64,000 nucleotides of DNA. Source: Gemmiger formicilis. GTDB lineage: Bacteria > Bacillota > Clostridia > Oscillospirales > Ruminococcaceae. Shown here piece after piece: positions 1 to 64,000 of this stretch. The notes below the pieces were generated by a model that was not told the DNA's origin, searched no databases, and worked only from the letters and a program-made list of their open reading frames with translations. Made by a program: the position numbers and the translations under genes. Position 1 is the first letter of the stretch. The number at the start of each line of letters is the position of its first letter. The stretch covers positions 1 to 64,000 of the forward strand of contig NZ_JACJJP010000006.1 of the NCBI RefSeq assembly GCF_016900095.1, given 5' to 3'.

Positions 1-36
1 AGCTAGCGTGTACTAATAGGTCGAGGGCTTGACCCC
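1..36 (+). rRNA. 23S rRNA, 3' end only
   Basis: The first bases contain the conserved GTACTAATAGGTCGAGGGCTTGACC segment in near-standard form (strand-terminal helix of bacterial 23S rRNA). Only the last few dozen bases lie in the window. The 3' boundary is estimated. A 5S gene follows on the same strand, as in a normal rrn operon. Confidence 0.85.
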
Positions 37-133
37 ATTTTCTTAGAGTACTTCATTTGCCAGCAGTTCGATATTCAGTTTTGAGGGCACATACCTCAGA
101 AAAGAGAAGCATGACAAGTGGCCATGCAAATGG

Positions 134-247
<114 letters not shown>

Positions 248-311
248 CTTCTCTTACAAACAGCAGCCTCCGGGCCGAGCCATAGGCCCGGTCCGGAGAT
301 TGCTTTTATAA

Positions 312-333
312 GCGCCATTAGCTCAGTTGGTAG
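312..333 (+). repeat. 22-nt copy of the tRNA-Lys 5' end
   Basis: Positions 312-333 are identical to the first 22 nt of the intact tRNA at 416-437 (acceptor strand and D-arm) and then diverge. There is no anticodon arm or 3' half, so it is not a functional tRNA. It may be a relic of recombination or integration at the tRNA gene, or of a lost neighbouring tRNA. Confidence 0.8.
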
Positions 334-415
334 CGTTAGTAGCCAATACTAAAGCTGAAAGCCGCTGAACTATTCAAAACAGGATTTGACGCTGTAACGC
401 GGAAAATCCTCATAC

Positions 416-491
416 GCGCCATTAGCTCAGTTGGTAGAGCAACTGACTCTTAATCAGTGGGTCCTGGGTTCGAGTCCCCGATGGCGCACCA
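416..491 (+). tRNA. tRNA-Lys (anticodon CTT)
   Basis: This is a complete 76-nt cloverleaf with encoded CCA. The acceptor arms GCGCCAT and ATGGCGC pair. The anticodon stem ACTGA/TCAGT encloses the loop CTCTTAA with CTT at 449-451. The T-arm contains GGTTCGAGTCC. It lies downstream of the 5S gene and probably belongs to the rrn transcript. Confidence 0.95.
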
Positions 492-496
492 AAAAT

Positions 497-527
497 AGGC
501 TGCAACAATTGTTGCAGCCTATTTTAT
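497..527 (+). terminator. Intrinsic terminator after tRNA-Lys
   Basis: A perfect 24-nt palindrome (497-520; 12-nt arms AGGCTGCAACAA / TTGTTGCAGCCT) is followed by ATTTTATT. It starts 5 nt after the tRNA CCA end and probably ends the rrn-tRNA transcript. Confidence 0.8.
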
Positions 528-547
528 TGTATGCTTTAGCGAAATGA

Positions 548-785
548 GAACCCCCAGCTCTGCTGGGGAGAGTAAAAAAGCTTTAGCTTCAAGCATCGAG
601 CGAAGCGAGAAGGGAGCAGCAACTTTACCATTGTCAAGAAAGCTGATCTTGGATAGACAGCGCCCGTTTACGGGCTGTAGGGCAAGTGATGCAAGTGGCG
701 GATTTTTCAGTGCCTCTTGAGAGGCTTGCCGGTACGATGCCCTTCTAGGGCTTACACAAGCCCCCGGCTTAGCCGGGGGTCTTGA
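548..785. mobile_element. IS200/IS605-like noncoding relic (terminal hairpins, no transposase)
   Basis: The stretch is bracketed by two strong imperfect hairpins of the kind found at IS200/IS605 ends: CCCCCAGCTCTGCTGGGG at 551-568 and CCCCCGGCTTAGCCGGGGG at 761-779. Between them are at least three more hairpins (GCCCG/CGGGC at 662-675, GCCTC/GAGGC at 712-725, GCCC/GGGC at 739-751). There is no tnpA or tnpB reading frame. The packed hairpins before the right end resemble a TnpB-associated omega-RNA region. The family assignment is by resemblance only. Confidence 0.45.
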
Positions 786-807
786 CTTGATGATATGGCC
801 GTAGATC

Positions 808-966
808 TCATGTTTGTCGTGCGTTTTTTATGACGTTATCATGATTTCTTAAAAGCAGTATCAAGGCGTTGGTATCCGTAACTTTTTTGAGGTAGACAGC
901 AGGATCACCGTTAAGGATTAAATCGGTATATACAGCTAAATCGCCCGTTGTTTCGATTTCGCTTGC
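808..966 (-). pseudogene. C-terminal coding relic, unidentified
   Basis: On the minus strand one frame is open for about 52 codons, preceded by an in-frame TGA at 967-969 and ending at TGA 808-810. It reads EIETTGDLAVYTDLILNGDP followed by AVYLKKVTDTNALILLLRN. The composition is protein-like, but there is no start codon or ribosome binding site. It probably is the tail of a gene cut away when the neighbouring elements inserted. I do not recognise the family. Confidence 0.4.
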
Positions 967-1038
967 TCACCCGATGTTCTTGTTCCCAAATGCTTATATT
1001 AGAATATCAAAATAGATAGGACAAGTATGCCCATTTTT

Positions 1039-1080
1039 AGCCGCTCGGTTTCTGGCAATGCCGGAACCGGGCGGCTTTTT
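1039..1080 (+). terminator. Intrinsic terminator in repeat copy A
   Basis: AGCCGC and GCGGCT arms, extended by CGGTT/AACCG, form a long stem followed by TTTTTGCTTTT. The identical structure is at 7004-7050. The IS110 element inserted 12 nt beyond the T tract. Confidence 0.75.
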
Positions 1081-1106
1081 GCTTTTCCCCCTTGTATTAT
1101 AGAGTC

Positions 1107-1285
1107 GTAGTTATTAAAGCCCCTCCCCAAGGGCTGTGCTACACTGTAAGGGATGCTGCGGATCGGTGCATTTCCCCCTACCACAAGATGGTTCTGGAGA
1201 GGTTCCAACCACAGTCCCTTACATTTTGTTAATCAGTTAAATACCGCTAGACGGTTTATGTGGAACAAGGCTACAAAAGTAAGGC
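1107..1285 (+). ncRNA. Predicted bridge RNA of the IS110 element
   Basis: In IS110 elements a noncoding RNA from the left end pairs with target and donor DNA. Visible here: a 5' hairpin AGCCC/GGGCT (1119-1136); a target loop closed by TGTAAGGGA (1145-1153) and TCCCTTACA (1215-1223); and a donor loop closed by TTTTG (1224-1228) and CAAAA (1274-1278). Inside the target loop, 1168-1179 (GCATTTCCCCCT) matches the left target GCTTTTCCCCCT at 11 of 12 positions, and TGGAGAG (1195-1201) is the complement of CTCTCCA across the core and right target. In the donor loop, GTTAATC (1228-1234) equals the right end of the element running into the core, and ACAAG (1265-1269) is the complement of core plus left end (CTTGT). 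Apical hairpins ACCA/TGGT and ACCG/CGGT separate the two guides in each loop. The outer ends are estimates. Confidence 0.85.
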
Positions 1286-1329
1286 GCTCTGTGGATGAAG
1301 CATCACATTTTTCGTCGGAGGTATTTGTT

Positions 1330-2511
1330 ATGATGGTTTCTGTTGGCATTGATGTTTCAAAAGATAAGCACGATTGTTTCATCGTCACTTCTGATGGTGA
1401 AGTTCTGTCGGATGTGTTCACTATCCCCAACACCATAAACGGATTTCACTGTCTGTTGCGAAGAATCCAGGATTGCACCAGCACACAGGACAAAATAAAG
1501 GTAGGGCTTGAGGCAACCGGGCATTACAGCTACAATCTGCTCGGTTTTCTTCTTGACAATGGTCTAACCACCTATGTCCTGAACCCCTTGCGTACAAACC
1601 TTTACCGAAAGAGCCTCAGTCTGCGAAAAACAAAAACCGACCGGGTGGATGCACGAACGATTGCGTTTATGTTGTTATCCGATGCAAGCCTCAACCCCTA
1701 CACAGATACGGCATACCACACCGAGGAACTAAAGTCACTTACCAGATATCGTTTTGACAAGGTGAAAGAGCGTGCCAAGCTGAAAAGTTCCATTGCCCGA
1801 TTGGTTTGCATCCTGTTCCCAGAACTGGAAAAACTCGTTCCCTCTCTGCATATTGCTTCTGTGTACGCTCTGCTGGAGGAGTTTCCTGGCGCTAAACAGG
1901 TTGCCGCAACCCATTTGGCACGGCTGAAAGCACTTCTTGAAACCGCCTCGAAAGGTCGCTACAAACGGGATATGGCTCTTGAAATCCGAAAGGCTGCCAG
2001 AAACTCTATTGGTTCTTGGATGCCCGCCAAGTCCCTTGAATTACAGCACACTATCCGGCTCATCCGTGAACTGGATAATGAAATTGCTGAAATCGAAGAA
2101 CAAATCCAATCTATTATGGATGAGCTTCATTCTCCCATTACCACCATCCCCGGAATGGGCTTCCGTATGGCTGCCATGATCCTTGCTGAAGTTGGCGACT
2201 TCTCAAGGTTTGAATCCCCGGACAAGTTATTGGCCTATGCCGGGATGTCTCCCTCAACTTACCAGTCCGGGCAACTCAAAAATTGTTATCCGCATATGGA
2301 AAAGCGCGGCTCACGATACCTGCGCTATGCACTTTACAACGCAACCAAGTACGTCTGCCAGTGGGAATTGATCTTTGCCGCTTATCTCGCCAAGAAGCGG
2401 ACAGAGGGAAAGCACTACAACGTTGCCATCTCTCACGCCGCGAAGAAACTTGTTCGTCTTATTTTTGCTATGGAGAAATCTGGGCGACCGTATTGCACCT
2501 CAGCAGCGTAG
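1330..2511 (+). CDS. IS110-family transposase (bridge-RNA-guided recombinase)
   Basis: This 393-aa protein recombines a circular form of the element into its target through a bridge RNA. The N-terminal DEDD RuvC-like domain is visible: D8 in GIDVSK, E61 in GLEATGHY, D104 and D107 in KTDRVDARTIA. The C-terminal Transposase_20 domain begins around IPGMG and contains AGMSPSTYQSG with the probable catalytic serine S313. I chose ATG 1330 because conservation starts at MMVSVGID and GGAGG (1317-1321) lies upstream. The open frame does extend upstream, but that part overlaps the bridge RNA. The gene looks intact, with normal length for the family (about 330-420 aa), so the element may be active. Confidence 0.95.
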   Translation: MMVSVGIDVSKDKHDCFIVTSDGEVLSDVFTIPNTINGFHCLLRRIQDCTSTQDKIKVGLEATGHYSYNLLGFLLDNGLTTYVLNPLRTNLYRKSLSLRKTKTDRVDARTIAFMLLSDASLNPYTDTAYHTEELKSLTRYRFDKVKERAKLKSSIARLVCILFPELEKLVPSLHIASVYALLEEFPGAKQVAATHLARLKALLETASKGRYKRDMALEIRKAARNSIGSWMPAKSLELQHTIRLIRELDNEIAEIEEQIQSIMDELHSPITTIPGMGFRMAAMILAEVGDFSRFESPDKLLAYAGMSPSTYQSGQLKNCYPHMEKRGSRYLRYALYNATKYVCQWELIFAAYLAKKRTEGKHYNVAISHAAKKLVRLIFAMEKSGRPYCTSAA

Positions 2512-2610
2512 CGTTTTCTTGTTAGCCTGTGTCGGGGCTCCTGCGAGCCTCTGCTTTGCTATGCCTTTTTGCGCCATCTCATATTCACCACCACCATTCA
2601 CTTCTTGAGG

Positions 2611-2631
2611 TTGACTTTTAATAGTTAATCT
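2611..2631 (+). promoter_or_regulatory. Right-end half of a junction promoter formed on circularisation
   Basis: TTGACT at 2611-2616 is a near-consensus -35 box with no partner inside the linear element. If the right end is joined through one CT core to the left end at 1093, the TATTAT box at 1095-1100 falls exactly 17 bp away (13 nt of right end + CT + TG). The circle would then carry a sigma-A promoter reading into the bridge RNA and transposase. Confidence 0.75.
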
Positions 2632-2742
2632 CTCCACACCTCTCCCCCTAGTATAAATTTACCGGCTGGGAAGAAAAGTTATCTACCAGCCGTTTACATA
2701 GATCCGCAAATTTTAACGAAAAACAAAAGTGAGGCAAAAACC

Positions 2743-2865
2743 ATGAACATTGGCATCGATCACGGCTATTATGCTATTAAGACGCGGCACTGCTCTTTCC
2801 CAGCCGGTCTTACAGCCTACGGCAGCCACGAACCTTACACCCGCCAGGAGAAAAGTGCAAGCTAA
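2743..2865 (+). pseudogene. parM 5' fragment (repeat copy A)
   Basis: The frame starts with MNIGIDHGYYAIKTRH, the same N terminus as the intact ParM at 7169, with the same leader and GAGG ribosome binding site. After codon 36 (position 2848) the sequence departs from parM and stops after 40 codons. It retains only the first phosphate-binding strand of the actin fold and cannot be functional. It shows that a copy of the element's start once lay here. Confidence 0.9.
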
Positions 2866-3295
2866 AAGGAAAATGCGAAGATAGCCCTCATTCCTCCTAA
2901 AGCAACATAAGCGACCGCATGTTTGTGCATTACTATGCTTTGGTAACGGCTTTTGTTGACACCAACTGTACAGAATGATATATTTAGTTATATATGAGGT
3001 GATTTATAGTATAGATATTCGCATCAATTTTATAAACACTCTGAGTATATTAGATTTTCTCCACCAAGAGCGTTATAGACACACAATGTATCAGCCAAGG
3101 ATTCTTATATGATGTCTATTATCTATGCTTTCAAGCGTAATCCACATACTCGTTTTCCTCTTAATATTTCATTAAGCGATGGGAGTGGTGACCTTTGAGT
3201 TTATGTGAAAGCATTAAGAGACCGCAAGGAGCAAGCACAAAAATATATACTTTCTTTGACATAAAACTGCAATATATAAGGAAGGGATTATTGCA
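2866..3295. other. Noncoding AT-rich stretch upstream of the radical SAM gene
   Basis: About 430 bp with low GC and no convincing gene. It presumably carries the promoter for the peptide cassette. A 29-codon frame from ATG 3109 with a weak AAGG upstream is present but I do not call it. No strong hairpin was found. Confidence 0.5.
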
Positions 3296-4615
3296 ATGAA
3301 GGTCACCAAGTATTGGCACGCTTATCCCCTAGACGAGAAAGGGCAAATGCTTCTCTATAATGCATTTACCAATGCATTAGCCCGCATCGAACCCGAAAAG
3401 TTCCAGCAGTTTATAAGTTTTGCAAAAGCACAAACTCCTATTGATGATTCAGAGTTAAAAAAGCAGCTAACGATAGGAGGATTTTTGCTCGAAGATAATG
3501 TTGATGAACTGGCTCTCCTACGCTTGCGTTTACACTCAACCAGATATGATAGCACCTCCTTTGGGTTGACCCTGGCCCCCACTATGGATTGCAATTTCCG
3601 GTGTGTTTATTGTTATGAGAGCAAGGTAATTCACCACACCTATATGAGTGTTGAAGTACAAGAAGCAGTGGTGAAACTTCTTGAAGAACGGGCTAAGCAT
3701 ATTCGCAATTTCTCTGTGACATGGTATGGTGGCGAACCTCTACTGGCATTTGAAATAATTCTCCGCCTTTCTAAACGGTTTATTGAAATTTGCGAAAAAA
3801 ATGATATTACCTACACTGCAGGAATCATCACCAACGGATATCTCCTCACCAGAGAAAAAGCGGAGATGCTAGCAGCTGCAAAGGTCACTTTTTATCAAAT
3901 CACTATTGATGGTACCAGAGAAAGCCATGACGCATCCCGGCCACTAAAAAATGGCGCAGGAACCTATGATAAGATATTTGACAATTTGGTACAATGTGCG
4001 GACTTATTAACCAATGTTTCTATGCGTGTTAATGTGGGCCACAATAATGTACAGGCAGTGGATTCCATTTTTGAAAAATTAGAGGAATCTGGTCTTTCTG
4101 ACCATGTTGTACCGTATTTGGGAAAAATCACTAATGATAACGGAGATCCAGAGTTAGAGTCTATTTGTTTTACAACTTCAGAATTTGCAAAGCTCGATTT
4201 GGAATACACTTTTTCGCACTCATCCCACCTTGACTGGTTCGGAAAATATCCCACTTTAAAAGGCAATTATTGTGGAGCCGATTGTTACCAAGCGATGGTA
4301 ATTGATCCTGACGGATTTATATACCGGTGCTGGAATGAGATCGGAAATCATTCTTACGCGGTAGCGAACCTCTTGAGGAGCACACCAGACAATTTGTCTC
4401 TTTATTTTGATTATATGTTATTTGATCCTACAACTGACCCGCAGTGTTCACACTGTGATGTCTTGCCTTTGTGTATGGGAGGATGTCCTTATTACCGTGT
4501 ACATGACCGGCAGGAAAATCTGTGTTCAGTTTACCGTACAGAACTGCAAGAGTATTTGATCGCTGTTGCACATAAATTATTAGAAGAAAAGAAATCTGCC
4601 GGTTGCTCTGATTGA
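3296..4615 (+). CDS. Radical SAM/SPASM peptide maturase
   Basis: This 439-aa enzyme has the layout of RiPP maturases. An N-terminal region of about 90 residues (probable peptide-recognition part) precedes the radical SAM core with C99-x3-C103-x2-C106 (DCNFRCVYC), and YGGEP follows at 144-148. The C-terminal SPASM domain has C326, C330, C345, C384, C387, C393, C397 and C410, enough for two auxiliary Fe-S clusters. Such enzymes install thioether or C-C cross-links on ribosomal peptides. ATG 3296 follows GGAAGGG. The next gene is an ABC exporter and the one after it a Cys-containing small peptide. The GC content is much lower than in the conjugative genes, which points to separate acquisition. 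The exact chemistry cannot be read from the sequence. Confidence 0.88.
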   Translation: MKVTKYWHAYPLDEKGQMLLYNAFTNALARIEPEKFQQFISFAKAQTPIDDSELKKQLTIGGFLLEDNVDELALLRLRLHSTRYDSTSFGLTLAPTMDCNFRCVYCYESKVIHHTYMSVEVQEAVVKLLEERAKHIRNFSVTWYGGEPLLAFEIILRLSKRFIEICEKNDITYTAGIITNGYLLTREKAEMLAAAKVTFYQITIDGTRESHDASRPLKNGAGTYDKIFDNLVQCADLLTNVSMRVNVGHNNVQAVDSIFEKLEESGLSDHVVPYLGKITNDNGDPELESICFTTSEFAKLDLEYTFSHSSHLDWFGKYPTLKGNYCGADCYQAMVIDPDGFIYRCWNEIGNHSYAVANLLRSTPDNLSLYFDYMLFDPTTDPQCSHCDVLPLCMGGCPYYRVHDRQENLCSVYRTELQEYLIAVAHKLLEEKKSAGCSD

Positions 4616-4812
4616 GAAATAGTATATGGTTCTGCAAAAGCGGAGCAATATATTTTTTCCTTCTACTTGGATTGAACGGCCCATATTCCATGTAGACGGC
4701 AGGCATTATTTTTATAGATTAATAATCGATTGTCCAACTGACATCCGTTACTTCCAAATAGGATGATGTCAGCGTGGATCGCTCCTCTGTTCTAAGGGAG
4801 TGACAATAGATA

Positions 4813-6423
4813 ATGACAATATTACGCGTATGTAAAAAATACTTTCAAAACAATTATGGCAAGCTCATTATTTTCACGGGGCTTGCGATGATTTCTCAAC
4901 TTTTTGGGTTACTGATGCCATACCTAATCGGTAGCTTTATTGACGGACTAAATCGAAATCAAACACTGGACTTTGTTTTGAAATATTGTTTAGCCTTTCT
5001 TGTATTCTCGTTATTGGGGTTACTATTAAATTATATTATCAATCTCCTATATGTTAATTTACAAATGTCGTCGGTCTATCTTTTCAATACAAATCTAGTA
5101 TTCCATGTCCAACAGGCCCCAATATCATATAGCGAAGGGAAAGATCTCGCCCATCTTAATCAGCAAATTAACACAGATGTAAATGTTTTGATCATGTTTA
5201 CACTTGGAGTGCTGCAGAATTTTATAGCAAATTTGTTTATACTTCCAATTGTGATATCCGTCTGTGTCATACTAAATTCATTAGTAGCTAGCGTATTACT
5301 TGCCTTCTCAGTTCTTTACATTTTTCTCTTCCTAACGACCAAAAAAATGTTATTCCTTTATGACTACACCTGTAAAGAGGCACAAAGCCATTTTTTCGGG
5401 CGAATGTACGAGCAATTGGCAAATATCCGTTTTCTGAAAGAGAATAGTGCCGAGAATTTCTTTCGGGAGCGGTTAGACACACCCTATCAGGAGCTCTACA
5501 AAGCAACAATAAATAGTCAAAAATTTTTAATGGTGTTTGGAAGCCTAGATAGTGTAATTGGCTTTGCTTTACAAATCGCACTTTTTCTATTGGGTGGTTA
5601 TAGCATTCTTTCTGGCCGATTCTCTATTGGTCTCTTTGTAATGTTCTCTTCCTATTTTTCTATTGTAATGTCTTGCTTACGTTACTTTTTGAGCTTCGGC
5701 AAAGAGTATGAAAGCGCGTCTGTTTCGCTCAAGCGTTTACTAGATATACAATACGTTCCAGAGGAAAAGACTGGAGCAATCAAAATCAACGAATGTCAAA
5801 CAATCAAGGTACAACACCTGACATTTCGGTATAGCGAAACAGATCAGGAGGTTTTTCAAGATATTTGTTGCACTTTTTCAAAGGGAAAGACATCATGCCT
5901 TGTTGGGCACAACGGTGCTGGAAAAAGCACATTGATCGGTCTATTGTTGGGCTTATATAATGAGAAATATCCTAAAGGATGTATTTGGTATGATGACTAT
6001 GACCTTCAAGATTTGGATACCGGTTATCTACGTAAAAATTTGATCTCTGTGGTAGCACAAGCTCCTTACACTTTTGCCGGTACACTTTGGGATAATCTGC
6101 TCTTGAAAAATCCTACTTTGGCACAGTATCAGCGCGTTGAGAAGCTGGTAGATATTTTTGACTTGCCCAAAAGTTTATTAGCCAGGGACGTTCCTATTCA
6201 AGGACTATCAAATGGAGAACAGCAAAAAATATCTATTATTCGAGCTTTTCTGCGGGATACACCAATCATTATTTTAGATGAACCCACATCGTCTCTGGAC
6301 ACAAAAAGCGGCAAAGCTTTAATGGAATTAATCGATAAGAGCAAAGAAAATAAGATTATCATTTTAGTCTCACATGATTTATCAGTGATTCAACAATGCG
6401 ATACAGTAGTACATTTTTCGTGA
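4813..6423 (+). CDS. ABC exporter (fused membrane + ATPase domains)
   Basis: This 536-aa half-transporter has an N-terminal membrane domain of about six segments (roughly residues 20-300) and a C-terminal ATPase: Walker A GHNGAGKST near 366-374, signature LSNGEQQK near 465, Walker B PIIILDEPTSSLD near 483-495. It starts directly with the membrane domain, so there is no C39 leader peptidase; any leader of the peptide must be removed by another protease. It is probably a homodimer exporting the modified peptide or giving immunity. It lies about 200 bp after the maturase and 78 bp before the candidate precursor. AT-rich codon use matches the maturase. Confidence 0.85.
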   Translation: MTILRVCKKYFQNNYGKLIIFTGLAMISQLFGLLMPYLIGSFIDGLNRNQTLDFVLKYCLAFLVFSLLGLLLNYIINLLYVNLQMSSVYLFNTNLVFHVQQAPISYSEGKDLAHLNQQINTDVNVLIMFTLGVLQNFIANLFILPIVISVCVILNSLVASVLLAFSVLYIFLFLTTKKMLFLYDYTCKEAQSHFFGRMYEQLANIRFLKENSAENFFRERLDTPYQELYKATINSQKFLMVFGSLDSVIGFALQIALFLLGGYSILSGRFSIGLFVMFSSYFSIVMSCLRYFLSFGKEYESASVSLKRLLDIQYVPEEKTGAIKINECQTIKVQHLTFRYSETDQEVFQDICCTFSKGKTSCLVGHNGAGKSTLIGLLLGLYNEKYPKGCIWYDDYDLQDLDTGYLRKNLISVVAQAPYTFAGTLWDNLLLKNPTLAQYQRVEKLVDIFDLPKSLLARDVPIQGLSNGEQQKISIIRAFLRDTPIIILDEPTSSLDTKSGKALMELIDKSKENKIIILVSHDLSVIQQCDTVVHFS

Positions 6424-6501
6424 CAGTTGTGGACGACTGCGGACAGCCGGTTCTTTTTGATTAATAAATTTCCTAATTCTTGTATGAAGGAGGTTTGATG
6501 T

Positions 6502-6705
6502 ATGGAATACCTTATATTACCATCTGCAACACCCGAGCCTTCTGATGGAGGACACTGCTGGATTGTTTGCCATGGCCGTTGTGGTATTGTCATGGGAAGC
6601 CCTACCAAAACACCACAACCTACGGCAACACCTAGCCCGACTCCCTCACCAACGCCGAATGCTTCTCCTACGCCACACAGATGCTGGCTGAAATGGCTAT
6701 TCTAA
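6502..6705 (+). CDS. Candidate RiPP precursor with Cys core and Thr-Pro tail
   Basis: This 67-aa peptide has AAGGAGG 8 nt before ATG 6502. A short N-terminal part (to G17) ends in GG. It is followed by HCWIVCHGRCGIVMG with Cys at 19, 23 and 27 in an i, i+4, i+8 pattern. Then comes a Thr-Pro-rich tail (residues 34-58, repeated TPSP units) and an aromatic end HRCWLKWLF with C61. Its place after a SPASM maturase and an exporter supports a precursor role. The regular Cys spacing would suit thioether cross-linking. The Pro-rich tail could be a spacer or recognition arm. I do not recognise a named family. It could alternatively be a small wall-associated peptide. Confidence 0.65.
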   Translation: MEYLILPSATPEPSDGGHCWIVCHGRCGIVMGSPTKTPQPTATPSPTPSPTPNASPTPHRCWLKWLF

Positions 6706-6800
6706 AATCCAAAAGCATAATCAAACTAGATGTCGGCCTAGACTCTTAGTCCGCACCACAGCTATTACGCTGGTTTGTTGTTTAAGCAAACAGCGCAATA

Positions 6801-6843
6801 ACAGCCGCTTTTCTCCTCTTAGATGGGAGAAAGCGGCTGTTTT
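6801..6843 (+). terminator. Terminator after the peptide cassette
   Basis: The arms ACAGCCGCTTTTCTCC and GGGAGAAAGCGGCTGT form a long stem with a short loop, followed by TTT. It ends the maturase-exporter-peptide transcript. Confidence 0.65.
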
Positions 6844-6983
6844 ACATTGGGAAAACAATGGTGAAATCACGCATCATTTTTATGGATGGCTGATTTTTTG
6901 AAAGATCATCAGGATTTACAATTAGTTATGGAGAACCGCTACTAACCGCAGTTTAAACATTTTCATAAACAGAAAACTACATG

Positions 6984-7274
6984 GGACAAGTGCGCCCATT
7001 TTTAGCCGCTCGGTTTCTGGCAATGCCGGAACCGGGCGGCTTTTTGCTTTTCCCCCTCTCCACACCTCTCCCCCTAGTATAAATTTACCGGCTGGGAAGA
7101 AAAGTTATCTACCAGCTGTTTACATAGATCCGCAAATCTCAACGAAAAGCGAAAGTGAGGCAAAAACCATGAACATTGGCATCGATCACGGCTATTACGC
7201 CATCAAGACGCGGCATTGTTCTTTCCCAGCCGGTCTTACAGCCTATGGTAGCCACGAACCTTACACCCGCCAGG
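6984..7274 (+). repeat. Direct repeat copy B (intact; continues into parM)
   Basis: This 291-bp segment is the uninterrupted partner of copy A. It holds the terminator at 7004-7045, the empty IS110 target with its single CT at 7056-7057, a TAGTATAAAT box at 7075-7084 that may be the parM -10 region, and the first 35 codons of parM. Confidence 0.92.
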
Positions 7275-8092
7275 GACTCCTTGAGTTCGGCGGGTGTTTT
7301 TTTGTTTGCGGAACCGGACGGCAGCCGATCCAGCGCGACAAAACCATCAACGACAACTACTACCTGCTGACACTGGCAGCATTGGCACAGGAAATCCGCA
7401 GCCGGGGCGCACCCACCGAGTGTACGGTGCGGATCGCGGCGGGCCTGCCGCTGACCAGCTATGGCCGGGACAAGCCGAAGTTTCGCAGCTATCTGCTTCG
7501 TCCTTCCCAGCCGGTTCAGTTCCGTTACGAGGGCGTGGAATACAGCATCACCATCTCGGATGTGCAGTTGTTTCCCCAGGGTTTTGCGGCCCTGATGGCC
7601 GAGCCGGACCTGCTGACCGATGAACCGTCGCTGCTGCTCATGGACATCGGCGGCTGGACGGTGGACCTGATGCGGATCGACAATGCCCTGCCGGTAGCGG
7701 AAACGGCACACAGCCTGGAACTGGGGATGATCCGCTGCATCGATGAGATCCGGGAGCGCGTCCGTCAGGAAACCGGACTTTCGCTTACCGATGCTCAGAT
7801 CGAGCAAATCCTGGCAGGCCAGCCCTGCAGCCTGTCGGACGAGGTGCGCAGCATCGTGAACAAACAGGGCCGGCTGTATACCGAGCGATTGTTCTCCGCG
7901 GTCATGGAAGCGGGCTTTGACCTACACGCTATGCCGCTGGTCATGCTGGGCGGTGGGGCCTGCATTGTGAACCGCCACGTCAGCCCCAAAGACGGCCTGT
8001 GCCGCGTGATTCCGCTGCTGGATGACCGGGTGAACGCCATCGGTTTCGAGCGCGCCTTGGGCCGCGTTCAAGGCACGGTGAGCGAGGGGTGA
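7169..8092 (+). CDS. parM: ParM/Alp-type actin-like partition ATPase
   Basis: This 307-aa protein has the actin-fold signatures: phosphate-1 NIGIDHGYYAIKT at the N terminus, phosphate-2 MDIGGWTVDLMRID (about 160-173) and an adenosine-site glycine patch VMLGGGAC (about 258-265). Such proteins form filaments that segregate plasmids or excised conjugative elements. ATG 7169 follows GTGAGG. The next gene starts inside its stop codon (GTGA). An intrinsic-terminator-like hairpin with a T7 run lies inside codons 32-45. It is the first gene of the long + strand conjugative block. Confidence 0.85.
   Translation: MNIGIDHGYYAIKTRHCSFPAGLTAYGSHEPYTRQGLLEFGGCFFVCGTGRQPIQRDKTINDNYYLLTLAALAQEIRSRGAPTECTVRIAAGLPLTSYGRDKPKFRSYLLRPSQPVQFRYEGVEYSITISDVQLFPQGFAALMAEPDLLTDEPSLLLMDIGGWTVDLMRIDNALPVAETAHSLELGMIRCIDEIRERVRQETGLSLTDAQIEQILAGQPCSLSDEVRSIVNKQGRLYTERLFSAVMEAGFDLHAMPLVMLGGGACIVNRHVSPKDGLCRVIPLLDDRVNAIGFERALGRVQGTVSEG
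7263..7304 (+). terminator. Terminator-like hairpin inside parM
   Basis: ACACCCGCC (7263-7271) pairs perfectly with GGCGGGTGT (7289-7297) and the 3' arm runs into T7. The structure lies within the coding sequence near its 5' end. The repeat breakpoint in copy A falls just after the 5' arm. Confidence 0.55.
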
Positions 8093-8367
8093 AGCGTCCG
8101 CAATACGTTTTCAGGCCGCAGCTGAGCATCCCGGATCACCGAAAAGCGTGGGCTTATCTTCAGCAGATGCCAGCAAATCAACGCAAGGATTTTCTAGTCA
8201 GGGCGATCCTAGCTGAAGAACAGCGGGAAGCATTCAAGCAGATGCTGCGGGAAGTGATCCGGGAAGAACTTGCGCATGGAGTTGTGATCCAGGAGCCTGC
8301 AAAACCTACTGCGGAGAAAGAGGTACCCAAACAAACGCTGGATTTTTTGGCGTCCCTCTGCGACTGA
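8089..8367 (+). CDS. Small ParR-like partner of ParM
   Basis: This 92-aa protein starts at GTG 8089, overlapping the parM stop by 4 bp, so translation is probably coupled. It is charged and helical (LVRAILAEEQREAFKQMLRE), as expected of a small ribbon-helix-helix centromere-binding adaptor. No residue-level motif proves this; the ParR role is inferred from size, position and overlap with parM. Confidence 0.55.
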   Translation: MKRPQYVFRPQLSIPDHRKAWAYLQQMPANQRKDFLVRAILAEEQREAFKQMLREVIREELAHGVVIQEPAKPTAEKEVPKQTLDFLASLCD

Positions 8368-8512
8368 CCGCTCAATCTCCATTGTTGCTTATGATGTGTT
8401 TTGGACACCGTATTCGATGTATTATCGTTGGTTTTAGTGAATAGCTTTCTGCTTGCGTTTGCAGTATGCTTTGCTTAGCCCAAGAGGAAAAGCACAAGAA
8501 AGGAGCCATAGC

Positions 8513-9061
8513 ATGAGCAAATTAACGGTAACACTTCCGGATGATCTGCACGCACAGATCCGGCAGGAACTGGAAGAAAAGGGCATCACCACCGGCCAGT
8601 TCATCGAGATGGTGGTCACGAAATACTTTACGAAAGACAAGAAAGGAGAAAACGATATGGCAACCAGAACCATCGCATTCCAGGTATCCGAAGAACTCTA
8701 CCAGCGTATCAAAGACTACCTCAAGCACTATGAGGAAACCTACGGACGGAAGCTGAGCCAGAAAGACTTCATGATCCAGCTTATCGAGGCCGAACTCGAT
8801 GCTGTTAACGAGGAAGCCGAGGCGGCAGCCGCGCAGGAGCAGGACCCCAGCGCGGAGATACACGACACCGTGGGCGATGAACCTGCGGAAGATCCGGCAG
8901 AGTCGGACGATGAAGAGGAACCGGGCCTTGATCAGGAGAACAACGACCCTGATGAGGACAGTGACACCGGCGAGGGGACTTACACCGAGGACGATTCCGA
9001 TGAAGCCACGGATGGCGAATCGGAATACGGCGAAAGCGGTGATGCCTACACAGAAGAATAA
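8513..9061 (+). CDS. Tandem ribbon-helix-helix-like protein with acidic tail
   Basis: This 182-aa protein has two short N-terminal modules: MSKLTVTLPDDLHAQIRQEL (1-48, RHH-like) and MATRTIAFQVSEELYQRIKD (49-100), then a tail of about 70 residues made largely of Asp, Glu, Ser and Gly. ATG 8513 has AAAGGAG upstream. The second module begins with an in-frame ATG at 8657 that has its own AAAGGAG 8 nt before it, so a separate 134-aa product is likely. The role is unknown; DNA binding by the first module is plausible. Confidence 0.6.
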   Translation: MSKLTVTLPDDLHAQIRQELEEKGITTGQFIEMVVTKYFTKDKKGENDMATRTIAFQVSEELYQRIKDYLKHYEETYGRKLSQKDFMIQLIEAELDAVNEEAEAAAAQEQDPSAEIHDTVGDEPAEDPAESDDEEEPGLDQENNDPDEDSDTGEGTYTEDDSDEATDGESEYGESGDAYTEE

Positions 9062-9073
9062 CCATAACAGCCA

Positions 9074-9106
9074 GCCCCGCAGGTCAACAGCCTGCGGGGC
9101 ATTTTT
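9074..9106 (+). terminator. Intrinsic terminator
   Basis: GCCCCGCAGG and CCTGCGGGGC form a perfect 10-bp stem, loop TCAACAG, followed by ATTTTT. It separates the RHH-like gene from the methyltransferase. Confidence 0.8.
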
Positions 9107-9178
9107 CATATCTCTATGAAAGGGGGAATGCCTTTGCTTGTGCCCTGAATAACAACACCATCGATCAGAAAGGAGCGG

Positions 9179-10237
9179 ATGCGAAAGACCATTCACTATA
9201 TCGATATGTTCGCTGGCATGGGCGGCTTCCGGGAGGGGCTGACCAGGGCCGGCAATTTCATTTGCATGGGACACTGCGAGATCGACAAATACGCTGACCG
9301 CAGCTACTGTGCCCTGTTTGACACGGAGGGAGAGTGGTCCATTGCCGATGCCCGAAAAGCAGATCCCGAAACAATGCCTGACTTCGAACTGCTCTGCGGA
9401 GGATTTCCTTGCCAGGCTTTCAGCCTTGCCGGCAATCGACGAGGGTTTGGAGATCCCCGCGGGACTCTCTTCTTCGAACTGGCCCGACTGGCTGAAGCCC
9501 GGAAGCCTCGCTATCTGCTGTTTGAAAACGTACCCGGCCTGCTTTCTCATGACGGCGGACGGACGTTTGCGACGATCCTCCATACGCTGGACAGACTGGG
9601 GTATGGTGTGGAATGGCAGGTGCTTAACAGCAAAGATTTCGGCGTTCCCCAGTCCCGCCGCAGGGTGTACCTTGTCGGATATCTTGATGCTCGATGTAGA
9701 GGAAAAATACTTCCTTTCACCACAGCAGCAGGAAATGCTCTTGCACAAGTTCGACCAGGTACCCAGGAAGAACGAATCTATTCCCTCAACGAAGTAAGCC
9801 GTATCCTGGCTGCACAAGCGGGTAGCTTCGGAGGTCGTACCATTGGTGTGCCCGTCAAGGAGGAAATCTGGAAAGGCCGCAAAATTGCCCACACCCTCAC
9901 CACTGGATCAACACAAGGGACACCATGCTTTATCGACATGAACCGTGAGACGGAAATCACCGAGATTGCCAGATGCCTGACGGCAAAACAGACTGGAGGG
10001 ATTCACAATCACAAGAGGGAGGCCTCCGGCGTTCTGTACAATGGCCGCATCCGCCGCCTGACACCACGGGAGTGCCTGCGTCTGCAGGGCTGGACGGATG
10101 ACCGCATCGACAAGGTGCTGGCTATTCAAAGCGACAACCAGGTCTACAAACAAGCCGGAAATGGCGTGACGGTCAATGTGGTGGAAGCCATCGGGCGGCG
10201 GATGATCGAATTGGAAAGCCAGATTGCACAGAGATAA
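9179..10237 (+). CDS. DNA (cytosine-5-)-methyltransferase
   Basis: This 352-aa C5 methyltransferase transfers the methyl of SAM to cytosine in a specific site. Motifs in order: I DMFAGMGGFREG (9-20), IV GGFPCQAFS with catalytic C78, VI FENVPG (about 113-118), VIII QSRRR (about 158-162), a variable target-recognition region (about 190-290), IX LTPRECLRLQGW and X QAGNGVTVNVV. There is no cognate endonuclease nearby, so it is an orphan enzyme, probably protecting the element from restriction on transfer. ATG 9179 follows AAAGGAG. Confidence 0.93.
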   Translation: MRKTIHYIDMFAGMGGFREGLTRAGNFICMGHCEIDKYADRSYCALFDTEGEWSIADARKADPETMPDFELLCGGFPCQAFSLAGNRRGFGDPRGTLFFELARLAEARKPRYLLFENVPGLLSHDGGRTFATILHTLDRLGYGVEWQVLNSKDFGVPQSRRRVYLVGYLDARCRGKILPFTTAAGNALAQVRPGTQEERIYSLNEVSRILAAQAGSFGGRTIGVPVKEEIWKGRKIAHTLTTGSTQGTPCFIDMNRETEITEIARCLTAKQTGGIHNHKREASGVLYNGRIRRLTPRECLRLQGWTDDRIDKVLAIQSDNQVYKQAGNGVTVNVVEAIGRRMIELESQIAQR

Positions 10238-10294
10238 TGAAAGGAGAGAATGGTATCAGAGAAACTACAGGTAATCGAAACACCAATTTTGAGG

Positions 10295-10331
10295 AAAGCC
10301 CTCTTGCAGAAAATGCAAGGAGGCTTTTTGT
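10295..10331 (+). terminator. Intrinsic terminator between methyltransferase and adhesin
   Basis: AAAGCC and CTTGCA pair with TGCAAG and GGCTTT around GAAAA, followed by TTTTTGTTTT. The stem has a small internal mismatch. Confidence 0.7.
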
Positions 10332-10355
10332 TTTCCATAAACTGGGAGGTTGGAT

Positions 10356-13300
10356 ATGAACCATAAAAAATGGATTCGCCTGGTCTGCACAGTATTGGCA
10401 CTGCTGCTTTTCGTTACGGGAAGCGGTGTGAGCTTTGCTATGGCAGAACAGCCGGATAAGGAAACAGTGCTGACCGAAGAACAGGCCGCCACACCCGAAA
10501 CCGCTGAATCCGCAAGACTGAGCCTGACCGTTCTGGACTCGGACTACTCCGGCTCTGAAAACGGCAATATCGATGAGAGCCTGTTCAACACGGAAACCGA
10601 TCATGCTGAGATTGCAGCCGGTAAGATCGTTCCACTTCTGCTGCAGGTGGATGGACCTGCTCAGGGCAGCAGCGTGACAGTCAAGTTGGATAAGTCGGCC
10701 CAATTTTGTGATCCCCGCGGTCAGGAACTGTCTGGACAGGAATGGAAGCGCACGTTCCAGCAGGAAAGCCAGTCCGCCTGGATGCTGTATGTGACGTCAG
10801 GTGCTGACTTTACGGTAACGGCTATCTACGAGGATCAGTCCGGCAACCGTGTGACCCGGGCCGCAGACATTGCGAGGAAGGCGGCCCCGACACTGTTCCG
10901 GGCTGCCCAGGCGAGATCCACCACGCAGTACCACATTACCGATGTGTCCAAAGTGGGCGGTGAGTGGCTGATTACCTTTGAAGGTGAAAACGAAAGCTAC
11001 TGTATGGACGAAGGATTGAGTGGCCGTCCCACATCGAGCGTGTACTGGACCTATTACGGTACAACAGACCTGCTGGACAAAGCAGCGGCAGCCGGCTGCA
11101 CCAGCAAACTGGATGTACAGAGATACGTCTGGGCACATCGGGGAGAGGCAAGCGATTCCGGCAGTGCGTATGTCTATGCGGCTTCGGAACCGGGCTGGCA
11201 AAATGTAGTGACGCGGTATGCCCCGCCGGATCTGCCGACAGAACCGGGAGAACCTGAAGAACCGGAACAGCCGGAAGAATACTATGCCAGCTGGGAAGCC
11301 CCCTCTCAGTCTGCCGGCGGCAGCTTTGATATGAAGTTCACCGTGAATACGGACAAAGTCGGTCTGGATACGGGTGAGAAAGTGGACGGTGCCAAAATTA
11401 CCATTACCCCGACAAAGACAAGCGGCAGTGTTGACGGCGGCAGCTGGCAGATGAGTCCTGCTGGGGCGCAGACTATTACCACTTCCGGTCACACAAACGA
11501 TGACAGCTATCAGAACAACGGTGGCGATGGCACGGTAACCTGGTCGGTGCATTATGAGGTCAGCAAGACCAGCACTAGTACACTCAGCGGCCAGGTTGGG
11601 CCCTTCGGCAGCCAGGATGAAGCAGATGCAGCGGCAGAAGAAGCCAAGAACGCAGCAGTCTCGCAGCTGCAGAACGAGGCGCAAGGCATGGTGGATGCAG
11701 CTATTGCAGCCGCCCGTGCTGAGCTGGCGTCGATTCGTTTCTCCTACGATGAAGTGGAAATCCCGTATGGTTTCGAGGAATTCAATGGCAGTCTTGGCAG
11801 CCACCAGACCATCACCGTGCCTGCTGACAGTTCCAACGACTACATTATGAAGAACGATGAGTGGTCACTTCAGATCAACTTGAAAAAGGTGGACAGCGAA
11901 ACTGGCCAACAGATTGCTGCCGATGCCGCTTACAAGGTCTATGAATGGGACACCGTGACACAGAAGTATATCCCGTATGGTGGGTACAATCAGTACACGG
12001 TTATTCGCAATGAGGATGGAACCTACTCTGTGGCAAACGGATCAGCGTATGCTTCCGGTGACCCAATCAAAAGCCGGACAATGTATTACACGCAGCGCAA
12101 TGAAGGACGATTCCTTATCGTGGAAACTCGTGCGCCCTCCGGATATTATGGCGATTGGACTGATGCGAAACATCCCGGTACTGCAGGCACCCCCTTGGGT
12201 AAGCGTGCGTATTCCATTGTCATCACGCAGGACAATGACGGCAGTGTGATCTGGTTGGACAATGAAGATTACAATGCCGACATCGCCTTCGAATACACTG
12301 GCGGCACAAAATTGCTGACCTCCGGCGGTGTGGAAACCACTGTGACGATCAGCGATGAAAAGAAGGATGCCACCCGTGTCTATAAGACCGACAGCACCGG
12401 CCTCGCAAACAACGAGGACAGCTACACGATGACTCCGAAGGATGGCAACTTCCAGAATGATCGCGTTTTGGGCGAGATTATTCTGACGAAATCAGATCTG
12501 GATCAGCTGCGACAGAATACACCCCGCAGTGCCAGCAGCTCTGCAGTATCCGGTACCGCACCTCACGGTGAAGCCAGCATCGAAGGGGCCGTGTACGATC
12601 TTTACGCGGCTGCGGATATTCTCCATCCAGACGGTGTGACCGGGGTGGTTGATTACAGCAAGATTGTGGACAGTAGTGGTAAGCCTATCTGGCATACCAC
12701 TGTGCGTACCAATAGTGGCTGGGATGAGAGTTATCTTCCCATTCTTGCCAAAGACCATCTGGTGGCCAGCGCCGAGATCAAGGATGGGAAGCTGGTGTTC
12801 GGAAACCTTTATCTTGGTCGGTATTATCTGGTTGAACGCGCTACTGGTATTGTCCTGCCGGTGGATACCAACAGCAAGTTCTACATCACCGGACAGTACC
12901 CGGAACTGAACCGTGAGCTGGAGCCGACCGGCCAGTATTCTCCCCTGGAACAGTCCGATGGTGAGTATACCGACTATATCTATAAGAATCTATATTCCGC
13001 TGTGGCAGAGGGTCGTGCGCTGGACGGCAGCAAAACCTACGATGGCTACTACCTGAGCTACGCCGAAGGGTACCTCTGCGATGAGGTCAATCACTATCAG
13101 ACCCTGTCCTATGGTGATGAGTCCGGGTATGTGATCCGTGAGAGTGAGCACAGCCTGGATGCAGTGCTGAAGGGCGGTTTTGAGCTGCGCAAGCTGGTGA
13201 GCACCACCGGTCCGGGCAGCCCCGCTCCCAAACTGGAAGGCGCGGGCTTCACCATTTACCGCATCCCTGATCTGAGCAAGGCAGATCAGTTTACCCGCAA

Positions 13301-15728
13301 CCCGGACGGTAGCTACAACATCCAGAGCGTGCTGGACGCCTACCGCAAGGACAATTACGATAACGAAACCCTCAAATATGATTTCAGTCAGGAGAGTCAA
13401 GCCGTAGCGCGGATGTTTGAGAGCGACACCGATCTGGTGTATGTCTACAATGCGACTCTGACAGAAGCAGGCGACAATGCCAACGGGAGCGGTCTCGGCT
13501 GGGTGCCCACCGGCACGACCAATGAGTACCGTCTCGAAGAGATCTTTACCAACGAGGAAGGTGTGTTCCGAGTGACTGGTCTTCCCTATGGGCAGTATCT
13601 TGTCGTGGAGTCCACCATCCCGAAAGATGTGTTCCAATGCGATCCCTTTGGCTTTACGGTGGACAGCACTACTCCGCAGAGCGTCATGTGCCAGCCCAAC
13701 GGAAGTGCGACCGAACCCAGCAACAGTTACCTGACTTATAACATCCTCGATGAGGAAATGGAAGGTTATCTGAAACTGATCAAGGTGGATGCCGAAACCG
13801 GCAAGGCAGTCAAACTGGCCAACACCTCTTTCGCCATCTATATGCTGCATGAGGATGGAACCAAAGAGCGCCTGTCCATGGTCGATCCCAGCAGCGGTGA
13901 TCCAACCGAGAAAACCAACGTGTTCTATACCGACAGCGAGGGCCGCATGAAAACCCCCGAAAAACTGCCCCTGGGCCGATATGAGGTCGTGGAGTTGGAA
14001 GGCCCCAACGGCTTCTTCAACGATGAGCAGTATTCGGTGGAGTTTGAGATCTCTTCCGACTCGGCGTGGGAAGTGATTGGTAATGCTGTCAACGACATGG
14101 ATGAGTATATCCTTACCCAGGAGTACATCAACCATGAGACCTTGGGCCGGTTGACCATCCGCAAAACGGGCCCTGTTCTGACCGGCTGGGAAGAAGAAAA
14201 CAGTGACCTGATCGATCCGCAGTATAGCGGAGAGGCGTGGCCCGGCCACTTCGTTTACGAGGATCGGCCCATTCCGTATGCCGAGTACACCATCACAGCC
14301 AATGAGGACATTTACACCCAGGATCATCAGGTCGACGCCGATGGCAACCGGACCCTTTGGTATGCCAAAGGCGATGTCGTTGCTGTTGTACAGACGGGCG
14401 ACGGTACCAGCGATATCGTTACATTCGCACCCGGCCGCACCAATTCCACCTATGATTTCCTCTCGATTATCCACGATGGAACCGTAGGCGAAGTGACAGT
14501 GACGCTGCCTCTTGGCAGTTACCACATTGAGGAAACCAGTGCTCCATATGGTTATGTTGGCACCAAGCAGAGCTACGATGTGGTATTTTCCTGGGATGTC
14601 CAAACCAACAGTGTAGTTATGGCTCAAAGCATTACCTCTACCGATGAGGAAGGCAATGCATCCACGGATACCTTTGAGGTTGTCAACGCGGATGAGGCCA
14701 CCGCCGAACAGGCAGAGGCTCAGGTCCTCAAATTCTACAACGAGAGGGTCAAAACTGAGTTCACCGTCTGCAAGCGGGACGTCAAAACGGATGCGCTGGT
14801 TGCCGGTGCTGTCTACAACCTGTATACGGTGGATGATATCTACAATGGCTCTGGCGAGCTGCTGTTCCATGCAGGGGATCTGATCGCAACCTCGGCTCCT
14901 ACCGACTCCGAAGGGCGCACCACGTTCACCTGTGATCTGCCGCTGCGGGGGCTCTACTATGGCATGAGCAACGTACAGATCCCCGAAAACACCACCGCAA
15001 ACAGTGGACGCTATCTGCTTCGTGAGCTGCGCGCACCGGAAGGATACTACCTCGACGCACCCGACCAGGAGCTGGCCTTCATCTATGCAGGCAGCAGCAT
15101 GCCCGTGGTAAAACTTGAGCAGACCTTCAAGAACGACGCCACTTCCTTCTTCATCAGCAAACAGAAGCTGACTGGAGATGAGGAGTTGCCCGGGGCAACA
15201 CTTACCATCCAGGACGAGGACGGTACTGTTGTGCGCCAGTGGGTCAGCGGCGACAAGCCCACCGAAATCCGCGGACTGAAATTTGATACGGTTTACACTC
15301 TGGTGGAGACCGCCGCGCCCAACGGATACGAGGTTGCAGAGTCCATCAAATTCAAATTGCAACAGCGCAAGGATGAAAACGGCGATCTTCTCAATGAGAA
15401 CGATGTGTATATCTGCACTGGCCGCGACTGGCTCATTTTCGATCATTGGACATTGATGGCGGACGGCATGGTGGTGATGCGCGATGCACCCACTCCTGAG
15501 ACTCCTCCCACACCGAATAATCCGGCTCCGACTCCAACTCCGGAACAGCCGGTCAGTACTCCTGCCCCCACACCGGCACCGTCTGTCCCTGTCCTTCCTC
15601 AGACCGGTGATATTCCGTGGCTTCCGGCTGTCCTGTTCGGAACAGGGGTGGCGGCAGCCATGGGCTTGGGACTGACTCGGAAGAAGAAACACACTGGAGG
15701 ACAAGACAGCCAGAGTAAAGAAAAATGA
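10356..15728 (+). CDS. Giant LPQTG cell-wall adhesin with thioester and Cna_B/SpaA repeats
   Basis: This 1790-aa surface protein has a signal peptide (KKWIRLVCTVLALLLF, cleavage near A30), then a thioester-like domain with C216 in ESYCMDEG and Q255 in VQRYVWAHRG, which would form an internal Cys-Gln thioester for covalent host attachment. A long run of Cna_B/SpaA-type beta domains follows; repeated K-V-D-x-E-T-G and Y-x-V-x-E-x-x-A-P-x-G-Y patterns are visible. It ends with a Pro-Thr linker, LPQTG, a hydrophobic segment and a KKK tail. ATG 10356 is placed 6 nt after GGGAGG. The next gene is a sortase overlapping its stop. It probably promotes mating contact or host adhesion. Confidence 0.93.
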   Translation: MNHKKWIRLVCTVLALLLFVTGSGVSFAMAEQPDKETVLTEEQAATPETAESARLSLTVLDSDYSGSENGNIDESLFNTETDHAEIAAGKIVPLLLQVDGPAQGSSVTVKLDKSAQFCDPRGQELSGQEWKRTFQQESQSAWMLYVTSGADFTVTAIYEDQSGNRVTRAADIARKAAPTLFRAAQARSTTQYHITDVSKVGGEWLITFEGENESYCMDEGLSGRPTSSVYWTYYGTTDLLDKAAAAGCTSKLDVQRYVWAHRGEASDSGSAYVYAASEPGWQNVVTRYAPPDLPTEPGEPEEPEQPEEYYASWEAPSQSAGGSFDMKFTVNTDKVGLDTGEKVDGAKITITPTKTSGSVDGGSWQMSPAGAQTITTSGHTNDDSYQNNGGDGTVTWSVHYEVSKTSTSTLSGQVGPFGSQDEADAAAEEAKNAAVSQLQNEAQGMVDAAIAAARAELASIRFSYDEVEIPYGFEEFNGSLGSHQTITVPADSSNDYIMKNDEWSLQINLKKVDSETGQQIAADAAYKVYEWDTVTQKYIPYGGYNQYTVIRNEDGTYSVANGSAYASGDPIKSRTMYYTQRNEGRFLIVETRAPSGYYGDWTDAKHPGTAGTPLGKRAYSIVITQDNDGSVIWLDNEDYNADIAFEYTGGTKLLTSGGVETTVTISDEKKDATRVYKTDSTGLANNEDSYTMTPKDGNFQNDRVLGEIILTKSDLDQLRQNTPRSASSSAVSGTAPHGEASIEGAVYDLYAAADILHPDGVTGVVDYSKIVDSSGKPIWHTTVRTNSGWDESYLPILAKDHLVASAEIKDGKLVFGNLYLGRYYLVERATGIVLPVDTNSKFYITGQYPELNRELEPTGQYSPLEQSDGEYTDYIYKNLYSAVAEGRALDGSKTYDGYYLSYAEGYLCDEVNHYQTLSYGDESGYVIRESEHSLDAVLKGGFELRKLVSTTGPGSPAPKLEGAGFTIYRIPDLSKADQFTRNPDGSYNIQSVLDAYRKDNYDNETLKYDFSQESQAVARMFESDTDLVYVYNATLTEAGDNANGSGLGWVPTGTTNEYRLEEIFTNEEGVFRVTGLPYGQYLVVESTIPKDVFQCDPFGFTVDSTTPQSVMCQPNGSATEPSNSYLTYNILDEEMEGYLKLIKVDAETGKAVKLANTSFAIYMLHEDGTKERLSMVDPSSGDPTEKTNVFYTDSEGRMKTPEKLPLGRYEVVELEGPNGFFNDEQYSVEFEISSDSAWEVIGNAVNDMDEYILTQEYINHETLGRLTIRKTGPVLTGWEEENSDLIDPQYSGEAWPGHFVYEDRPIPYAEYTITANEDIYTQDHQVDADGNRTLWYAKGDVVAVVQTGDGTSDIVTFAPGRTNSTYDFLSIIHDGTVGEVTVTLPLGSYHIEETSAPYGYVGTKQSYDVVFSWDVQTNSVVMAQSITSTDEEGNASTDTFEVVNADEATAEQAEAQVLKFYNERVKTEFTVCKRDVKTDALVAGAVYNLYTVDDIYNGSGELLFHAGDLIATSAPTDSEGRTTFTCDLPLRGLYYGMSNVQIPENTTANSGRYLLRELRAPEGYYLDAPDQELAFIYAGSSMPVVKLEQTFKNDATSFFISKQKLTGDEELPGATLTIQDEDGTVVRQWVSGDKPTEIRGLKFDTVYTLVETAAPNGYEVAESIKFKLQQRKDENGDLLNENDVYICTGRDWLIFDHWTLMADGMVVMRDAPTPETPPTPNNPAPTPTPEQPVSTPAPTPAPSVPVLPQTGDIPWLPAVLFGTGVAAAMGLGLTRKKKHTGGQDSQSKEK

Positions 15729-16453
15729 TGCACCGCTTTGTAAAGGGGCTCCTGCTTGGAATCCTTTTCATCTGCAGCATAGGATTGCTCTGGTTTCTGG
15801 TAATCCAGCCGTTTCTGACGCAGAAAGATGCAGAGGATCTGAAAGCCCAATACATTGTCACTGCGCCGCAGGCTGAATCTGCAGAGAGTGAACAGGATGG
15901 CGGGGAAAAGCACCAATTGGATTTTGCATCCTTGCGTTCTCGCTATCCGGATGTTCATGCATGGCTTACCATTCCCGGAACCTGTGTGGACTATCCTGTA
16001 GTGCAAAGCAGTGCAGATGATCCTGAATATTACCTTCGGCGGAATTATGATGGACGGTGGAGAATGGCTGGAAGTCTGTTCTTCCAGTATGACTGTACCC
16101 CCAAAAGCAAGAATGTCGTGATCTTCGGTCACAACATGAATGATGGGACCATGTTTGGTGTGCTGGAAAAACTGGCCGACCAGAAGTTCCGTGAGCAGCA
16201 TTCGACGATTCTCTTGGAAACGGAGGATGGAGTACTGGAATACCAGATCGCATCAGTTTTGACAACCGACCTGTCGAGAATCCCTTTTAACCGGACAGCG
16301 TTTGCAGATGAACAGGATTACCTCGCTTTTGCCGCCACGATGCTGGAAGGAACAGGGTATGAACCGCAAGCAGCGAAACGCCTGCTGACGCTGGTGACTT
16401 GTGCCTACAACTGGGATGGAGCTCGGACAGTCGTTGTCGCTGTAGAGAAATGA
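15725..16453 (+). CDS. srtB: Class B sortase
   Basis: This 242-aa transpeptidase has an N-terminal membrane anchor (residues 8-30) and the catalytic set H136 (IFGHNMNDGTMF), C226 (LTLVTCAY) and R234. It would join the LPQTG protein encoded just upstream to the cell wall, or polymerise it. Its start overlaps the adhesin stop (ATGATG), so the two are co-translated. Class B sortases are usual companions of surface proteins in Clostridia conjugative elements. Confidence 0.92.
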   Translation: MMHRFVKGLLLGILFICSIGLLWFLVIQPFLTQKDAEDLKAQYIVTAPQAESAESEQDGGEKHQLDFASLRSRYPDVHAWLTIPGTCVDYPVVQSSADDPEYYLRRNYDGRWRMAGSLFFQYDCTPKSKNVVIFGHNMNDGTMFGVLEKLADQKFREQHSTILLETEDGVLEYQIASVLTTDLSRIPFNRTAFADEQDYLAFAATMLEGTGYEPQAAKRLLTLVTCAYNWDGARTVVVAVEK

Positions 16454-16486
16454 ATTGCCTGAACGGAGAAAGGATGTGATAGATGG

Positions 16487-17176
16487 TTGAAAGTGCTGAT
16501 CGTTGAGCCGGGGCAGTATCCCCGGGAAGCGGAAATCGAAAAGAGTCTGAAAGCGGAACAGGCGGTGGTCGGGGGACTCATCGAATGTGTGTATCCCTGG
16601 CAGGACAACGCTTGCATAGTCTGCAATGATGAAGGCAAGCTGGAAGGGCTGCCCCTTAACCGAACGCTGGATGACTATGACGTGATCGCCGGGACCTTCT
16701 TTGTGGTTGGGCTCACTGAAGATGATTTCTGCAGTCTGACCGATGAGCAGGTGGAGCGGTACAAAGCCATGTTTTTCAAACCGCAGCTGTTTGTTCCGTA
16801 TCGCGGCGGTCTGATGCAGGTGCCGTATACCAACCCTGATCTTCCGAATACCCCGGAATCCATCAAGCAGGATTTTGCAATCCGGCACAACCTGCCGGAA
16901 TTGAGCTTCTGTGCGGTTGAAGGATTCGACCATGTGATGCTCGTCCAGTACGGGAAAGATGGATATTGGGAGATCGATGCTCCCCCGGAAGGCATCGATG
17001 CCAAGACGTATGCGGAGCGCCTCAACGCCGCAATGGGTGTTACCAAACAGCAACAAACGGCCATGCTGTATGGTCTGACTGTTGGATGGGATATGCTGGC
17101 GCTCCGCTTCCCTGACATTGATGAACAAGGACGCATTACCCGGCCCCGAAAAAACCGGGATAACAAAGAGAGATAA
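16487..17176 (+). CDS. DUF3846-type conjugative element protein
   Basis: This 229-aa protein begins KVLIVEPGQYPREAEIEKSL, the form of the DUF3846 family common in Firmicute conjugative elements. A second half (about 110-229) contains a mixed alpha/beta region ending in a basic tail. No catalytic motif is visible. The start is the TTG at 16487; the nearby ATG 16483 is out of frame and stops at once. The function is unknown. Confidence 0.65.
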   Translation: MKVLIVEPGQYPREAEIEKSLKAEQAVVGGLIECVYPWQDNACIVCNDEGKLEGLPLNRTLDDYDVIAGTFFVVGLTEDDFCSLTDEQVERYKAMFFKPQLFVPYRGGLMQVPYTNPDLPNTPESIKQDFAIRHNLPELSFCAVEGFDHVMLVQYGKDGYWEIDAPPEGIDAKTYAERLNAAMGVTKQQQTAMLYGLTVGWDMLALRFPDIDEQGRITRPRKNRDNKER

Positions 17177-17201
17177 GCCATGACCCAATATGTTTTTAAC
17201 C

Positions 17202-17235
17202 AGGCGCGCAGCCCTCCCGGCTGTGCGCCTTTTTG
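17202..17235 (+). terminator. Intrinsic terminator before element metK
   Basis: AGGCGCGCAGCC and GGCTGTGCGCCT pair across CTCCC with one G-T pair, followed by TTTTTG. Confidence 0.8.
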
Positions 17236-17275
17236 TTTTGCCATAAACACCAATCAACATACAAAGGAGAAATCT

Positions 17276-18418
17276 ATGCGCACTTTTTATTCTGCTGAAT
17301 CTGTCACCGAAGGCCACCCCGACAAGCTCTGCGATCTCATTGCAGACAACGTCCTGGACGCGTGTCTGACCGGAGATCCCGCCAGCCGCGTCGCCTGTGA
17401 GGTCATGGCCACCCGTGGTCACATCATTGTGGCCGGTGAGATTACCACCGAAGCAAACCCCGACGTGTTCAACATTGCCCGGGACGTGCTGCACAGCGTT
17501 GGGTACGACCCCAAGAGCTTTCAGATCGACTGCTATCTGCATCCGCAGAGTCCGGATATTGCCGGAGCTGTTGAGGTGCCCGCAGACAGCCCTGAAGATG
17601 ATGAGGCCATCGGGGCAGGGGACCAGGGTGTCGTCATCGGATACGCCTGCAACGAAACGCCCGAACTGATGCCCATGCCCGTGATCATCGCCCATCGTCT
17701 TACCAGTTTGCTGACCCTGGCCCGCATGACCGACGCGGTGCATGGCATCGGCTCCGACGGCAAAGCCATGGTGGTTGTGGAGTATGAAGATGACAAACCG
17801 CTGCGGGTAGATCAGATCCTGCTGTCGGTCCAGCATGACGCGGGGGTACATATCGAGGATATCCAGGCCGACATCTTCTCCCAGGTCATTCTGCCCGCCC
17901 TCAAAGGGATGCCCACTGATGATCGGATGGAAGTCATCCTCAACCCCAGCGGCAGCTTCGTGGTGGGCGGCCCGGAAGCCGACACCGGCCTGACGGGCCG
18001 CAAACTCATGGTGGATGCTTACGGGCCTTTTGTGAGCCAGGGCGGCGGGGCACTGTCCGGCAAGGACCCCACCAAGATTGATCGGACCGCTGCGTACATG
18101 GCCCGCTACATTGCGAAGAACCTTGTGGCTGCCAATATTGCGGACCGTTGCCGCGTGGCCCTGACCTATGCCATCGGCATGGCCAAGCCCATGGCGGTTA
18201 CGGTGGACACCTTCCAAACGTGTTTTCGTTGGGATGACGAATATCTGGCAGCGGCAGTGCGCCATGTGTTCGATCTGACCCCGGCAGGCATGATCGAAAC
18301 CCTCAATCTGCGGCAGCCGATCTATGCCCGTACTGCCGTCGGCGGGCATTTCGGACGTGAGGATTTTCCTTGGGAGCAGGTGGATAAAAGCAGCCTGCTG
18401 ATGAGGGCCCTTTCCTGA
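17276..18418 (+). CDS. metK: Element-borne S-adenosylmethionine synthetase
   Basis: This 380-aa enzyme makes SAM from methionine and ATP. Family motifs: GHPDK near residue 14, GAGDQGVVIGYACNETPE (about 116-133), GSDGKAMV, ILNPSGSFVVGGPEADTGLT and GGGALSGKDPTKID. It is diverged from housekeeping forms: SQGGGALSGKD replaces the usual [10 protein letters not shown], and GPEAD replaces GPxGD. A second, more typical metK lies at the right end of the window. ATG 17276 has AAAGGAGA upstream. It is transcribed between two DNA methyltransferase genes, suggesting a SAM supply for element methylation. Its stop overlaps the next start (TGATG). Confidence 0.92.
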   Translation: MRTFYSAESVTEGHPDKLCDLIADNVLDACLTGDPASRVACEVMATRGHIIVAGEITTEANPDVFNIARDVLHSVGYDPKSFQIDCYLHPQSPDIAGAVEVPADSPEDDEAIGAGDQGVVIGYACNETPELMPMPVIIAHRLTSLLTLARMTDAVHGIGSDGKAMVVVEYEDDKPLRVDQILLSVQHDAGVHIEDIQADIFSQVILPALKGMPTDDRMEVILNPSGSFVVGGPEADTGLTGRKLMVDAYGPFVSQGGGALSGKDPTKIDRTAAYMARYIAKNLVAANIADRCRVALTYAIGMAKPMAVTVDTFQTCFRWDDEYLAAAVRHVFDLTPAGMIETLNLRQPIYARTAVGGHFGREDFPWEQVDKSSLLMRALS

Positions 18419-19389
18419 TGCCTGGTGTCAGCAAGGAACAGATCGCCGCCGCCAAAAAGATGACGGCCATTGAATTCTTGCGGCGGTATCGTTCCGCAGA
18501 TCTGGTCAAAAGCAGCGCCCACGGCGAGTTTGAACTTCGCAGCCATGATAGCTTCAAGATCAACGGAGAGTCCAGCATTTGGCACTGGAAAAGTCGTGGG
18601 ATCGGAGGCAAGTCTGCCCTGGACTATCTCGTCCATGTGGAGCAGTGCGGATTCGTAGAAGCCGTGCGGATGCTGTGTGATGAGGTACCAGGGTACATCC
18701 CTGTCGCCCATGAGGAGGTGGAGCAGAAGCGCCCGGAGTTCTCTCTTCCGCCTGCTGCCCGCAACAACGCCCGGGTTGTGGCGTACCTTTGCGGGCGAGG
18801 CATCTCCCCAGTGGTGCTCAGTTACTGTGTGGACCGTGGCCTCGTGTACGAAAGCCTTCCGTATCACAACTGTGTGTTTATCGGCAAGGATGAAAACGGC
18901 ACGGCCCGGTATGCAGCCCTTCGGGGGACCTACAGCCATGGCCGTCCATTTAAAGCCGAAACGCCGGGCAGCGACAAGCGGTATGGCTTCTGCATTCCGC
19001 CGCTGCATCCTTCCACCACAGTGGCAGTATTTGAGGCGGCTATTGATGCCATGGCTGAGATGACTCTCTCCGATAATACCGCAGACAAATACCGCCTCTC
19101 GCTGGGCGGCATCTATGCTCCGAAAGAAGAAAATGTGGAGATCAAGACGCCGGTGGCGTTGGTGGAGTTCCTGCGGCAGCACCCGGATGTGGACACCATC
19201 CAACTGTGCATGGACAATGATGAGCCGGGCCGCCATGCGGCGCTTGCCATTGCCCGCAATCTCGGCAGCAAGTACAAAGTGTCCCTGTGCCTGCCGCAGA
19301 TCGAGGGCGGCGACTATGCCGACCTCGCCAAACAAATCAAACAGGCAAGATGTGCCTGTACCCAACATCGCACCGAGTTGGCGCGATGA
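18418..19389 (+). CDS. DUF3991/TOPRIM primase-like protein
   Basis: This 323-aa protein has an N-terminal DUF3991-like region (about 1-110, with IGGKSALDYLVHVEQCGFVEAV) and a C-terminal TOPRIM fold with FEAAIDAMAE (about 205) and the acidic MDNDEPGRHAA (about 263). Such proteins are thought to prime or process DNA during element replication or transfer. It is translationally coupled to metK (overlapping ATG/TGA). A canonical zinc-binding CHC2 motif is not evident. Confidence 0.8.
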   Translation: MPGVSKEQIAAAKKMTAIEFLRRYRSADLVKSSAHGEFELRSHDSFKINGESSIWHWKSRGIGGKSALDYLVHVEQCGFVEAVRMLCDEVPGYIPVAHEEVEQKRPEFSLPPAARNNARVVAYLCGRGISPVVLSYCVDRGLVYESLPYHNCVFIGKDENGTARYAALRGTYSHGRPFKAETPGSDKRYGFCIPPLHPSTTVAVFEAAIDAMAEMTLSDNTADKYRLSLGGIYAPKEENVEIKTPVALVEFLRQHPDVDTIQLCMDNDEPGRHAALAIARNLGSKYKVSLCLPQIEGGDYADLAKQIKQARCACTQHRTELAR

Positions 19390-19409
19390 CCATAACGGAG
19401 GTGATGCGA

Positions 19410-20441
19410 TTGAGTGAACGCATTTTCAAAATGTACTCTCCGCTGACTGGTGAACTGTACCAGGCCGGAGAGTATGAATATGAGGATTCCGCCGACGAAT
19501 ACAACGGCGAAGAACTGCTGCTCTATGCGGAGGAAATTGAAAAGGCAGTCAAGGCTTACACCGACAACGGTACCGAAGATCTCATGAAATACTTCGATGA
19601 GAGCGATTACATTAAGCAGCACGTTCGGAGTCTGGTCCCCTCGGTGGAAGTTTGGAACGGGCGGCTTTATGGCTGTACCACGGTGCGGGCGGATGAGGAT
19701 CTTTCGGCACCTGGCTGGGACAAGCTCATGGACTACCTGACCGGACAGTATTCAGATGGCTGGGGCGAGGGCTTCGAACAGCGTGAAATCGAGACCGAAG
19801 ATGGCCTGCTGTATGTGCATTTCTGGCAGGACCACGACTTCGACTTCACGGTGGAAGAAGTCACGCCTTCGAAGAAGTACGAGATCACCGACATCGCGCA
19901 TCCCAAAGATCCCAGCCTGCACCGTATCCGCGCCCTGCAGCGGGTGAGCGAAACCGTTGGCCCCGGCACCCTGGGTGGCTATGTCCAGAGCGAGGAAAAT
20001 CTGTCCCAGGAAAACGATGATGCCTGGATTTATGGGGATGCGGTCTGCTGTGAGAAAGCATTCGTTTCAGGCAACGCATTTTTGACCGGCCAGGCACGGG
20101 TCAGTGGAACGGCACTGGTCGCAGGGACTGCGGAAGTCGGCGGGCAGGCCCGCGTCCGTGATTATGCAGTTGTGACCGGTGGTACGGTGCAGGAATGCGC
20201 ATTGGTATGTGGGCACGCTGTTGTCCGCAAAAACCCGAGTACGGAGTGCATTCCTATGGTAGAAGGCCACGCCACCGTGATGGGAACTGTGGCCGGTGCG
20301 GTTTACCTGGGCGCGGATGCCTTTATCCTGCCGGGAAACACAGTGGATAACCCGACCAACAGTGTCCTGGCCATCAACGGGACCCATGTGCGGCTGTACA
20401 GCATTGAGCAGGTCAAGCCGCCGAAAGCACCTGAACGCTGA
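19410..20441 (+). CDS. Protein with C-terminal beta-helix repeats, unknown role
   Basis: This 343-aa protein has an acidic N-terminal half (SERIFKMYSPLTGELYQAGE) with no recognised motif. From about residue 200 it has hexapeptide-like repeats (GNAFLTG, ARVSGTALVAG, TAEVGGQARVRDYAVVTG) typical of a left-handed beta-helix. The start is uncertain. TTG 19410 is 8 nt after GGAGGTG and is preferred; ATG 19386 overlaps the previous stop and would add 8 residues. It lies between TOPRIM and methyltransferase genes. Confidence 0.6.
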   Translation: MSERIFKMYSPLTGELYQAGEYEYEDSADEYNGEELLLYAEEIEKAVKAYTDNGTEDLMKYFDESDYIKQHVRSLVPSVEVWNGRLYGCTTVRADEDLSAPGWDKLMDYLTGQYSDGWGEGFEQREIETEDGLLYVHFWQDHDFDFTVEEVTPSKKYEITDIAHPKDPSLHRIRALQRVSETVGPGTLGGYVQSEENLSQENDDAWIYGDAVCCEKAFVSGNAFLTGQARVSGTALVAGTAEVGGQARVRDYAVVTGGTVQECALVCGHAVVRKNPSTECIPMVEGHATVMGTVAGAVYLGADAFILPGNTVDNPTNSVLAINGTHVRLYSIEQVKPPKAPER

Positions 20442-20462
20442 GTTACAGAAAGGATGATGCCT

Positions 20463-21260
20463 TTGACGAATACCCTCCAGCAAAACACGTTGTTTTCTTC
20501 CAACGATTTTTCTCTGCCCGCACCGGAACGGGTCAGCGGCAACAACTGGACGATCCTGCATGGCGATGTCATGCACATTGTTCCGCACATGACCAGAGCC
20601 GTCTTTGATGCCGTTATTACCGATCCGCCCTATGCCAGCGGCGGTGCCAACCAGACAGCCAAGAACCGCTCGACCACCGAGAAGTACAGCAACCTGCGTG
20701 GCGGCAAGGCTCTGCCGGATTTCGATAGCGACCAGATGGATCAACGCAGCTGGACCCGGTGGACTTGCGAATGGCTTCAGATGGTGCGCGCTGCCTGCAA
20801 GCCCGGCGCGCCCATCTGTCTGTTCATCGACTGGCGGCAGCTGCCCTCCATGACCGATGCCCTGCAGTGGGCCGGGTGGATCTGGCGCGGAATCGCAGTG
20901 TGGGATAAGCCGTCCAGCCGCCCGCAGCGGGGGCGGTTCCGCCAGCAGGCCGAGTTTATCGTTTGGGGTTCCAACGGCAAGATGCCGCTGGAGCGCAATG
21001 TGGGTTGTTTGCCGGGGGTATTCCGTCAGGCCAACCCCGCCAACCGCATTCATGTGACCGAAAAGCCCCTGCAACTCATGCGGGACGTGGTGCAGATCTG
21101 TGAACCGGGAGGTCGAATCCTCGACCCGTTTGCCGGTTCTGGTACCACCATTCTGGCTGCGGTCCAGGAAGGCTATGAAGCGGTAGGCGTCGAGCTCTCC
21201 GCCACCTACTTCCAGCTTGGTACCCAGCGTGTGAAGCAGGCGCTCGAATCCCAAAAGTGA
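20463..21260 (+). CDS. DNA adenine/cytosine-N methyltransferase (DPPY type)
   Basis: This 265-aa SAM-dependent methyltransferase has DPPY at 54-57 (VITDPPYASGG) near the N terminus and the SAM-binding LDPFAGSGTT near the C terminus, the motif order of beta-class N4/N6 enzymes. There is no endonuclease beside it. TTG 20463 is preferred because AGAAAGG lies 9 nt upstream; ATG 20454 is immediately against that site. With the C5 enzyme and metK it forms a methylation set inside the element. Its stop codon lies inside a hairpin with GANTC-containing arms. Confidence 0.85.
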   Translation: MTNTLQQNTLFSSNDFSLPAPERVSGNNWTILHGDVMHIVPHMTRAVFDAVITDPPYASGGANQTAKNRSTTEKYSNLRGGKALPDFDSDQMDQRSWTRWTCEWLQMVRAACKPGAPICLFIDWRQLPSMTDALQWAGWIWRGIAVWDKPSSRPQRGRFRQQAEFIVWGSNGKMPLERNVGCLPGVFRQANPANRIHVTEKPLQLMRDVVQICEPGGRILDPFAGSGTTILAAVQEGYEAVGVELSATYFQLGTQRVKQALESQK

Positions 21261-21285
21261 ATCATGCTATGATTCACTTTTTCTG
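21253..21285 (+). terminator. Terminator hairpin 1 (GTGAATCAT arms)
   Basis: AAAAGTGAATCAT pairs with ATGATTCACTTTT around GCT (13 bp, perfect). It overlaps the methyltransferase stop codon. The core is the reverse complement of the hairpin at 21305. Confidence 0.7.
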
Positions 21286-21304
21286 AACGTAACATAAACC
21301 GACA

Positions 21305-21344
21305 GCGGAGTGAATCATAGCATGATTCACTCCGCCTCATTTTT
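21305..21344 (+). terminator. Terminator hairpin 2 (GTGAATCAT arms)
   Basis: GCGGAGTGAATCAT pairs with ATGATTCACTCCGC around AGC (14 bp, perfect), followed by CTCATTTTT. It ends 11 nt before the ribosome binding site of the next gene. Confidence 0.65.
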
Positions 21345-21359
21345 GGAAGGAGAACTGAT

Positions 21360-21698
21360 ATGAAACGTCCCTGGGCCTATGTGTGTGCCACCAATGACAC
21401 CAATTCCAAGACTTTGCGCGGCTATTGCCGCACGATTTTTCAGTGCGGGTATGTGCCGGTCTGTCCTCGTTTGCAGGACGGGCAGTTCATTGTGCTGGAA
21501 AACCCTGATGAACGCCATGCTTTCAACGAAATTGTGCGGGACAAACTGCTCCGCTGCACAGTGTTGGTGGTTTGCGGCAAGCATTCGGATGCGACTACCA
21601 ACGCGGAAGTGGGCCTTGCCAAGAAATACAGCAAGGTCCTCACCACGTTGGATGGCGTTTTGCAGGCCGCCGAAAAGGGAGAACTTCTCACCGACTGA
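21360..21698 (+). CDS. Small DUF4406/DUF7768-like protein
   Basis: This 112-aa protein begins KRPWAYVCATNDTNSKTLRG and contains LENPDERHAFNEIVRDKLL and GLAKKYSKVLTTLDGVL. The pattern resembles small nucleoside-deoxyribosyltransferase-like (DUF4406-type) proteins common in phages and conjugative elements. No function can be assigned. GGAAGGAG precedes ATG 21360. It lies directly upstream of the candidate oriT. Confidence 0.55.
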   Translation: MKRPWAYVCATNDTNSKTLRGYCRTIFQCGYVPVCPRLQDGQFIVLENPDERHAFNEIVRDKLLRCTVLVVCGKHSDATTNAEVGLAKKYSKVLTTLDGVLQAAEKGELLTD

Positions 21699-21740
21699 AA
21701 GGGGAGGGGAACGACCTCTCACCTGCTGGCAGACGGTTTT

Positions 21741-21800
21741 GCTAGCATAGCGTTTGGATATCCAAACGCAGATTTTTGGGGTGTGCCCCAAACCCCCGAC
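21741..21800. other. Candidate origin of transfer (oriT)
   Basis: A perfect 20-bp palindrome GCGTTTGGATATCCAAACGC (21750-21769) is followed by the hairpin TTTGGGG-TGTG-CCCCAAA (21775-21792) and CCCCC, in a 159-bp gap without a gene. It lies shortly upstream of the MobC and relaxase genes, where oriT sites are usual. No nick site can be assigned. Confidence 0.45.
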
Positions 21801-21857
21801 GGCCTGCAAGCGCCGTGCCGCCAAAGTACAAGAAGAAAGAATACCGGAGGTATACAA

Positions 21858-22124
21858 ATGGAACAAGACGTCATAATGCTGCAGGAGTATCTCATTCACT
21901 TGCTGGACGGAACCATCATCCGTTGTAGTGAGGATTATGAGACGCCCGACGACCAAAGTGTTGTCACCCGAGTCCGAAAGGCTGCGCCCACGGATGTGTT
22001 TACGGTTGGCAACGCGTTTGATGGATACAAGTATATTCCCAAATCCAGCATACTGTATCTTGAAACCGGCGACGTAGTCGAAGAGTCCCCCGCGGAAAGG
22101 GTGCTCCGTAAGGTGGGCCATTAA
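21858..22124 (+). CDS. Hypothetical small protein
   Basis: This 88-aa protein begins MEQDVIMLQEYLIHLLDGTI. GGAGG lies about 8 nt before ATG 21858. Repeated short beta-strand patterns (DVFTVGNAFDGYKYIPKSSI) suggest a small beta-rich fold. No family is recognised. It is the first gene after the candidate oriT and may belong to the mobilisation group. Confidence 0.55.
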   Translation: MEQDVIMLQEYLIHLLDGTIIRCSEDYETPDDQSVVTRVRKAAPTDVFTVGNAFDGYKYIPKSSILYLETGDVVEESPAERVLRKVGH

Positions 22125-22194
22125 CAGTATTTTGCATGAACGGGATCGGTAACGCGTTATATTGATTATCTTGGGAAAGGAACAGGTGAAAACC

Positions 22195-22608
22195 ATGAGT
22201 GGATTTGAGATGCGGGCACAGTTTTACCCGCTGGTGACCGACTTGGAGCGGTTGAAAGAGGAAGCAGCGGAGGGCGTACCGTACCCCTTCCTTGCCGAAG
22301 AAATGCTGGAGCTCTCGCCCAAAGACTACCGGCAGTTCTGCAGTGCCCTGGGGCAGCGGTACGCATTCGAAACCGACATTCCCAAGGAAGGGTATGATAC
22401 GGTGTACGGTGCCTTCCATTGTTCTCTGGTTACCACGGTATCCGAAAAAGAAGCAATTCTCCTGACCAGGGTGGCCGGGCAGATGTTCGGTGCCTATCTC
22501 CCGGACAAGACACTTCTGGATCTTACGGGGGTACCGAAGAAGCAGGTGGCCCTCGAGTCGTGCCACAACCAGGAAATTCGCATCGGACACCCGGATGCCG
22601 TCCGGTGA
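22195..22608 (+). CDS. Hypothetical protein upstream of mobC
   Basis: This 137-aa protein begins MSGFEMRAQFYPLVTDLERL, acidic in the first half, with no recognised motif. The start ATG 22195 follows GAAAGGAACAGG. Its stop overlaps the GTG start of the MobC-like gene (GTGA), so it is likely co-translated with it. Confidence 0.5.
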   Translation: MSGFEMRAQFYPLVTDLERLKEEAAEGVPYPFLAEEMLELSPKDYRQFCSALGQRYAFETDIPKEGYDTVYGAFHCSLVTTVSEKEAILLTRVAGQMFGAYLPDKTLLDLTGVPKKQVALESCHNQEIRIGHPDAVR

Positions 22609-22919
22609 CCGGACGGAAGCGCCGCCACGTTATTCCCCTTCGGCTGACCGAGAAGGAACTGAAGCATCTGAACCGGCTGGCAGCGCAAAGCGGGTTATCT
22701 CGTGAAAAGCTCCTGCGGGCGCTGATTATGGGCGAAACCATTCGTCCGCGTCCCTGTACCCATCATGAGGACCTGCTGCGAAAAGTGTCCGGACTCTGCA
22801 ACAACGCCAACCAGGTGGCCCATCGGGCAAACAGTACTGGTGTGGCCGGTCAGGAGAGCGTGGATAAAATGATTCGGATCTCACAGGAAATCTGGAAGGA
22901 GGTGAAAAATCAATGGTAA
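22605..22919 (+). CDS. mobC: MobC-like relaxosome accessory protein
   Basis: This 104-aa protein begins at GTG 22605. Basic N terminus TGRKRRHVIPLRLTEKELKHLNR (shown in part) and the conserved NNANQVAHRANSTG segment are typical of the MobC family, which binds oriT with the relaxase. It overlaps the upstream stop and the downstream start, in a tight cassette with the 250-aa protein and the relaxase. Confidence 0.85.
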   Translation: MTGRKRRHVIPLRLTEKELKHLNRLAAQSGLSREKLLRALIMGETIRPRPCTHHEDLLRKVSGLCNNANQVAHRANSTGVAGQESVDKMIRISQEIWKEVKNQW

Positions 22920-23665
22920 AGAAATATCAGGAAACCGCCAATTTTGTATCCGGCGTACTGGATGTTACTGAACTTCAGAATATTTCGCCGTTTATGAGCA
23001 AGCCGCAGAAGTTCTCCGTACAGCGGGCTCTGGTGCTCAGCGATGCCGACTATCAGCTTTTTGTGAATGATGACTTTCGCAGACCGCCCGTTGTCATCCG
23101 CGCCAAACAGCGCTACATGGGATTTGACGCGAAGAAGAAAGAATGGAACTGCCTGCTGGTGGTGAGTGAAATCAGTAAAGACGGCATTCTGGTGGGAAAA
23201 GAGCCGGACGCCGAGCGCTACTATATGGCCTATGTCCCCGAACACACCAACCTGAAGCTGCCGTCGGATCTGCCGGTGGAGTTCTGGACCAACGTCTGTA
23301 CCACCACACTGCAGCTGCAGCCTTCGGCAGAAGCACATCCTCCGCTGACGGAACAGGAAAACCGTCAACAGCACTTCGCGTCCTTTGTAGGGATGCAGCT
23401 GTCGACGGTATGCTTTGATCTGCGCTTTATGTCCTATGACCCCGAAAAGGACGAGATGGTGACCCGCCTGTATGGCGGACCTCACGATTACATCGAGAGC
23501 CGTGGGACTCCGGAGAAGATCGCCAAGGAAAACCACTTTTCGGGCAAGCTGCGAGGCATCTTCTTCAACATGGACTACCGCAACATCAGTCATCCGTGTC
23601 TGCCGGAAGAAGCGCCGCAACCCAAACGGAAAACTCCCCGAAAAACCAGGGAGGAAGGAAGATGA
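22913..23665 (+). CDS. Conjugative element protein between mobC and relaxase, unknown function
   Basis: This 250-aa protein overlaps the mobC end by 7 bp. It begins VKKYQETANFVSGVLDVTEL and ends in a basic Pro-Lys-Arg tail (QPKRKTPRKTREEGR). I do not recognise a catalytic motif. A relaxosome-associated role is inferred only from its conserved-looking position. Confidence 0.6.
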   Translation: MVKKYQETANFVSGVLDVTELQNISPFMSKPQKFSVQRALVLSDADYQLFVNDDFRRPPVVIRAKQRYMGFDAKKKEWNCLLVVSEISKDGILVGKEPDAERYYMAYVPEHTNLKLPSDLPVEFWTNVCTTTLQLQPSAEAHPPLTEQENRQQHFASFVGMQLSTVCFDLRFMSYDPEKDEMVTRLYGGPHDYIESRGTPEKIAKENHFSGKLRGIFFNMDYRNISHPCLPEEAPQPKRKTPRKTREEGR

Positions 23666-23668
23666 GCT

Positions 23669-24985
23669 ATGGCCTATACATCCATTATCCCCGTCCGCCG
23701 CCTGGACCGAGCGGTGGACTATGTGCGGGATAAAACCAAGACAACACGCAGTCCCAAGTCTTTGCAGGACGCAGTGGACTATGCCCTCAACCGGGATAAG
23801 ACGGAGTCGGATTGCTTTGAAACTGGACTCAGCTGTGTATGTGAAACCGCCTTCGAAGATATGCGGGATACGGTACAGCGCTGGCAACAAAATGCCGGTG
23901 TGCAGGGATATCACCTTGTTCAAAGTTTCGCTGAGGGAGAAGTCACGCCGGAACTGGCTCATCAGATCGGGGTGGAGCTGGCTGAGCAGCTGCTGCAAGG
24001 CCGTTTTCAGGCGGTGGTTACCACTCACCTCAATACCAAACACTATCACAATCATATTGTGTGGTGTTCGGTGGCTCTGGACAATGGCCGGAAATACCAC
24101 AGCAATGCCAAGTCCTACTATACCGAGGTGCGGGCCCGTTCCGATGCGCTCTGCCGAAAATACGGCCTTTCGGTGATTGAAACTCCGGAAGGGGAGAAAG
24201 GAAAAAAGCAATATGCCAAGTGGCAGGCAGAAGAAGCCGGCAAGCCGACCTGGCGGACCCTGATCCGGCAGGATATCGAGGAAGCCGTCAGCCAATGTGT
24301 GACCTGGACCCAGTTTGTCAGAGCGCTGGAACGCAAAGGGTATGAGATACGCATGGGAAGGAAGTATCCCACCTTGCGTCCACCGGGCAAAGAACGGTTT
24401 GTACGTTTCAAAACCCTGGGAAAGCAGTATACCCCGGAGGCCATCAAACAGCGCATCCTCTACTCGCAGAAAATCTACCCAGCAGAACCACACGTCCATC
24501 ATACCCGGCTGCACGGGACCTACCGGAAAGCGCGCAAGCTCAAAGGCTTGCGCGTTTTCTATTATCGGGAACTGTATATGCTGGGGGTCTTTCCCCGTAA
24601 ACCTTGGTATCCATCCCCGGCCGTGAGGGAGGAGATTCGTCAACTCGACAAGCGAATTGAACAGTACGAATTTCTGATGAACCGGGATATCCGCACTCTG
24701 GCGCAGCTGCGAGATCTCCGTGCCCAAACGGAAGCGGAGGTGCGGCAGCTGAACGCAGAGCGCAATCGCCTGTACAAGACCGATCCGAAAAGTGACCAAA
24801 TCCCGCTGATTACCCAACGTCTGCGGGAACTGCGCAAGACCATCAAATTGTGCAAGCGAATCGAAGAACATTCGCTGGAAATGGCACAGCGCCAGGAAGA
24901 AGAACAAAAGCGCCGTGCCGAACAGGGAAGGAGTAATGCCCATGAACGCGAATCAATGGAATTACCGGGCCCAGTACGCCCGTGA
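23669..24985 (+). CDS. Relaxase / mobilisation nuclease
   Basis: This 438-aa relaxase would nick oriT and pilot the strand. The Relaxase (pfam03432-type) domain spans about 1-220, with VDYALNRDKT near the N terminus and the metal-binding histidines in THLNTKHYHNHIVW (about 113-126). The C-terminal part is basic and helical with coiled-coil potential (about 320-430). ATG 23669 follows GGAAGG. A terminator-like hairpin lies inside the gene at 24528-24557. The overlapping DUF4314 gene follows. Confidence 0.9.
   Translation: MAYTSIIPVRRLDRAVDYVRDKTKTTRSPKSLQDAVDYALNRDKTESDCFETGLSCVCETAFEDMRDTVQRWQQNAGVQGYHLVQSFAEGEVTPELAHQIGVELAEQLLQGRFQAVVTTHLNTKHYHNHIVWCSVALDNGRKYHSNAKSYYTEVRARSDALCRKYGLSVIETPEGEKGKKQYAKWQAEEAGKPTWRTLIRQDIEEAVSQCVTWTQFVRALERKGYEIRMGRKYPTLRPPGKERFVRFKTLGKQYTPEAIKQRILYSQKIYPAEPHVHHTRLHGTYRKARKLKGLRVFYYRELYMLGVFPRKPWYPSPAVREEIRQLDKRIEQYEFLMNRDIRTLAQLRDLRAQTEAEVRQLNAERNRLYKTDPKSDQIPLITQRLRELRKTIKLCKRIEEHSLEMAQRQEEEQKRRAEQGRSNAHERESMELPGPVRP
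24528..24557 (+). terminator. Terminator-like hairpin inside the relaxase gene
   Basis: AAGCGCGCAAGC pairs with GCTTGCGCGTTTT across TCAAAG. It is fully inside the coding sequence. Confidence 0.45.
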
Positions 24986-25214
24986 TCACTACCCGCCCGG
25001 CACCCGTGTTCGGTTGCTGAATATGCCCGACGATCCCCAGCCCATTCCGCCCGGCACAACCGGCACGGTGATGGGCGTGGATGATGCGGGTCAGCTGCTT
25101 ATGAAGTGGGACAACGGACGGGCTCTGAGCCTTCTGCCTGGAATGGATTCCTTCGAGGTGATCAGCCGTCCGAAGGCCAAAGACGTACAGCGTCACAAAG
25201 GAGAAGCCAGATGA
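24942..25214 (+). CDS. DUF4314-like protein
   Basis: This 90-aa protein contains YPPGTRVRLLNMPDDPQPIP and GTTGTVMGVDDAGQLLMKWD, the form of DUF4314 proteins (small SH3-like beta barrel). GGGAAGGAG lies 8 nt before ATG 24942. It overlaps the relaxase end and its stop overlaps the PcfB start (ATGA). The function is unknown but it is a frequent member of Firmicute conjugation operons. Confidence 0.75.
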   Translation: MNANQWNYRAQYARDHYPPGTRVRLLNMPDDPQPIPPGTTGTVMGVDDAGQLLMKWDNGRALSLLPGMDSFEVISRPKAKDVQRHKGEAR

Positions 25215-25945
25215 ACTACGGCGCAGAACCGGCAGAGCAGGTCGTTCGCTACTCGCTGGAGGGCACCGAAGTTGCCCTGCGTCTTTCGGGATCGGCGGCG
25301 ATCACCTTTGCCAAGTTTGTGGCCGCGATACTCAAGGATCAGAAAAAAGTCCATGGCAAAACCCGGCTGGTCCGCCTGTTGAGGGAGGGCAAGCCGTTAA
25401 AATTCTTCTCAGTGGAAAAAGAGCGGATGCGGGAATTTGCCCACGAGGCAAAGATGCACGGCCTGCTGTTTGTCCCCATGCGGGACAAGACCGATCCCGA
25501 CCATATCGAGATCGCAATCCTGGCGGATGACGCCTCCAAGGTGAATCGTATCTTTGACCGCCTGCAGCTGGATGTAGTGGACACCGGTATGGCAGAAGCG
25601 GTGGATGAGGTGGCGCAGGACATGGAGGTCGTGCCCACTGAAGCACCGGACACTCCGCAGAAAGAACCTCAGAAGGAGGACGAACCGCCGGTTTTTCCTT
25701 TCCCGGCCCGTCGCCAGACGGAGCCGGAACCCGCCCCTCCGTCCATGCCTTCCTCGAACAGCAGCGAGAAATCGCCGCCTATGTGGCCCGGATTCCGCGC
25801 CGACCAGGTGCGGGTCCGGGGTAAACGTCCCAGCGTCCGACTGGAACTGGGCGAGATCCGCGCCATTCTGGCCGCCCGCAAGGAACATTCCCCCATGCCC
25901 AGGTCGCCCATCCGAATCCACCGGGACGGTCCGGTCCGCGGGTAA
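25211..25945 (+). CDS. pcfB: PcfB-family protein (DUF3801)
   Basis: This 244-aa protein has the conserved N-terminal PcfB region (about 1-130): LEGTEVALRLSGSAAITFAK and a following stretch ending in FFSVEKERMREFAHEAKMHG (each shown in part). The C-terminal half is Pro/Glu rich and ends in a basic segment. PcfB proteins work with the coupling protein or relaxosome in Gram-positive conjugation. It is coupled to the upstream gene by ATGA. Confidence 0.85.
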   Translation: MNYGAEPAEQVVRYSLEGTEVALRLSGSAAITFAKFVAAILKDQKKVHGKTRLVRLLREGKPLKFFSVEKERMREFAHEAKMHGLLFVPMRDKTDPDHIEIAILADDASKVNRIFDRLQLDVVDTGMAEAVDEVAQDMEVVPTEAPDTPQKEPQKEDEPPVFPFPARRQTEPEPAPPSMPSSNSSEKSPPMWPGFRADQVRVRGKRPSVRLELGEIRAILAARKEHSPMPRSPIRIHRDGPVRG

Positions 25946-26033
25946 AAGTTTTCCGTTTGTTTTCATTTGCGGGATAGCTATTTGCGCCTGTATGTGATAC
26001 TGTTTCGGTAAAACAAACCAAAGGAGGAAGCCC

Positions 26034-26348
26034 ATGAGCGAACGTATCATGAAGATGGACCGGAACGACAAAAGTATTCTCATCCGCGCACTCCATGCCC
26101 GGTATCGTACCCTGAAAGCCAGTGGGCAGCCTTGTGAAGAAGTAGGACGTCTGATCCTGCGCATCGATGCCACAGACCCCGGATGCCTGCGTCTGGAGGA
26201 GGCCGAATACCTGCTGGCAAGGAATGCCCTCAATGACCTGCGCAACCAGCGCATTGCCAGCGGTGGTTACACCGACGCCGCCGACGCGGCCCTTGCCAAT
26301 CTGCTTCGGGCCAAAGTGCCTTTCCATCTCTTCGGCCATACGCGCTGA
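26034..26348 (+). CDS. Hypothetical protein
   Basis: This 104-aa protein begins MSERIMKMDRNDKSILIRAL. It is mainly helical and charged, with no motif. AAAGGAGGAAG lies upstream of ATG 26034. A terminator follows. The role is unknown. Confidence 0.55.
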   Translation: MSERIMKMDRNDKSILIRALHARYRTLKASGQPCEEVGRLILRIDATDPGCLRLEEAEYLLARNALNDLRNQRIASGGYTDAADAALANLLRAKVPFHLFGHTR

Positions 26349-26364
26349 ATTACCATCTGTATCC

Positions 26365-26396
26365 TGCCAGGGAGTTTTCCCTGGCATTTTTCTTTT
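26365..26396 (+). terminator. Intrinsic terminator
   Basis: TGCCAGGGA pairs perfectly with TCCCTGGCA around GTTT, followed by TTTTTCTTTT. Confidence 0.85.
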
Positions 26397-26401
26397 AGGG
26401 G

Positions 26402-27193
26402 GTGTTGGAACCCAACAATCTGAAACCTGTCTATACCATCGCGTCGCTGTCAGGTGGAAAAGATTCGACGGCGATGCTTCTTCGACTTCTGGAGGAAGCC
26501 CGACCCATCGATGAGATCCTGTTCTGTGACACAGGCTGGGAATTTCCGCAGATGTATGATCACCTGGCCAGACTGGAACGCTACATCGGGCGGCCCATTA
26601 CCCGTCTGAAAGCCCCGCTGACAGCAGAGCAATACTTCTACGAGTATACAGCCAACCCCAACGCCAAGCTGGTCACGGACCGGGGCCTCAGCTGGCCTTC
26701 CCATTCCTGCCGCTGGTGTACCGGGCGTCTGAAAACCCACGTCATCAACAAGCACCTGCGGGATCTGCGCAGGCAGTATCATCTGGTACAGTATGTGGGC
26801 ATTGCTGCGGACGAAGCACACCGCTGTAAGGACCTGCACTACCCGTTGGTGGAATGGGGGATGACGGAAGCAGACTGCCTCAACTATTGCTATGCCCGCG
26901 GCTTCGACTGGGGTGGACTGTACGATATCTTTCGCAGGGTTTCCTGCTGGTGCTGTCCTTTGCAGCCGCTGTCGGAACTGCGGAAGCTTCGTAAACATTG
27001 CCCGAATCTCTGGCAGCGGCTTCTGGAAATGGATGCCCATACTTGGCAGCCTTTCCGCGCCGACTACACTGCCCGACAATTGGAGGCACGTTTTGCTTTG
27101 GAAGAAGAAAGAACCGCACAGGGCCTGCCCGTCACCGGGCGGGCCTTTTTTACTGCCCTGCGGCAGCGATTCGATAAGGAGGGATGTTCTTGA
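26402..27193 (+). CDS. PAPS-reductase/DndC-like PP-loop protein
   Basis: This protein of about 263 aa belongs to the adenine nucleotide alpha-hydrolase (PP-loop) superfamily: SLSGGKDSTAMLLRLLEE near the N terminus. Cysteine clusters SCRWCTGR (about 100-107) and SCWCCPLQP (about 180-188) may hold an Fe-S cluster or zinc, as in PAPS reductase-like and DndC-like proteins. Such genes are frequent in phages and conjugative elements; the substrate is unknown. The start is uncertain: GTG 26402 or TTG 26405, both close to AGGGGG. A terminator-like hairpin lies inside its 3' part. Confidence 0.75.
   Translation: MLEPNNLKPVYTIASLSGGKDSTAMLLRLLEEARPIDEILFCDTGWEFPQMYDHLARLERYIGRPITRLKAPLTAEQYFYEYTANPNAKLVTDRGLSWPSHSCRWCTGRLKTHVINKHLRDLRRQYHLVQYVGIAADEAHRCKDLHYPLVEWGMTEADCLNYCYARGFDWGGLYDIFRRVSCWCCPLQPLSELRKLRKHCPNLWQRLLEMDAHTWQPFRADYTARQLEARFALEEERTAQGLPVTGRAFFTALRQRFDKEGCS
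27122..27151 (+). terminator. Terminator-like hairpin inside the PP-loop gene
   Basis: GGCCTGCCCG pairs with CGGGCGGGCC around TCAC, followed by T6. It lies 42 bp before the stop codon. Confidence 0.55.
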
Positions 27194-27990
27194 ATATCGA
27201 TGATTTCTGGAGCCTGATTGAACGGGCCCAACAGGTGGCCGACCCGCAGAATGAGGCCTCCATGATGGAAGCCTTGTTTTGGGAACTGACCAAGCTGCCT
27301 GACCGGGATTTCTTTGCCTGGTACCGGCTGCAGGAAGCCTTCATGCAGCTGGCCGATACGCCCAAGCTGTGTGCGGCGGCCTCTATCATCAACTACGGCA
27401 CTTCCGATGACCGCTTTATGGATTTTCGCGCCTGGTTGGTCATGCAGGGGCGGGCCGTGTATTTGTCTGCCTTGGCCGCCCCTGACCGTCTGGCCAGGAT
27501 GCGTGTGCCCTTCGGGGGAGCTGAGTGGGAGCTCTGCGGGTATATCGCTATGTATGCTTATACCGGCAGAAAGTATCTCGCATTGTTCCGACCGGACGCC
27601 CCCGATGGGCAGGCGCTGTGCCGCCGCTATCCGGATTGCAAGGATCTGCCGCAGCAGGTGGAGCGCATCTGCATGAACCGTGCGATGATCCGAAGATACG
27701 ATGTGGGTGGGTTTGACCAAGACCTGGAACACCAGATGCTGCAGACCGAGATCGAGTACCGGCTGCATCGAAGCAATATCCCCAGGGATTTCTTTTCGGT
27801 TCAGCACAAAGACGAACCCAAAGAGGATCTGGCTGAAGAACTGGCCAAGACGCTCACCATCGATACCGCAGAAGTGGACCCGGCTTTGCCGCACGCGCTT
27901 CCGGCCTTGTGGAAGAAGCGGACGGACTGGGAAGCCAGTCGGCTTCAGCAACGAAGCGGTACAGGGCGCTGCGAACAGGCAGAGCGCTGA
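27190..27990 (+). CDS. DUF4240-like protein
   Basis: This 266-aa protein begins MNIDDFWSLIERAQQVADPQ and has the early FWxLIExA and FFAWYRLQEAF patterns of DUF4240 proteins. TTG 27190 is preferred, 7 nt after AAGGAGG; ATG 27184 is too close. It overlaps the PP-loop gene end by 4 bp. The function is unknown. Confidence 0.65.
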   Translation: MNIDDFWSLIERAQQVADPQNEASMMEALFWELTKLPDRDFFAWYRLQEAFMQLADTPKLCAAASIINYGTSDDRFMDFRAWLVMQGRAVYLSALAAPDRLARMRVPFGGAEWELCGYIAMYAYTGRKYLALFRPDAPDGQALCRRYPDCKDLPQQVERICMNRAMIRRYDVGGFDQDLEHQMLQTEIEYRLHRSNIPRDFFSVQHKDEPKEDLAEELAKTLTIDTAEVDPALPHALPALWKKRTDWEASRLQQRSGTGRCEQAER

Positions 27991-28009
27991 TAAAGAGAGG
28001 AATTCGATT

Positions 28010-28321
28010 ATGATTGACAACGCCTCAAGGCAGAAATTCTTCGTGGCTGTATCCGATTGTTTGGAGAAACGAGGCTTCTCCACGCACATTACAGAGGAAG
28101 GAAAACTGGCAGTCAGGAACGAGAAAATTCCCGGAACCGTAAAGTTACTTTGTGTTGTGGAGGGCAATGGAGTTATGTATTGCAGCTCCAGTGATTTAAA
28201 AAATGTATTCAAGAAGAAATTGCTGGAGGAAGTGATGGAATGTATCGAGGAGGCGGTACCCCAGGAGAAAAGCCGCAGCTCATCCAGAAAACACTCCAGC
28301 GAGGAAAGAACACGTGACTAA
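28010..28321 (+). CDS. Hypothetical small protein
   Basis: This 103-aa protein begins MIDNASRQKFFVAVSDCLEK and ends in a Ser/Arg/Lys-rich tail. GAGAGG lies 9 nt before ATG 28010. No motif is recognised. It overlaps the next small frame. Confidence 0.5.
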   Translation: MIDNASRQKFFVAVSDCLEKRGFSTHITEEGKLAVRNEKIPGTVKLLCVVEGNGVMYCSSSDLKNVFKKKLLEEVMECIEEAVPQEKSRSSSRKHSSEERTRD

Positions 28322-28424
28322 CAGAATCGATGGCAACGCGACGAACGTATTTGCCGATCCTGCGGCCTGTGCAGCGTTTTTGATCAAAAGCAGTATCATC
28401 TGCTTAAACAGGGTGGTTTGCTGA
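28314..28424 (+). CDS. Possible 36-aa peptide before the coupling protein
   Basis: GTG 28314 opens a frame MTNRIDGNATNVFADPAACA, ending IICLNRVVC. Its stop directly abuts the TTG start of the coupling protein gene. It overlaps the upstream stop by 8 bp and AAAGAAC is only a weak ribosome site. Its close fit between two genes suggests translational coupling, but it may be only a leader. Confidence 0.4.
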   Translation: MTNRIDGNATNVFADPAACAAFLIKSSIICLNRVVC

Positions 28425-30263
28425 TTGCAGAAAACGCCAACTCCATGGTGGATCTGGCTGCTGCCTCTTCCGCTGATCTGGTGGGCCGCAGCGGCCATGG
28501 CTATGCGCTGGCAGCCCGGAATGAATCTGTCCGGCCTGCTGAGCGCCTGCAATGAGATGCTGGCTGAACCGCTTCCTCTTGCATGGAGCAGCCAGACCCC
28601 ACGCTTCCTGCTGATCTTCACCGGCTTGTATGCTGTGATTGCCCTCGTCGCATCCAGTGAACACCGCAACACCCGTCCGGGTGAGGAACACGGCTCTGCC
28701 AGATGGGGGAGCGCCAAAGAGCTCAACCGTCGCTACCGGGATACCCAAGGCCCCAACCTGCTGATGACGCGCAATTTCCGCATCGGCGTGGATGGCTATA
28801 AGCACAAGCACAACACCAATGTGCTGATCGTCGGCGGCGCAGGTGCCGGCAAGACCCGTACCTATGCGGTGCCCAATGTGCTGGAGTCCGGGCGTCTGAC
28901 GATGAAGGGAGCTTTGTGTACCGGCTGCTCCATGGTCATCACCGACCCCAAAGGGGAAATTCTGCGTAAAACTGGTGGCTTCCTTAAGCAAATCGGGTAT
29001 GAAGTCCGGGTGTTCGATCTGCTTAACCCTGACGCATCTTTCTGCTATAACCCCTTTCGGTATGTGCGGGATGACAAGGATGTGCTGCAGCTGATCTCCA
29101 ACCTGATCCAAAATACCACACCACCCCATGCACAGAGCTCCGACCCTTTTTGGGAAAAATCCGAGACTGCGCTGCTCCAGGCCCTCATGCTGTATCTGCT
29201 GCATGAGGCTCCGCCGGAGGAACAGAACTTCGGCATGGTTATGGAGCTGCTGGGCAGCGCCCATGTCAAGGAGGAGGACGAGAGCTACGAGTCGCCCCTG
29301 GATATCCTCTTTGAGCGTCTGGCCATGCGCGATCCGGAAAGCATTGCCGTCAAGCAGTATGGCATTTACAAGCAGGCCGCCGGAAAAACCGCCAAGTCCA
29401 TCCTGGTAAGTGTCGGCGTCCGGCTGGCTGCCTTCAATCTGCCTCAGATCGCCCGACTGACCATGACCGATGAACTGCATCTGGACGAGCTGGGAGAAAA
29501 ACGGGTGGCGCTGTTCTGCTGCATCCCGGATGCGGACCGTTCCCTGAACTATCTGGTGGGCATGGTCTACACCCAGCTGATCCAGACTCTCTTTTATCAG
29601 GCAGACCGTGTCCATCGGGGACGGCTCCCGGTGCCGGTCCACTGCCTGATGGACGAGTTCCCGAATATCTCGCTGCCCAAGGATAGCTTTTTGTCAGCAC
29701 TGGCAACCATGCGTTCCCGCGGCATCTTCTGTTCCATCATTGTGCAGAACATCGCCCAGCTGAAATCCATGTACAAGGACAGCTGGGAATCGCTGGTGGG
29801 CCTGTGCGATGAGTTTCTCTACCTGGGCGGCAATGAGCAAGGCACCCACAAGTACGTGTCCGAGCTGATCGGCAAGGAAACGGTGGAAACCACCAGCCGA
29901 AGCCTTTCACGAGGCCGCAGCGGCAGTAGCAGCACCAGCCACCAGCAAGCAGCCCGCGACCTGATGACCCCCGACGAAGTGCGCCTGCTTTCCAACGACA
30001 AGGCGCTGCTGTTTGTGCGCGGGGAACGTCCGGTCATGGACTGGAAGTACAACCTGCTCCGGCACCCGAACATCCGATTCACCGAAGATGGCGGCACGCC
30101 GCCCTATGACTACACCGCCGCGCCGGATGCCCACGAGGATCTGGTGGGCGATGCCGAAAACTACGAACTGCTGGACATGGATGATTTCCTGCCGACAGCC
30201 GAACAACCGAAACCCATGTTTACTTATCCAAGGAGGGATGCCCATGCATCGCAACAAGATTGA
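28425..30263 (+). CDS. VirD4/TraG-type coupling protein
   Basis: This 612-aa T4CP would link the relaxosome to the secretion channel. Two N-terminal membrane segments (about 8-27 and 60-78) precede GSARWGSAKEL, Walker A GGAGAGKTRTY (about 136-146), VITDPKGEIL and the Walker B-like CLMDEFPNI (about 407-415). The C-terminal part includes a Ser-Gly-rich linker and an acidic end. The start is TTG 28425. Its end overlaps the Maff2-like gene by 20 bp. It is the typical partner of PcfB. Confidence 0.93.
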   Translation: MQKTPTPWWIWLLPLPLIWWAAAAMAMRWQPGMNLSGLLSACNEMLAEPLPLAWSSQTPRFLLIFTGLYAVIALVASSEHRNTRPGEEHGSARWGSAKELNRRYRDTQGPNLLMTRNFRIGVDGYKHKHNTNVLIVGGAGAGKTRTYAVPNVLESGRLTMKGALCTGCSMVITDPKGEILRKTGGFLKQIGYEVRVFDLLNPDASFCYNPFRYVRDDKDVLQLISNLIQNTTPPHAQSSDPFWEKSETALLQALMLYLLHEAPPEEQNFGMVMELLGSAHVKEEDESYESPLDILFERLAMRDPESIAVKQYGIYKQAAGKTAKSILVSVGVRLAAFNLPQIARLTMTDELHLDELGEKRVALFCCIPDADRSLNYLVGMVYTQLIQTLFYQADRVHRGRLPVPVHCLMDEFPNISLPKDSFLSALATMRSRGIFCSIIVQNIAQLKSMYKDSWESLVGLCDEFLYLGGNEQGTHKYVSELIGKETVETTSRSLSRGRSGSSSTSHQQAARDLMTPDEVRLLSNDKALLFVRGERPVMDWKYNLLRHPNIRFTEDGGTPPYDYTAAPDAHEDLVGDAENYELLDMDDFLPTAEQPKPMFTYPRRDAHASQQD

Positions 30264-30579
30264 TATGCCCCGCACCAAACGTCTGACCCGCCGCGCCTTC
30301 GCGCTGTATGCCGCTCTGGTTCTGGTCTGCTGCGCCGCCACGCCGGTGCTGGCCGACGGCGACCCGCTGACTGTTGTCAACAACCTCAGTACCTTCATCT
30401 TCTCCATCATCCGTGCCATCGGCCTGATCCTGCTGGGCTGGGGCATTGTGCAGGTGGGCCTGTCGCTGCAGAGCCATGACCCCAGCCAGCGCAGCCAGGG
30501 CTTCCTGACGCTGGCAGGCGGCATCATCATCACCTTTGCCAAAGAGATCCTGGACCTGATCGTCGGCACCGGAGTTTGA
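30244..30579 (+). CDS. Maff2-family small membrane protein
   Basis: This 111-aa protein has a basic N terminus, a signal-like segment (LYAALVLVCCAATPVLA) and two further hydrophobic helices (FIFSIIRAIGLILLGWGIVQ and FLTLAGGIIITFA). The layout resembles VirB2/TrbC pilin-like subunits, and the Maff2 family occupies this place in Clostridia conjugative elements. AAGGAGG lies 8 nt before ATG 30244. Confidence 0.8.
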   Translation: MHRNKIDMPRTKRLTRRAFALYAALVLVCCAATPVLADGDPLTVVNNLSTFIFSIIRAIGLILLGWGIVQVGLSLQSHDPSQRSQGFLTLAGGIIITFAKEILDLIVGTGV

Positions 30580-30615
30580 TGCGCCGGAAGATATCAGGAA
30601 AGGAGGTGATGCACC

Positions 30616-31452
30616 GTGGGTGACAGCTGGATCGTAAGCAACCTCAATGCTGCCCTGACCACTTGGAATGACAAGCTGGGGGAGATCTGGCAGCTACTGA
30701 CCCAGAGCCCGCAGACCTTCAAGGACGGGCAGGTATGGGCTGTGATGGTGGGCATCCACGGGGCTCTGCAAGCCATTGGTTACGGGCTGCTGGTGCTCTT
30801 CTTCGCAGCCGGTGTGGTCAAGACCTGTGGAACCTTCGTGGAGGCCAAACGCCCCGAACAGGCTCTCAAGCTCTTTATCCGCTTCGCACTTGCCAAGGCT
30901 GCTGTGACCTATGGCCTGGATCTGATGCTGGCCATCTTCCAGATCGTGCAGGGGATGGTCTCCACGGTGATCAACCAATCCGGCGTATCCGGAATGAGTG
31001 CGGTTACACTGCCCCAAGAGCTGATCGACGCCATCAATGAGGTGGGCTTCTGGGACTCCATCCCGCTCTGGGCTGTGACGCTGATCGGCGGGCTGCTCAT
31101 TACCGTACTATCCTTCGTGATGATCCTGACCGTGTATGGCCGGATGTTTTCCCTTTGGATGTACGCGGCCATTGCGCCCATTCCGCTTTCGTCCTTTGCC
31201 GGAGAACCCACGTCCAATGTGGGCAAGAACTTCCTGCGCAGTTATGCCGGTGTCTGCCTGCAGGGCGTAGTCATCGCCTTGGCCTGCATCATCTTCTCCG
31301 CCGTGTCTTCCAGCCCGCCCGCTGTGGATACCAGCGTCTCGGTAGTAACAGCCACTTGGACCTATGTGGGAGAACTGGCCTTCAACCTGCTGGTGCTGGT
31401 TGGCGCGGTGAAAGGATGCGACCGGATCGTAAAGGAAATCGTGGGCTTGTGA
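30616..31452 (+). CDS. TrbL/VirB6-like conjugation channel protein
   Basis: This 278-aa protein has at least five hydrophobic segments (around 46-65, 90-110, 145-170, 180-200, 230-265). The N-terminal amphipathic part and the multi-pass body fit TrbL/VirB6 inner-membrane subunits of the mating channel. GTG 30616 follows AAAGGAGG. It lies just after Maff2 and before PrgI/VirB4, with a TA pair between. Confidence 0.8.
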   Translation: MGDSWIVSNLNAALTTWNDKLGEIWQLLTQSPQTFKDGQVWAVMVGIHGALQAIGYGLLVLFFAAGVVKTCGTFVEAKRPEQALKLFIRFALAKAAVTYGLDLMLAIFQIVQGMVSTVINQSGVSGMSAVTLPQELIDAINEVGFWDSIPLWAVTLIGGLLITVLSFVMILTVYGRMFSLWMYAAIAPIPLSSFAGEPTSNVGKNFLRSYAGVCLQGVVIALACIIFSAVSSSPPAVDTSVSVVTATWTYVGELAFNLLVLVGAVKGCDRIVKEIVGL

Positions 31453-31475
31453 CAAATCTTTCGTAAAATTCATCG

Positions 31476-31504
31476 TTGAATCCTGCAACACTTTCTGCTA
31501 TACT
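31476..31504 (+). promoter_or_regulatory. Promoter of the toxin-antitoxin pair
   Basis: TTGAAT (31476-31481), 17-bp spacer, TATACT (31499-31504), 29 bp before the antitoxin start. It is one of the few clear internal promoters of the conjugation block. Confidence 0.7.
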
Positions 31505-31533
31505 ATGGATAAGAAGCGGAAAGGAGCGTACCT

Positions 31534-31779
31534 ATGCCTAATATCAAGCCAATCTCGGATTTGCGTAACTACAACGAAGTACTGCGGGACGTGTCTGTGA
31601 ATGAACCGGTATTTCTGACTCGAAACGGCAGAGGCCGTTATGCTGTGGTAGACATCGAGGAATACGAAAGAACACGTGCAGGGCTGAAGCTGCTGGCAGA
31701 ACTGGCCCGCGGTGAACGCTCCGGTCGGGAGAACGGATGGCTCGCTCTGGATGATGTCGAGTCAGAATTTCTGGGGTGA
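31534..31779 (+). CDS. Phd/YefM-family antitoxin
   Basis: This 81-aa protein has the Phd/YefM DNA-binding fold: ISDLRNYNEVLRDVSVNEPV, TRNGRGRYAVVDIEEYE, then a C-terminal toxin-neutralising helix. AAAGGAG precedes ATG 31534. It is followed 3 bp later by the toxin gene. It probably represses its own promoter. Confidence 0.9.
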   Translation: MPNIKPISDLRNYNEVLRDVSVNEPVFLTRNGRGRYAVVDIEEYERTRAGLKLLAELARGERSGRENGWLALDDVESEFLG

Positions 31780-31782
31780 GCT

Positions 31783-32115
31783 ATGGCAAAAGTGTATCTG
31801 TCAGGACTGGCCAAACAAGATCTATCTGATGCGAAACGGTATATTTCCGAGGAGCTGCAAAATCCGGAAGCGGCCAAGCGAGTACTGGCACGCATCTTCA
31901 AATCTCTTCGCGTTTTGGAACAGTTTCCCTATTCGGGAACACCGCTCCAGATTACGGGGATCGAAACGGGATATCGTAGTGTTGCCAGTGAAAGCTATCG
32001 CATCTTTTATCATGGCGATGAAGAATCCGTCTATGTTGTCCGCATCCTTTACGGACGGCGGGACTTCATGCGGATTCTGTTTGGTGTGACACCAGCACCG
32101 GATGATGAAGAATGA
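31783..32115 (+). CDS. RelE/ParE-family toxin
   Basis: This 110-aa protein has the RelE/ParE form: KVYLSGLAKQDLSDAKRYIS, FPYSGTPLQITG, YRSVASESYRIFYH, VRILYGRRDFMRIL. ParE members act on gyrase and RelE members on mRNA; the subtype is not clear. It would stabilise the element in its host. It is paired with the upstream antitoxin. Confidence 0.9.
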   Translation: MAKVYLSGLAKQDLSDAKRYISEELQNPEAAKRVLARIFKSLRVLEQFPYSGTPLQITGIETGYRSVASESYRIFYHGDEESVYVVRILYGRRDFMRILFGVTPAPDDEE

Positions 32116-32141
32116 ACTCTGAAATGGGATCGTAACAGGAA

Positions 32142-32170
32142 CGGGCAGTCATTTTGGCTGCCCGCTTTTT
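32142..32170 (+). terminator. Terminator after the TA pair
   Basis: CGGGCAG pairs with CTGCCCG around TCATTTTGG, followed by CTTTTTTG. Confidence 0.8.
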
Positions 32171-32196
32171 TGTTTCAAGCAAAGGAGTGATTGCCT

Positions 32197-32577
32197 ATGG
32201 AAATCAAAATTCCCAAAGAAGTCCGGGACTACCATGAGACTATCTTCTTCGGTCTCAACACCCGGCAGTTTATCTGCTCACTGCTGGCCCTTGGGGTGGC
32301 GGTGGGCGTTTATTTTTTGCTCCGTCCGCTACTGGGAACGGAGGAAATCGGCTGGGTCTGCATCCTGGCCGCCGCACCCTTCGCGGCCTGCGGATTTTTC
32401 TCCTACCACGGTATGACCGCCGAGCAGCTGTTTTGGGCGTGGTGCAAATCCGAGATTCTGAGCCCCAAACGGCTGGTCTATCGTTCCAACAGCTATTACT
32501 ACGATGCAATCCAGGGAGGAATGCGTATGAAGAAACCCAAACAGAAAAAGCGCAGCCGTAAGGAGAAGCGCCATTGA
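32197..32577 (+). CDS. PrgI-family membrane protein (VirB3-like)
   Basis: This 126-aa protein begins MEIKIPKEVRDYHETIFFGL, followed by two hydrophobic segments (about 22-45 and 53-75) and a very basic C terminus (KKPKQKKRSRKEKRH). This is the PrgI family, which sits beside VirB4 in Gram-positive type IV systems. AAAGGAG precedes ATG 32197. It overlaps the VirB4 start by 4 bp. Confidence 0.9.
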   Translation: MEIKIPKEVRDYHETIFFGLNTRQFICSLLALGVAVGVYFLLRPLLGTEEIGWVCILAAAPFAACGFFSYHGMTAEQLFWAWCKSEILSPKRLVYRSNSYYYDAIQGGMRMKKPKQKKRSRKEKRH

Positions 32578-34913
32578 TCAAGACCCTGTCCAAAGCGCGG
32601 AAACAGGAGCGTGTAAAGTTCCGCATTCCGCGCAACGTGCAGGACTGTATTCCCATCCGCCGCATTTGGGCGGATGGGATCTTCCAAGTGGGCCACCAGT
32701 TCTCCAAAACTTGGTCGTTCACCGATATCAACTATTCCATTGCCGGCAAAGAAGATAAGACGGCAATGTTCCTGGACTACTGCGACCTGCTCAATGCACT
32801 GGACTCCGGTGCCTCGGCCAAGATCACTTTGTACAACCGGCGGATCAACAAGGAAGAGTTCGAGCGGTCTGTTCTGCTGCCTCTCAAGGAGGATGGGTTG
32901 GACAATTACCGCGAAGAATTCAACGAGATGCTGCGCGCCCAGGTCACCGAGAGCAACAACAGCATCGTCCGGGAGCGGTATCTTACCATCAGCGTCGTCA
33001 AGCGCAATATCGAGGAAGCCCGAACCTACTTTGCCCGCGTCGGCACTGATCTGACCACCAAGCTGGCGACACTGTCCTCGGTGGCGCAGGAACTTTCCCT
33101 CAATGAGCGCCTGCGGATCTTCCGCGACTTTTTCCGTCCTGCAGACCCGCCGGCAGCCGAGTTCGATATCCACCAGAAGGCCCGACGTGGCCAGCATTTC
33201 AAAGACTGGCTTTGCCCCAGCAGTATGGAGTTCGCCGCTGACCATTTCAAGATCGATGACCGCGTGGGTCGGGTGCTTTATCTCCAGGACTTCGCAAGCT
33301 ACCTGAAGGACAGCTTTGTGTCGGAACTTTGCGACCTGGACCGGGAACTGATGCTGTCCATCGACATCTTGCCCATTCCCACCGATGAGGCCGCCCGTCA
33401 GCTGCAGAATACGCTGTTGGGTGTAGAAACTAACGTGACCAACTGGCAGCGGAAACAGAACGCCAACAACAACTGGTCGGCCATTGTACCCTATGATATG
33501 GAACTTCAGCGCAAGGAAACCAAGGAGATGCTGGATGATCTGACCACCCGCGACCAGAGGATGATGTTTGGTCTGGTCACCCTCGTCCACATGGCGGGAA
33601 CCAAGGAACAGCTGGATGATGATACCGAATCGCTGCTCTCTGTTGCCCGCAAGCACCTGTGCCAGCTTTCCACCCTGCGCTGGCAGCAGCGGGATGGACT
33701 GGACACCGTACTGCCCTATGGATTGCGGCGCATCGAGGCGCTGCGCACCCTGACTACCGAAAGCACGGCGGTGCTCATTCCTTTCCGCGCCCAGGAAATC
33801 ATGCAGACCCATGGCCTCTACTATGGACAGAACGCTGTCAGCAAGAACCGCATCGTAGTGGATCGCCGGCAGCTGCTCAACGGTAACAGCTTCCGCTTGG
33901 GGGTGTCCGGCTCCGGCAAATCCATGAGCGCAAAAGAGGAGATCGCTCAGATTGCCCTGTCCACGGAGGATGATATCCTGATCCTTGACGTGGAATCCGA
34001 GTTCGGGCATTTAGTGGAAGCCTTCGGAGGTGAGGTCATCCGCATCTCGGCCACATCGGATACCCACATCAATGCGCTGGATATGGACCGCGCCTATGGT
34101 GATGAGCGGAACCCCATCGTGTCCAAAAGCGAATTTGTCTTGAGTCTGTTTGAGCAGCTGATCGGGAGCGGGCTGGTCACCGCCAAGGAAAAATCCATCC
34201 TGGGCCGCTGCACGGAGCAGGTCTATATGCCCTATGTCCGCAACGGGTACAAGGGCGCAGTCCCCACGTTGAAAGACTTCTACCGTCTGCTCAAGATGCA
34301 GCCGGAACCGGAAGCACAGGGGCTGGCCCTTTCCTCGGAACTCTTCATCACCGGCACCCTGGGCACCTTCGCCCAGCCTACCAACGTGGATACCAAGGCA
34401 CGGATTATCGCCTACGATATCCGGGAACTGGGCGAACAGCTGATGCCCCTCGGCATGCTGGTGACACTGGATGCCATCTACAACCGCGTGATCCAGAACT
34501 GGAAGCGTGGACACCGAACCTGGATCTTCTGCGACGAGTTCTACATCCTGTTCCGGTACGAGTACAGCGCCAATTTCTTCTACAAGCTCTGGAAGCGCAT
34601 CCGCAAGTACAATGGCCTGATCACCGGCATGACGCAGAACGTGGACGAACTGCTGCGCTCCGATACGGCCCGCCTGATGCTTGCCAACTCGGAGTTCTTG
34701 ATCATGCTCAACCAGAGCGCCACTGACCGGGAGGAGCTGTCCAAACTGCTGAACATCTCGGACACCCAGCTGGGATACATCACCAATGTGCCTGCCGGCT
34801 GCGGCCTGATCCGCTGCGCAGGTAATCTGGTGCCCTTTACCAACAGCTTCCCCCGGGATACGCAGCTCTACCGCCTGATGACCACCAAGCCCGATGAGCA
34901 ATTGAAAGGATAA
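32574..34913 (+). CDS. virB4: VirB4/TraE-type conjugation ATPase
   Basis: This 779-aa ATPase powers the mating channel. Walker A GVSGSGKSMSAKEE (about 443-456), LILDVESEFGHLVEAFGGE (about 467-485) and Walker B-like WIFCDEFYILFR (about 643-654) are visible, with a typical N-terminal VirB4 domain. TTG 32574 overlaps the PrgI stop. The length is normal for the family. Confidence 0.93.
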   Translation: MIKTLSKARKQERVKFRIPRNVQDCIPIRRIWADGIFQVGHQFSKTWSFTDINYSIAGKEDKTAMFLDYCDLLNALDSGASAKITLYNRRINKEEFERSVLLPLKEDGLDNYREEFNEMLRAQVTESNNSIVRERYLTISVVKRNIEEARTYFARVGTDLTTKLATLSSVAQELSLNERLRIFRDFFRPADPPAAEFDIHQKARRGQHFKDWLCPSSMEFAADHFKIDDRVGRVLYLQDFASYLKDSFVSELCDLDRELMLSIDILPIPTDEAARQLQNTLLGVETNVTNWQRKQNANNNWSAIVPYDMELQRKETKEMLDDLTTRDQRMMFGLVTLVHMAGTKEQLDDDTESLLSVARKHLCQLSTLRWQQRDGLDTVLPYGLRRIEALRTLTTESTAVLIPFRAQEIMQTHGLYYGQNAVSKNRIVVDRRQLLNGNSFRLGVSGSGKSMSAKEEIAQIALSTEDDILILDVESEFGHLVEAFGGEVIRISATSDTHINALDMDRAYGDERNPIVSKSEFVLSLFEQLIGSGLVTAKEKSILGRCTEQVYMPYVRNGYKGAVPTLKDFYRLLKMQPEPEAQGLALSSELFITGTLGTFAQPTNVDTKARIIAYDIRELGEQLMPLGMLVTLDAIYNRVIQNWKRGHRTWIFCDEFYILFRYEYSANFFYKLWKRIRKYNGLITGMTQNVDELLRSDTARLMLANSEFLIMLNQSATDREELSKLLNISDTQLGYITNVPAGCGLIRCAGNLVPFTNSFPRDTQLYRLMTTKPDEQLKG

Positions 34914-34929
34914 GGTATATGAAGCAAAA

Positions 34930-34957
34930 AAATAAGGGGCCGCCCAAGGCGGCCCCC
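34930..34957 (-). terminator. Terminator for the minus-strand gene at 34968
   Basis: GGGGCCGCC and GGCGGCCCC form a 9-bp stem around CAA; on the minus strand it is followed by TTATTTTTTT. It may also limit read-through from virB4. Confidence 0.75.
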
Positions 34958-34967
34958 ATAAGTAAGG

Positions 34968-35174
34968 TCAGTGTGACCAGATGTTATTTTCCAGATCGCG
35001 CAGCCGTGTCCGGTAGTCCTTCACAATCTCTTCAGTTTTCTCCACATCCGGGAATGTGACAAGATAGTCATCGCCTGCCTGATGAAAACTCACAACCCCG
35101 GCAAGACCGGTTATTTCCGCAACCTTGATGAGCGTATGAAAATCGTATTCCTTGGAACTGAACAGAACATTCAT
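34968..35174 (-). CDS. Small protein of unknown function
   Basis: This 68-aa protein begins MNVLFSSKEYDFHTLIKVAE and ends with a charged helix. AAAGGAG lies 9 nt before its ATG (complement of 35172-35174). It has its own terminator. It has a beta-alpha-beta pattern but no recognised family. It is opposite in direction to the conjugation operon and next to the regulator. Confidence 0.6.
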   Translation of the reverse strand: MNVLFSSKEYDFHTLIKVAEITGLAGVVSFHQAGDDYLVTFPDVEKTEEIVKDYRTRLRDLENNIWSH

Positions 35175-35288
35175 GTCAAAGCGCTCCTTTGATGATTCAT
35201 AAAAGTGAAATAAACGACTGAGCGACGTCTTTATTAGCATACCATAAAAATATGGTGAATTGCAATGCGCGTGTGGTGCCTTTATTGT

Positions 35289-35543
35289 TTACTCCTCTTC
35301 ATCGTCATCTTCAAAGGAATAGGCATTTAATTCCGGGAAATCCAGAAATTCAGCCAGTGTCATATTGAATGCAATAGCAATTTTGTGCAGCGTTTTGATC
35401 CGTGGATTTTTGGTAAGGCCGCGCATGATATTATCCAATGTTGACTGCTTCACGTTGCTCATGGTGGCCAGCTTATTGATGCTGATGCCACGAGTTTCAC
35501 ATAAAGAACGAATCCGTTTTACATAGATGTTTGCATAGTCCAT
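35289..35543 (-). CDS. XRE-family helix-turn-helix repressor
   Basis: This 84-aa protein has an HTH_3/HTH_26 domain (RIRSLCETRGISINKLATMS, then VKQSTLDNIMRGLTKNPRIK) and an acidic tail (EDDDEEE). GGAGGCG precedes the start. Three 14-bp operator-like sites lie in the gap upstream, so it probably represses itself and the divergent MBL gene. Confidence 0.9.
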   Translation of the reverse strand: MDYANIYVKRIRSLCETRGISINKLATMSNVKQSTLDNIMRGLTKNPRIKTLHKIAIAFNMTLAEFLDFPELNAYSFEDDDEEE

Positions 35544-35558
35544 TTGGCGCCTCCTGCT

Positions 35559-35670
35559 ACCCATTTTCGGGTTAAACAAATGATAGCAGTGCACCGAGGA
35601 GAAATTACCCGAATACGGGTTGACTTTTGCAGGAAAATGCCGGTAAACTGTAATTAACCCGTATTCGGGT
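35559..35670. promoter_or_regulatory. Triple operator and divergent promoter region
   Basis: Three 14-bp sites are seen: ACCCATTTTCGGGT (35559-35572), ACCCGAATACGGGT (35607-35620) and ACCCGTATTCGGGT (35657-35670). Starts are 48 and 50 bp apart. The second and third are exact reverse complements of each other. They flank a + strand promoter: TTGACT (35620-35625), 18 bp, TAAACT (35644-35649). Binding by the adjacent XRE protein is inferred. Confidence 0.75.
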
Positions 35671-35780
35671 AGTTCTGCGCGCCTGCCCACTGTCCGTTCG
35701 AGCCTTTTCGTCTAATTTTGCAAGACAATTAAGATACACTGAAAGCCAACTGCGAGTGCACAAGAAATAGGGAGTTTTGT

Positions 35781-36947
35781 ATGGTAAAGGATGTTTTGCG
35801 TAGAGCTGTCGGAGCATTTTTTGCGGTGGCATTGTTGTTGAACAGTGTGGCATGTACTTCTTATTCTGAACCTGTCGAACCCGTTCCAACGGTCACTCCG
35901 TTGGTCACCAAAACTCCTGAAGATGGCTCTATTGTGCCTGTGCCACCGACATCGGGCGAGCCAGGCGAGGCTGATTTTTCCCTTACCATGCTGGATGTGG
36001 GGCAGGGGCTTTCTATCCTTGTTCAGGCCGATGGCGAGTATCTTCTCTATGACGGCGGCGGTCGCAGCGCGTCCTCCTATGTGGTTGCCTATCTCCAACA
36101 GCACGCTGTGACCAAACTGGAATGGCTGGCAGCTTCCCACTATGATGAGGATCACATCAGCGGTCTGGTGGGTGTGCTTCATGCCACACCAGTGGAGCAG
36201 GCTCTAATGCCCGACTACATCCCCGACACGCAGATCTACCAATCCCTGCAAAACGTGCTGGGAGAAAAGAATGTTCCGGTGATTTACCCAACCCAGGGAG
36301 ATATCCTCTCTCTCGGCGATGCAAAAATCCAGGTCGTAGGGCCACGAAATTATGACTATGATTTGGACAACGACAAATCTCTCTGTTTGCGCATTTGTTA
36401 CGGGTATTTCCAATGCCTTCTGACCGGAGATACTGAGCAGGATGCCGAACAGGACATGGTGGCTTCCGGGCAGGATCTGACCTGTGATTTATATGTGGTA
36501 GGTCATCACGGTAGTTCCTCTTCCACCAGTGAAGAACTGTTGGATGCGGCATCTCCTGCCTATGCCTTCCTTAGCGTAGGGGCGGACAACCCGTATGGAC
36601 ATCCTACAGCGCAGACATTGAACGCCCTGCAACAGCATGGAATCACCCTATATCGAACCGATCAGCAGGGCGAAGTCACCGTGTATTCCGACGGACAGCA
36701 ATGCTGGTTCAGCACGGCACCATCCGAGGACTGGAGCGCGGGAAACCAGACAGTTTCCGAAGAACCACTTCCAACTGTAATTCCTCAAAATTGCCGTTAT
36801 GTACTGAATACCCACACCAAGAAATTCCATTACCCGGAGTGTTCCAGTGTCGATCAGATGAGCGAAAAGAACAAGGAATTTACAGATGCTTCCCGAGATG
36901 AATTGATCGCCAGAGGCTATACAGCCTGTGGCCGATGTAATCCATAG
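35781..36947 (+). CDS. Metallo-beta-lactamase-fold lipoprotein (ComEC-like C-terminal domain)
   Basis: This 388-aa protein has a lipobox (LLLNSVAC, C26) and a Pro-Thr linker. It then has an MBL fold like the C-terminal domain of ComEC: LDVGQGLSILVQ, the metal motif ASHYDEDHISG (HxDxDH near 119-126), LTGDTE and VVGHHGSS. The C terminus (VLNTHTKKFHYPECSSV to CGRCNP) has a Cys-rich Ada-like metal site. It is exported and anchored; a nuclease or phosphodiesterase role on incoming DNA is possible but not shown. It is expressed from the regulated divergent promoter. Confidence 0.85.
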   Translation: MVKDVLRRAVGAFFAVALLLNSVACTSYSEPVEPVPTVTPLVTKTPEDGSIVPVPPTSGEPGEADFSLTMLDVGQGLSILVQADGEYLLYDGGGRSASSYVVAYLQQHAVTKLEWLAASHYDEDHISGLVGVLHATPVEQALMPDYIPDTQIYQSLQNVLGEKNVPVIYPTQGDILSLGDAKIQVVGPRNYDYDLDNDKSLCLRICYGYFQCLLTGDTEQDAEQDMVASGQDLTCDLYVVGHHGSSSSTSEELLDAASPAYAFLSVGADNPYGHPTAQTLNALQQHGITLYRTDQQGEVTVYSDGQQCWFSTAPSEDWSAGNQTVSEEPLPTVIPQNCRYVLNTHTKKFHYPECSSVDQMSEKNKEFTDASRDELIARGYTACGRCNP

Positions 36948-36958
36948 AAATAGATAAA

Positions 36959-36998
36959 GGCGGCCACCTGCTCGAAAAGCAGATAGCCGCCATTTTTA
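36959..36998 (+). terminator. Intrinsic terminator after the MBL gene
   Basis: GGCGGC and CTGCT pair with AGCAG and GCCGCC (bulged stem around CGAAA), followed by ATTTTTAT. Confidence 0.75.
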
Positions 36999-37028
36999 TA
37001 TAAATATTTTCAAAAAGCAGGTGATTCA

Positions 37029-38771
37029 GTGAAAGAAAATACCCACAAAGAACCCAAGCAGAAACCCTCTGGACGAGCACCGAAAGAGCATGTGACAAAC
37101 CGGCTGCCGAAAACCCTTGCCCGTCAGGCGTGGCTGAAAAGCAAGGAAAAGATTATTTCGGCAACACGTACAAAGCCCGACAGCAACTACGCTTTCGCAC
37201 AGGAAATGGAAGAATATACTGTCCAGCAAGGCGAAGCCTATCTGGAAGAAGGAGCTCTCTTTGCATTGCGAAAAACAGGTGCCACTTCCAGAAACCGGTT
37301 CGCCCGCAATAGAGAACAGGATGTCCAAGCGCAGGATGATTCCGTGCATAGGGACGCTCCGGAACTGCGAGAGAAGAAAAACGCGGCCCATGAAGTCTCT
37401 GACTCGGATCCGCAAGCTACTGCCAAAAAGGAGCAGAAACGACGCACTGCTCAGAAGCAAAGCAGCAAAGTCAAAGAGCGTCAGCAACAGATCAAGAAAT
37501 CCACCCGAGGAGTACGCGGTGTCGATAGGGATCAAAAACAACTTCGCACGGCTGCCAATACCGCCCGCAAGGAAAAACAGGCAAGACAAACTGCGCAACA
37601 TACACAAAGAATAATCTACCAGGCTCGGCAGGCTGCTCGGGAAAGTGCAGAAGCAGCCAAGAAAATAATTGCTGTCATCCGATCGGCAGTTCGGCATCTT
37701 TTGGCTGCTCTGCAGAGTCTTGCTGCTGCACTGATTGCCGGTGGCTTGGTGACCGTGCTTATCATCCTACTGGTCTGTTTGATTGCCCTTGTGGCCGGGT
37801 CGGCGTATGGAATTTTTTTCGCTGCAGAGTCCCCTGATGAGAATGCTATCAGTGTACAGAATGCCGTTGAACAGCTTACGGAGGAATATTGGGACAGGCT
37901 GGAAGAAATCGAAAACAGCGTAGAATATGACCGCCAGGAAATCGAGTCTAACGATGGCAGCTATGCCATTGCGTGGCAGGATGTCCTGGCGGTCTTTGCT
38001 TCCCAAACGGCGGGCGATGTCAACGGCACCGCTGTTGCCTATCTGGATGAGGATAATATTGAGCGATTGCGCACGGTGCTGTGGGACATGAACGAAGTAG
38101 GCTGGCGCACTGAAACACAAACATGTGAGGTAGAACAAACCGATGAAGATGGCAACTCTGAAACCACAACCATTACCGAAACCGTCCTGATCATCGAACT
38201 AACCCACCGTACATCGGAAGAAATGCGGGAAACCTATCACTTTACAGACAGGCAGAATGAATACCTGACACTTCTGTCAAGCGAAGATACCGCAATCCTT
38301 TGGGGAGAACTGCTGGGCGGCTTTGTGCAGGGAAGTGGGGATATTATGGCTCCGGGATTGACTGGCACTGGTGATGGGGCTTTACAATGGCCGCTCCCCG
38401 TTGCCGGCAGTATTACTTCCCAGTTTGGTTATCGAACTGATCCCATCAGCGGTGAAACCAGTTACCATAGCGGTACAGATATTGCCGCACCGGAAGGAAC
38501 GCCCATCCTAGCCGCCGCAGCCGGTACCGTAACAATCGCCAACGCCACTGACAGTTGGGGAGGCAGTTACGGATACCATGTAAAGATCGATCATGGTAAT
38601 GGACAGGAAACTCTGTACGCGCATTGTTCCAGCATTTGCGTTACAGTAGGACAGCAGGTACAGGCTGGTCAAGTGATTGCCTATGTGGGGCATACCGGCA
38701 GAGCTACTGGTAGCCATTTGCATATTGAATTGCGTATAAACGGAGAATCTAAGGCTTTCCCATTCAATTGA
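37029..38771 (+). CDS. CD1108-like conjugation protein with M23 peptidase domain
   Basis: This 580-aa protein has a long basic, Gln/Lys-rich N-terminal region (about 1-220), one membrane segment (about 236-262, LIIGGLVTVLIILLVCLIAL-like) and an external part. A C-terminal M23/LytM peptidase follows: FGYRTDPISGETSYHSGTDI, AAAGTVT, HVKIDHGNGQETLYAH and GRATGSHLHIEL with the metal histidines. It would open peptidoglycan for the mating channel. GTG 37029 follows GCAGGTG. It is the last conjugation gene; only 33 bp separate it from the convergent GH1 gene. Confidence 0.9.
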   Translation: MKENTHKEPKQKPSGRAPKEHVTNRLPKTLARQAWLKSKEKIISATRTKPDSNYAFAQEMEEYTVQQGEAYLEEGALFALRKTGATSRNRFARNREQDVQAQDDSVHRDAPELREKKNAAHEVSDSDPQATAKKEQKRRTAQKQSSKVKERQQQIKKSTRGVRGVDRDQKQLRTAANTARKEKQARQTAQHTQRIIYQARQAARESAEAAKKIIAVIRSAVRHLLAALQSLAAALIAGGLVTVLIILLVCLIALVAGSAYGIFFAAESPDENAISVQNAVEQLTEEYWDRLEEIENSVEYDRQEIESNDGSYAIAWQDVLAVFASQTAGDVNGTAVAYLDEDNIERLRTVLWDMNEVGWRTETQTCEVEQTDEDGNSETTTITETVLIIELTHRTSEEMRETYHFTDRQNEYLTLLSSEDTAILWGELLGGFVQGSGDIMAPGLTGTGDGALQWPLPVAGSITSQFGYRTDPISGETSYHSGTDIAAPEGTPILAAAAGTVTIANATDSWGGSYGYHVKIDHGNGQETLYAHCSSICVTVGQQVQAGQVIAYVGHTGRATGSHLHIELRINGESKAFPFN

Positions 38772-38804
38772 TAACCAATGTTGTGAAAATAATGGCGAGA
38801 TATG

Positions 38805-40163
38805 TTACACATTGGCGCCATTGGCCTGTACGGTGCGTGCGTACCAGAAAGAACTGTCCTTGGGAAGGCGGTTGCCGGTGGCGTAATCAAGGAAATACAG
38901 CCCGAACCGCTCGCTGTAGCCGCTGTACCACTCGAAGTTATCCAGCAGCGACCAGTGGAAGTAGCCGCGCACATTAGCACCGCGGGCGATGCCTTTCGAC
39001 AACGCTTTCAGATAACGGGCCGTAAAGTCGATGCGGTCCGCGTCGTGGACCTTGCCGTCAAGATAGAGTTTGTCATTGCAGGACAGGCCGTTCTCGGTGA
39101 TATACACAGGCAGATGATACCGCTGCCCGATGAAGTACGGGCCCCAGTCCAGGCTGTCCGGCTCCACCGGCCAGCCCAGTGCCGTGCGCGGATACCCGGT
39201 GGGACGGCGGACATATTCCGGGCCCTGTTCCCCCATGCGGGCGGGCTGGGCGTTATAGATGTTGAGTCCCAGCATATCCGGCTTGCCGAAGGCCAGCGCC
39301 TCGGTGATTTCCCGGGGGACCGCCGCGATGCAGGCCGCCAGCCGCGGCCCCACGTCCTGCTGCGGCCACTGTCCCAGACAGAGCGGGTCCAGCGCCATCT
39401 GGTGGGTAAAGGTCCAGTCATCGTCGGGGCTGCCGAAGGTCAGCCGGCGGGCAGCTTCGATGTCCTGGGGATTCTCGCTGACAGGATAGCACAGCCGTCC
39501 TGTGGAGGCAAATCCCACCCGGTTGGCTGCATACGCCGCGTGGAGAGCCTGCTCTGCCAGGCAGTGGGCGTACAGTACATGCTGCCAGCAGGCAAACTGC
39601 CCTTCCAACGGCAGCTGCAGCCCCGGCGCGTGGAGTCCGCTGCCGTAGCCCAGCCCCACCACGCAGGCAATCTCGTTGATGGTGAACCAGTGGCGGACCC
39701 GGCCGCGGAAATGCTCGGCCACCGCCGCTGCATACCGGCCGAAGGCCCGGGCGGTGGCAATGTTCTGCCAGCCGCCGCGGTCTTCCAGCGCCTGGGGCAG
39801 ATCCCAGTGGTAGAGCGTCACATAGGGTTCGATGCCGTTTTCCAGCAGGGCGTCCACCAGGGCATCGTAATAGGCAAATCCCGCCTCGTTGATGGCGCCG
39901 TCGCCGTCCGGAAAAATGCGCGGCCAGGCGATGCTGAACCGGTAGCCCTGCAGGCCCATGGCTTTGAGGGCTGCCACGTCCTCAGCCCAGCGATGGTAGC
40001 TGTCACAGGCGACATCTCCGTTTTCATCCCGGGCTACCTTGCCGGGGATATGGGAAAAGGTATCCCAGATGCTGGGACCGCGCCCGCTTTCCCGGACGCC
40101 GCCCTCAATCTGATAGGCGGCAGAGGCCGCCCCCCACACAAAATCTTTCGGAAAGAACGCCAT
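38805..40163 (-). CDS. GH1 family beta-glucosidase
   Basis: This 452-aa retaining glycosidase starts FPKDFVWGAASAAYQIEGGV, the GH1 N-terminal signature. The acid/base glutamate is in WFTINEIA (usual NEP is NEI here) and the nucleophile in YITENGLS. There is no signal peptide, so it is intracellular. In the mannan locus it would remove non-reducing-end glucose from gluco-manno-oligosaccharides. It is the last gene of the minus-strand trio with the mutase and esterase; the stop lies 33 bp from the M23 gene. Confidence 0.93.
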   Translation of the reverse strand: MAFFPKDFVWGAASAAYQIEGGVRESGRGPSIWDTFSHIPGKVARDENGDVACDSYHRWAEDVAALKAMGLQGYRFSIAWPRIFPDGDGAINEAGFAYYDALVDALLENGIEPYVTLYHWDLPQALEDRGGWQNIATARAFGRYAAAVAEHFRGRVRHWFTINEIACVVGLGYGSGLHAPGLQLPLEGQFACWQHVLYAHCLAEQALHAAYAANRVGFASTGRLCYPVSENPQDIEAARRLTFGSPDDDWTFTHQMALDPLCLGQWPQQDVGPRLAACIAAVPREITEALAFGKPDMLGLNIYNAQPARMGEQGPEYVRRPTGYPRTALGWPVEPDSLDWGPYFIGQRYHLPVYITENGLSCNDKLYLDGKVHDADRIDFTARYLKALSKGIARGANVRGYFHWSLLDNFEWYSGYSERFGLYFLDYATGNRLPKDSSFWYARTVQANGANV

Positions 40164-40175
40164 TGCGGTTTGTTG

Positions 40176-41852
40176 TCACTCCTTCATCCAGGCAGCGGCA
40201 GCCTGGGCCAGTTTTGCGTTGATGGCATCGGCGGCCTCGGCGCTGTCAGCCACGGCAGAGAGATATACCTTGATCTTCGGCTCGGTGCCGGAGGGCCGCA
40301 CCATCAGCTTGGCGCCGTTTTCCAGCCGGTACTCCAGCACGTCGGCCCGGGGTAGTCCGGTACCATCGGCGGTGTAGTCGGTAAAGCCGGTGACGGCATA
40401 GCCCGCGATCTCGGCGGGGGCTTGGGCCCGCAGACGGGCCATGATGCCCTGCATGGTGTGCATGCCGGTCTCGCCCTCAAAGGTGAAGCTGTGCAGGGCG
40501 TTGCGGTACCAGCCATACTCGGCGTACAGCGCGTTCACGGCGTCCAGCAGGCTCATGCCCCGGGCGGCATAGTAAGCCGCCGCCTCGCAGGCCAGCATGA
40601 CGGCGTTGACGCCGTCCTTGTCCCGCACGTGGCCGCCCGACAGGTAGCCGTAGCTCTCCTCAAAGCCGAAGATATAACGCTCCACATGACCTTCCGCTTC
40701 CAGCAGGCCGATCTGTTCGCCGATGAACTTGAAGCCGGTGAGAGTGCGGCGCAGTTCCACGCCGTACTTGGCGGCAATGGGGGTGGCCATGTCGGTGGAA
40801 ACGATGGTCGTCACCGCCACGGGGTCCTGGGGCATGGTGCCGTTGCCCTGCCGTACCCGGCAGATGTAGTCAAAGAGCAGCACGCCCATCTCGTTGCCAG
40901 TGATCAGCCGGTAGCCGCCCTGGCCGTCGGGCACGGCAGCGCCCATCCGATCACAGTCGGGGTCGGTGCCGATCATCAGGTCGGGGTGGACGGTGTCGCA
41001 GAGTCTCAGGCCGGTCTCCATGGCTTCTCGGATCTCGGGGTTGGGGTAAGGGCAGGTGGAAAAGTCCCCGTCGGGCTGCTCCTGCTCGGGCACCACCGTC
41101 ACGTTGGTCACTCCCATGCGGTTCAGCAGCAGCTTCACCGGCTCCAGGCCGGTGCCGTTCAGCGGGGTGTAGACCAGTTTGAGGCGGGACACATCGTTGC
41201 CGGGGCGCAGGGCCAGCACAGCGTCCACGAAATCCGACAAACATTTGTCGTCGATGGTCACGATGCGGCCGTCCGCCACCGCCTCGTCGTAGTCGGCCAG
41301 CCTGGGGCTGTCGAAGTAGTCATGCTTGCCGATGGCCGCCAGCACCTGGTCGGCCATCTCCAGGGTGATCTGGCAGCCGTCGGCACCGTAGACCTTGTAG
41401 CCGTTGTATTTGGCGGGGTTGTGGCTGGCCGTTACGCAGATGCCCGCCCCACAGCCCAGGTACCGCACCGCCCAGGACAGGGCCGGGGTGGGTTCCAGGC
41501 GGGGATAGAGATAGGCGGTGATGCCGTTGGCAGCCAGCACCCGGGCGGCTTCCCGGCAGAACAGCTCGCCTTTGTGGCGGCTGTCATGGGCAAGGGCTAC
41601 CTTTTTGGGCAGGTCGGAAGCGTTGAGGTAATCGGCCAGGCCCTGGGTGGCCCGGCGGATGGTGTACAGGTTCATCCGGTTGGTGCCGGCGCCGATGACG
41701 CCCCGCAGGCCGCCGGTGCCGAATTCCAGGTCCCGGTAAAAACGGTCGCTGATGGCGGCTTCGTCCCCGGCAACGGCCTTCAGTTCGGTGATAAGGTCGG
41801 CATCCTCCACGGCACGGGTAAGCCAGAGGTCCAATTCTTTCTGATACTGCAT
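40176..41852 (-). CDS. Phosphohexomutase (phosphoglucomutase/phosphomannomutase)
   Basis: This 558-aa alpha-D-phosphohexomutase has the phosphoserine loop VTASHNPAKYNGYK, the metal loop GTDPDCDRMG, the sugar loop FGFEESYGYLSGG and the phosphate-binding RPSGTEPKIKVY. It would convert mannose-1-phosphate (from the GH130 enzymes) to mannose-6-phosphate, and also glucose-1-phosphate. AAAAGGAG precedes its ATG. It is co-transcribed with GH1. Confidence 0.93.
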   Translation of the reverse strand: MQYQKELDLWLTRAVEDADLITELKAVAGDEAAISDRFYRDLEFGTGGLRGVIGAGTNRMNLYTIRRATQGLADYLNASDLPKKVALAHDSRHKGELFCREAARVLAANGITAYLYPRLEPTPALSWAVRYLGCGAGICVTASHNPAKYNGYKVYGADGCQITLEMADQVLAAIGKHDYFDSPRLADYDEAVADGRIVTIDDKCLSDFVDAVLALRPGNDVSRLKLVYTPLNGTGLEPVKLLLNRMGVTNVTVVPEQEQPDGDFSTCPYPNPEIREAMETGLRLCDTVHPDLMIGTDPDCDRMGAAVPDGQGGYRLITGNEMGVLLFDYICRVRQGNGTMPQDPVAVTTIVSTDMATPIAAKYGVELRRTLTGFKFIGEQIGLLEAEGHVERYIFGFEESYGYLSGGHVRDKDGVNAVMLACEAAAYYAARGMSLLDAVNALYAEYGWYRNALHSFTFEGETGMHTMQGIMARLRAQAPAEIAGYAVTGFTDYTADGTGLPRADVLEYRLENGAKLMVRPSGTEPKIKVYLSAVADSAEAADAINAKLAQAAAAWMKE

Positions 41853-41888
41853 AGGGCAAAACTCCTTTTGATAGAATGATATGACGGA

Positions 41889-42983
41889 TCAGGAGCGGTT
41901 CAGTGCTTCCTGCAAAAAGGCGGTCAGGGCGTCGGCGGCACGGCGGTGGGACTGTACCCCGGGGTGCTGCCGGGCGCCTACGGTCTCGGGGGTGGTATCG
42001 GGCAGGGGGAAGAAGCAAACGCGGTCGTCGCCGGTTTCCCGGCGGTAGCGGGCAATGGCCCGTTCCAGGGTGGGGCGCAGCTCATCCCCCAGCATGCCGT
42101 ATACCCAGACCAGCAACGCCTGCGGATTGCAGCGCCGCAGCATCTGCAGGCCGTCCACTACGGCCTGTTCCAGCTGCGCCCGATGTTCGGGTGTGGTGTT
42201 CTGGCCGTAGGTTTCGCCGGTCTGCGGGTCGGTCCACGGCGGGTTGTGAGAGGCTCCGGCGTCGTTGGTACCCAGGTTGATGATCACCGCGTCGGCGGGC
42301 CAGGCGGCAAAATCGTTGGGCTGCTGGGCGCCCAGTTCCCGGTTGCGCGGGCCACGGGCCACTCCGCATAGAGTTTCGTAATGGGGCAACATACAACGGT
42401 GGGGGTCGTTATCCCAACCGGAAAGAAGCCCCCATCCGCTTTGGCTCACCAGGCGGTATTCTGCTCCCAATGCGTCGGCGGTAAAACGGGCATAGTGGTT
42501 CATAGCACTGAAAAAAGCAGAGATCCAGTCTTCCTCTTTCTGTGCCCCCAAAGCACCTTCTCCGCTGGTAATGCTGTCCCCCACAAATTCCAGACGGTAC
42601 CGCGATTCGGGAAGGGGCAAGAACTCCCCTTGCTCCCAGCGCAGCGCCATGATTTGCAGCAAATGACGGGGATCATCGTACATGGCCTGTACATCCTTGA
42701 ACACCCGCACATGTTTGGGTGTACCCGGCGTCATGCCGCGGAAAACGCAGATCTCGCTGTGACCGGGCGCCACCGGAAAACGGCTTATCCAGGCGCCGTT
42801 GAGTTCCACGCTGATCCAGGGTTCATAGGTCTCGTAGTCGGCATTCAGTTCCAGCCACAGCTCGCTGCCGGTAAAAAGGCATTCAACGCCCGAGGCTGTA
42901 TAAAACAAGGTAAGTGCATCCCCGGTACGGGTGTGACGCCCCAGAATACGGACCTGGGGCAATTCCCAGACGGACTGTTCCAT
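41889..42983 (-). CDS. CE2-like SGNH acetylesterase
   Basis: This 364-aa protein has an N-terminal beta-sandwich (about 1-120, with DALTLFYTASGVECLFTGSE) and a C-terminal SGNH/GDSL domain: catalytic Ser in FVGDSITSGEGAL, INLGTNDAG, and the final HPGVQSHRRAAD with the Asp/His pair region. This two-domain layout is that of CE2 acetylesterases, which remove O-acetyl groups from manno-oligosaccharides. AAAGGAAG precedes the start. A LacI-type operator lies 18 bp upstream. Confidence 0.88.
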   Translation of the reverse strand: MEQSVWELPQVRILGRHTRTGDALTLFYTASGVECLFTGSELWLELNADYETYEPWISVELNGAWISRFPVAPGHSEICVFRGMTPGTPKHVRVFKDVQAMYDDPRHLLQIMALRWEQGEFLPLPESRYRLEFVGDSITSGEGALGAQKEEDWISAFFSAMNHYARFTADALGAEYRLVSQSGWGLLSGWDNDPHRCMLPHYETLCGVARGPRNRELGAQQPNDFAAWPADAVIINLGTNDAGASHNPPWTDPQTGETYGQNTTPEHRAQLEQAVVDGLQMLRRCNPQALLVWVYGMLGDELRPTLERAIARYRRETGDDRVCFFPLPDTTPETVGARQHPGVQSHRRAADALTAFLQEALNRS

Positions 42984-43000
42984 GGCAAGACTTCCTTTCT

Positions 43001-43012
43001 TTTAACTTAAAT
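43001..43012. promoter_or_regulatory. LacI-type operator upstream of the minus-strand trio
   Basis: TTTAACTTAAAT is identical to the site inside the ABC promoter at 44321-44332 and matches the site 3' of the LacI promoter (ATTTAAGTAAAT, 43147-43158). Confidence 0.7.
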
Positions 43013-43115
43013 GAAATAATTTATTAACTAATTTTCTTCACTGTATCACATTCGGCAAGCTGTTGCAAGAGGGAAAGAAAAATTAAGCAAATAGTACAAA
43101 AAAGTTAGCTTGACA

Positions 43116-43158
43116 TTGACGATATCCACAGGGGCTGATATACTTTATTTAAGTAAAT
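43116..43158 (+). promoter_or_regulatory. LacI gene promoter with operator
   Basis: TTGACG (43116-43121), 17-bp spacer, TATACT (43139-43144). The palindrome ATTTAAGTAAAT (43147-43158) lies over the expected transcription start, consistent with autorepression. Confidence 0.75.
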
Positions 43159-43179
43159 TTGGAAACAGAGGTGTTAAGG

Positions 43180-44169
43180 ATGGCCAAAAGCGTGCGCATG
43201 GCTGATATTGCACAACGGCTGGGGATCAGTGTGGTGTCGGTCTCTAAAGGATTGTCCGGTAAAGAGGGTGTCAGCGATGAAATGCGTGCCAAAATTCTGG
43301 CCACTGCCCAGGAATTGGGGTACGAAATGCCTGTCAAGGCAGACACACCCGCACAGCGCAGTATTAACATCGGTATTCTGGTGGCAGACCGTCATTTTGA
43401 CGAAAGTGCGTTCTATTCTAGCTTGTATCGTGCGGTTTTGAACCACTGCGCACCGTTGAATTATAACTGTATGCTGGAGATCGTCCCCGCTGAATCGGAA
43501 CGGAACTGCATCATGCCCACCCTGCTGGTGAATCATAAAGTAGATGCCCTGTTGTTTATGGGCGAACTGCATCGACGCTATATCAGTATGGCACTGCAGT
43601 ATGGGCTTCCCTTCATGTTTTTGGATTTTTACGACGATACCATCGCAGGGGACAGCGTGCTGAGCGACAACACCAGCGGCGGGTATCAGATGACCGAACA
43701 CCTGCTCTCCACCGGGCGGCGACGGATCGGTTTTGTGGGCAGTGTGCGCTCCACCAGTTCCATCATGGACCGTTATCTGGGGTATTGCCGTGCCTTGCTC
43801 ATGGCCGGCATCGAACCGCGGCCCGACTGGCGCCTGGAAGACCGCAATGCCGACGGGCGCCTGATCCAAGCGCCCCTGCCTAAAGAAATGCCCGATGCCT
43901 TTGTATGCAATTGTGACGAAGTGGCGTTTAATTTGGTGGAACAGCTGCGCCGTGAAGGATACGAAGTCCCTCGGGATGTAGCGGTGACCGGGTACGATGA
44001 CTATCGGTTTTCTACTATTTCCCGCCCCCAGCTGACCAGCTACCGCATTGATGTGGACGGCATGGCTGCTGCTGTGGTCAGCCAACTGCGCCGAAAACTG
44101 AACGGTAAATCGCCATTGGCTCCCACCACCATTGTTCCCGGGGCCTTTGTGCGGCGGGATTCTACCTGA
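43180..44169 (+). CDS. LacI-family transcriptional regulator
   Basis: This 329-aa repressor has an N-terminal HTH (VRMADIAQRLGISVVSVSKG) and hinge helix, then a periplasmic-binding-protein-like effector domain (about 60-329). ATG 43180 is 9 nt after AGAGG. It sits between the divergent halves of the mannan locus and near TTTAACTTAAAT-type sites, so it probably controls both. The inducer is probably a manno-oligosaccharide, by context. Confidence 0.92.
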   Translation: MAKSVRMADIAQRLGISVVSVSKGLSGKEGVSDEMRAKILATAQELGYEMPVKADTPAQRSINIGILVADRHFDESAFYSSLYRAVLNHCAPLNYNCMLEIVPAESERNCIMPTLLVNHKVDALLFMGELHRRYISMALQYGLPFMFLDFYDDTIAGDSVLSDNTSGGYQMTEHLLSTGRRRIGFVGSVRSTSSIMDRYLGYCRALLMAGIEPRPDWRLEDRNADGRLIQAPLPKEMPDAFVCNCDEVAFNLVEQLRREGYEVPRDVAVTGYDDYRFSTISRPQLTSYRIDVDGMAAAVVSQLRRKLNGKSPLAPTTIVPGAFVRRDST

Positions 44170-44193
44170 ATTTCTCATATTTATTAACTTAAA

Positions 44194-44228
44194 AGCAGGC
44201 TAAAAAAACTTTTTAGCCTGCTTTTTTT
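44194..44228 (+). terminator. Terminator of the LacI gene
   Basis: AGCAGGCTAAAAA pairs with TTTTTAGCCTGCT around AAC, followed by T6. A TTAACTTAAAA half-like operator overlaps the 5' side (44184-44194). Confidence 0.85.
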
Positions 44229-44311
44229 CATATATAAGAGATTTTTTCCGGGCAATTTGCCTAAGTGAAAGGAGGATTTTTCGCCATTTCACCAAACTTT
44301 TACTTAACATA

Positions 44312-44340
44312 TTGACTATTTTTAACTTAAATCGTATACT
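44312..44340 (+). promoter_or_regulatory. Promoter of the mannan import/catabolic operon with embedded operator
   Basis: TTGACT (44312-44317), 17-bp spacer, TATACT (44335-44340). The operator TTTAACTTAAAT (44321-44332) fills the spacer, so a bound repressor would block RNA polymerase. Confidence 0.85.
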
Positions 44341-44424
44341 TAATGTGCAAAGTAAATCACGCGAAGCTTTTCCGTGAAACAACAAATTTTGGTCCGCAAA
44401 CCGTATGATTAAAGGAGGAAAACC

Positions 44425-45804
44425 ATGAAGAAAGCAATTGCTCTGACGTTGGCGGCAGGTTTGTCCGTCAGCCTTCTGGCCGGCTGTGGGAGCAGCCAGA
44501 ACAGCAGCGGCTCCCAGACGGGGGAATCCGGGAGCACCCTGCCCGCCTACAACGAATTGACTGTTGGTGAGGATTATACCGACCTGAAGGCCGAGATCAA
44601 AGTCATCACCAACCGCACCGACCTGGAAGGGGACGGCACGCTGGCTGGCTATGTGGCTGCATTCCAGGAGATGTACCCCAACATTACCATCACCAATGAG
44701 ACCATCACCGACTATGCAAACGACATGACTACCCGCCTGACGAACCCGGACTGGGGCGATGTGTGCATGATCCCCACCACCATTCCGCTGCCCGAACTGA
44801 GCGATTACTTCTATCCCTTGTGTGATCTGAGCGCAATTGAAGATGAATATAACTTTGCCGACAACCGCGCCTACGATGGCAAGGTCTACGGCATCCCCTC
44901 CATCTGCAATGCTCAGGGTGTGGTTTACAACAAGGCTGTGTTTGAGGAAGCCGGAATCACCGAGCTGCCCACCACCCCCACCGAGTTCCTGGATGCGCTG
45001 CAGAAAATCAAGGACAACACCGACGCCATCCCCCTGTACACCAACTACGCGGCAGGCTGGACCATGACTGCCTGGGACGCCTACATCGGCGGTTCTACCG
45101 GTGACCCCAACTGGATGAACGTCACCATGCCCCAGACCCATGATGCCTTCGCTCCCGGCGTACCCACCGGTGACAGCGAGAGTGGTCCCTATGCGGTGTT
45201 CAATGTGCTGTACCAGGCAGTCAAGCTTGGCCTGACGGAGGATGACCCCACCACTACCGACTGGGAAGGCAGCAAGACCATGATGAATAACGGCGAGATT
45301 GGCACTATGGTACTGGGCAGCTGGGCTGTGGTCCAGATGCAGCAGGCTGGTCCCAATGCCGATGACATCGGCTATATGCCGTTCCCCATCAGCGTGGACG
45401 GTGTGCAGTACGCCTCTGCCGGTTCTGACTATTGCTACGGCGTCAACATCAATTCCAGCGACGATGAAAAAATCGCTTCCATGCTGTACATCAAATGGTT
45501 GAGCGAGTCCAGCAACTTCTCTTACGACCAGGGCGGCATCCCTGTGCTGAAGAGCCAGGAATACCCCGAGACTCTGGCCGCTTTCGACGGCATTGAACTG
45601 GTTGCCGATGCGCCCGCTCCCACCGAGCTGGCGGATCTGGCCTCCAATGTCCAGCAGGACGCCGAGTTGACCCTGAACGCTGACGAAACTCACGGTAAGA
45701 GAGTGGTCGAGGCTGCTATCAACGGCGACGAAACCCTGGACGACATTGTGGCTGACTGGAACGCCGCCTGGAATGACGCGGTCGACCGCAACGCTCCGCA
45801 GTGA
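44425..45804 (+). CDS. Sugar ABC transporter substrate-binding lipoprotein
   Basis: This 459-aa solute-binding protein has a lipoprotein signal (LSVSLLAGC, C21) and a cluster-B-like extracellular solute-binding domain (TDLEGDGTLAGYVAAFQEMY; the WMNVTMP and GDSESGPYAVF regions). AAAGGAGG precedes the start. It probably captures manno-oligosaccharides. It is followed by two permeases but no ATPase gene, so a shared MsmX-like ATPase is expected elsewhere. Confidence 0.93.
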   Translation: MKKAIALTLAAGLSVSLLAGCGSSQNSSGSQTGESGSTLPAYNELTVGEDYTDLKAEIKVITNRTDLEGDGTLAGYVAAFQEMYPNITITNETITDYANDMTTRLTNPDWGDVCMIPTTIPLPELSDYFYPLCDLSAIEDEYNFADNRAYDGKVYGIPSICNAQGVVYNKAVFEEAGITELPTTPTEFLDALQKIKDNTDAIPLYTNYAAGWTMTAWDAYIGGSTGDPNWMNVTMPQTHDAFAPGVPTGDSESGPYAVFNVLYQAVKLGLTEDDPTTTDWEGSKTMMNNGEIGTMVLGSWAVVQMQQAGPNADDIGYMPFPISVDGVQYASAGSDYCYGVNINSSDDEKIASMLYIKWLSESSNFSYDQGGIPVLKSQEYPETLAAFDGIELVADAPAPTELADLASNVQQDAELTLNADETHGKRVVEAAINGDETLDDIVADWNAAWNDAVDRNAPQ

Positions 45805-45841
45805 ATTTGGAATCCGCTCCGCCGAAGCGCGGAGTCAAGCC

Positions 45842-45886
45842 CTGCACGGCGGGCCGGCCACCGCCGGTCCGCCGTGCAGCTTTTTT
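45842..45886 (+). terminator. Attenuator-like terminator between binding protein and permeases
   Basis: CTGCACGGCGG pairs with CCGCCGTGCAG (11 bp, with an inner GGCC/GGTCC hairpin), followed by CTTTTTT. It would lower permease expression relative to the binding protein. Confidence 0.85.
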
Positions 45887-45905
45887 ATGATAGGGAGGCA
45901 ATATC

Positions 45906-46913
45906 ATGAGCAAATCCACTGCGGCAGCCAAACCCCGCAAAACCTTCGGCCAATGGCTCAAAAGCATGCGTGGGCAGCAGATCGTATGTACCATCGTGTT
46001 TCTAGTCCTGCCGCTTCTGCTTCTGTTCACCTTCACCTACCTGCCGTTCTTCAAGATGGTGCAGTTCAGCTTTTTTGATATGCGCTATATCGGCCGCCGT
46101 ACCTTTGTGGGTCTGGAAAACTACATTGACGTTTTCACTCGCGACGACTGCTTCCAGGCGCTGCTGCTGAGCTTGTACTATATGGCAGGTTCCGTGGTAC
46201 AGATGGCTCTGGCCCTTCTGTTCGCCACCATCCTCAGCTTCAAGGTCAAGGGCGACAAATTCTTTCGCGGCGCGCTGTATTTCCCCTGCCTGATCTGCGG
46301 TATCTCGGTAGGTTTCATCTTCAAGTTCTTTTTCACCCACGGCTTTGTGCTGGATACCCTGCTCAGCTGGGTTGGTTTCAATGTGGAAGCCCTTCCCTAC
46401 TGGCTGCGGGATGAATCCATCAACAACATTGTGCTGGTGGCCTGCTCCATCTGGAAATATATCGGCACCAATATTGTCATGTTCATCGGCGCCATCGCCT
46501 CGGTGGATTCCACCCTCTACGAGGCCGCCGACATTGACGGTGCCAACGCCTGGCATCGCTTCAAGGATATCATCCTGCCGTCCATCCGCACTATCGTGGT
46601 GCTCAACCTCATCATTTCGGTTTCCGGCGCCCTGTCCGCCTTCGAAATGCCCTACGTTGTCACCGGTGGCGGCTTCGGTACCTCCACTTACTTTGTCATC
46701 ATGGATAAGCTGGCTCATACCGACCAGAAGGTTGGTCTTGCCTCTGCCATGGCGGTGGTGCTGCTGCTCCTGATCATGATCGTAACCTATGCCCAGAAGG
46801 CTGTGGAACGCTGGATGGACAAGCGGGACAGCCGTACGCCGAAAGCTCTGGTACAAACCGATCCTAACACCGCGGCAACGGCTTCGAGCGCCAGCCCCGC
46901 AAAAGTGAACTGA
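45906..46913 (+). CDS. Sugar ABC transporter permease (MalF-like)
   Basis: This 335-aa multi-pass permease has the EAA loop EAADIDGANAWHRFKDIILP, typical of carbohydrate uptake transporters. The N-terminal segment IVCTIVFLVLPLLLLFTFTY is the first of six helices. GGGAGG precedes ATG 45906. It pairs with the next permease. Confidence 0.93.
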   Translation: MSKSTAAAKPRKTFGQWLKSMRGQQIVCTIVFLVLPLLLLFTFTYLPFFKMVQFSFFDMRYIGRRTFVGLENYIDVFTRDDCFQALLLSLYYMAGSVVQMALALLFATILSFKVKGDKFFRGALYFPCLICGISVGFIFKFFFTHGFVLDTLLSWVGFNVEALPYWLRDESINNIVLVACSIWKYIGTNIVMFIGAIASVDSTLYEAADIDGANAWHRFKDIILPSIRTIVVLNLIISVSGALSAFEMPYVVTGGGFGTSTYFVIMDKLAHTDQKVGLASAMAVVLLLLIMIVTYAQKAVERWMDKRDSRTPKALVQTDPNTAATASSASPAKVN

Positions 46914-46926
46914 AGGGGGACTCAGC

Positions 46927-47784
46927 ATGACTAACGAGATTGCTATTATCAAAATCAAACGGCTGATCCTCAACATCGCCAAATATGCCCTGCTGATCTT
47001 TTCTGCCTTTGTGGCGTTGGTGCCCATCGTCTCCTGCGTTATCACCGCCTTCAAAACTGATGAAGAGTACGCCACTACCAATGTGATGACGCTGCCCGAA
47101 AGCTGGCTTAACTTCGACAACTTTGTGATTGCCTGGCAGAAGGCGGATATGGGACATGCCTTCCTGAACAGCTTCATTGTTCTGGTCTGCGTGCTGGCCG
47201 GCAGTGTATTGATTTCTTCCATGCTGGCGTATGTGCTTAACCGGTTCAAGTTCCATGGCAACAGCCTTATCCGCAACCTGTTTACCATTGCCACCCTGAT
47301 CCCCGGAATTGCCACCCAGGTTACCGTCTACCAGATCATGACCTCACTGCACCTGATCAACTCTCTGCCTGGTTATATCATTCTGATGATGGGTACCGAT
47401 GTTATCACCATCTACATCTTCCTGCAGTTCTTCGAGAACCTCCCCGTCAGCCTGGATGAAAGCGCTATTCTGGACGGCTGCAGCTACTTCGGGGTTTTCT
47501 TTAAGATCCTGCTGCCGCTGCTCAAACCGGCTGTGGTCACCAGCGCCATCCTCAAGGGCGTAAGTACCTACAATGAATACTACATGGCCAACCTCTACTT
47601 GCAGGATAAGACCAAGTACCAAGTGGTTTCCACCTCTCTGTACGTATTCTCCGGCCCCATGGGTAGCCAGTACAACTACATCTGTGCCGGCGTGCTCATC
47701 ACCATCATCCCCGCACTGATCATCTTCCTGCTCTGCCAGGACCAGATCTACAGCGGCATGGCCGCCGGTGCGGTCAAAGGCTGA
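46927..47784 (+). CDS. Carbohydrate ABC transporter permease (MalG-like)
   Basis: This 285-aa permease has six predicted helices and the EAA-type loop DESAILDGCSYFGVFFKILL. It starts 13 bp after the first permease. It completes the importer channel. Confidence 0.93.
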   Translation: MTNEIAIIKIKRLILNIAKYALLIFSAFVALVPIVSCVITAFKTDEEYATTNVMTLPESWLNFDNFVIAWQKADMGHAFLNSFIVLVCVLAGSVLISSMLAYVLNRFKFHGNSLIRNLFTIATLIPGIATQVTVYQIMTSLHLINSLPGYIILMMGTDVITIYIFLQFFENLPVSLDESAILDGCSYFGVFFKILLPLLKPAVVTSAILKGVSTYNEYYMANLYLQDKTKYQVVSTSLYVFSGPMGSQYNYICAGVLITIIPALIIFLLCQDQIYSGMAAGAVKG

Positions 47785-47862
47785 TGCCTTTTCCGGCGCG
47801 CCGCGGTCCCGGGCTTTCCGGGACCACCCGGCCGCCTATTACTCATCAGGAGGGTCCCTTCT

Positions 47863-48882
47863 ATGAACACTGTAAAACTGTACTGCGATGCCCTGCCCAA
47901 CATTCCCTGGCAGGATAAACCCGCTGGCTGCGCCGGTCCGCTCTGGCGCTATACCGAAAACCCCATCATCCGGCGCAATCCCATCCCCGGTGTGGCCCGC
48001 ATCTTCAACTCCGCCGTCATGCCCTACGAGGGCGCCTACATCGGCGTGTTCCGCGGCGAGCAAACCAACGGCATTCCCTTTATCTACCTGGGCCGCAGCA
48101 AGGATGCCATCCACTGGGACATTGAACCGGAAAAGATCCAGTTCGTCAACGAGGCGGGCGAGCCCTTTATGCCGCTCTACGCCTACGACCCCCGCCTGGT
48201 CAAGGTGGAGGACACCTACTACATCATCTGGTGCCAGGATGCCTACGGCGCAGCCATCGGCATGGCCAAGACCACCGATTTCAAGACCTTTACCCGGGTG
48301 GAAAATCCCTTCCTGCCCTTCAACCGCAACGCGGTGCTCTTCCCCCGCAAGATCAACGGCAAGTTCAAGCTGCTGTCCCGTCCTTCGGATTCCGGCCACA
48401 CCCCCTTTGGCGATATCTACATCAGCGAAAGCCCCGACATGAAGTACTGGGGCTGCCACCGCCATGTGATGGGCAAGGGCAGCAACTGGTGGGAGAATGT
48501 GAAGATCGGCGGCGGCGCCGCCCCCATCGAAACCAGCGAAGGCTGGCTGCTGTTCTACCACGGCGTTACCGGCACCTGCAACGGTTTTGTGTACTCCATC
48601 GGCGGCGCCATCCTGGACCGCGACGAGCCCAGCAAGGTGCTCTACCGCTGCGGCACCTACCTGCTGACCCCCGAAACCGAGTACGAGGAACGGGGCTTTG
48701 TACCCAATGTCTGCTTCCCCTGTGCCACCCTGCAGGATGCCGAAACCGGCCGCATTGCCATCTACTACGGCTGCGCCGACAGCTATGTGGGTCTGGCTTT
48801 CACCACAGTGGACGAAGTGGTGAGCTACATCAAAGCGCATGACAACGCCAACGACGACGATCGTTCGCTGGGCCTGCGCTGA
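47863..48882 (+). CDS. GH130_2-like beta-1,4-manno-oligosaccharide phosphorylase
   Basis: This 339-aa protein has the GH130 five-blade propeller pattern: NPIIRRNPIPGVARIFNSAV, YAYDPRLVKVEDTYYIIWCQ with the catalytic Asp region, and HGVTGTCNGFVYSIGGAILD. Length and N-terminal form match the subfamily that phosphorolyses manno-oligosaccharides to mannose-1-phosphate. It is intracellular. AGGAGGG precedes the start. The substrate assignment rests on the family and the locus. Confidence 0.88.
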   Translation: MNTVKLYCDALPNIPWQDKPAGCAGPLWRYTENPIIRRNPIPGVARIFNSAVMPYEGAYIGVFRGEQTNGIPFIYLGRSKDAIHWDIEPEKIQFVNEAGEPFMPLYAYDPRLVKVEDTYYIIWCQDAYGAAIGMAKTTDFKTFTRVENPFLPFNRNAVLFPRKINGKFKLLSRPSDSGHTPFGDIYISESPDMKYWGCHRHVMGKGSNWWENVKIGGGAAPIETSEGWLLFYHGVTGTCNGFVYSIGGAILDRDEPSKVLYRCGTYLLTPETEYEERGFVPNVCFPCATLQDAETGRIAIYYGCADSYVGLAFTTVDEVVSYIKAHDNANDDDRSLGLR

Positions 48883-48898
48883 GAAGGAGGCGAGTGGT

Positions 48899-50077
48899 AT
48901 GCGCATTGCACAGGCAGCACAACAAATGCTGACCGGCACCATCCTGCCGTTCTGGATGAATCTGCGCGACGACGAGCACGGCGGCTACTACGGCCTGATG
49001 GATTTTGATCTGCAGGTGGACAAAACCGCCGAGAAAGGCTGCATCCTGAACAGCCGCATCCTGTGGTTCTTTGCCCGGGCCGCCCAGGTCACCGGGCGGG
49101 AAGATCTGAAAGACCATGCCCGCCACGCCTACCGCTTTCTGCAGGACCATTGCCTGGACAAGGAATACGGCGGTGTTTACTGGAGCCTGACCTATGACGG
49201 ACAGCCGCTGGATACCACCAAGCACACCTACAACCAGGCCTTTGCCATCTACGCCCTGGCGGCCTACTACCGCCTGACCGGCGAGGTTCAAGCGCTGGAA
49301 ACCGCCCAGCAGCTGTTTGCCCTGATCGAAACCCATTGCACCGACGCCGAAGGATACCTGGAGGCCTTTACCCGGGACTGGCAGCCCGAAAGCAACGAAA
49401 AGCTCAGTGAGAACGGAGTGATGGCCGCCAAGACGATGAACACCCTGCTCCATGTCTTTGAAGGCTATGCCGGCCTGTACGAGGCCACCCTGGAAGAAGC
49501 GGTGGGCGAGGCCATGCGCCGCATCCTGGATATCTACGCCCAAAAGATCTACGCGCCCGACCTACACCGGCAGCTGGTGTTCTTTGATGAGCACTACCAT
49601 TCCATCATCGACCTGTACAGCTACGGCCACGACATCGAGTCCAGCTGGCTCATCGACTGGGGCTGCGGCCTGCTGGGGGACGAAGAACTCTCGGCCCGCA
49701 TCGCGGCCATCAACAGCGACCTGGCCCGGGCTATTCTGGAAAAAGCCTACCGCGGGCATTCGGTCATCAACGAATGCGAGCGGGGCAAGGACGACCTGAC
49801 CCGGGTCTGGTGGGTCCAGGCTGAGGCGGTGCTGGGCTTTGTGAACGAGTACCAGAAATCCGGCCGGACGGAATTTGCCGCGGCGGCCGCCGATGTCTGG
49901 CAGTACATTACCGAACATTTTGTTGACCGGCGCCCCGGCGGCGAATGGTTCTGGTGCCTGGACGACCAGGCCCGGCCCAGTGACCGCCGCCCCATTGTGG
50001 AGCCGTGGAAATGCCCCTACCACAACGGCCGTATGTGCCTGGAACTTATGAGGAGGGACCCCGATGTCCAAGTGTGA
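48899..50077 (+). CDS. AGE-type epimerase (cellobiose/mannobiose 2-epimerase)
   Basis: This 392-aa (alpha/alpha)6 enzyme belongs to the N-acylglucosamine/cellobiose 2-epimerase family: [28 protein letters not shown]-like [24 protein letters not shown] and FWCLDD. The role expected here is conversion of mannobiose to mannosyl-glucose for the next enzyme. GAAGGAGG precedes ATG 48899. Its end overlaps the GH130_1 start by 14 bp. Confidence 0.9.
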
Positions 50078-51254
50078 TCTGCACCCCGAATACTACCGCC
50101 AGAAGGCGAAACTGGAAGCGCTGCTCACCCGCCGCAACGTGGTGGACGACAGCTTTTACAACGGCATCTACGACCGCTGGCAGTACCCCGTGCTGACCCG
50201 GGAGATGATTCCCCTGGAGTGGCGCTTTGACCTGAACCCCAAAACCAACCCCTATTTCATGGAGCGGCTGGGCGTCAACGCGGCTTTCAACGCCGGCGCC
50301 ATCGAGCTGAACGGAAAATACTATCTGGTGGCCCGGGTGGAGGGCAACGACCGCAAGAGCTTCTTTGCGGTGGCGGAAAGCGACTCCCCGGTGGACGGCT
50401 TCCGCTTCTGGGAAAAGCCGGTGGAACTGCCCGACACCGAGCCGGGGGAAACCAACGTCTATGATATGCGGCTGACCAGGCACGAGGACGGCTGGATCTA
50501 CGGTGTGTTCTGCTCCGAGAGCAAGGACACCGCCAACCCCGACCTGAGCGCGGCGGTGGCCGCGGCGGGCATCGTGCGCACCCGGGACCTGAAAACCTGG
50601 GAGCGCCTGCCCAATCTTGTGACCAAGCGCAGCCCCCAGCAGCGCAACGTGGATCTGCTGCCGGAGTTTGTGAACGGCAAGTACGCCTTCTACACCCGGC
50701 CGATGGACGATTTCATCGACACCGGCTCGGGCGGCGGCATCGGCTTCGGCCTGTGTGAGGATATCACACACCCCGTCATCGACGAGGAGATCATCACCAG
50801 CCCCCGCCGCTACCACACCATCACCGAGGCCAAGAACGGCGAGGGCGCTACCCCCATCAAGACCGACAAGGGCTGGCTGCACATTGCCCACGGCGTGCGT
50901 AACACCGCTGCCGGGCTGCGGTATGTGGTCTACCTCTTTGTCACCGACCTGCAGGAACCCTGGAAGGTCATCGCCGAACCCTCCGGCTTCCTCATCGCGC
51001 CCCGCGGCTGGGAGCGGGTGGGGGATGTGTCCAACGTGGTGTTCACCAACGGCGCCATCGCCCGGGAGGATGGCAGCGTCTACATCTACTACGCCGCCAG
51101 CGATACCCGGCTGCATGTGGCTTCCACCACCATCGACAGGCTGCTGGACTTTGCCTTCCATACCCCGGCCGACCCGCTGCGCAGCCGCGACTGTGTGGCC
51201 CAGCGCTGTGCACTGATCGACCAAAATCTTGCTTACCTGAAAGAGGGAAAGTAA
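50064..51254 (+). CDS. GH130_1-like mannosylglucose phosphorylase
   Basis: This 396-aa protein has the longer N terminus of GH130_1 ([20 protein letters not shown]), with [40 protein letters not shown] and [20 protein letters not shown]. Members split 4-O-beta-mannosyl-glucose to mannose-1-phosphate and glucose. It directly follows the epimerase that would make its substrate. AGGAGGG precedes the start. Confidence 0.9.
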
Positions 51255-51255
51255 T

Positions 51256-52767
51256 ATGAAGCTGAAAACCGCTGCTGTGTTCAGCAACGATATGGTTTTG
51301 CAGCGGGAAGCCAGCGTCCCCGTATGGGGAACCGCTGCCCCCGGTGCCGCCGTGGAGGTCCGGCTGACGCCGGGTGGCCTTTCGGCCCGGACCACGGCAG
51401 GCCCGGACGGGGACTGGACCCTGACGCTGCCCCCGCAGCCCGCGGGCGGTCCCTTTGCCATGATGCTGCAAAGCGGCAACGAGACCCTGACCTTCACCGG
51501 CGTCTATTTCGGCGAAGTGTGGCTGGCAGGCGGCCAGAGCAATATGGAACTGCCTCTGTCCGGTTCCCGGGACGGGGAAGCGGTGCTGGCATCCTGCCAG
51601 GACGAGCTGCTGCATTTCTATGAGACCCCCAAAGTGACCACCGTGGCGGCGGCGGAAGCAGCCCCCAGCCGGTGGCAGATCGTGGGGACGGAAACCGCCG
51701 CCAGCCTTTCGGCGGTGGCGTATTATGCAGCGCGGGAACTGGCTCATGCCCTGCATGTCCATGTGGGCATTCTGGAATGCTTCTGGGGCGGCACCTATGC
51801 CCATTGCTGGCTGCCGCGGGAACTGCTGGCCACCTTTCCGGAAGGGCAGCGGCGCCTGACCTGGTACGATGCCCGGGTGGGCGACAAGACCGATGCGGAA
51901 TTCGACGCCGAACTGGCCGCCTATCAGAAAGAGGTGGACGGATGGAACGACCGCATCGCGGCGCGCCGGGCTGCGGACCCGGATGTGAGCTGGGCTGTTC
52001 TCAATGAGGACTGCGGGCTGTATCCCTGGCCGCCGCCGGCCGGACGCACCGGCTTCCAGCGGCCGGGCAACCTGTACGAAAGCATGCTGCGCCGCATCTG
52101 CCCCTATGCCGTGCGGGGATTCTGGTACTACCAGGGCGAGCAGGACGAGGAATGGCCCCAGGATTACGAGGCGGAACTGACCTGCCTGGTGCGCCGCTGG
52201 CGTGCCGACTGGCAGGATGCCAATGCCGGACTGCCCTTCCTGCTCGTGCAGCTGCCCATGTTCGGCACCGGGGCCGGCGCCGAAAGCTGGCCCACTCTGC
52301 GGGCCGCCCAGGCCGCTGTGGCCGACCGGGAACCCAATGCCGGGCTGGTGGTACTGGCCGACCTGGGGGAGGAGGACAACATCCACCCCGTGGATAAAGC
52401 CCCGGTGGGGCAGCGGCTGGCCCTTCTGGCGCTGGACACCGTGTACGGTCTGCCCGTCGCGGGCAAAGCTCCCCGGCTGACCGATGCCCTCGTACAGGGT
52501 GATACGGCCCTGCTGCATTTTGCTTATGCCGCCGGCGGCCTGACCCTGGCGGGGGAACCCTCCGGCTTTGAACTGGCCGGCGCGGACGGCGTTTTTCATC
52601 CCGCCCGGGCTGCCGCGCAGGGGGACAATGTCCGCCTGCAGTGCGAGGCCGTGCCCCATCCCGCCTTTGTGCGCTATGCCTGGTACAACTTTGGGCCGGC
52701 GCGGCTGTACGGGGGAACCGGCCTTTCTGCCGCGCCCTTCGGCACCACACAACTTGCCTCTGTCTGA
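51256..52767 (+). CDS. SGNH acetylesterase (sialate O-acetylesterase-like; CE17 candidate)
   Basis: This 503-aa esterase has the SGNH Ser motif WLAGGQSNMELPL, GFWYYQGEQDEEW with the oxyanion-hole region, and the C-terminal DNIHPVDKAPVGQR with the Asp-x-x-His pair. It has an N-terminal jelly-roll part. No signal peptide is present, so it acts inside the cell. In related mannan loci a CE17 enzyme with this form deacetylates mannose residues together with CE2. It starts 1 bp after the GH130_1 stop. Confidence 0.85.
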   Translation: MKLKTAAVFSNDMVLQREASVPVWGTAAPGAAVEVRLTPGGLSARTTAGPDGDWTLTLPPQPAGGPFAMMLQSGNETLTFTGVYFGEVWLAGGQSNMELPLSGSRDGEAVLASCQDELLHFYETPKVTTVAAAEAAPSRWQIVGTETAASLSAVAYYAARELAHALHVHVGILECFWGGTYAHCWLPRELLATFPEGQRRLTWYDARVGDKTDAEFDAELAAYQKEVDGWNDRIAARRAADPDVSWAVLNEDCGLYPWPPPAGRTGFQRPGNLYESMLRRICPYAVRGFWYYQGEQDEEWPQDYEAELTCLVRRWRADWQDANAGLPFLLVQLPMFGTGAGAESWPTLRAAQAAVADREPNAGLVVLADLGEEDNIHPVDKAPVGQRLALLALDTVYGLPVAGKAPRLTDALVQGDTALLHFAYAAGGLTLAGEPSGFELAGADGVFHPARAAAQGDNVRLQCEAVPHPAFVRYAWYNFGPARLYGGTGLSAAPFGTTQLASV

Positions 52768-52785
52768 TTTCGGGAGGAATTTTTC

Positions 52786-53421
52786 ATGAAAAATAACCAC
52801 CTGCCTGATTCTCCCTTTTTCCGCTTTATGGACATAGTGGGGGACGTCTTCCTGCTGCACCTGTGCTGGCTTATCGGATGCTTGCCCCTGGTTACGGCGG
52901 GGGCTTCCACCACGGCAGCCTTTGCGGTGGCCGGTAAGATGGCCGCCGGGCAGGAGTACCGGATTTTTCATGATTACGGGGTTGCCTTCCGCCGTGACTT
53001 CGCGCTGGCCACCCGGACCTGGCTGGCCATGGCGGTGGCGGGGCTGCTGCTCTGGGCGGATTATCGGCTGGGTCTGAGCCACTCCGGCTCGCTGGGCGGA
53101 ATTCTGATCGCCGCGGCCGCTGCGCTGGGCATGGTCTGGCTGGGGGTACTGGGCAGCGGCTTTGCCCTGCTGGGGCGTTTTTCCTATCGCCGCGGCCGGG
53201 ACGCCGTGAAGGACGGATTCCGCCTTTGTCTGGCACGGCCGCAGGCCGCCCTGGTCTGGCTGCTGATGATGGGAACCTTGCCGGTATTGTATGGCAGCGA
53301 ACCGCAGATCTTCTGGTATCTGTTCCCGCTGTGGCTGTTCATCGGCGGCGGTACAGCCATCGTGCTGACGGCCCGGCTGTTGCGGCCTGCCTTTGCCAAA
53401 ATTGAAGACAGCCAAAAATAG
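52786..53421 (+). CDS. YesL-family (DUF624) membrane protein
   Basis: This 211-aa protein has about five membrane helices and the N-terminal YesL pattern FFRFMDIVGDVFLLHLCWLI, then GASTTAAFAVAGKMAAGQEY. YesL proteins occur in carbohydrate ABC operons of Firmicutes; the function is unknown. GGGAGG precedes the start. Confidence 0.85.
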   Translation: MKNNHLPDSPFFRFMDIVGDVFLLHLCWLIGCLPLVTAGASTTAAFAVAGKMAAGQEYRIFHDYGVAFRRDFALATRTWLAMAVAGLLLWADYRLGLSHSGSLGGILIAAAAALGMVWLGVLGSGFALLGRFSYRRGRDAVKDGFRLCLARPQAALVWLLMMGTLPVLYGSEPQIFWYLFPLWLFIGGGTAIVLTARLLRPAFAKIEDSQK

Positions 53422-53436
53422 AAGGGGTTTCTTATT

Positions 53437-54345
53437 ATGCCTGCTTGTAAACTGATCCCGGCCTGCAAGGATTACTTGTGGGGCGGAGAAAAACTGCGCC
53501 GGGATTTCGGCGTAAAATCCAATCTTCAGCCCCTGGCGGAAGCATGGGTGCTGTCCTGTCATCCGGATGGCCCCAGCCTTCTGGAGGGGACCGGGCAATC
53601 GCTGCCCGAGTACATCGCCGCACATCCCGGCTGCCTGGGAACCCATTGTCAGGCGTTCGAGCAGTTTCCCGTATTGATCAAACTCATCGACGCCAAGGAC
53701 AATCTGTCCATTCAGGTACATCCTTCCGACCGGTATGCCCTTGAGCATGAGGGCCAATACGGAAAAACCGAAATGTGGGTGGTTCTGGATGCGGAACCGG
53801 ACGCCTTCCTGTACTACGGCTTTGAGCGGGAAATTCCCCGGGAAGAGTTTGTCCGCCGTATCCAGAATAACACCCTGACCGAGGTGCTGCATGTGGCGCC
53901 GGTACATAAGGGGGATGTCTTCTTCATTCCTTCCGGTACGCTGCACGCCATCTGCAAGGGAATCGTCATTGCGGAAGTACAGCAGAATTCCAACGTCACC
54001 TACCGGGTCTATGACTATGGACGGGTAGGGGCGGACGGCCAGCCGCGTGCTTTGCATATCGAAAAGGCTCTGGACGTGACAGAACGCCGGCCCGTCAAAC
54101 CGATGCAGTTCGGGGCGCATCTGGGGCAATGTCCTTACTTTACGGTGGATCTGCTGCAGGCTCCCTGTACTGCCAAGGTGGAGGATACCTCCTTCGCCGC
54201 GTTGCTGGTCCTTTCCGGAGAAGGGACGCTGCAGCTGGACGGCCAGCGCCTGCCGCTGAAAGCGGGAGAATGCTTCTTCCTCCCGGCGGGCAGCGGAGAA
54301 TTTGCCATTGATGGAAACTGCCAGGTGCTGCAAACCACTGTCTGA
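53437..54345 (+). CDS. manA: Mannose-6-phosphate isomerase, class I
   Basis: This 302-aa zinc enzyme converts mannose-6-phosphate to fructose-6-phosphate. Metal ligands are in LSIQVHPSD, HEGQYGKTEMW and SGTLHAICKG; the EVQQNSNVTYRVYDYGR segment is typical of the cupin core. It is the last step of the pathway. A strong terminator follows. Confidence 0.95.
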   Translation: MPACKLIPACKDYLWGGEKLRRDFGVKSNLQPLAEAWVLSCHPDGPSLLEGTGQSLPEYIAAHPGCLGTHCQAFEQFPVLIKLIDAKDNLSIQVHPSDRYALEHEGQYGKTEMWVVLDAEPDAFLYYGFEREIPREEFVRRIQNNTLTEVLHVAPVHKGDVFFIPSGTLHAICKGIVIAEVQQNSNVTYRVYDYGRVGADGQPRALHIEKALDVTERRPVKPMQFGAHLGQCPYFTVDLLQAPCTAKVEDTSFAALLVLSGEGTLQLDGQRLPLKAGECFFLPAGSGEFAIDGNCQVLQTTV

Positions 54346-54358
54346 ATCCAAATGCAAG

Positions 54359-54405
54359 GCCGGGGTTCCCGTTGCTGACCGGCAACGGGAATCCCGGCTT
54401 TTTTT
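54359..54405 (+). terminator. Terminator after manA
   Basis: GCCGGG and TTCCCGTTGC pair with GCAACGGGAA and CCCGGC around TGACCG, followed by T7. Confidence 0.9.
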
Positions 54406-54443
54406 CGTTCCATGACAAGATTTTGAAACAGGAGGAATACAAG

Positions 54444-55355
54444 ATGCAAACGGTACATGGTATCAATTTTGCGCCCTTTTCCCGGCGCGGTGCACTGGAG
54501 GGGGAAGCCGCCCGCGGGGAACTGCGGAAAATGCAGGAATCCACAGGCGCGGATACGGTCATCTTTTGCCCCGGTGCCGTGCAGGATACGCCGTTCAGCC
54601 AGCATCTGGACTTTGCCGGCGCCCACACCACATCGGATGCCGAGCTGCTGGCCATCACCCGCGCAGCCAAAGATCTGGGGCTGCGAGTGTTCTGGAAACC
54701 CACGGTGAACTGCCTGGACGGTACCTGGCGCGCACACATCAGCTTTTTCGATCATGACGTTCCCTGCGAGCCCCAATGGGGCCCCTGGTTTGCGGACTAC
54801 ACGGCCTTTCAGACCCATTTTGCCCGACTGGCGCAGCAGGCGGGGATCGAGCTGCTGATCCTTGGCTGTGAGATGACCAAAACCGAACACAGGGAAGCGG
54901 AGTGGCGGGCGCTGATCGCTTCGGTGCGCAGCGTATACGGCGGTGCCATCGCCTACAACTGCGACAAATACGGCGAGGCGTTTGTCCCCTGGTGGGATGC
55001 CGTGGACGTGATAGCCTCCAGCGGTTACTATCCCATAGATTCCATCGGTCAGAACCTCGACCGCATCGAACCGGTCGTGCGCCAGATGAACAAACCCTTT
55101 TTCTTTGCCGAAGCCGGGTGTATGCGTGTGGCGGGATCGGCGCAGGTCCCCAATGACTGGACCTTGCAGGGGCAACGGGATGACAAAGAACAGGACCGCT
55201 GGTATCAGGCCCTGTTTGCAGCTATGGAAACCCGTCCCTGGCTGCGTGGAGCCGCGCTGTGGGACTGGCCGCTGGATGCAGCCCACGCGAGCCCCTATGC
55301 TTTCTGCGGGGCGCCGGCGCTCAGGACGATCCGCTCCCACTGGCAGAAGCAGTGA
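54444..55355 (+). CDS. GH113-like beta-mannanase/mannosidase
   Basis: This 303-aa TIM-barrel enzyme begins MQTVHGINFAPFSRRGALEG. The probable acid/base glutamate is in LLILGCEMTKTEH and the nucleophile in KPFFFAEAGCM. These features match GH113, which trims manno-oligosaccharides inside the cell. No signal peptide. CAGGAGG precedes ATG 54444. It follows the manA terminator, so it depends on read-through or its own weak promoter. Confidence 0.88.
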   Translation: MQTVHGINFAPFSRRGALEGEAARGELRKMQESTGADTVIFCPGAVQDTPFSQHLDFAGAHTTSDAELLAITRAAKDLGLRVFWKPTVNCLDGTWRAHISFFDHDVPCEPQWGPWFADYTAFQTHFARLAQQAGIELLILGCEMTKTEHREAEWRALIASVRSVYGGAIAYNCDKYGEAFVPWWDAVDVIASSGYYPIDSIGQNLDRIEPVVRQMNKPFFFAEAGCMRVAGSAQVPNDWTLQGQRDDKEQDRWYQALFAAMETRPWLRGAALWDWPLDAAHASPYAFCGAPALRTIRSHWQKQ

Positions 55356-55770
55356 ACGGTGAATTGCTTCATTAATTTTAAAGAGGATGTATTAGGCACT
55401 CCACTAAATATAAAGTGAAATATTGAGGGAACAGTGATTGTTTCGCAAAAAAGCAGCTTAAAAATGATTAGCACTTTTCAGAACGCAGGCGAGGACGCCT
55501 GCGTTCTTTTTAATTCGACAAATAATTGTATAAAACACTATCTTTCAGGATGATTCGACATTGATATTGTTTGAATTCGCCCGAAATTTTTGAAAGTTAG
55601 CGTTTTGCTGTATGGTGGATTTGTACTTTCGTTTTTCTCATAAATAAAAGCGATAATTCTCCAATAAAAAGAGTCACAGGGTTCTTGGAAAATTTATTTT
55701 TTAAATAGTAAGGTTTATTTCCTATTTAACCGTTACGATAAGAATAGGGCAACGGAAGGGAGGTGGTGCG
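55356..55770. other. Noncoding gap with terminator; probable module border
   Basis: GC drops sharply after the GH113 stop. A terminator lies at 55481-55512 (GAACGCAGGC / GCCTGCGTTC, then T4 AA). Beyond it the sequence is AT-rich without a gene until the HTH gene. A border between the mannan locus and the recombinase module probably lies here, but no att-like repeat is recognised. Confidence 0.55.
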
Positions 55771-56097
55771 ATGGATGCGATGGAGCGTCGATGTCAGATC
55801 ATCGAAATTCTTTGTGACGCAAAAATGCGTGTTAAGATGCGCGATCTGGCTTCCCGATTCAATGTGTCTGTTCGCACCATCAGGACTGACGTAGATTTCT
55901 TATCTATTACATACCCGATTGAAACAACGAGAGGTCGTTACAACGGAGGCATCAGTTTTGTAGAAGGGTACCGACCGAAGAACTCTAGACTTACATCTGT
56001 GCAACGAGATTTTTTGCATCGGGTGATGCCGAAGGTATCGAAATCTGATCAAGAAATTATACAGAGTATCCTGCACGATTTTGCCCTGACGCAGTAA
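55771..56097 (+). CDS. DeoR/HTH_11-type DNA-binding protein
   Basis: This 108-aa protein has an N-terminal HTH (RRCQIIEILCDAKMRVKMRD, LASRFNVSVRTIRTDVDFL) followed by a short tail. It lacks the sugar-sensing domain of DeoR regulators. GGGAGGTGGTG precedes ATG 55771. It probably regulates the downstream mobile-element genes. Confidence 0.8.
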   Translation: MDAMERRCQIIEILCDAKMRVKMRDLASRFNVSVRTIRTDVDFLSITYPIETTRGRYNGGISFVEGYRPKNSRLTSVQRDFLHRVMPKVSKSDQEIIQSILHDFALTQ

Positions 56098-56178
56098 TAC
56101 TGCCAGCACCTTGACAACTGAATACCCAGCACGGAGGCACGTTCCCAGAGCAGGAAGCGTGATCAGAGAAGCGCCATG

Positions 56179-56535
56179 ACGTACAATCAGCACCCAGCAA
56201 GATGGGTGGGATTGTACCGAGCGATCCATTCTACTGAAAAAGCAGCGAAAACTGCTTCGCCATGATCTGCAAGGGAGATAATGATACGCCTGTTGCCCCG
56301 CACGTCAGACGGGGTGGCCGCCCTTGGGTTGAAATCCTTAGACCCCTGGAACACCAGTGAAAGCTGCGCAAGCGGCTTGCCGAACGAAAGTGAACCGTGT
56401 TCCCAGATGCCAGGGGGCGAGCTGCAAATATGGCATTTCTGTATGTTATTCTCTTTTTCCTGAACATCAACAGCCCCCATGTGTTGATGTCGAACCCGTG
56501 CGGCGCAGTGGACCAACCGCTGCGCCGCATTATTT
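56179..56535 (+). ncRNA. Candidate structured noncoding RNA
   Basis: The 460-bp gap before the DinG-like gene holds several hairpins: GTACAATC/GATTGTAC plus CACCCA/TGGGTG (56181-56217), AAGCAG/CTGCTT (56240-56257), CCCCG/CGGGG near 56296-56312, CATCAACA/TGTTGATG (56465-56489) and GCGGCGCAG/CTGCGCCGC (56500-56528) followed by ATTATTTTG. The number and spacing suggest a folded RNA or leader ending in a terminator. No known family is recognised. Confidence 0.5.
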
Positions 56536-56560
56536 TGTCATCAACCGAGGAGATGATTCA

Positions 56561-58582
56561 ATGACAAACCCGGAAACCGGTTACGAGAAAGCCCACCGAC
56601 AGGTAGAACAGATTTTCCGGCAGTTTTTTCCAGCCAGAGGAATGATCACACGCGAAGGCCAGATCCGTCTGTGCCACATGATGCTGGACGCCCTGTTTGG
56701 CCTGGATGTGGCCCTGTGTGATGCCGGTGTGGGGCTGGGAAAGACCTATGCCTACCTGGTTGCCTGCGTGCTGTGGCAGCTGCAAAGGCCACGACAGATG
56801 CAGCGCCCAGTGGTGATTTCCACCGCCAGTGTCGCCCTTCAAAGCGCTATTCTCACAGAGTACATACCGTTTTTATCGGATGTTTTAATACAAAATGGAT
56901 ACATCCAGAAACCTATTTGTGCTGTACTGCGAAAAGGAAAAGAACGCTTTGCTTGTGATAGGCGGCTCTTGATTCGACAAAAGCAGATCGGCATTCGCGG
57001 CGAACGGTTCCGCAGAAGGGCCGCCGCATTGCGCGCTGCCAACCAATGCCTGGACCTGGATCTTTTGCCGGAAATATCCCGTCATGATCGCCGTCTGATC
57101 TGTGTTCCGGAGCGTTGCAGCCGCAGCTGCATCTTGCACTCCGATTGCCGGTATCGACAGTATTTGAAAGATTCCAACGGTGCGTCGGTTACCATTCAGG
57201 TCTGCAATCACAATTACCTGCTGGCAGACGCAGCCCACCGGCAAAACGGGTGGAAGCCCCTGCTGAAAGACTATCAGGCGCTGGTCATCGATGAGGCCCA
57301 TAAACTGCCGGAAACAGTTCGTCAAATGAACACCCGGCGGATTCGTTCGTCAGACTTGCTTCGTTTTGAAAAAATACTGACCACCAGCCACTGCACATTG
57401 GGAGCCCAGAAGCTCCGTGGTGCAAGGATGGCGTTCCTGAAAGCATTTGCGCTTGCAGAGAACGAATCGAAAAGGGAAAAATCATTTTGCTTGACAGATG
57501 AACGATCCGCCTCCTTGCAGCATTTGGACAAAGCAATTCAGGAAATCCTCAAGCTGGAGAACAAGGAGGTACCGCCCGTTTTGAGCAACAAACTGAGTGA
57601 TGTTCAAGAACTCGTTCCACTCTTCTTTCGCAGCGATATGACCTTTGTTCGCTATGTGGAATACCATCAGGAAAATGGGGACCTGGACATTGATCTGTGT
57701 GCAGTGCCTTTCGATCTGCCCCGGTGCGTCTATGACGCGCTCTGGAGGGAGCATAAGCCTGCCATCCTTACATCAGGGACCCTGGCAGTGGGGGAGGATT
57801 TCACCCATACGGAACAGCAATTCGGGTTGGATCGAGGAACATCATTGCGCACACTGCGCATCGTATCTCCATTTAGATACGAAGAAAACTGTTTGCTTTA
57901 TTTTCCAGCGACACACAGAAAGAAGGTCCATTCCAAACAGAATACGGACCGCGTGGCCCATCAGATCCAGGATCTGATCAACACCGCCAACGGACACACG
58001 TTGGTGCTGTTCACATCCTACGATCAGATGGGCCGTGTTTATGAAAAACTGAAAGATAAGTTCCCGGTGCCTGTGCTGCAGGCTCAGCGCAACCCTCAGA
58101 TCTATCTGGAACGCTTCAAACAGCTTCCCAACGCCGTCCTGTTCGCCAGTGGAGCCTGTTGGGAAGGCGTTGATTTCCCCGGGGACATGGTCTCCTTGCT
58201 CATCATTGTGAAGCTGCCATTTCAGGTACCAGACCCACTGGGAGAGGCCATGCGAAAGCAATACGGCAATCTTCACAGTTACATCCAGACTGAGATCGTG
58301 CCCGAAATGCAGATCAAGCTGCGTCAGGGGTTTGGCCGTGCCATCCGCACTGAAACGGATAGCTGTGTGGTGGCAATCCTCGACCCTCGTGCGGCCCCAG
58401 GTGGGCGCTACCATCGGGCAGTGCTGGACGCATTGCCGGAAATGCCGGTTTCGGACAAACTAACAGATATCCAGAGCTTTTTACAATCAAAGAAAAATCC
58501 CAGTTATTTCGAGCCCCGATTCCCTAAGGAGGTTGATTTTCATGAGGGCAATTTGCTTCATCCAGGAAGTCAGAAACAGTGA
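56561..58582 (+). CDS. DinG/XPD-like ATP-dependent DNA helicase
   Basis: This 673-aa superfamily 2 helicase has Walker A DAGVGLGKTYAYL (about 52-64), the DEAH box VIDEAHKL, four Fe-S-type cysteines (RFAC, VPERCSRSCILHSDC), GACWEGVDFPGD and motif VI QGFGRAIRTE. ATG 56561 follows GAGGAGA. Such helicases are frequent in Clostridia elements beside serine recombinases. The last 41 bp overlap the next gene. Confidence 0.88.
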   Translation: MTNPETGYEKAHRQVEQIFRQFFPARGMITREGQIRLCHMMLDALFGLDVALCDAGVGLGKTYAYLVACVLWQLQRPRQMQRPVVISTASVALQSAILTEYIPFLSDVLIQNGYIQKPICAVLRKGKERFACDRRLLIRQKQIGIRGERFRRRAAALRAANQCLDLDLLPEISRHDRRLICVPERCSRSCILHSDCRYRQYLKDSNGASVTIQVCNHNYLLADAAHRQNGWKPLLKDYQALVIDEAHKLPETVRQMNTRRIRSSDLLRFEKILTTSHCTLGAQKLRGARMAFLKAFALAENESKREKSFCLTDERSASLQHLDKAIQEILKLENKEVPPVLSNKLSDVQELVPLFFRSDMTFVRYVEYHQENGDLDIDLCAVPFDLPRCVYDALWREHKPAILTSGTLAVGEDFTHTEQQFGLDRGTSLRTLRIVSPFRYEENCLLYFPATHRKKVHSKQNTDRVAHQIQDLINTANGHTLVLFTSYDQMGRVYEKLKDKFPVPVLQAQRNPQIYLERFKQLPNAVLFASGACWEGVDFPGDMVSLLIIVKLPFQVPDPLGEAMRKQYGNLHSYIQTEIVPEMQIKLRQGFGRAIRTETDSCVVAILDPRAAPGGRYHRAVLDALPEMPVSDKLTDIQSFLQSKKNPSYFEPRFPKEVDFHEGNLLHPGSQKQ

Positions 58583-58919
58583 TCTCACCTTACGGCAACA
58601 GATTCTGATCTGCCGTAAAGCACTTCGTAAGCTGCGCTGGCCTTGCGTACAGGAGTTGTACGCTCAGGCAGGAACCGAAGAACAACCGCTGACGCTGCGC
58701 CCTGGGGTAATGGATTTACTTCACGCAGCTGCAAACGATGAGGCCGATGTTTTGATCGTGGTGGATATCAACCACCTGTATTGTGGCCGACCCGAACTGG
58801 AGGGGTTGCTTGCATCTTTGCTGCAGTACGGTGTGCACACTTTCGGTGTCCAGTGCGGTTGGATCGAGCCGTGTGGCAGGCACTGGATGGTGCTTCCGAA
58901 TTACGATTCGGAGGTGTGA
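58542..58919 (+). CDS. Degenerate serine-recombinase-domain protein 1
   Basis: This 125-aa protein follows the recombinase catalytic domain along its length: LRQQILICRKALRKLRWPCV, RPGVMDLLHAA and EADVLIVVDINHLYCGRPEL. The catalytic R-V-S motif is VRNS-like and displaced, and the DRLSR motif is INHLYCG, so key Arg/Ser residues are missing. TAAGGAGG lies 9 nt before ATG 58542. Probably a regulatory or structural partner rather than an enzyme. Confidence 0.65.
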   Translation: MRAICFIQEVRNSDLTLRQQILICRKALRKLRWPCVQELYAQAGTEEQPLTLRPGVMDLLHAAANDEADVLIVVDINHLYCGRPELEGLLASLLQYGVHTFGVQCGWIEPCGRHWMVLPNYDSEV

Positions 58920-58920
58920 A

Positions 58921-59361
58921 ATGGAACACAAGAAAGAAGATGTGCTTTTCTTCCCGCGTATTTGGCTGTATGCGCGCACAGGTAGCGGGCATCGCTCTGC
59001 TGCTGAACAGCAGCTGGATGAACTTCGCGAATGGGCCAATTGCAACGGGTATTGTATAGTTGGGCAAAGCTGCGAATGTGCAAAGGGCAATTCCTTTTGG
59101 CGGCCTGGTTTGTTTTCCATGCTCCGGGCCGTGCGCAGGGGAGATATCGATGCCGTGGCAGTAACACGGCTTTCTCGATTTGCCTGTAAGAAAAGCAAAT
59201 TATGCAAGATCCTTGCCAAATTACAGGCAAACGATGTGGCGCTCATTACCACCGATGCGAGCTTGCGGTATCAGCTGCACCTTTATGGTTTAGATCGAGT
59301 GATTGCAAGTTGCCCGAAAGGAAGGAACCGGTGTGCAGGAATACATACAGCAGATGCCTGA
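58921..59361 (+). CDS. Serine-recombinase N-terminal-domain protein 2
   Basis: This 146-aa protein is a stand-alone resolvase-type domain: LYARTGSGHRSAAEQQLDEL, RPGLFSMLRAVRRGDIDAVA, VTRLSRFA. The DRLSR-like motif is kept (TRLSR) but the position of the usual catalytic Ser is Gly (YARTG). It lacks the C-terminal DNA-binding domains. It starts 1 bp after the previous stop. Confidence 0.7.
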   Translation: MEHKKEDVLFFPRIWLYARTGSGHRSAAEQQLDELREWANCNGYCIVGQSCECAKGNSFWRPGLFSMLRAVRRGDIDAVAVTRLSRFACKKSKLCKILAKLQANDVALITTDASLRYQLHLYGLDRVIASCPKGRNRCAGIHTADA

Positions 59362-59527
59362 CGGACGTACTCGGATAGAACGGGAAGTAGAGGGGGGCTT
59401 CGTTACCATATACTTTTCGGAAAAGGACGATGGGGATACGCTTGAAAAAGTGAAATCCATGATCATGGATGCCTACGCAGAGAGAAAACACCGTGAGGGT
59501 AAACTGTCAAATTGTGACCAGCAGTAG
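59333..59527 (+). CDS. TnpW-like small transposon protein
   Basis: This 64-aa protein has YIQQMPDGRTRIEREVEGGF and VTIYFSEKDDGDTLEKVKSM, the form of TnpW proteins found in Clostridia transposons. GTG 59333 follows GGAAGG. It overlaps the preceding gene by 29 bp. The function is unknown. Confidence 0.75.
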   Translation: MQEYIQQMPDGRTRIEREVEGGFVTIYFSEKDDGDTLEKVKSMIMDAYAERKHREGKLSNCDQQ

Positions 59528-59628
59528 AGAGTATGTTTCTCCGTTTTGGTGATAGCTTTCCTCCTGTTGATTGAGTATTGTTGGGATGAGGAAATAACCA
59601 GAACTAAGTGAATAGGGGAGGAACAACG

Positions 59629-61299
59629 ATGACTTTTTGGGACCAGCATGGTCAGGAAGTGGAAATCTCGCAAGCGGATCAGAAGTGGCTGGATGATGCC
59701 TATTTTACTACCCAGCAGATGCGGCTGCCCGTGGATTCACCGCGTGCCGCTTTGTCCTACCGGGTGTCGACCAAGGGCCAGGTGGATCACGACGATATTC
59801 CCATGCAGAAGATTGCCTGCCGGAAGTTCGCCCAGGAGCATGGGTGGCGTGTGGTGCTGGAGAAGGCGGAAAAAGGTGTTTCGGGCTCCAAAGTCTCCGC
59901 CAGTAAGCGAGATGTCATTCAGGAATTGCGCAGTGAGGCAAGCAAGGGAAACTTCGATATCCTTCTAGTGTATATGTTTGACCGGCTGGGACGCATTGAG
60001 AGTGAAACACCCTTTGTACTTGAATGGTTCGTCCAGCACGGTATTCAGATGTGGAGCACACACGAAGGTCAGCAGCGAATTGAAAGCCATGGCGATAAGC
60101 TGATGAACTATATCCGGTTCTGGCAGGCAGCAGGGGAGAGCGAAAAGACCTCCATGCGAACCAGAGATCGTATCCGTCAGATCGTTTCCAGCGGACACTT
60201 TGCCGGAGGCTTTGTCCCTTACGGGTATCGAGCTATTAATAAAGGTAGAGTCAACAAGAGAGACCAGCCCGTAAAGGATCTGGAAATCAATCCAGATGAA
60301 GCGGCATGGGTCCGGGAAGTATTTACGAAAGTGGCGGAAGAAGGTGCCAGTGGATATGCCATGGCACAGATGCTGAACCAACGAGGACTGCGTACCCGCC
60401 AGGGGGCGGAGTTCCAGTCTTCCAACATCAAAAGAATGATTCAGCATGAAGGCTATACTGGATATATCATTACTAAGGCGGCAAGATCGGAGTTTATGCC
60501 GCAGCTGCAGATCATTGACGAGGCTTTGTTTGCCAAGGCCAACGAGATGATCAGCAAAAGGAGCAAAAAGGCTCTGAAAGATAAAAACGCTGCCCAAAAG
60601 AGCAGCAATCCAACATTATTGGCCGGCATCGTAGTCTGCGCACATTGCGGGGCGAAGATGTCGGCCTTTTTGCATAAAGATAGGTATAAGCTGGCTGATG
60701 GAAGTATTCGAGAACGGGTGCAGGCCAAGTACAACTGTTATCAACGCGGCCAGCATCTGCGGGAATGTGATGGGCAGGCTCTCTATCTCGCAGAGAGAGT
60801 GGACAGGATCGTGCTTGCTTACGCTGATGAACTGTTCCGCAAGATCAAAAGTGAGCCGTATGACAAGAGCATTGAACAGAGAATCCGGCAGCAGGATGCT
60901 GAACATAACAGACAAAAACAGGCTGCCGAGAAGAAAATCAAGGCAGCCCAGTATAAGCAGCAACGCTATGAGGATGAAGTGCTGAAATGTTTGGATGGAA
61001 GGAGTGCCTTCTCGCAGGAGATGCTGGCTCGGCTGATTGCGCAGGCGGAAGCAGAGGTCAGGCAAGCAAAAGATGAATATGCCACCTTATTACAAAACAA
61101 CGACCATCGAGCAACTGTCCAACAGATCCGCAGTTACTATAATGAGTTCCTGGGGTGGGCCAACGAGTTTGACTTGGCGTCTATCCCACGAAAGCGAGCC
61201 ATTTTAGCGGAGTTGTTTGAAAAAGTGGAAGTTGGTAGGGGATATAAGGTGACGATCCATGTGAAGGGGAGCTATAAGCAGTTTCTGAAAATTGAGTAA
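59629..61299 (+). CDS. Large serine recombinase (integrase)
   Basis: This 556-aa recombinase has an intact catalytic domain: LSYRVSTKGQ with catalytic Ser (about 41), VYMFDRLGR and GESEKTSMRTRDR. Then come the recombinase domain (YGYRAIN, DEAAWVREVF), a zinc ribbon (VVCAHCGAKMS with later YNCYQRG and CDG) and a coiled coil (about 420-480). GGGGAGGAA precedes ATG 59629. It is the only complete integrase in the window and lies about 230 bp from the truncated MMPL gene, so it probably mediates integration of this element. Confidence 0.93.
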   Translation: MTFWDQHGQEVEISQADQKWLDDAYFTTQQMRLPVDSPRAALSYRVSTKGQVDHDDIPMQKIACRKFAQEHGWRVVLEKAEKGVSGSKVSASKRDVIQELRSEASKGNFDILLVYMFDRLGRIESETPFVLEWFVQHGIQMWSTHEGQQRIESHGDKLMNYIRFWQAAGESEKTSMRTRDRIRQIVSSGHFAGGFVPYGYRAINKGRVNKRDQPVKDLEINPDEAAWVREVFTKVAEEGASGYAMAQMLNQRGLRTRQGAEFQSSNIKRMIQHEGYTGYIITKAARSEFMPQLQIIDEALFAKANEMISKRSKKALKDKNAAQKSSNPTLLAGIVVCAHCGAKMSAFLHKDRYKLADGSIRERVQAKYNCYQRGQHLRECDGQALYLAERVDRIVLAYADELFRKIKSEPYDKSIEQRIRQQDAEHNRQKQAAEKKIKAAQYKQQRYEDEVLKCLDGRSAFSQEMLARLIAQAEAEVRQAKDEYATLLQNNDHRATVQQIRSYYNEFLGWANEFDLASIPRKRAILAELFEKVEVGRGYKVTIHVKGSYKQFLKIE

Positions 61300-61525
61300 G
61301 AACCACACAATGATAAGGAGTACAGGGCCCAACAAACAGTAGATAACTTATACTATAACGATGGTGGAAAGCGTATAAAAACTAAGGACATGAGGCCGAA
61401 AAAATAATCAATATTTGGTTAATAAGGTAAGTCGGACTCACCCATGAACATTGAAGTCTTTTATCAATAGTGATATAATACAAACGTATTTTCCTATATT
61501 GCCAGATTGTCTCCAGAGATGTGAT

Positions 61526-61666
61526 ATCCATATCCTCCGGCAAGTAATTCAGCATGTCATAATTGATTCTGGTATTTGCAATGCCAATCACTGCCGGAAT
61601 CATCAGCAAAACGGTTAGAATTAAGATCGGTATGCGGTATTTTGCAACCGCCTTTGAAAAACGCAT
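61526..61666 (-). pseudogene. MMPL/RND-type transporter gene, 5' fragment
   Basis: The minus-strand frame begins MRFSKAVAKYRIPILILTVL and continues to YDMLNYLPEDMD, the N-terminal form of MMPL exporters (first helix, then the start of the external domain). Homology-like sequence stops near residue 47; the frame then runs through unrelated sequence to 61382. The rest of a protein of about 700 aa or more is absent from the window. The gene was cut by the mobile element whose recombinase lies next to it. Confidence 0.75.
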
Positions 61667-61672
61667 AGATGA

Positions 61673-62281
61673 TTACATATCCTTTCTGTTAGGGTCTATC
61701 TGGCAATATTCGGCATCGATGACCTCCGGCAGCTGGTGACGAATGATCTTAACGGCGGTCAGAATGGTGATCAGATTTAGCACACCTTCGGTTATGAGCG
61801 TCACCCCCAGCAAGATCATCACGACCTGGGCGCTTTCCGATGGGCGTAAGAGCAGCAGGAAACCGGCAGCCCCTGTCAGAATTGCTACAGCGAGAATCAG
61901 CCACCACTTTTGAATGCCAAAGGCTTTGGAATCAATGGAAATCTGTATTTTGAGGAGCGCGTCTGCCAGAACACAGATGCCCATAACAATGCAGATAAGA
62001 TTAACCATTGCATCTGTACGGATGATCAGAATGACGCCAAGTGCCACGAGCAGAATGCCAAAGGCCAGATCAAATTGAAATGCCAGCCTGTATAAGTCTT
62101 TGGAACAATAGCCGACGATCTTTACCAAGCCGAATAGAACCATGATTCCTCCGCCGAGCCTGCATAGCAGCGTCACCGAGAAATCAGGCACAGCAATCAG
62201 TACAATTCCCAATACACATAACAGAATAGAGATCATGATATAGCCAATTTTTGCGGCTTTAATCCGGTTGTTCAGTTGCAC
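61673..62281 (-). CDS. DUF308/HdeD-like membrane protein
   Basis: This 202-aa protein has about six hydrophobic helices in the pairwise repeat pattern of DUF308 (IMISILLCVLGIVLIAVPDF, FGILLVALGVILII, GAAGFLLLL). It directly precedes the MMPL gene (stop to start 6 bp), so the two formed an operon. GAGGTA precedes the start. The function is unknown; an envelope role is likely. Confidence 0.85.
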   Translation of the reverse strand: MQLNNRIKAAKIGYIMISILLCVLGIVLIAVPDFSVTLLCRLGGGIMVLFGLVKIVGYCSKDLYRLAFQFDLAFGILLVALGVILIIRTDAMVNLICIVMGICVLADALLKIQISIDSKAFGIQKWWLILAVAILTGAAGFLLLLRPSESAQVVMILLGVTLITEGVLNLITILTAVKIIRHQLPEVIDAEYCQIDPNRKDM

Positions 62282-62451
62282 AAAAAATACCTCCTCGTTT
62301 TGTCAATATTCTCATGGTTGCGTGAAGGTCACGTACCTCATAGACAATCTTTTTATATATAAAAAGTGTGATTTCGCATCGTAATTTACTACATGAGCTG
62401 ACATATCAGCCAACTCTTCCGTCTATACTGCCAATCTGAATGTAGAGCAGA
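62282..62451. other. Noncoding AT-rich gap
   Basis: About 170 bp between the DUF308 gene and the (p)ppGpp synthetase. It probably carries the promoter of the DUF308-MMPL operon. No hairpin with a T tract is seen. Confidence 0.4.
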
Positions 62452-63126
62452 CTAAGCATTCATTTGACAAAAAATATCTTGCAGATCGGCATCAATTGCA
62501 GACAGCAAATCTGCATCATGTTTCAGACGACATTTAAGGGAATCTGACACATCGTTTTCAGTCTTGTATTTTAGGTGATGCTCTAAACTCGCCCAATAGT
62601 CCATAGCAATTGTCCGTATTTGGATCTCAACAGGAATGTGTTCTGTTGTCCCCGCCAAGAAAATGGGAACTGAAACAATTAGGTGGAGACTCCGGTATCC
62701 GTTTGACTTTGGATTAGAAATAAAGTCCTTTTTCTTAAGCAAACGAATGTCATCTTGAGAAAGGAGCAGGTCAGCGACTAGATTTACATCATTTAGGTAA
62801 TTGCACACGACCCGAACTCCAGCAATATCAAGAATACCCTCACGAAGGGATTGCATTTCTATGGGGTATCCTTTTCGTCTGAGCTTTTCGAGCATACTTC
62901 CTGGAGACTTCAGCCTACATTCAATATGGTGGATAGGATTGTGGCAGTGCTCTACTTGGAATCCATCATTAAGAATCTCAAGTTTGGTCCTTACTTGCTT
63001 AATTGCAGCATTGTACAACTGACGGATTGCGAGAAACTCTGTCACATCATCCACGAAAGCCTCGTCCTGTAAGAGCGCCAGATTACGCTCACTTGTCGTC
63101 ATTTGCAGGATTCTTTCAAAGTCCAT
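62452..63126 (-). CDS. Small alarmone synthetase (RelA/SpoT domain)
   Basis: This 224-aa protein has a single RelA/SpoT synthetase domain: SPGSMLEKLRRKGYP, DIAGVRVVCNYLNDV, NPKSNGYRSLHLIV and VEIQIRTIAMDYWASLEHHL. It lacks HD hydrolase, TGS and ACT domains, so it is a small synthetase making (p)ppGpp. AAAGGGGG precedes the start. It is chromosomal, unrelated to the mobile element. Confidence 0.92.
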   Translation of the reverse strand: MDFERILQMTTSERNLALLQDEAFVDDVTEFLAIRQLYNAAIKQVRTKLEILNDGFQVEHCHNPIHHIECRLKSPGSMLEKLRRKGYPIEMQSLREGILDIAGVRVVCNYLNDVNLVADLLLSQDDIRLLKKKDFISNPKSNGYRSLHLIVSVPIFLAGTTEHIPVEIQIRTIAMDYWASLEHHLKYKTENDVSDSLKCRLKHDADLLSAIDADLQDIFCQMNA

Positions 63127-63182
63127 AATAAGTCCCCCTTTTCATTTAAAACCGACAGGACTTTGACCCCTCCATAACACAG

Positions 63183-63225
63183 ATAGCCGGACTGCCCAAT
63201 GCAACCCTTGGGGCAATCCGGCTAT
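63183..63225. other. Strong inverted repeat between metK and the alarmone synthetase
   Basis: ATAGCCGG and CTGCCC pair with GGGGCAA and CCGGCTAT around a central loop. There is no T tract on either strand. It may be a bidirectional weak terminator or mRNA-stabilising hairpin for metK. Confidence 0.5.
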
Positions 63226-63245
63226 TAGGATCTTCTATCACGAAA

Positions 63246-64000
63246 TCAGATTATATCCTGCCAAAGCTGCGGCAAGTTTGTCTGTTCCCAAGGTAATTCC
63301 GCAGTATTTGAGCCAAAGTGACCATAGCTTGCGGTGTGTCTGTAAAACGGTGTTCGCAGGGAAAGGCGGTCTATGATAGCAGAGGGGCGCAGGTCAACCG
63401 TTTTAAGAATCAGTTCCCGGATCCGGTCTGCCGGGAGCTTTCCCGTACCGAAGGTGTCTACCAGGAGGGATACCGGCTGGGCAACGCCGATAGCGTAACT
63501 GATCTGGATCTCACACCGATCCGCCAATCCCGCCGCAACCACATTCTTCGCCAAGTACCGGGCCATATACGCACCACTTCGGTCGACCTTTGAGGGATCT
63601 TTACCAGAGAACGCGCCGCCGCCATGCCGGGCGTAGCCGCCGTAGGTGTCCACGATCAGCTTCCTGCCCGTCAGGCCGCTGTCACCGGCGGGACCGCCAA
63701 TGCAGAAACGGCCTGTAGGATTGATAAAGAATTTTGTGTTCCTGTCCAGCATGCCCTCTGGGATCACCGGGCGGATGACATGGCGGAGAATATCCTCCCG
63801 CAATTGCTCCATGGACACATCCGCCTCATGCTGGGAAGAAACTACAACAGTGTCCACCCGTGCCGGGATTCCGTCCCGGTACTCCACGGTGACCTGGGCC
63901 TTCCCATCTGGCAGCAGATAGGGCAGAATTCCCTCCTGCCGCACAAAGGCAAGGCGCTTTGTCAGCGCATGGGCAAGCTCAATGGGCAGCGGCATCAGGT
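63246..64000 (-). CDS. metK: S-adenosylmethionine synthetase, C-terminal part (runs off the window)
   Basis: The last 251 or so residues of MetK are present: [60 protein letters not shown] and VDTFGTGKL, all close to the housekeeping consensus. The N-terminal GHPDK and GAGDQG motifs lie beyond position 64000. It differs clearly from the element-borne copy at 17276. It ends at 63246. Confidence 0.93.

Follow-up and report, generated by a model that had tools for sequence, protein, structure and literature searches.

In IS621, the bridge RNA begins with a 5′ hairpin, followed by a left target guide (LTG), a hairpin and a right target guide (RTG), and then by a left donor guide (LDG), a hairpin and a right donor guide (RDG), as described in the available portions of two reports (PMC11208160; PMC11208158). 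A promoter arises across the joined right and left ends (RE-LE) of this element (Durrant et al. 2024, PMC11208160), and longer RTGs are mentioned for some of its orthologues in the accessible part of the same paper. For the ISEc21 branch, the accessible text describes the natural redirection of one relative, ISMch6, by changed guide letters (PMC11187229). Here we describe an IS110-group element located in the window, i.e. the whole 64,000-nucleotide stretch of Gemmiger formicilis DNA that was analysed (all window features given below lie on the + strand). It is almost certain that the noncoding left end of this element (1093–1329) encodes an IS110-group bridge RNA, and that a promoter formed at the junction of a circle transcribes this RNA and then the recombinase gene. 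The ends, the core, an empty site, the order of the guides, the covariation of guides with targets and of the RDG with the left end, the fold and the promoter letters are all read from the DNA; transcription, binding, catalysis and the circle itself we infer by analogy with IS621.

The boundaries of the element were determined by comparison with an unoccupied copy of the target site. In a search of the element's own genome with 1060–2660 as the query, segments 1060–1092 and 2630–2660 recurred abutting one another at 7025–7086, and this copy equals 1060–1092 plus 2632–2660 letter for letter. Since the two flanks minus the shared CT give exactly 7025–7086, the element spans 1093–2631 (1539 bp, including the right but not the left copy of the CT core) and its core dinucleotide is CT (1091–1092 on the left, 2630–2631 on the right). 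These are the only letters that the two ends have in common, and the insertion, made at a dinucleotide core, is not accompanied by target duplication. The left target, GCTTTTCCCCCT (1081–1092), has the same letters in the empty copy (7046–7057), and the right target with the core, CTCTCCA (2630–2636), is likewise found there. The empty site, 5.9 kb away from the left end, is part of a duplicate segment that also bears the start of an actin-like gene. The same search revealed no second full copy of the element in its own genome; since the window copy is the sole full one, its own mobility is deduced and not read from other insertions.

Another genome (G004) contains, at a homologous flank, the left part of the element with 98% identity and, elsewhere, an empty site. 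In this related copy (L126) the recombinase match ends after residue 188 and is followed by other sequence; a right end was not found. The own genome contains, in addition, a bridge RNA unaccompanied by any recombinase gene (L002; C22:125642–125849), 92% identical and equipped with other guides (GCATTACTCCT), the left flank of which matches these guides in part. It is possibly a remnant or a trans-acting copy. The segment between both copies of the target (3296–6423) encodes a radical SAM protein and then an ABC transporter, which may constitute a peptide-modification and export cassette. The first 22 bases (416–437) of a tRNA-Lys gene (416–491) are repeated just upstream (312–333), and such a repeat resembles what an integrating element might leave.

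The open reading frame at 1330–2511 encodes an IS110 recombinase of 393 aa, with matches to Pfam domains PF01548 (2.5e-41) and PF02371 (4.9e-23) and, above the cut-off, to NCBIfam NF033542, the IS110 family of RNA-guided transposases (7.1e-66). The nearest solved recombinases by sequence are those of ISCro4 (PDB 9t56; 1.8e-21) and IS621 (8wt6; 4.7e-19). Motifs GIDV, LEATG, KTDRVDAR and STYQSG align with both of these proteins, the SG of STYQSG coinciding with that of YESG in IS621 (conserved Ser). The noncoding ends on either side of the gene are unequal: 237 nt on the left versus 120 nt on the right.

The predicted bridge RNA occupies positions 1107–1285, its limits being set from approximately 7 nt past the −10 box described below to just beyond the donor loop. 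An initial annotation of the window, made from the letters alone, had proposed four guides within this RNA, and each of them agrees with the boundaries established above. The LTG GCATTTCCCCCT (1168–1179) matches the left target GCTTTTCCCCCT at 11 of 12 positions; the RTG TGGAGAG (1195–1201) is the complement of CTCTCCA; the LDG GTTAATC (1228–1234) matches the right end (2624–2630) at seven of seven positions; and the RDG ACAAG (1265–1269) is the complement of CTTGT (1091–1095). Their order and layout (5′ hairpin; LTG-hairpin-RTG; LDG-hairpin-RDG) are, as was also claimed, those of IS621. In none of 20,000 dinucleotide-preserving shuffles of 1093–1329 did the ordered set of guides occur, and single guide matches appeared in 0.11%, 1.3%, 1.7% and 24% of them. 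ACAAG alone carries little weight, since it is expected by chance in 24% of the shuffles and occurs a second time at 1183–1187. An Rfam scan of 1–6000 (E up to 1) identified 5S rRNA, one tRNA and one match under the gathering score of its family, and no match to a bridge-RNA family.

Relatives of the element were collected from genome contigs (the best 80 of 332) and from viral contigs (17); in the genome set, 13 of 150 genomes (own included) match at E ≤ 1e-60, in at least 30 places. Removal of duplicates left 121 elements, 120 of them with a left flank long enough for alignment. From these, 104 left ends were kept, which yielded 102 distinct guide-target pairs and 74 guide sets; the other 16 were dropped because of a degenerate left end, no CTACC at the LTG end, no RTG anchor or a short flank. 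Covariation was tested with one target per guide set (n = 74; 62 with a right flank) and 5,000 permutations.

The initial annotation had predicted that target guide and insertion site would covary among other insertions, and this was borne out on both sides of the core. The LTG covaries with the left flank at seven positions, −8 to −2 (z 14.6), and the RTG with the right flank at five to six, i.e. +1 to +5 and weakly +6 (z 15.5). Observed LTG matches numbered 600 versus 453 ± 10 after permutation, and RTG matches 444 versus 334 ± 7; none of the 5,000 permutations was as high in either case. From −8 to −2 the LTG match rates are 0.42, 0.55, 0.64, 0.69, 0.78, 0.88 and 0.85 (permuted 0.28, 0.31, 0.31, 0.31, 0.39, 0.66 and 0.61), position −9 scarcely differs from permutation (0.30 versus 0.25) and −1 is invariably C. 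The RTG rates from +1 to +6 are 0.98, 0.94, 0.87, 0.77, 0.69 and 0.32 (permuted 0.81, 0.69, 0.48, 0.32, 0.30 and 0.19), with +7 and +8 not above permutation. The complete match at the core arises by construction on the guide side, since the selection had required CTACC at the end of the LTG. When the left register is shifted by −3 to +4, z falls from 15.3 to 3.9 or less; shifts of the right register by +1 to +4 reduce it from 16.0 to 1.2 or less.

The donor guides were likewise compared with the ends of the element. The RDG agrees with the left end in all 104 cases (CTTG with ACAAG in 75 of 75, CTCG with ACGAG in 29 of 29), these being related sequences and not independent events, while the LDG matches the seven positions of the right end in 93, 92, 91, 68, 46, 92 and 88 of 93 relatives, two of the seven positions thus being poorly conserved. 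The exact window guide has one match in the viral contigs (L189), where no bridge RNA was apparent by eye. One gene-bearing element (L075, from 2309) has an RNA that lacks the entire target loop.

Joining of both ends by the recombinase in a circle would bring together a −35 box, TTGACT (2611–2616), and a −10 box, TATTAT (1095–1100), separated by 17 bp, and the resulting junction promoter would drive transcription of the RNA and of the recombinase gene beyond it. Right ends were assigned to 97 of the 104 left ends by a 21-letter pattern with at most four substitutions. Letters of a sigma70-type promoter run across the 97 joined ends, partly by construction of the pattern: the −35 letters are TTGACT in 91, TTGACA in three (TTGAC[TA] in 94 of 97), TTGATT in two and GTGACT in one, the −10 letters are TATTAT in 89 and TATAAT in eight, and the spacing is 17 bp. 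Since the search patterns contain the boxes and fix their spacing, these counts describe fitting letters and do not constitute an independent test. A candidate outward promoter of the left end (TATAAT, directed leftward to the disrupted gene), considered by eye, was rejected, as no −35 box was seen.

Many of the guide sets resemble the anti-Shine-Dalgarno tail of 16S rRNA. The LTG ends with CTCCT in 49 of the 74 sets and the RTG reads CTTTC in 46, both features being combined in 29; CCTCCTTTC forms part of the 16S rRNA tail GGATCACCTCCTTTCTA, which was taken from two related genomes (G004 and G124) because no 16S match was found in the own genome. Enough flank was available at 100 of the 102 guide-target pairs to look for antisense reading frames starting 5–18 nt left of the core, with a minimum length of 50 codons, or of 25 if running off the locus. 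Such a frame is present at 68 of the 100 targets, 60 of them with ATG, and its commonest distance (over the 68) is 10–11 nt. Among the 51 ATG frames of at least 100 codons, ten, some of them picked for a familiar-looking start, were put to Pfam, and all ten belong to known families, including UvrC, PurD and, twice, GcvT. Two different relatives from different genomes (L031 and L078) both lie before gcvT, 11 and 12 nt from the ATG. Insertion of a CTTG-type left end into CCTCCT places ACAAGGAGG ahead of the gene, as read from the sequence, so the Shine-Dalgarno sequence persists after insertion.

Insertion sequence copies usually lie between genes, and the observed pattern might reflect nothing but survival, insertions between genes being tolerated and therefore seen. 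The 40 targets without such an ATG frame, the window target among them, are compatible with this explanation, which we nevertheless consider unlikely, given that ATG frames accompany 60 of the 100 targets as against 17% of other CTCCT, CCCCT or TTCCT words in the same flanks (29% with any start), 9.6% of random positions (21.7% with any start) and five of 83 sites on the right side, and that the guides themselves bear the anti-Shine-Dalgarno letters. We propose a mechanism in which the target guides of this gut-Clostridia clade would be copies of the ribosome's anti-Shine-Dalgarno tail (CCTCCTTTC). The bridge RNA would direct the element to ribosome binding sites, in antisense orientation and about 10 nt before start codons, and insertion would leave the Shine-Dalgarno sequence in place; drift of the guides would later shift some lineages, e.g. 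that of the window copy, to other sites. If this is true, a selfish element borrows the ribosome's own address, and its target precedes a great many genes in any host that relies on it. The IS900/IS116 group of actinobacteria inserts between the ribosome binding site and the start codon. This likeness concerns the insertion habit and not the sequences; a literature search that covered partial texts and few subscription papers gave no paper confirming the IS900 target, and within the same scope nothing was found on Shine-Dalgarno targeting by IS110 elements.

The window target itself is of a different kind. Its core lies within a mirror-symmetric 23-mer, CCCCCTCTCCACACCTCTCCCCC (7052–7074), which reads the same backwards. 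With up to two mismatches this sequence (loci L156–L169 besides the window) occurs in ten of 150 genomes (own included; exact in eight), spanning four genera and two families, and twice in two of the genomes. An actin-like gene lies downstream of it in the window and, as judged by eye, ParA-/ParB-like frames are found near it in one locus (L168); in another (L158), no partition gene was seen nearby. It is perhaps a centromere or origin site. The window lineage thus targets a non-Shine-Dalgarno site that is conserved in what look like mobile-element regions.

How strictly the guides are obeyed can be judged from a single guide set (LTG TGGCGGCTCCT, RTG complement CTTTCGTG) that occupies 12 sites spread over two genomes; one of these sites lies within a copy of its own guide. 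The left target agrees with the guide from −9 to −1 in 5, 7, 8, 6, 8, 8, 11, 12 and 12 of the 12 sites, and the right target (two core letters and +1 to +6) in 11, 11, 11, 11, 10, 7, 7 and 2 of 11 sites. These counts indicate that core-adjacent letters are obeyed and that the outer letters are only preferences. The initial annotation had held that the specificity of this element can be read from its sequence, and this is correct next to the core, but not for the outer positions, which are loose. Insertions at sites that do not match the guides, which it regarded as incompatible with its reading, were encountered with respect to the outer letters, though not the inner ones. In the 3.26-Mb genome, TTTTCCCCCTCTCCA occurs once (the empty site), with one mismatch at no position and with two mismatches at three, a number that does not exceed that of its backward control.

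It is very improbable that the target is chosen mainly by the recombinase or by a fixed C/T-rich core (YTCCT-TT), with the guides playing a minor role and the outer matches reflecting a composition shared within the host. The strict sharing of only the inner letters by the 12 sites, the invariant CCT at the cut in the 74 representative targets and the unusual RTGs that occur at poorly matching flanks (L029, L034 and L068) could all be accommodated by such a choice. It fails to account for positions −8 to −4 and +3 to +5, which are well above permutation (z 2.9–8.5) and only in register, for the presence of the left signal within each left-end class (z 11.2, n = 51; z 9.1, n = 23), and for four other unusual RTGs located at equally unusual right flanks, i.e. 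those of L033 (CTGTCGGG), L063 (CTTAAGAA), L097 (CTCCATTA) and L092 (CTTCGTTA). Guidance by the RNA remains our preferred reading: guide letters and site vary in concert, and the RNA thus reveals the destination of the element, strictly only next to the cut. The guide-target pairs of the 74 guide sets constitute a natural specificity profile, strict by the core and loose beyond, which should be of use to anyone working on these recombinases.

The fold of the predicted RNA was assessed in an alignment of 68 of the 74 guide sets (L027, L072, L078, L086, L095 and L099 were left out), in which a named structure of 39 pairs was compared with shuffled and slid versions. Five of the sets left out (L072, L078, L086, L095 and L099) have an additional block, almost 50 nt long, past the 5′ hairpin of the RNA. 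Pairs are formed in 92.3% of the cells, versus 89.4% in the shuffled and at most 48.7% in the slid versions. Changes on both sides affect 13 pairs and 80 cells, versus 7.3 pairs and 29 ± 4 cells in the shuffles, which overstate independence, the sequences being related. The alignment shows that the predicted fold is kept by compensatory changes, most clearly in the 5′ hairpin (1104–1144; in 31 of 68 sequences both partners of the pair at columns 30/43 are changed) and in the hairpin that separates LTG from RTG (1180–1192; the loop-closing pair is A-U in 42 and G-C in 26 of 68). The hairpin between LDG and RDG (1243–1255; helix 6) hardly varies.

Both loops are closed by putative stems, formed by 1145–1161 with 1209–1223 for the target loop (helix 3) and by 1224–1229 with 1273–1278 for the donor loop (helix 5). 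The 9-bp stem originally drawn at 1145–1153/1215–1223 is perfect in the window, but its innermost pair, A1153-U1215, is almost specific to this copy: it forms in only seven of the 68 sequences (window included) and is unpaired in 61. Similarly, the inner four pairs of the proposed donor-loop stem are kept, whereas the outer two fail in 22 and 27 of 68. Although the window sequence, taken singly, has only a modest folding advantage over shuffles (z −1.74; eight of 200 equal it) and C/T-rich runs match one another easily, it is scarcely credible that the guide matches are due to chance or are copied target remnants, and the noncoding end a conserved leader or attenuator of the gene, since across 74 guide sets the guide letters vary, in register, with flanks that are unrelated, and the fold is kept by compensatory changes.

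Pieces of the left end of approximately 86 bp, which terminate precisely with the LTG's CT core, were observed at six loci: L187 (898–985), L181 (minus strand, from 1507), L193 (from 1440), L202 (around the guide), L027 (2174–2261) and L128 (1175–1261). Those of L187 and L181 (degenerate) are solo pieces stopping with the final core letter of the LTG, while in L128 and L027 the piece is directly followed by another left end seated on the LTG core. These four were identified independently of their end point. Before the end point was searched for, five gene-less left-end pieces with DNA on both sides were available; four of them end at the LTG core and the fifth, L002, spans the whole RNA. Four further pieces from the genus (L178, L179, L180 and L188) end with the contig and are thus uninformative. 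Searches with patterns into which the end point was built contributed L193 and found L128 again (two of 396 genomes), and also added L202, which is degenerate (one of 87). All loci together contain 113 distinct left ends, four of which are cut by a contig end. Among the remaining 109, 104 pass a loose loop pattern (L075, with its target loop deleted, passes wrongly) and five fail (L027, L128, L181, L187 and L193), so such scars are rare. No scar patterns were found in the viral contigs, in which eight stretches with intact loops are present.

The sites presumably joined in these scars have only CT in common, which suggests that the guide DNA may be a crossover site in its own right. The DNA of the LTG equals the left target plus the core, so it would recombine with the right end and its flank. 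In the product, LTG-CT-right target, the left half would then be perfectly matched by the LTG; the 86-bp left-end scars, ending at the guide core, would recreate a target and be hit again. This is the simplest reading of a small number of cases, among which the continuation of L193 partly resembles a left end. According to the accessible part of one study, movement requires a matching target around the element (Siddiquee et al. 2024, PMC11187229), which fits recombination at the guide DNA. Concerning self-targeting of IS110 guides, nothing was found in the partial texts and few subscription papers covered by the literature search. If the scars are read correctly, they expose a built-in weakness of such guide RNAs, the gene being a copy of its own target. 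The joint proposal, in which anti-Shine-Dalgarno guides lead to ribosome binding sites and recombination at the guide DNA leads to scars that are hit again, has in our estimation an even chance of being correct.

At the level of sequence, the window element is confirmed as a well-supported addition to the IS621-type bridge-RNA elements, a system from gut Clostridia that is distant in sequence from IS621 itself. What is new here is the natural series of guides and targets, the anti-Shine-Dalgarno guides and the scars. As far as the available portions of the IS621 reports allow comparison, both elements have the RNA in a long left end, an RE-LE junction promoter, two loops, a CT core, the guide order LTG-RTG-LDG-RDG and a recombinase with PF01548 and PF02371. 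They differ in the length of the recombinase (326–328 aa versus 393 aa here, the 4.7e-19 match extending over two partial stretches) and, in the same portions, in the RTG (4 nt versus approximately 7–8 nt with the core here) and in their targets; the window RNA, moreover, is known from its letters only. ISCro4, whose recombinase (341 aa) is the nearest solved one, was compared by protein only. In the IS1111 group, which is set apart from the IS110 group by long subterminal inverted repeats, the RNA is located in the right end, past the gene, whereas the conserved RNA of the window element is on the left and its right end has just 120 nt. The seekRNA of the ISEc21 branch, in the accessible part of its description (PMC11187229), resembles the window RNA in its upstream noncoding location, in the bottom-strand match placed ahead of the top-strand match and in having relatives naturally redirected by altered guide letters; compared by that description only, the ISEc21 branch offers one natural redirection (ISMch6), and the relatives of the window element offer 74 guide sets.
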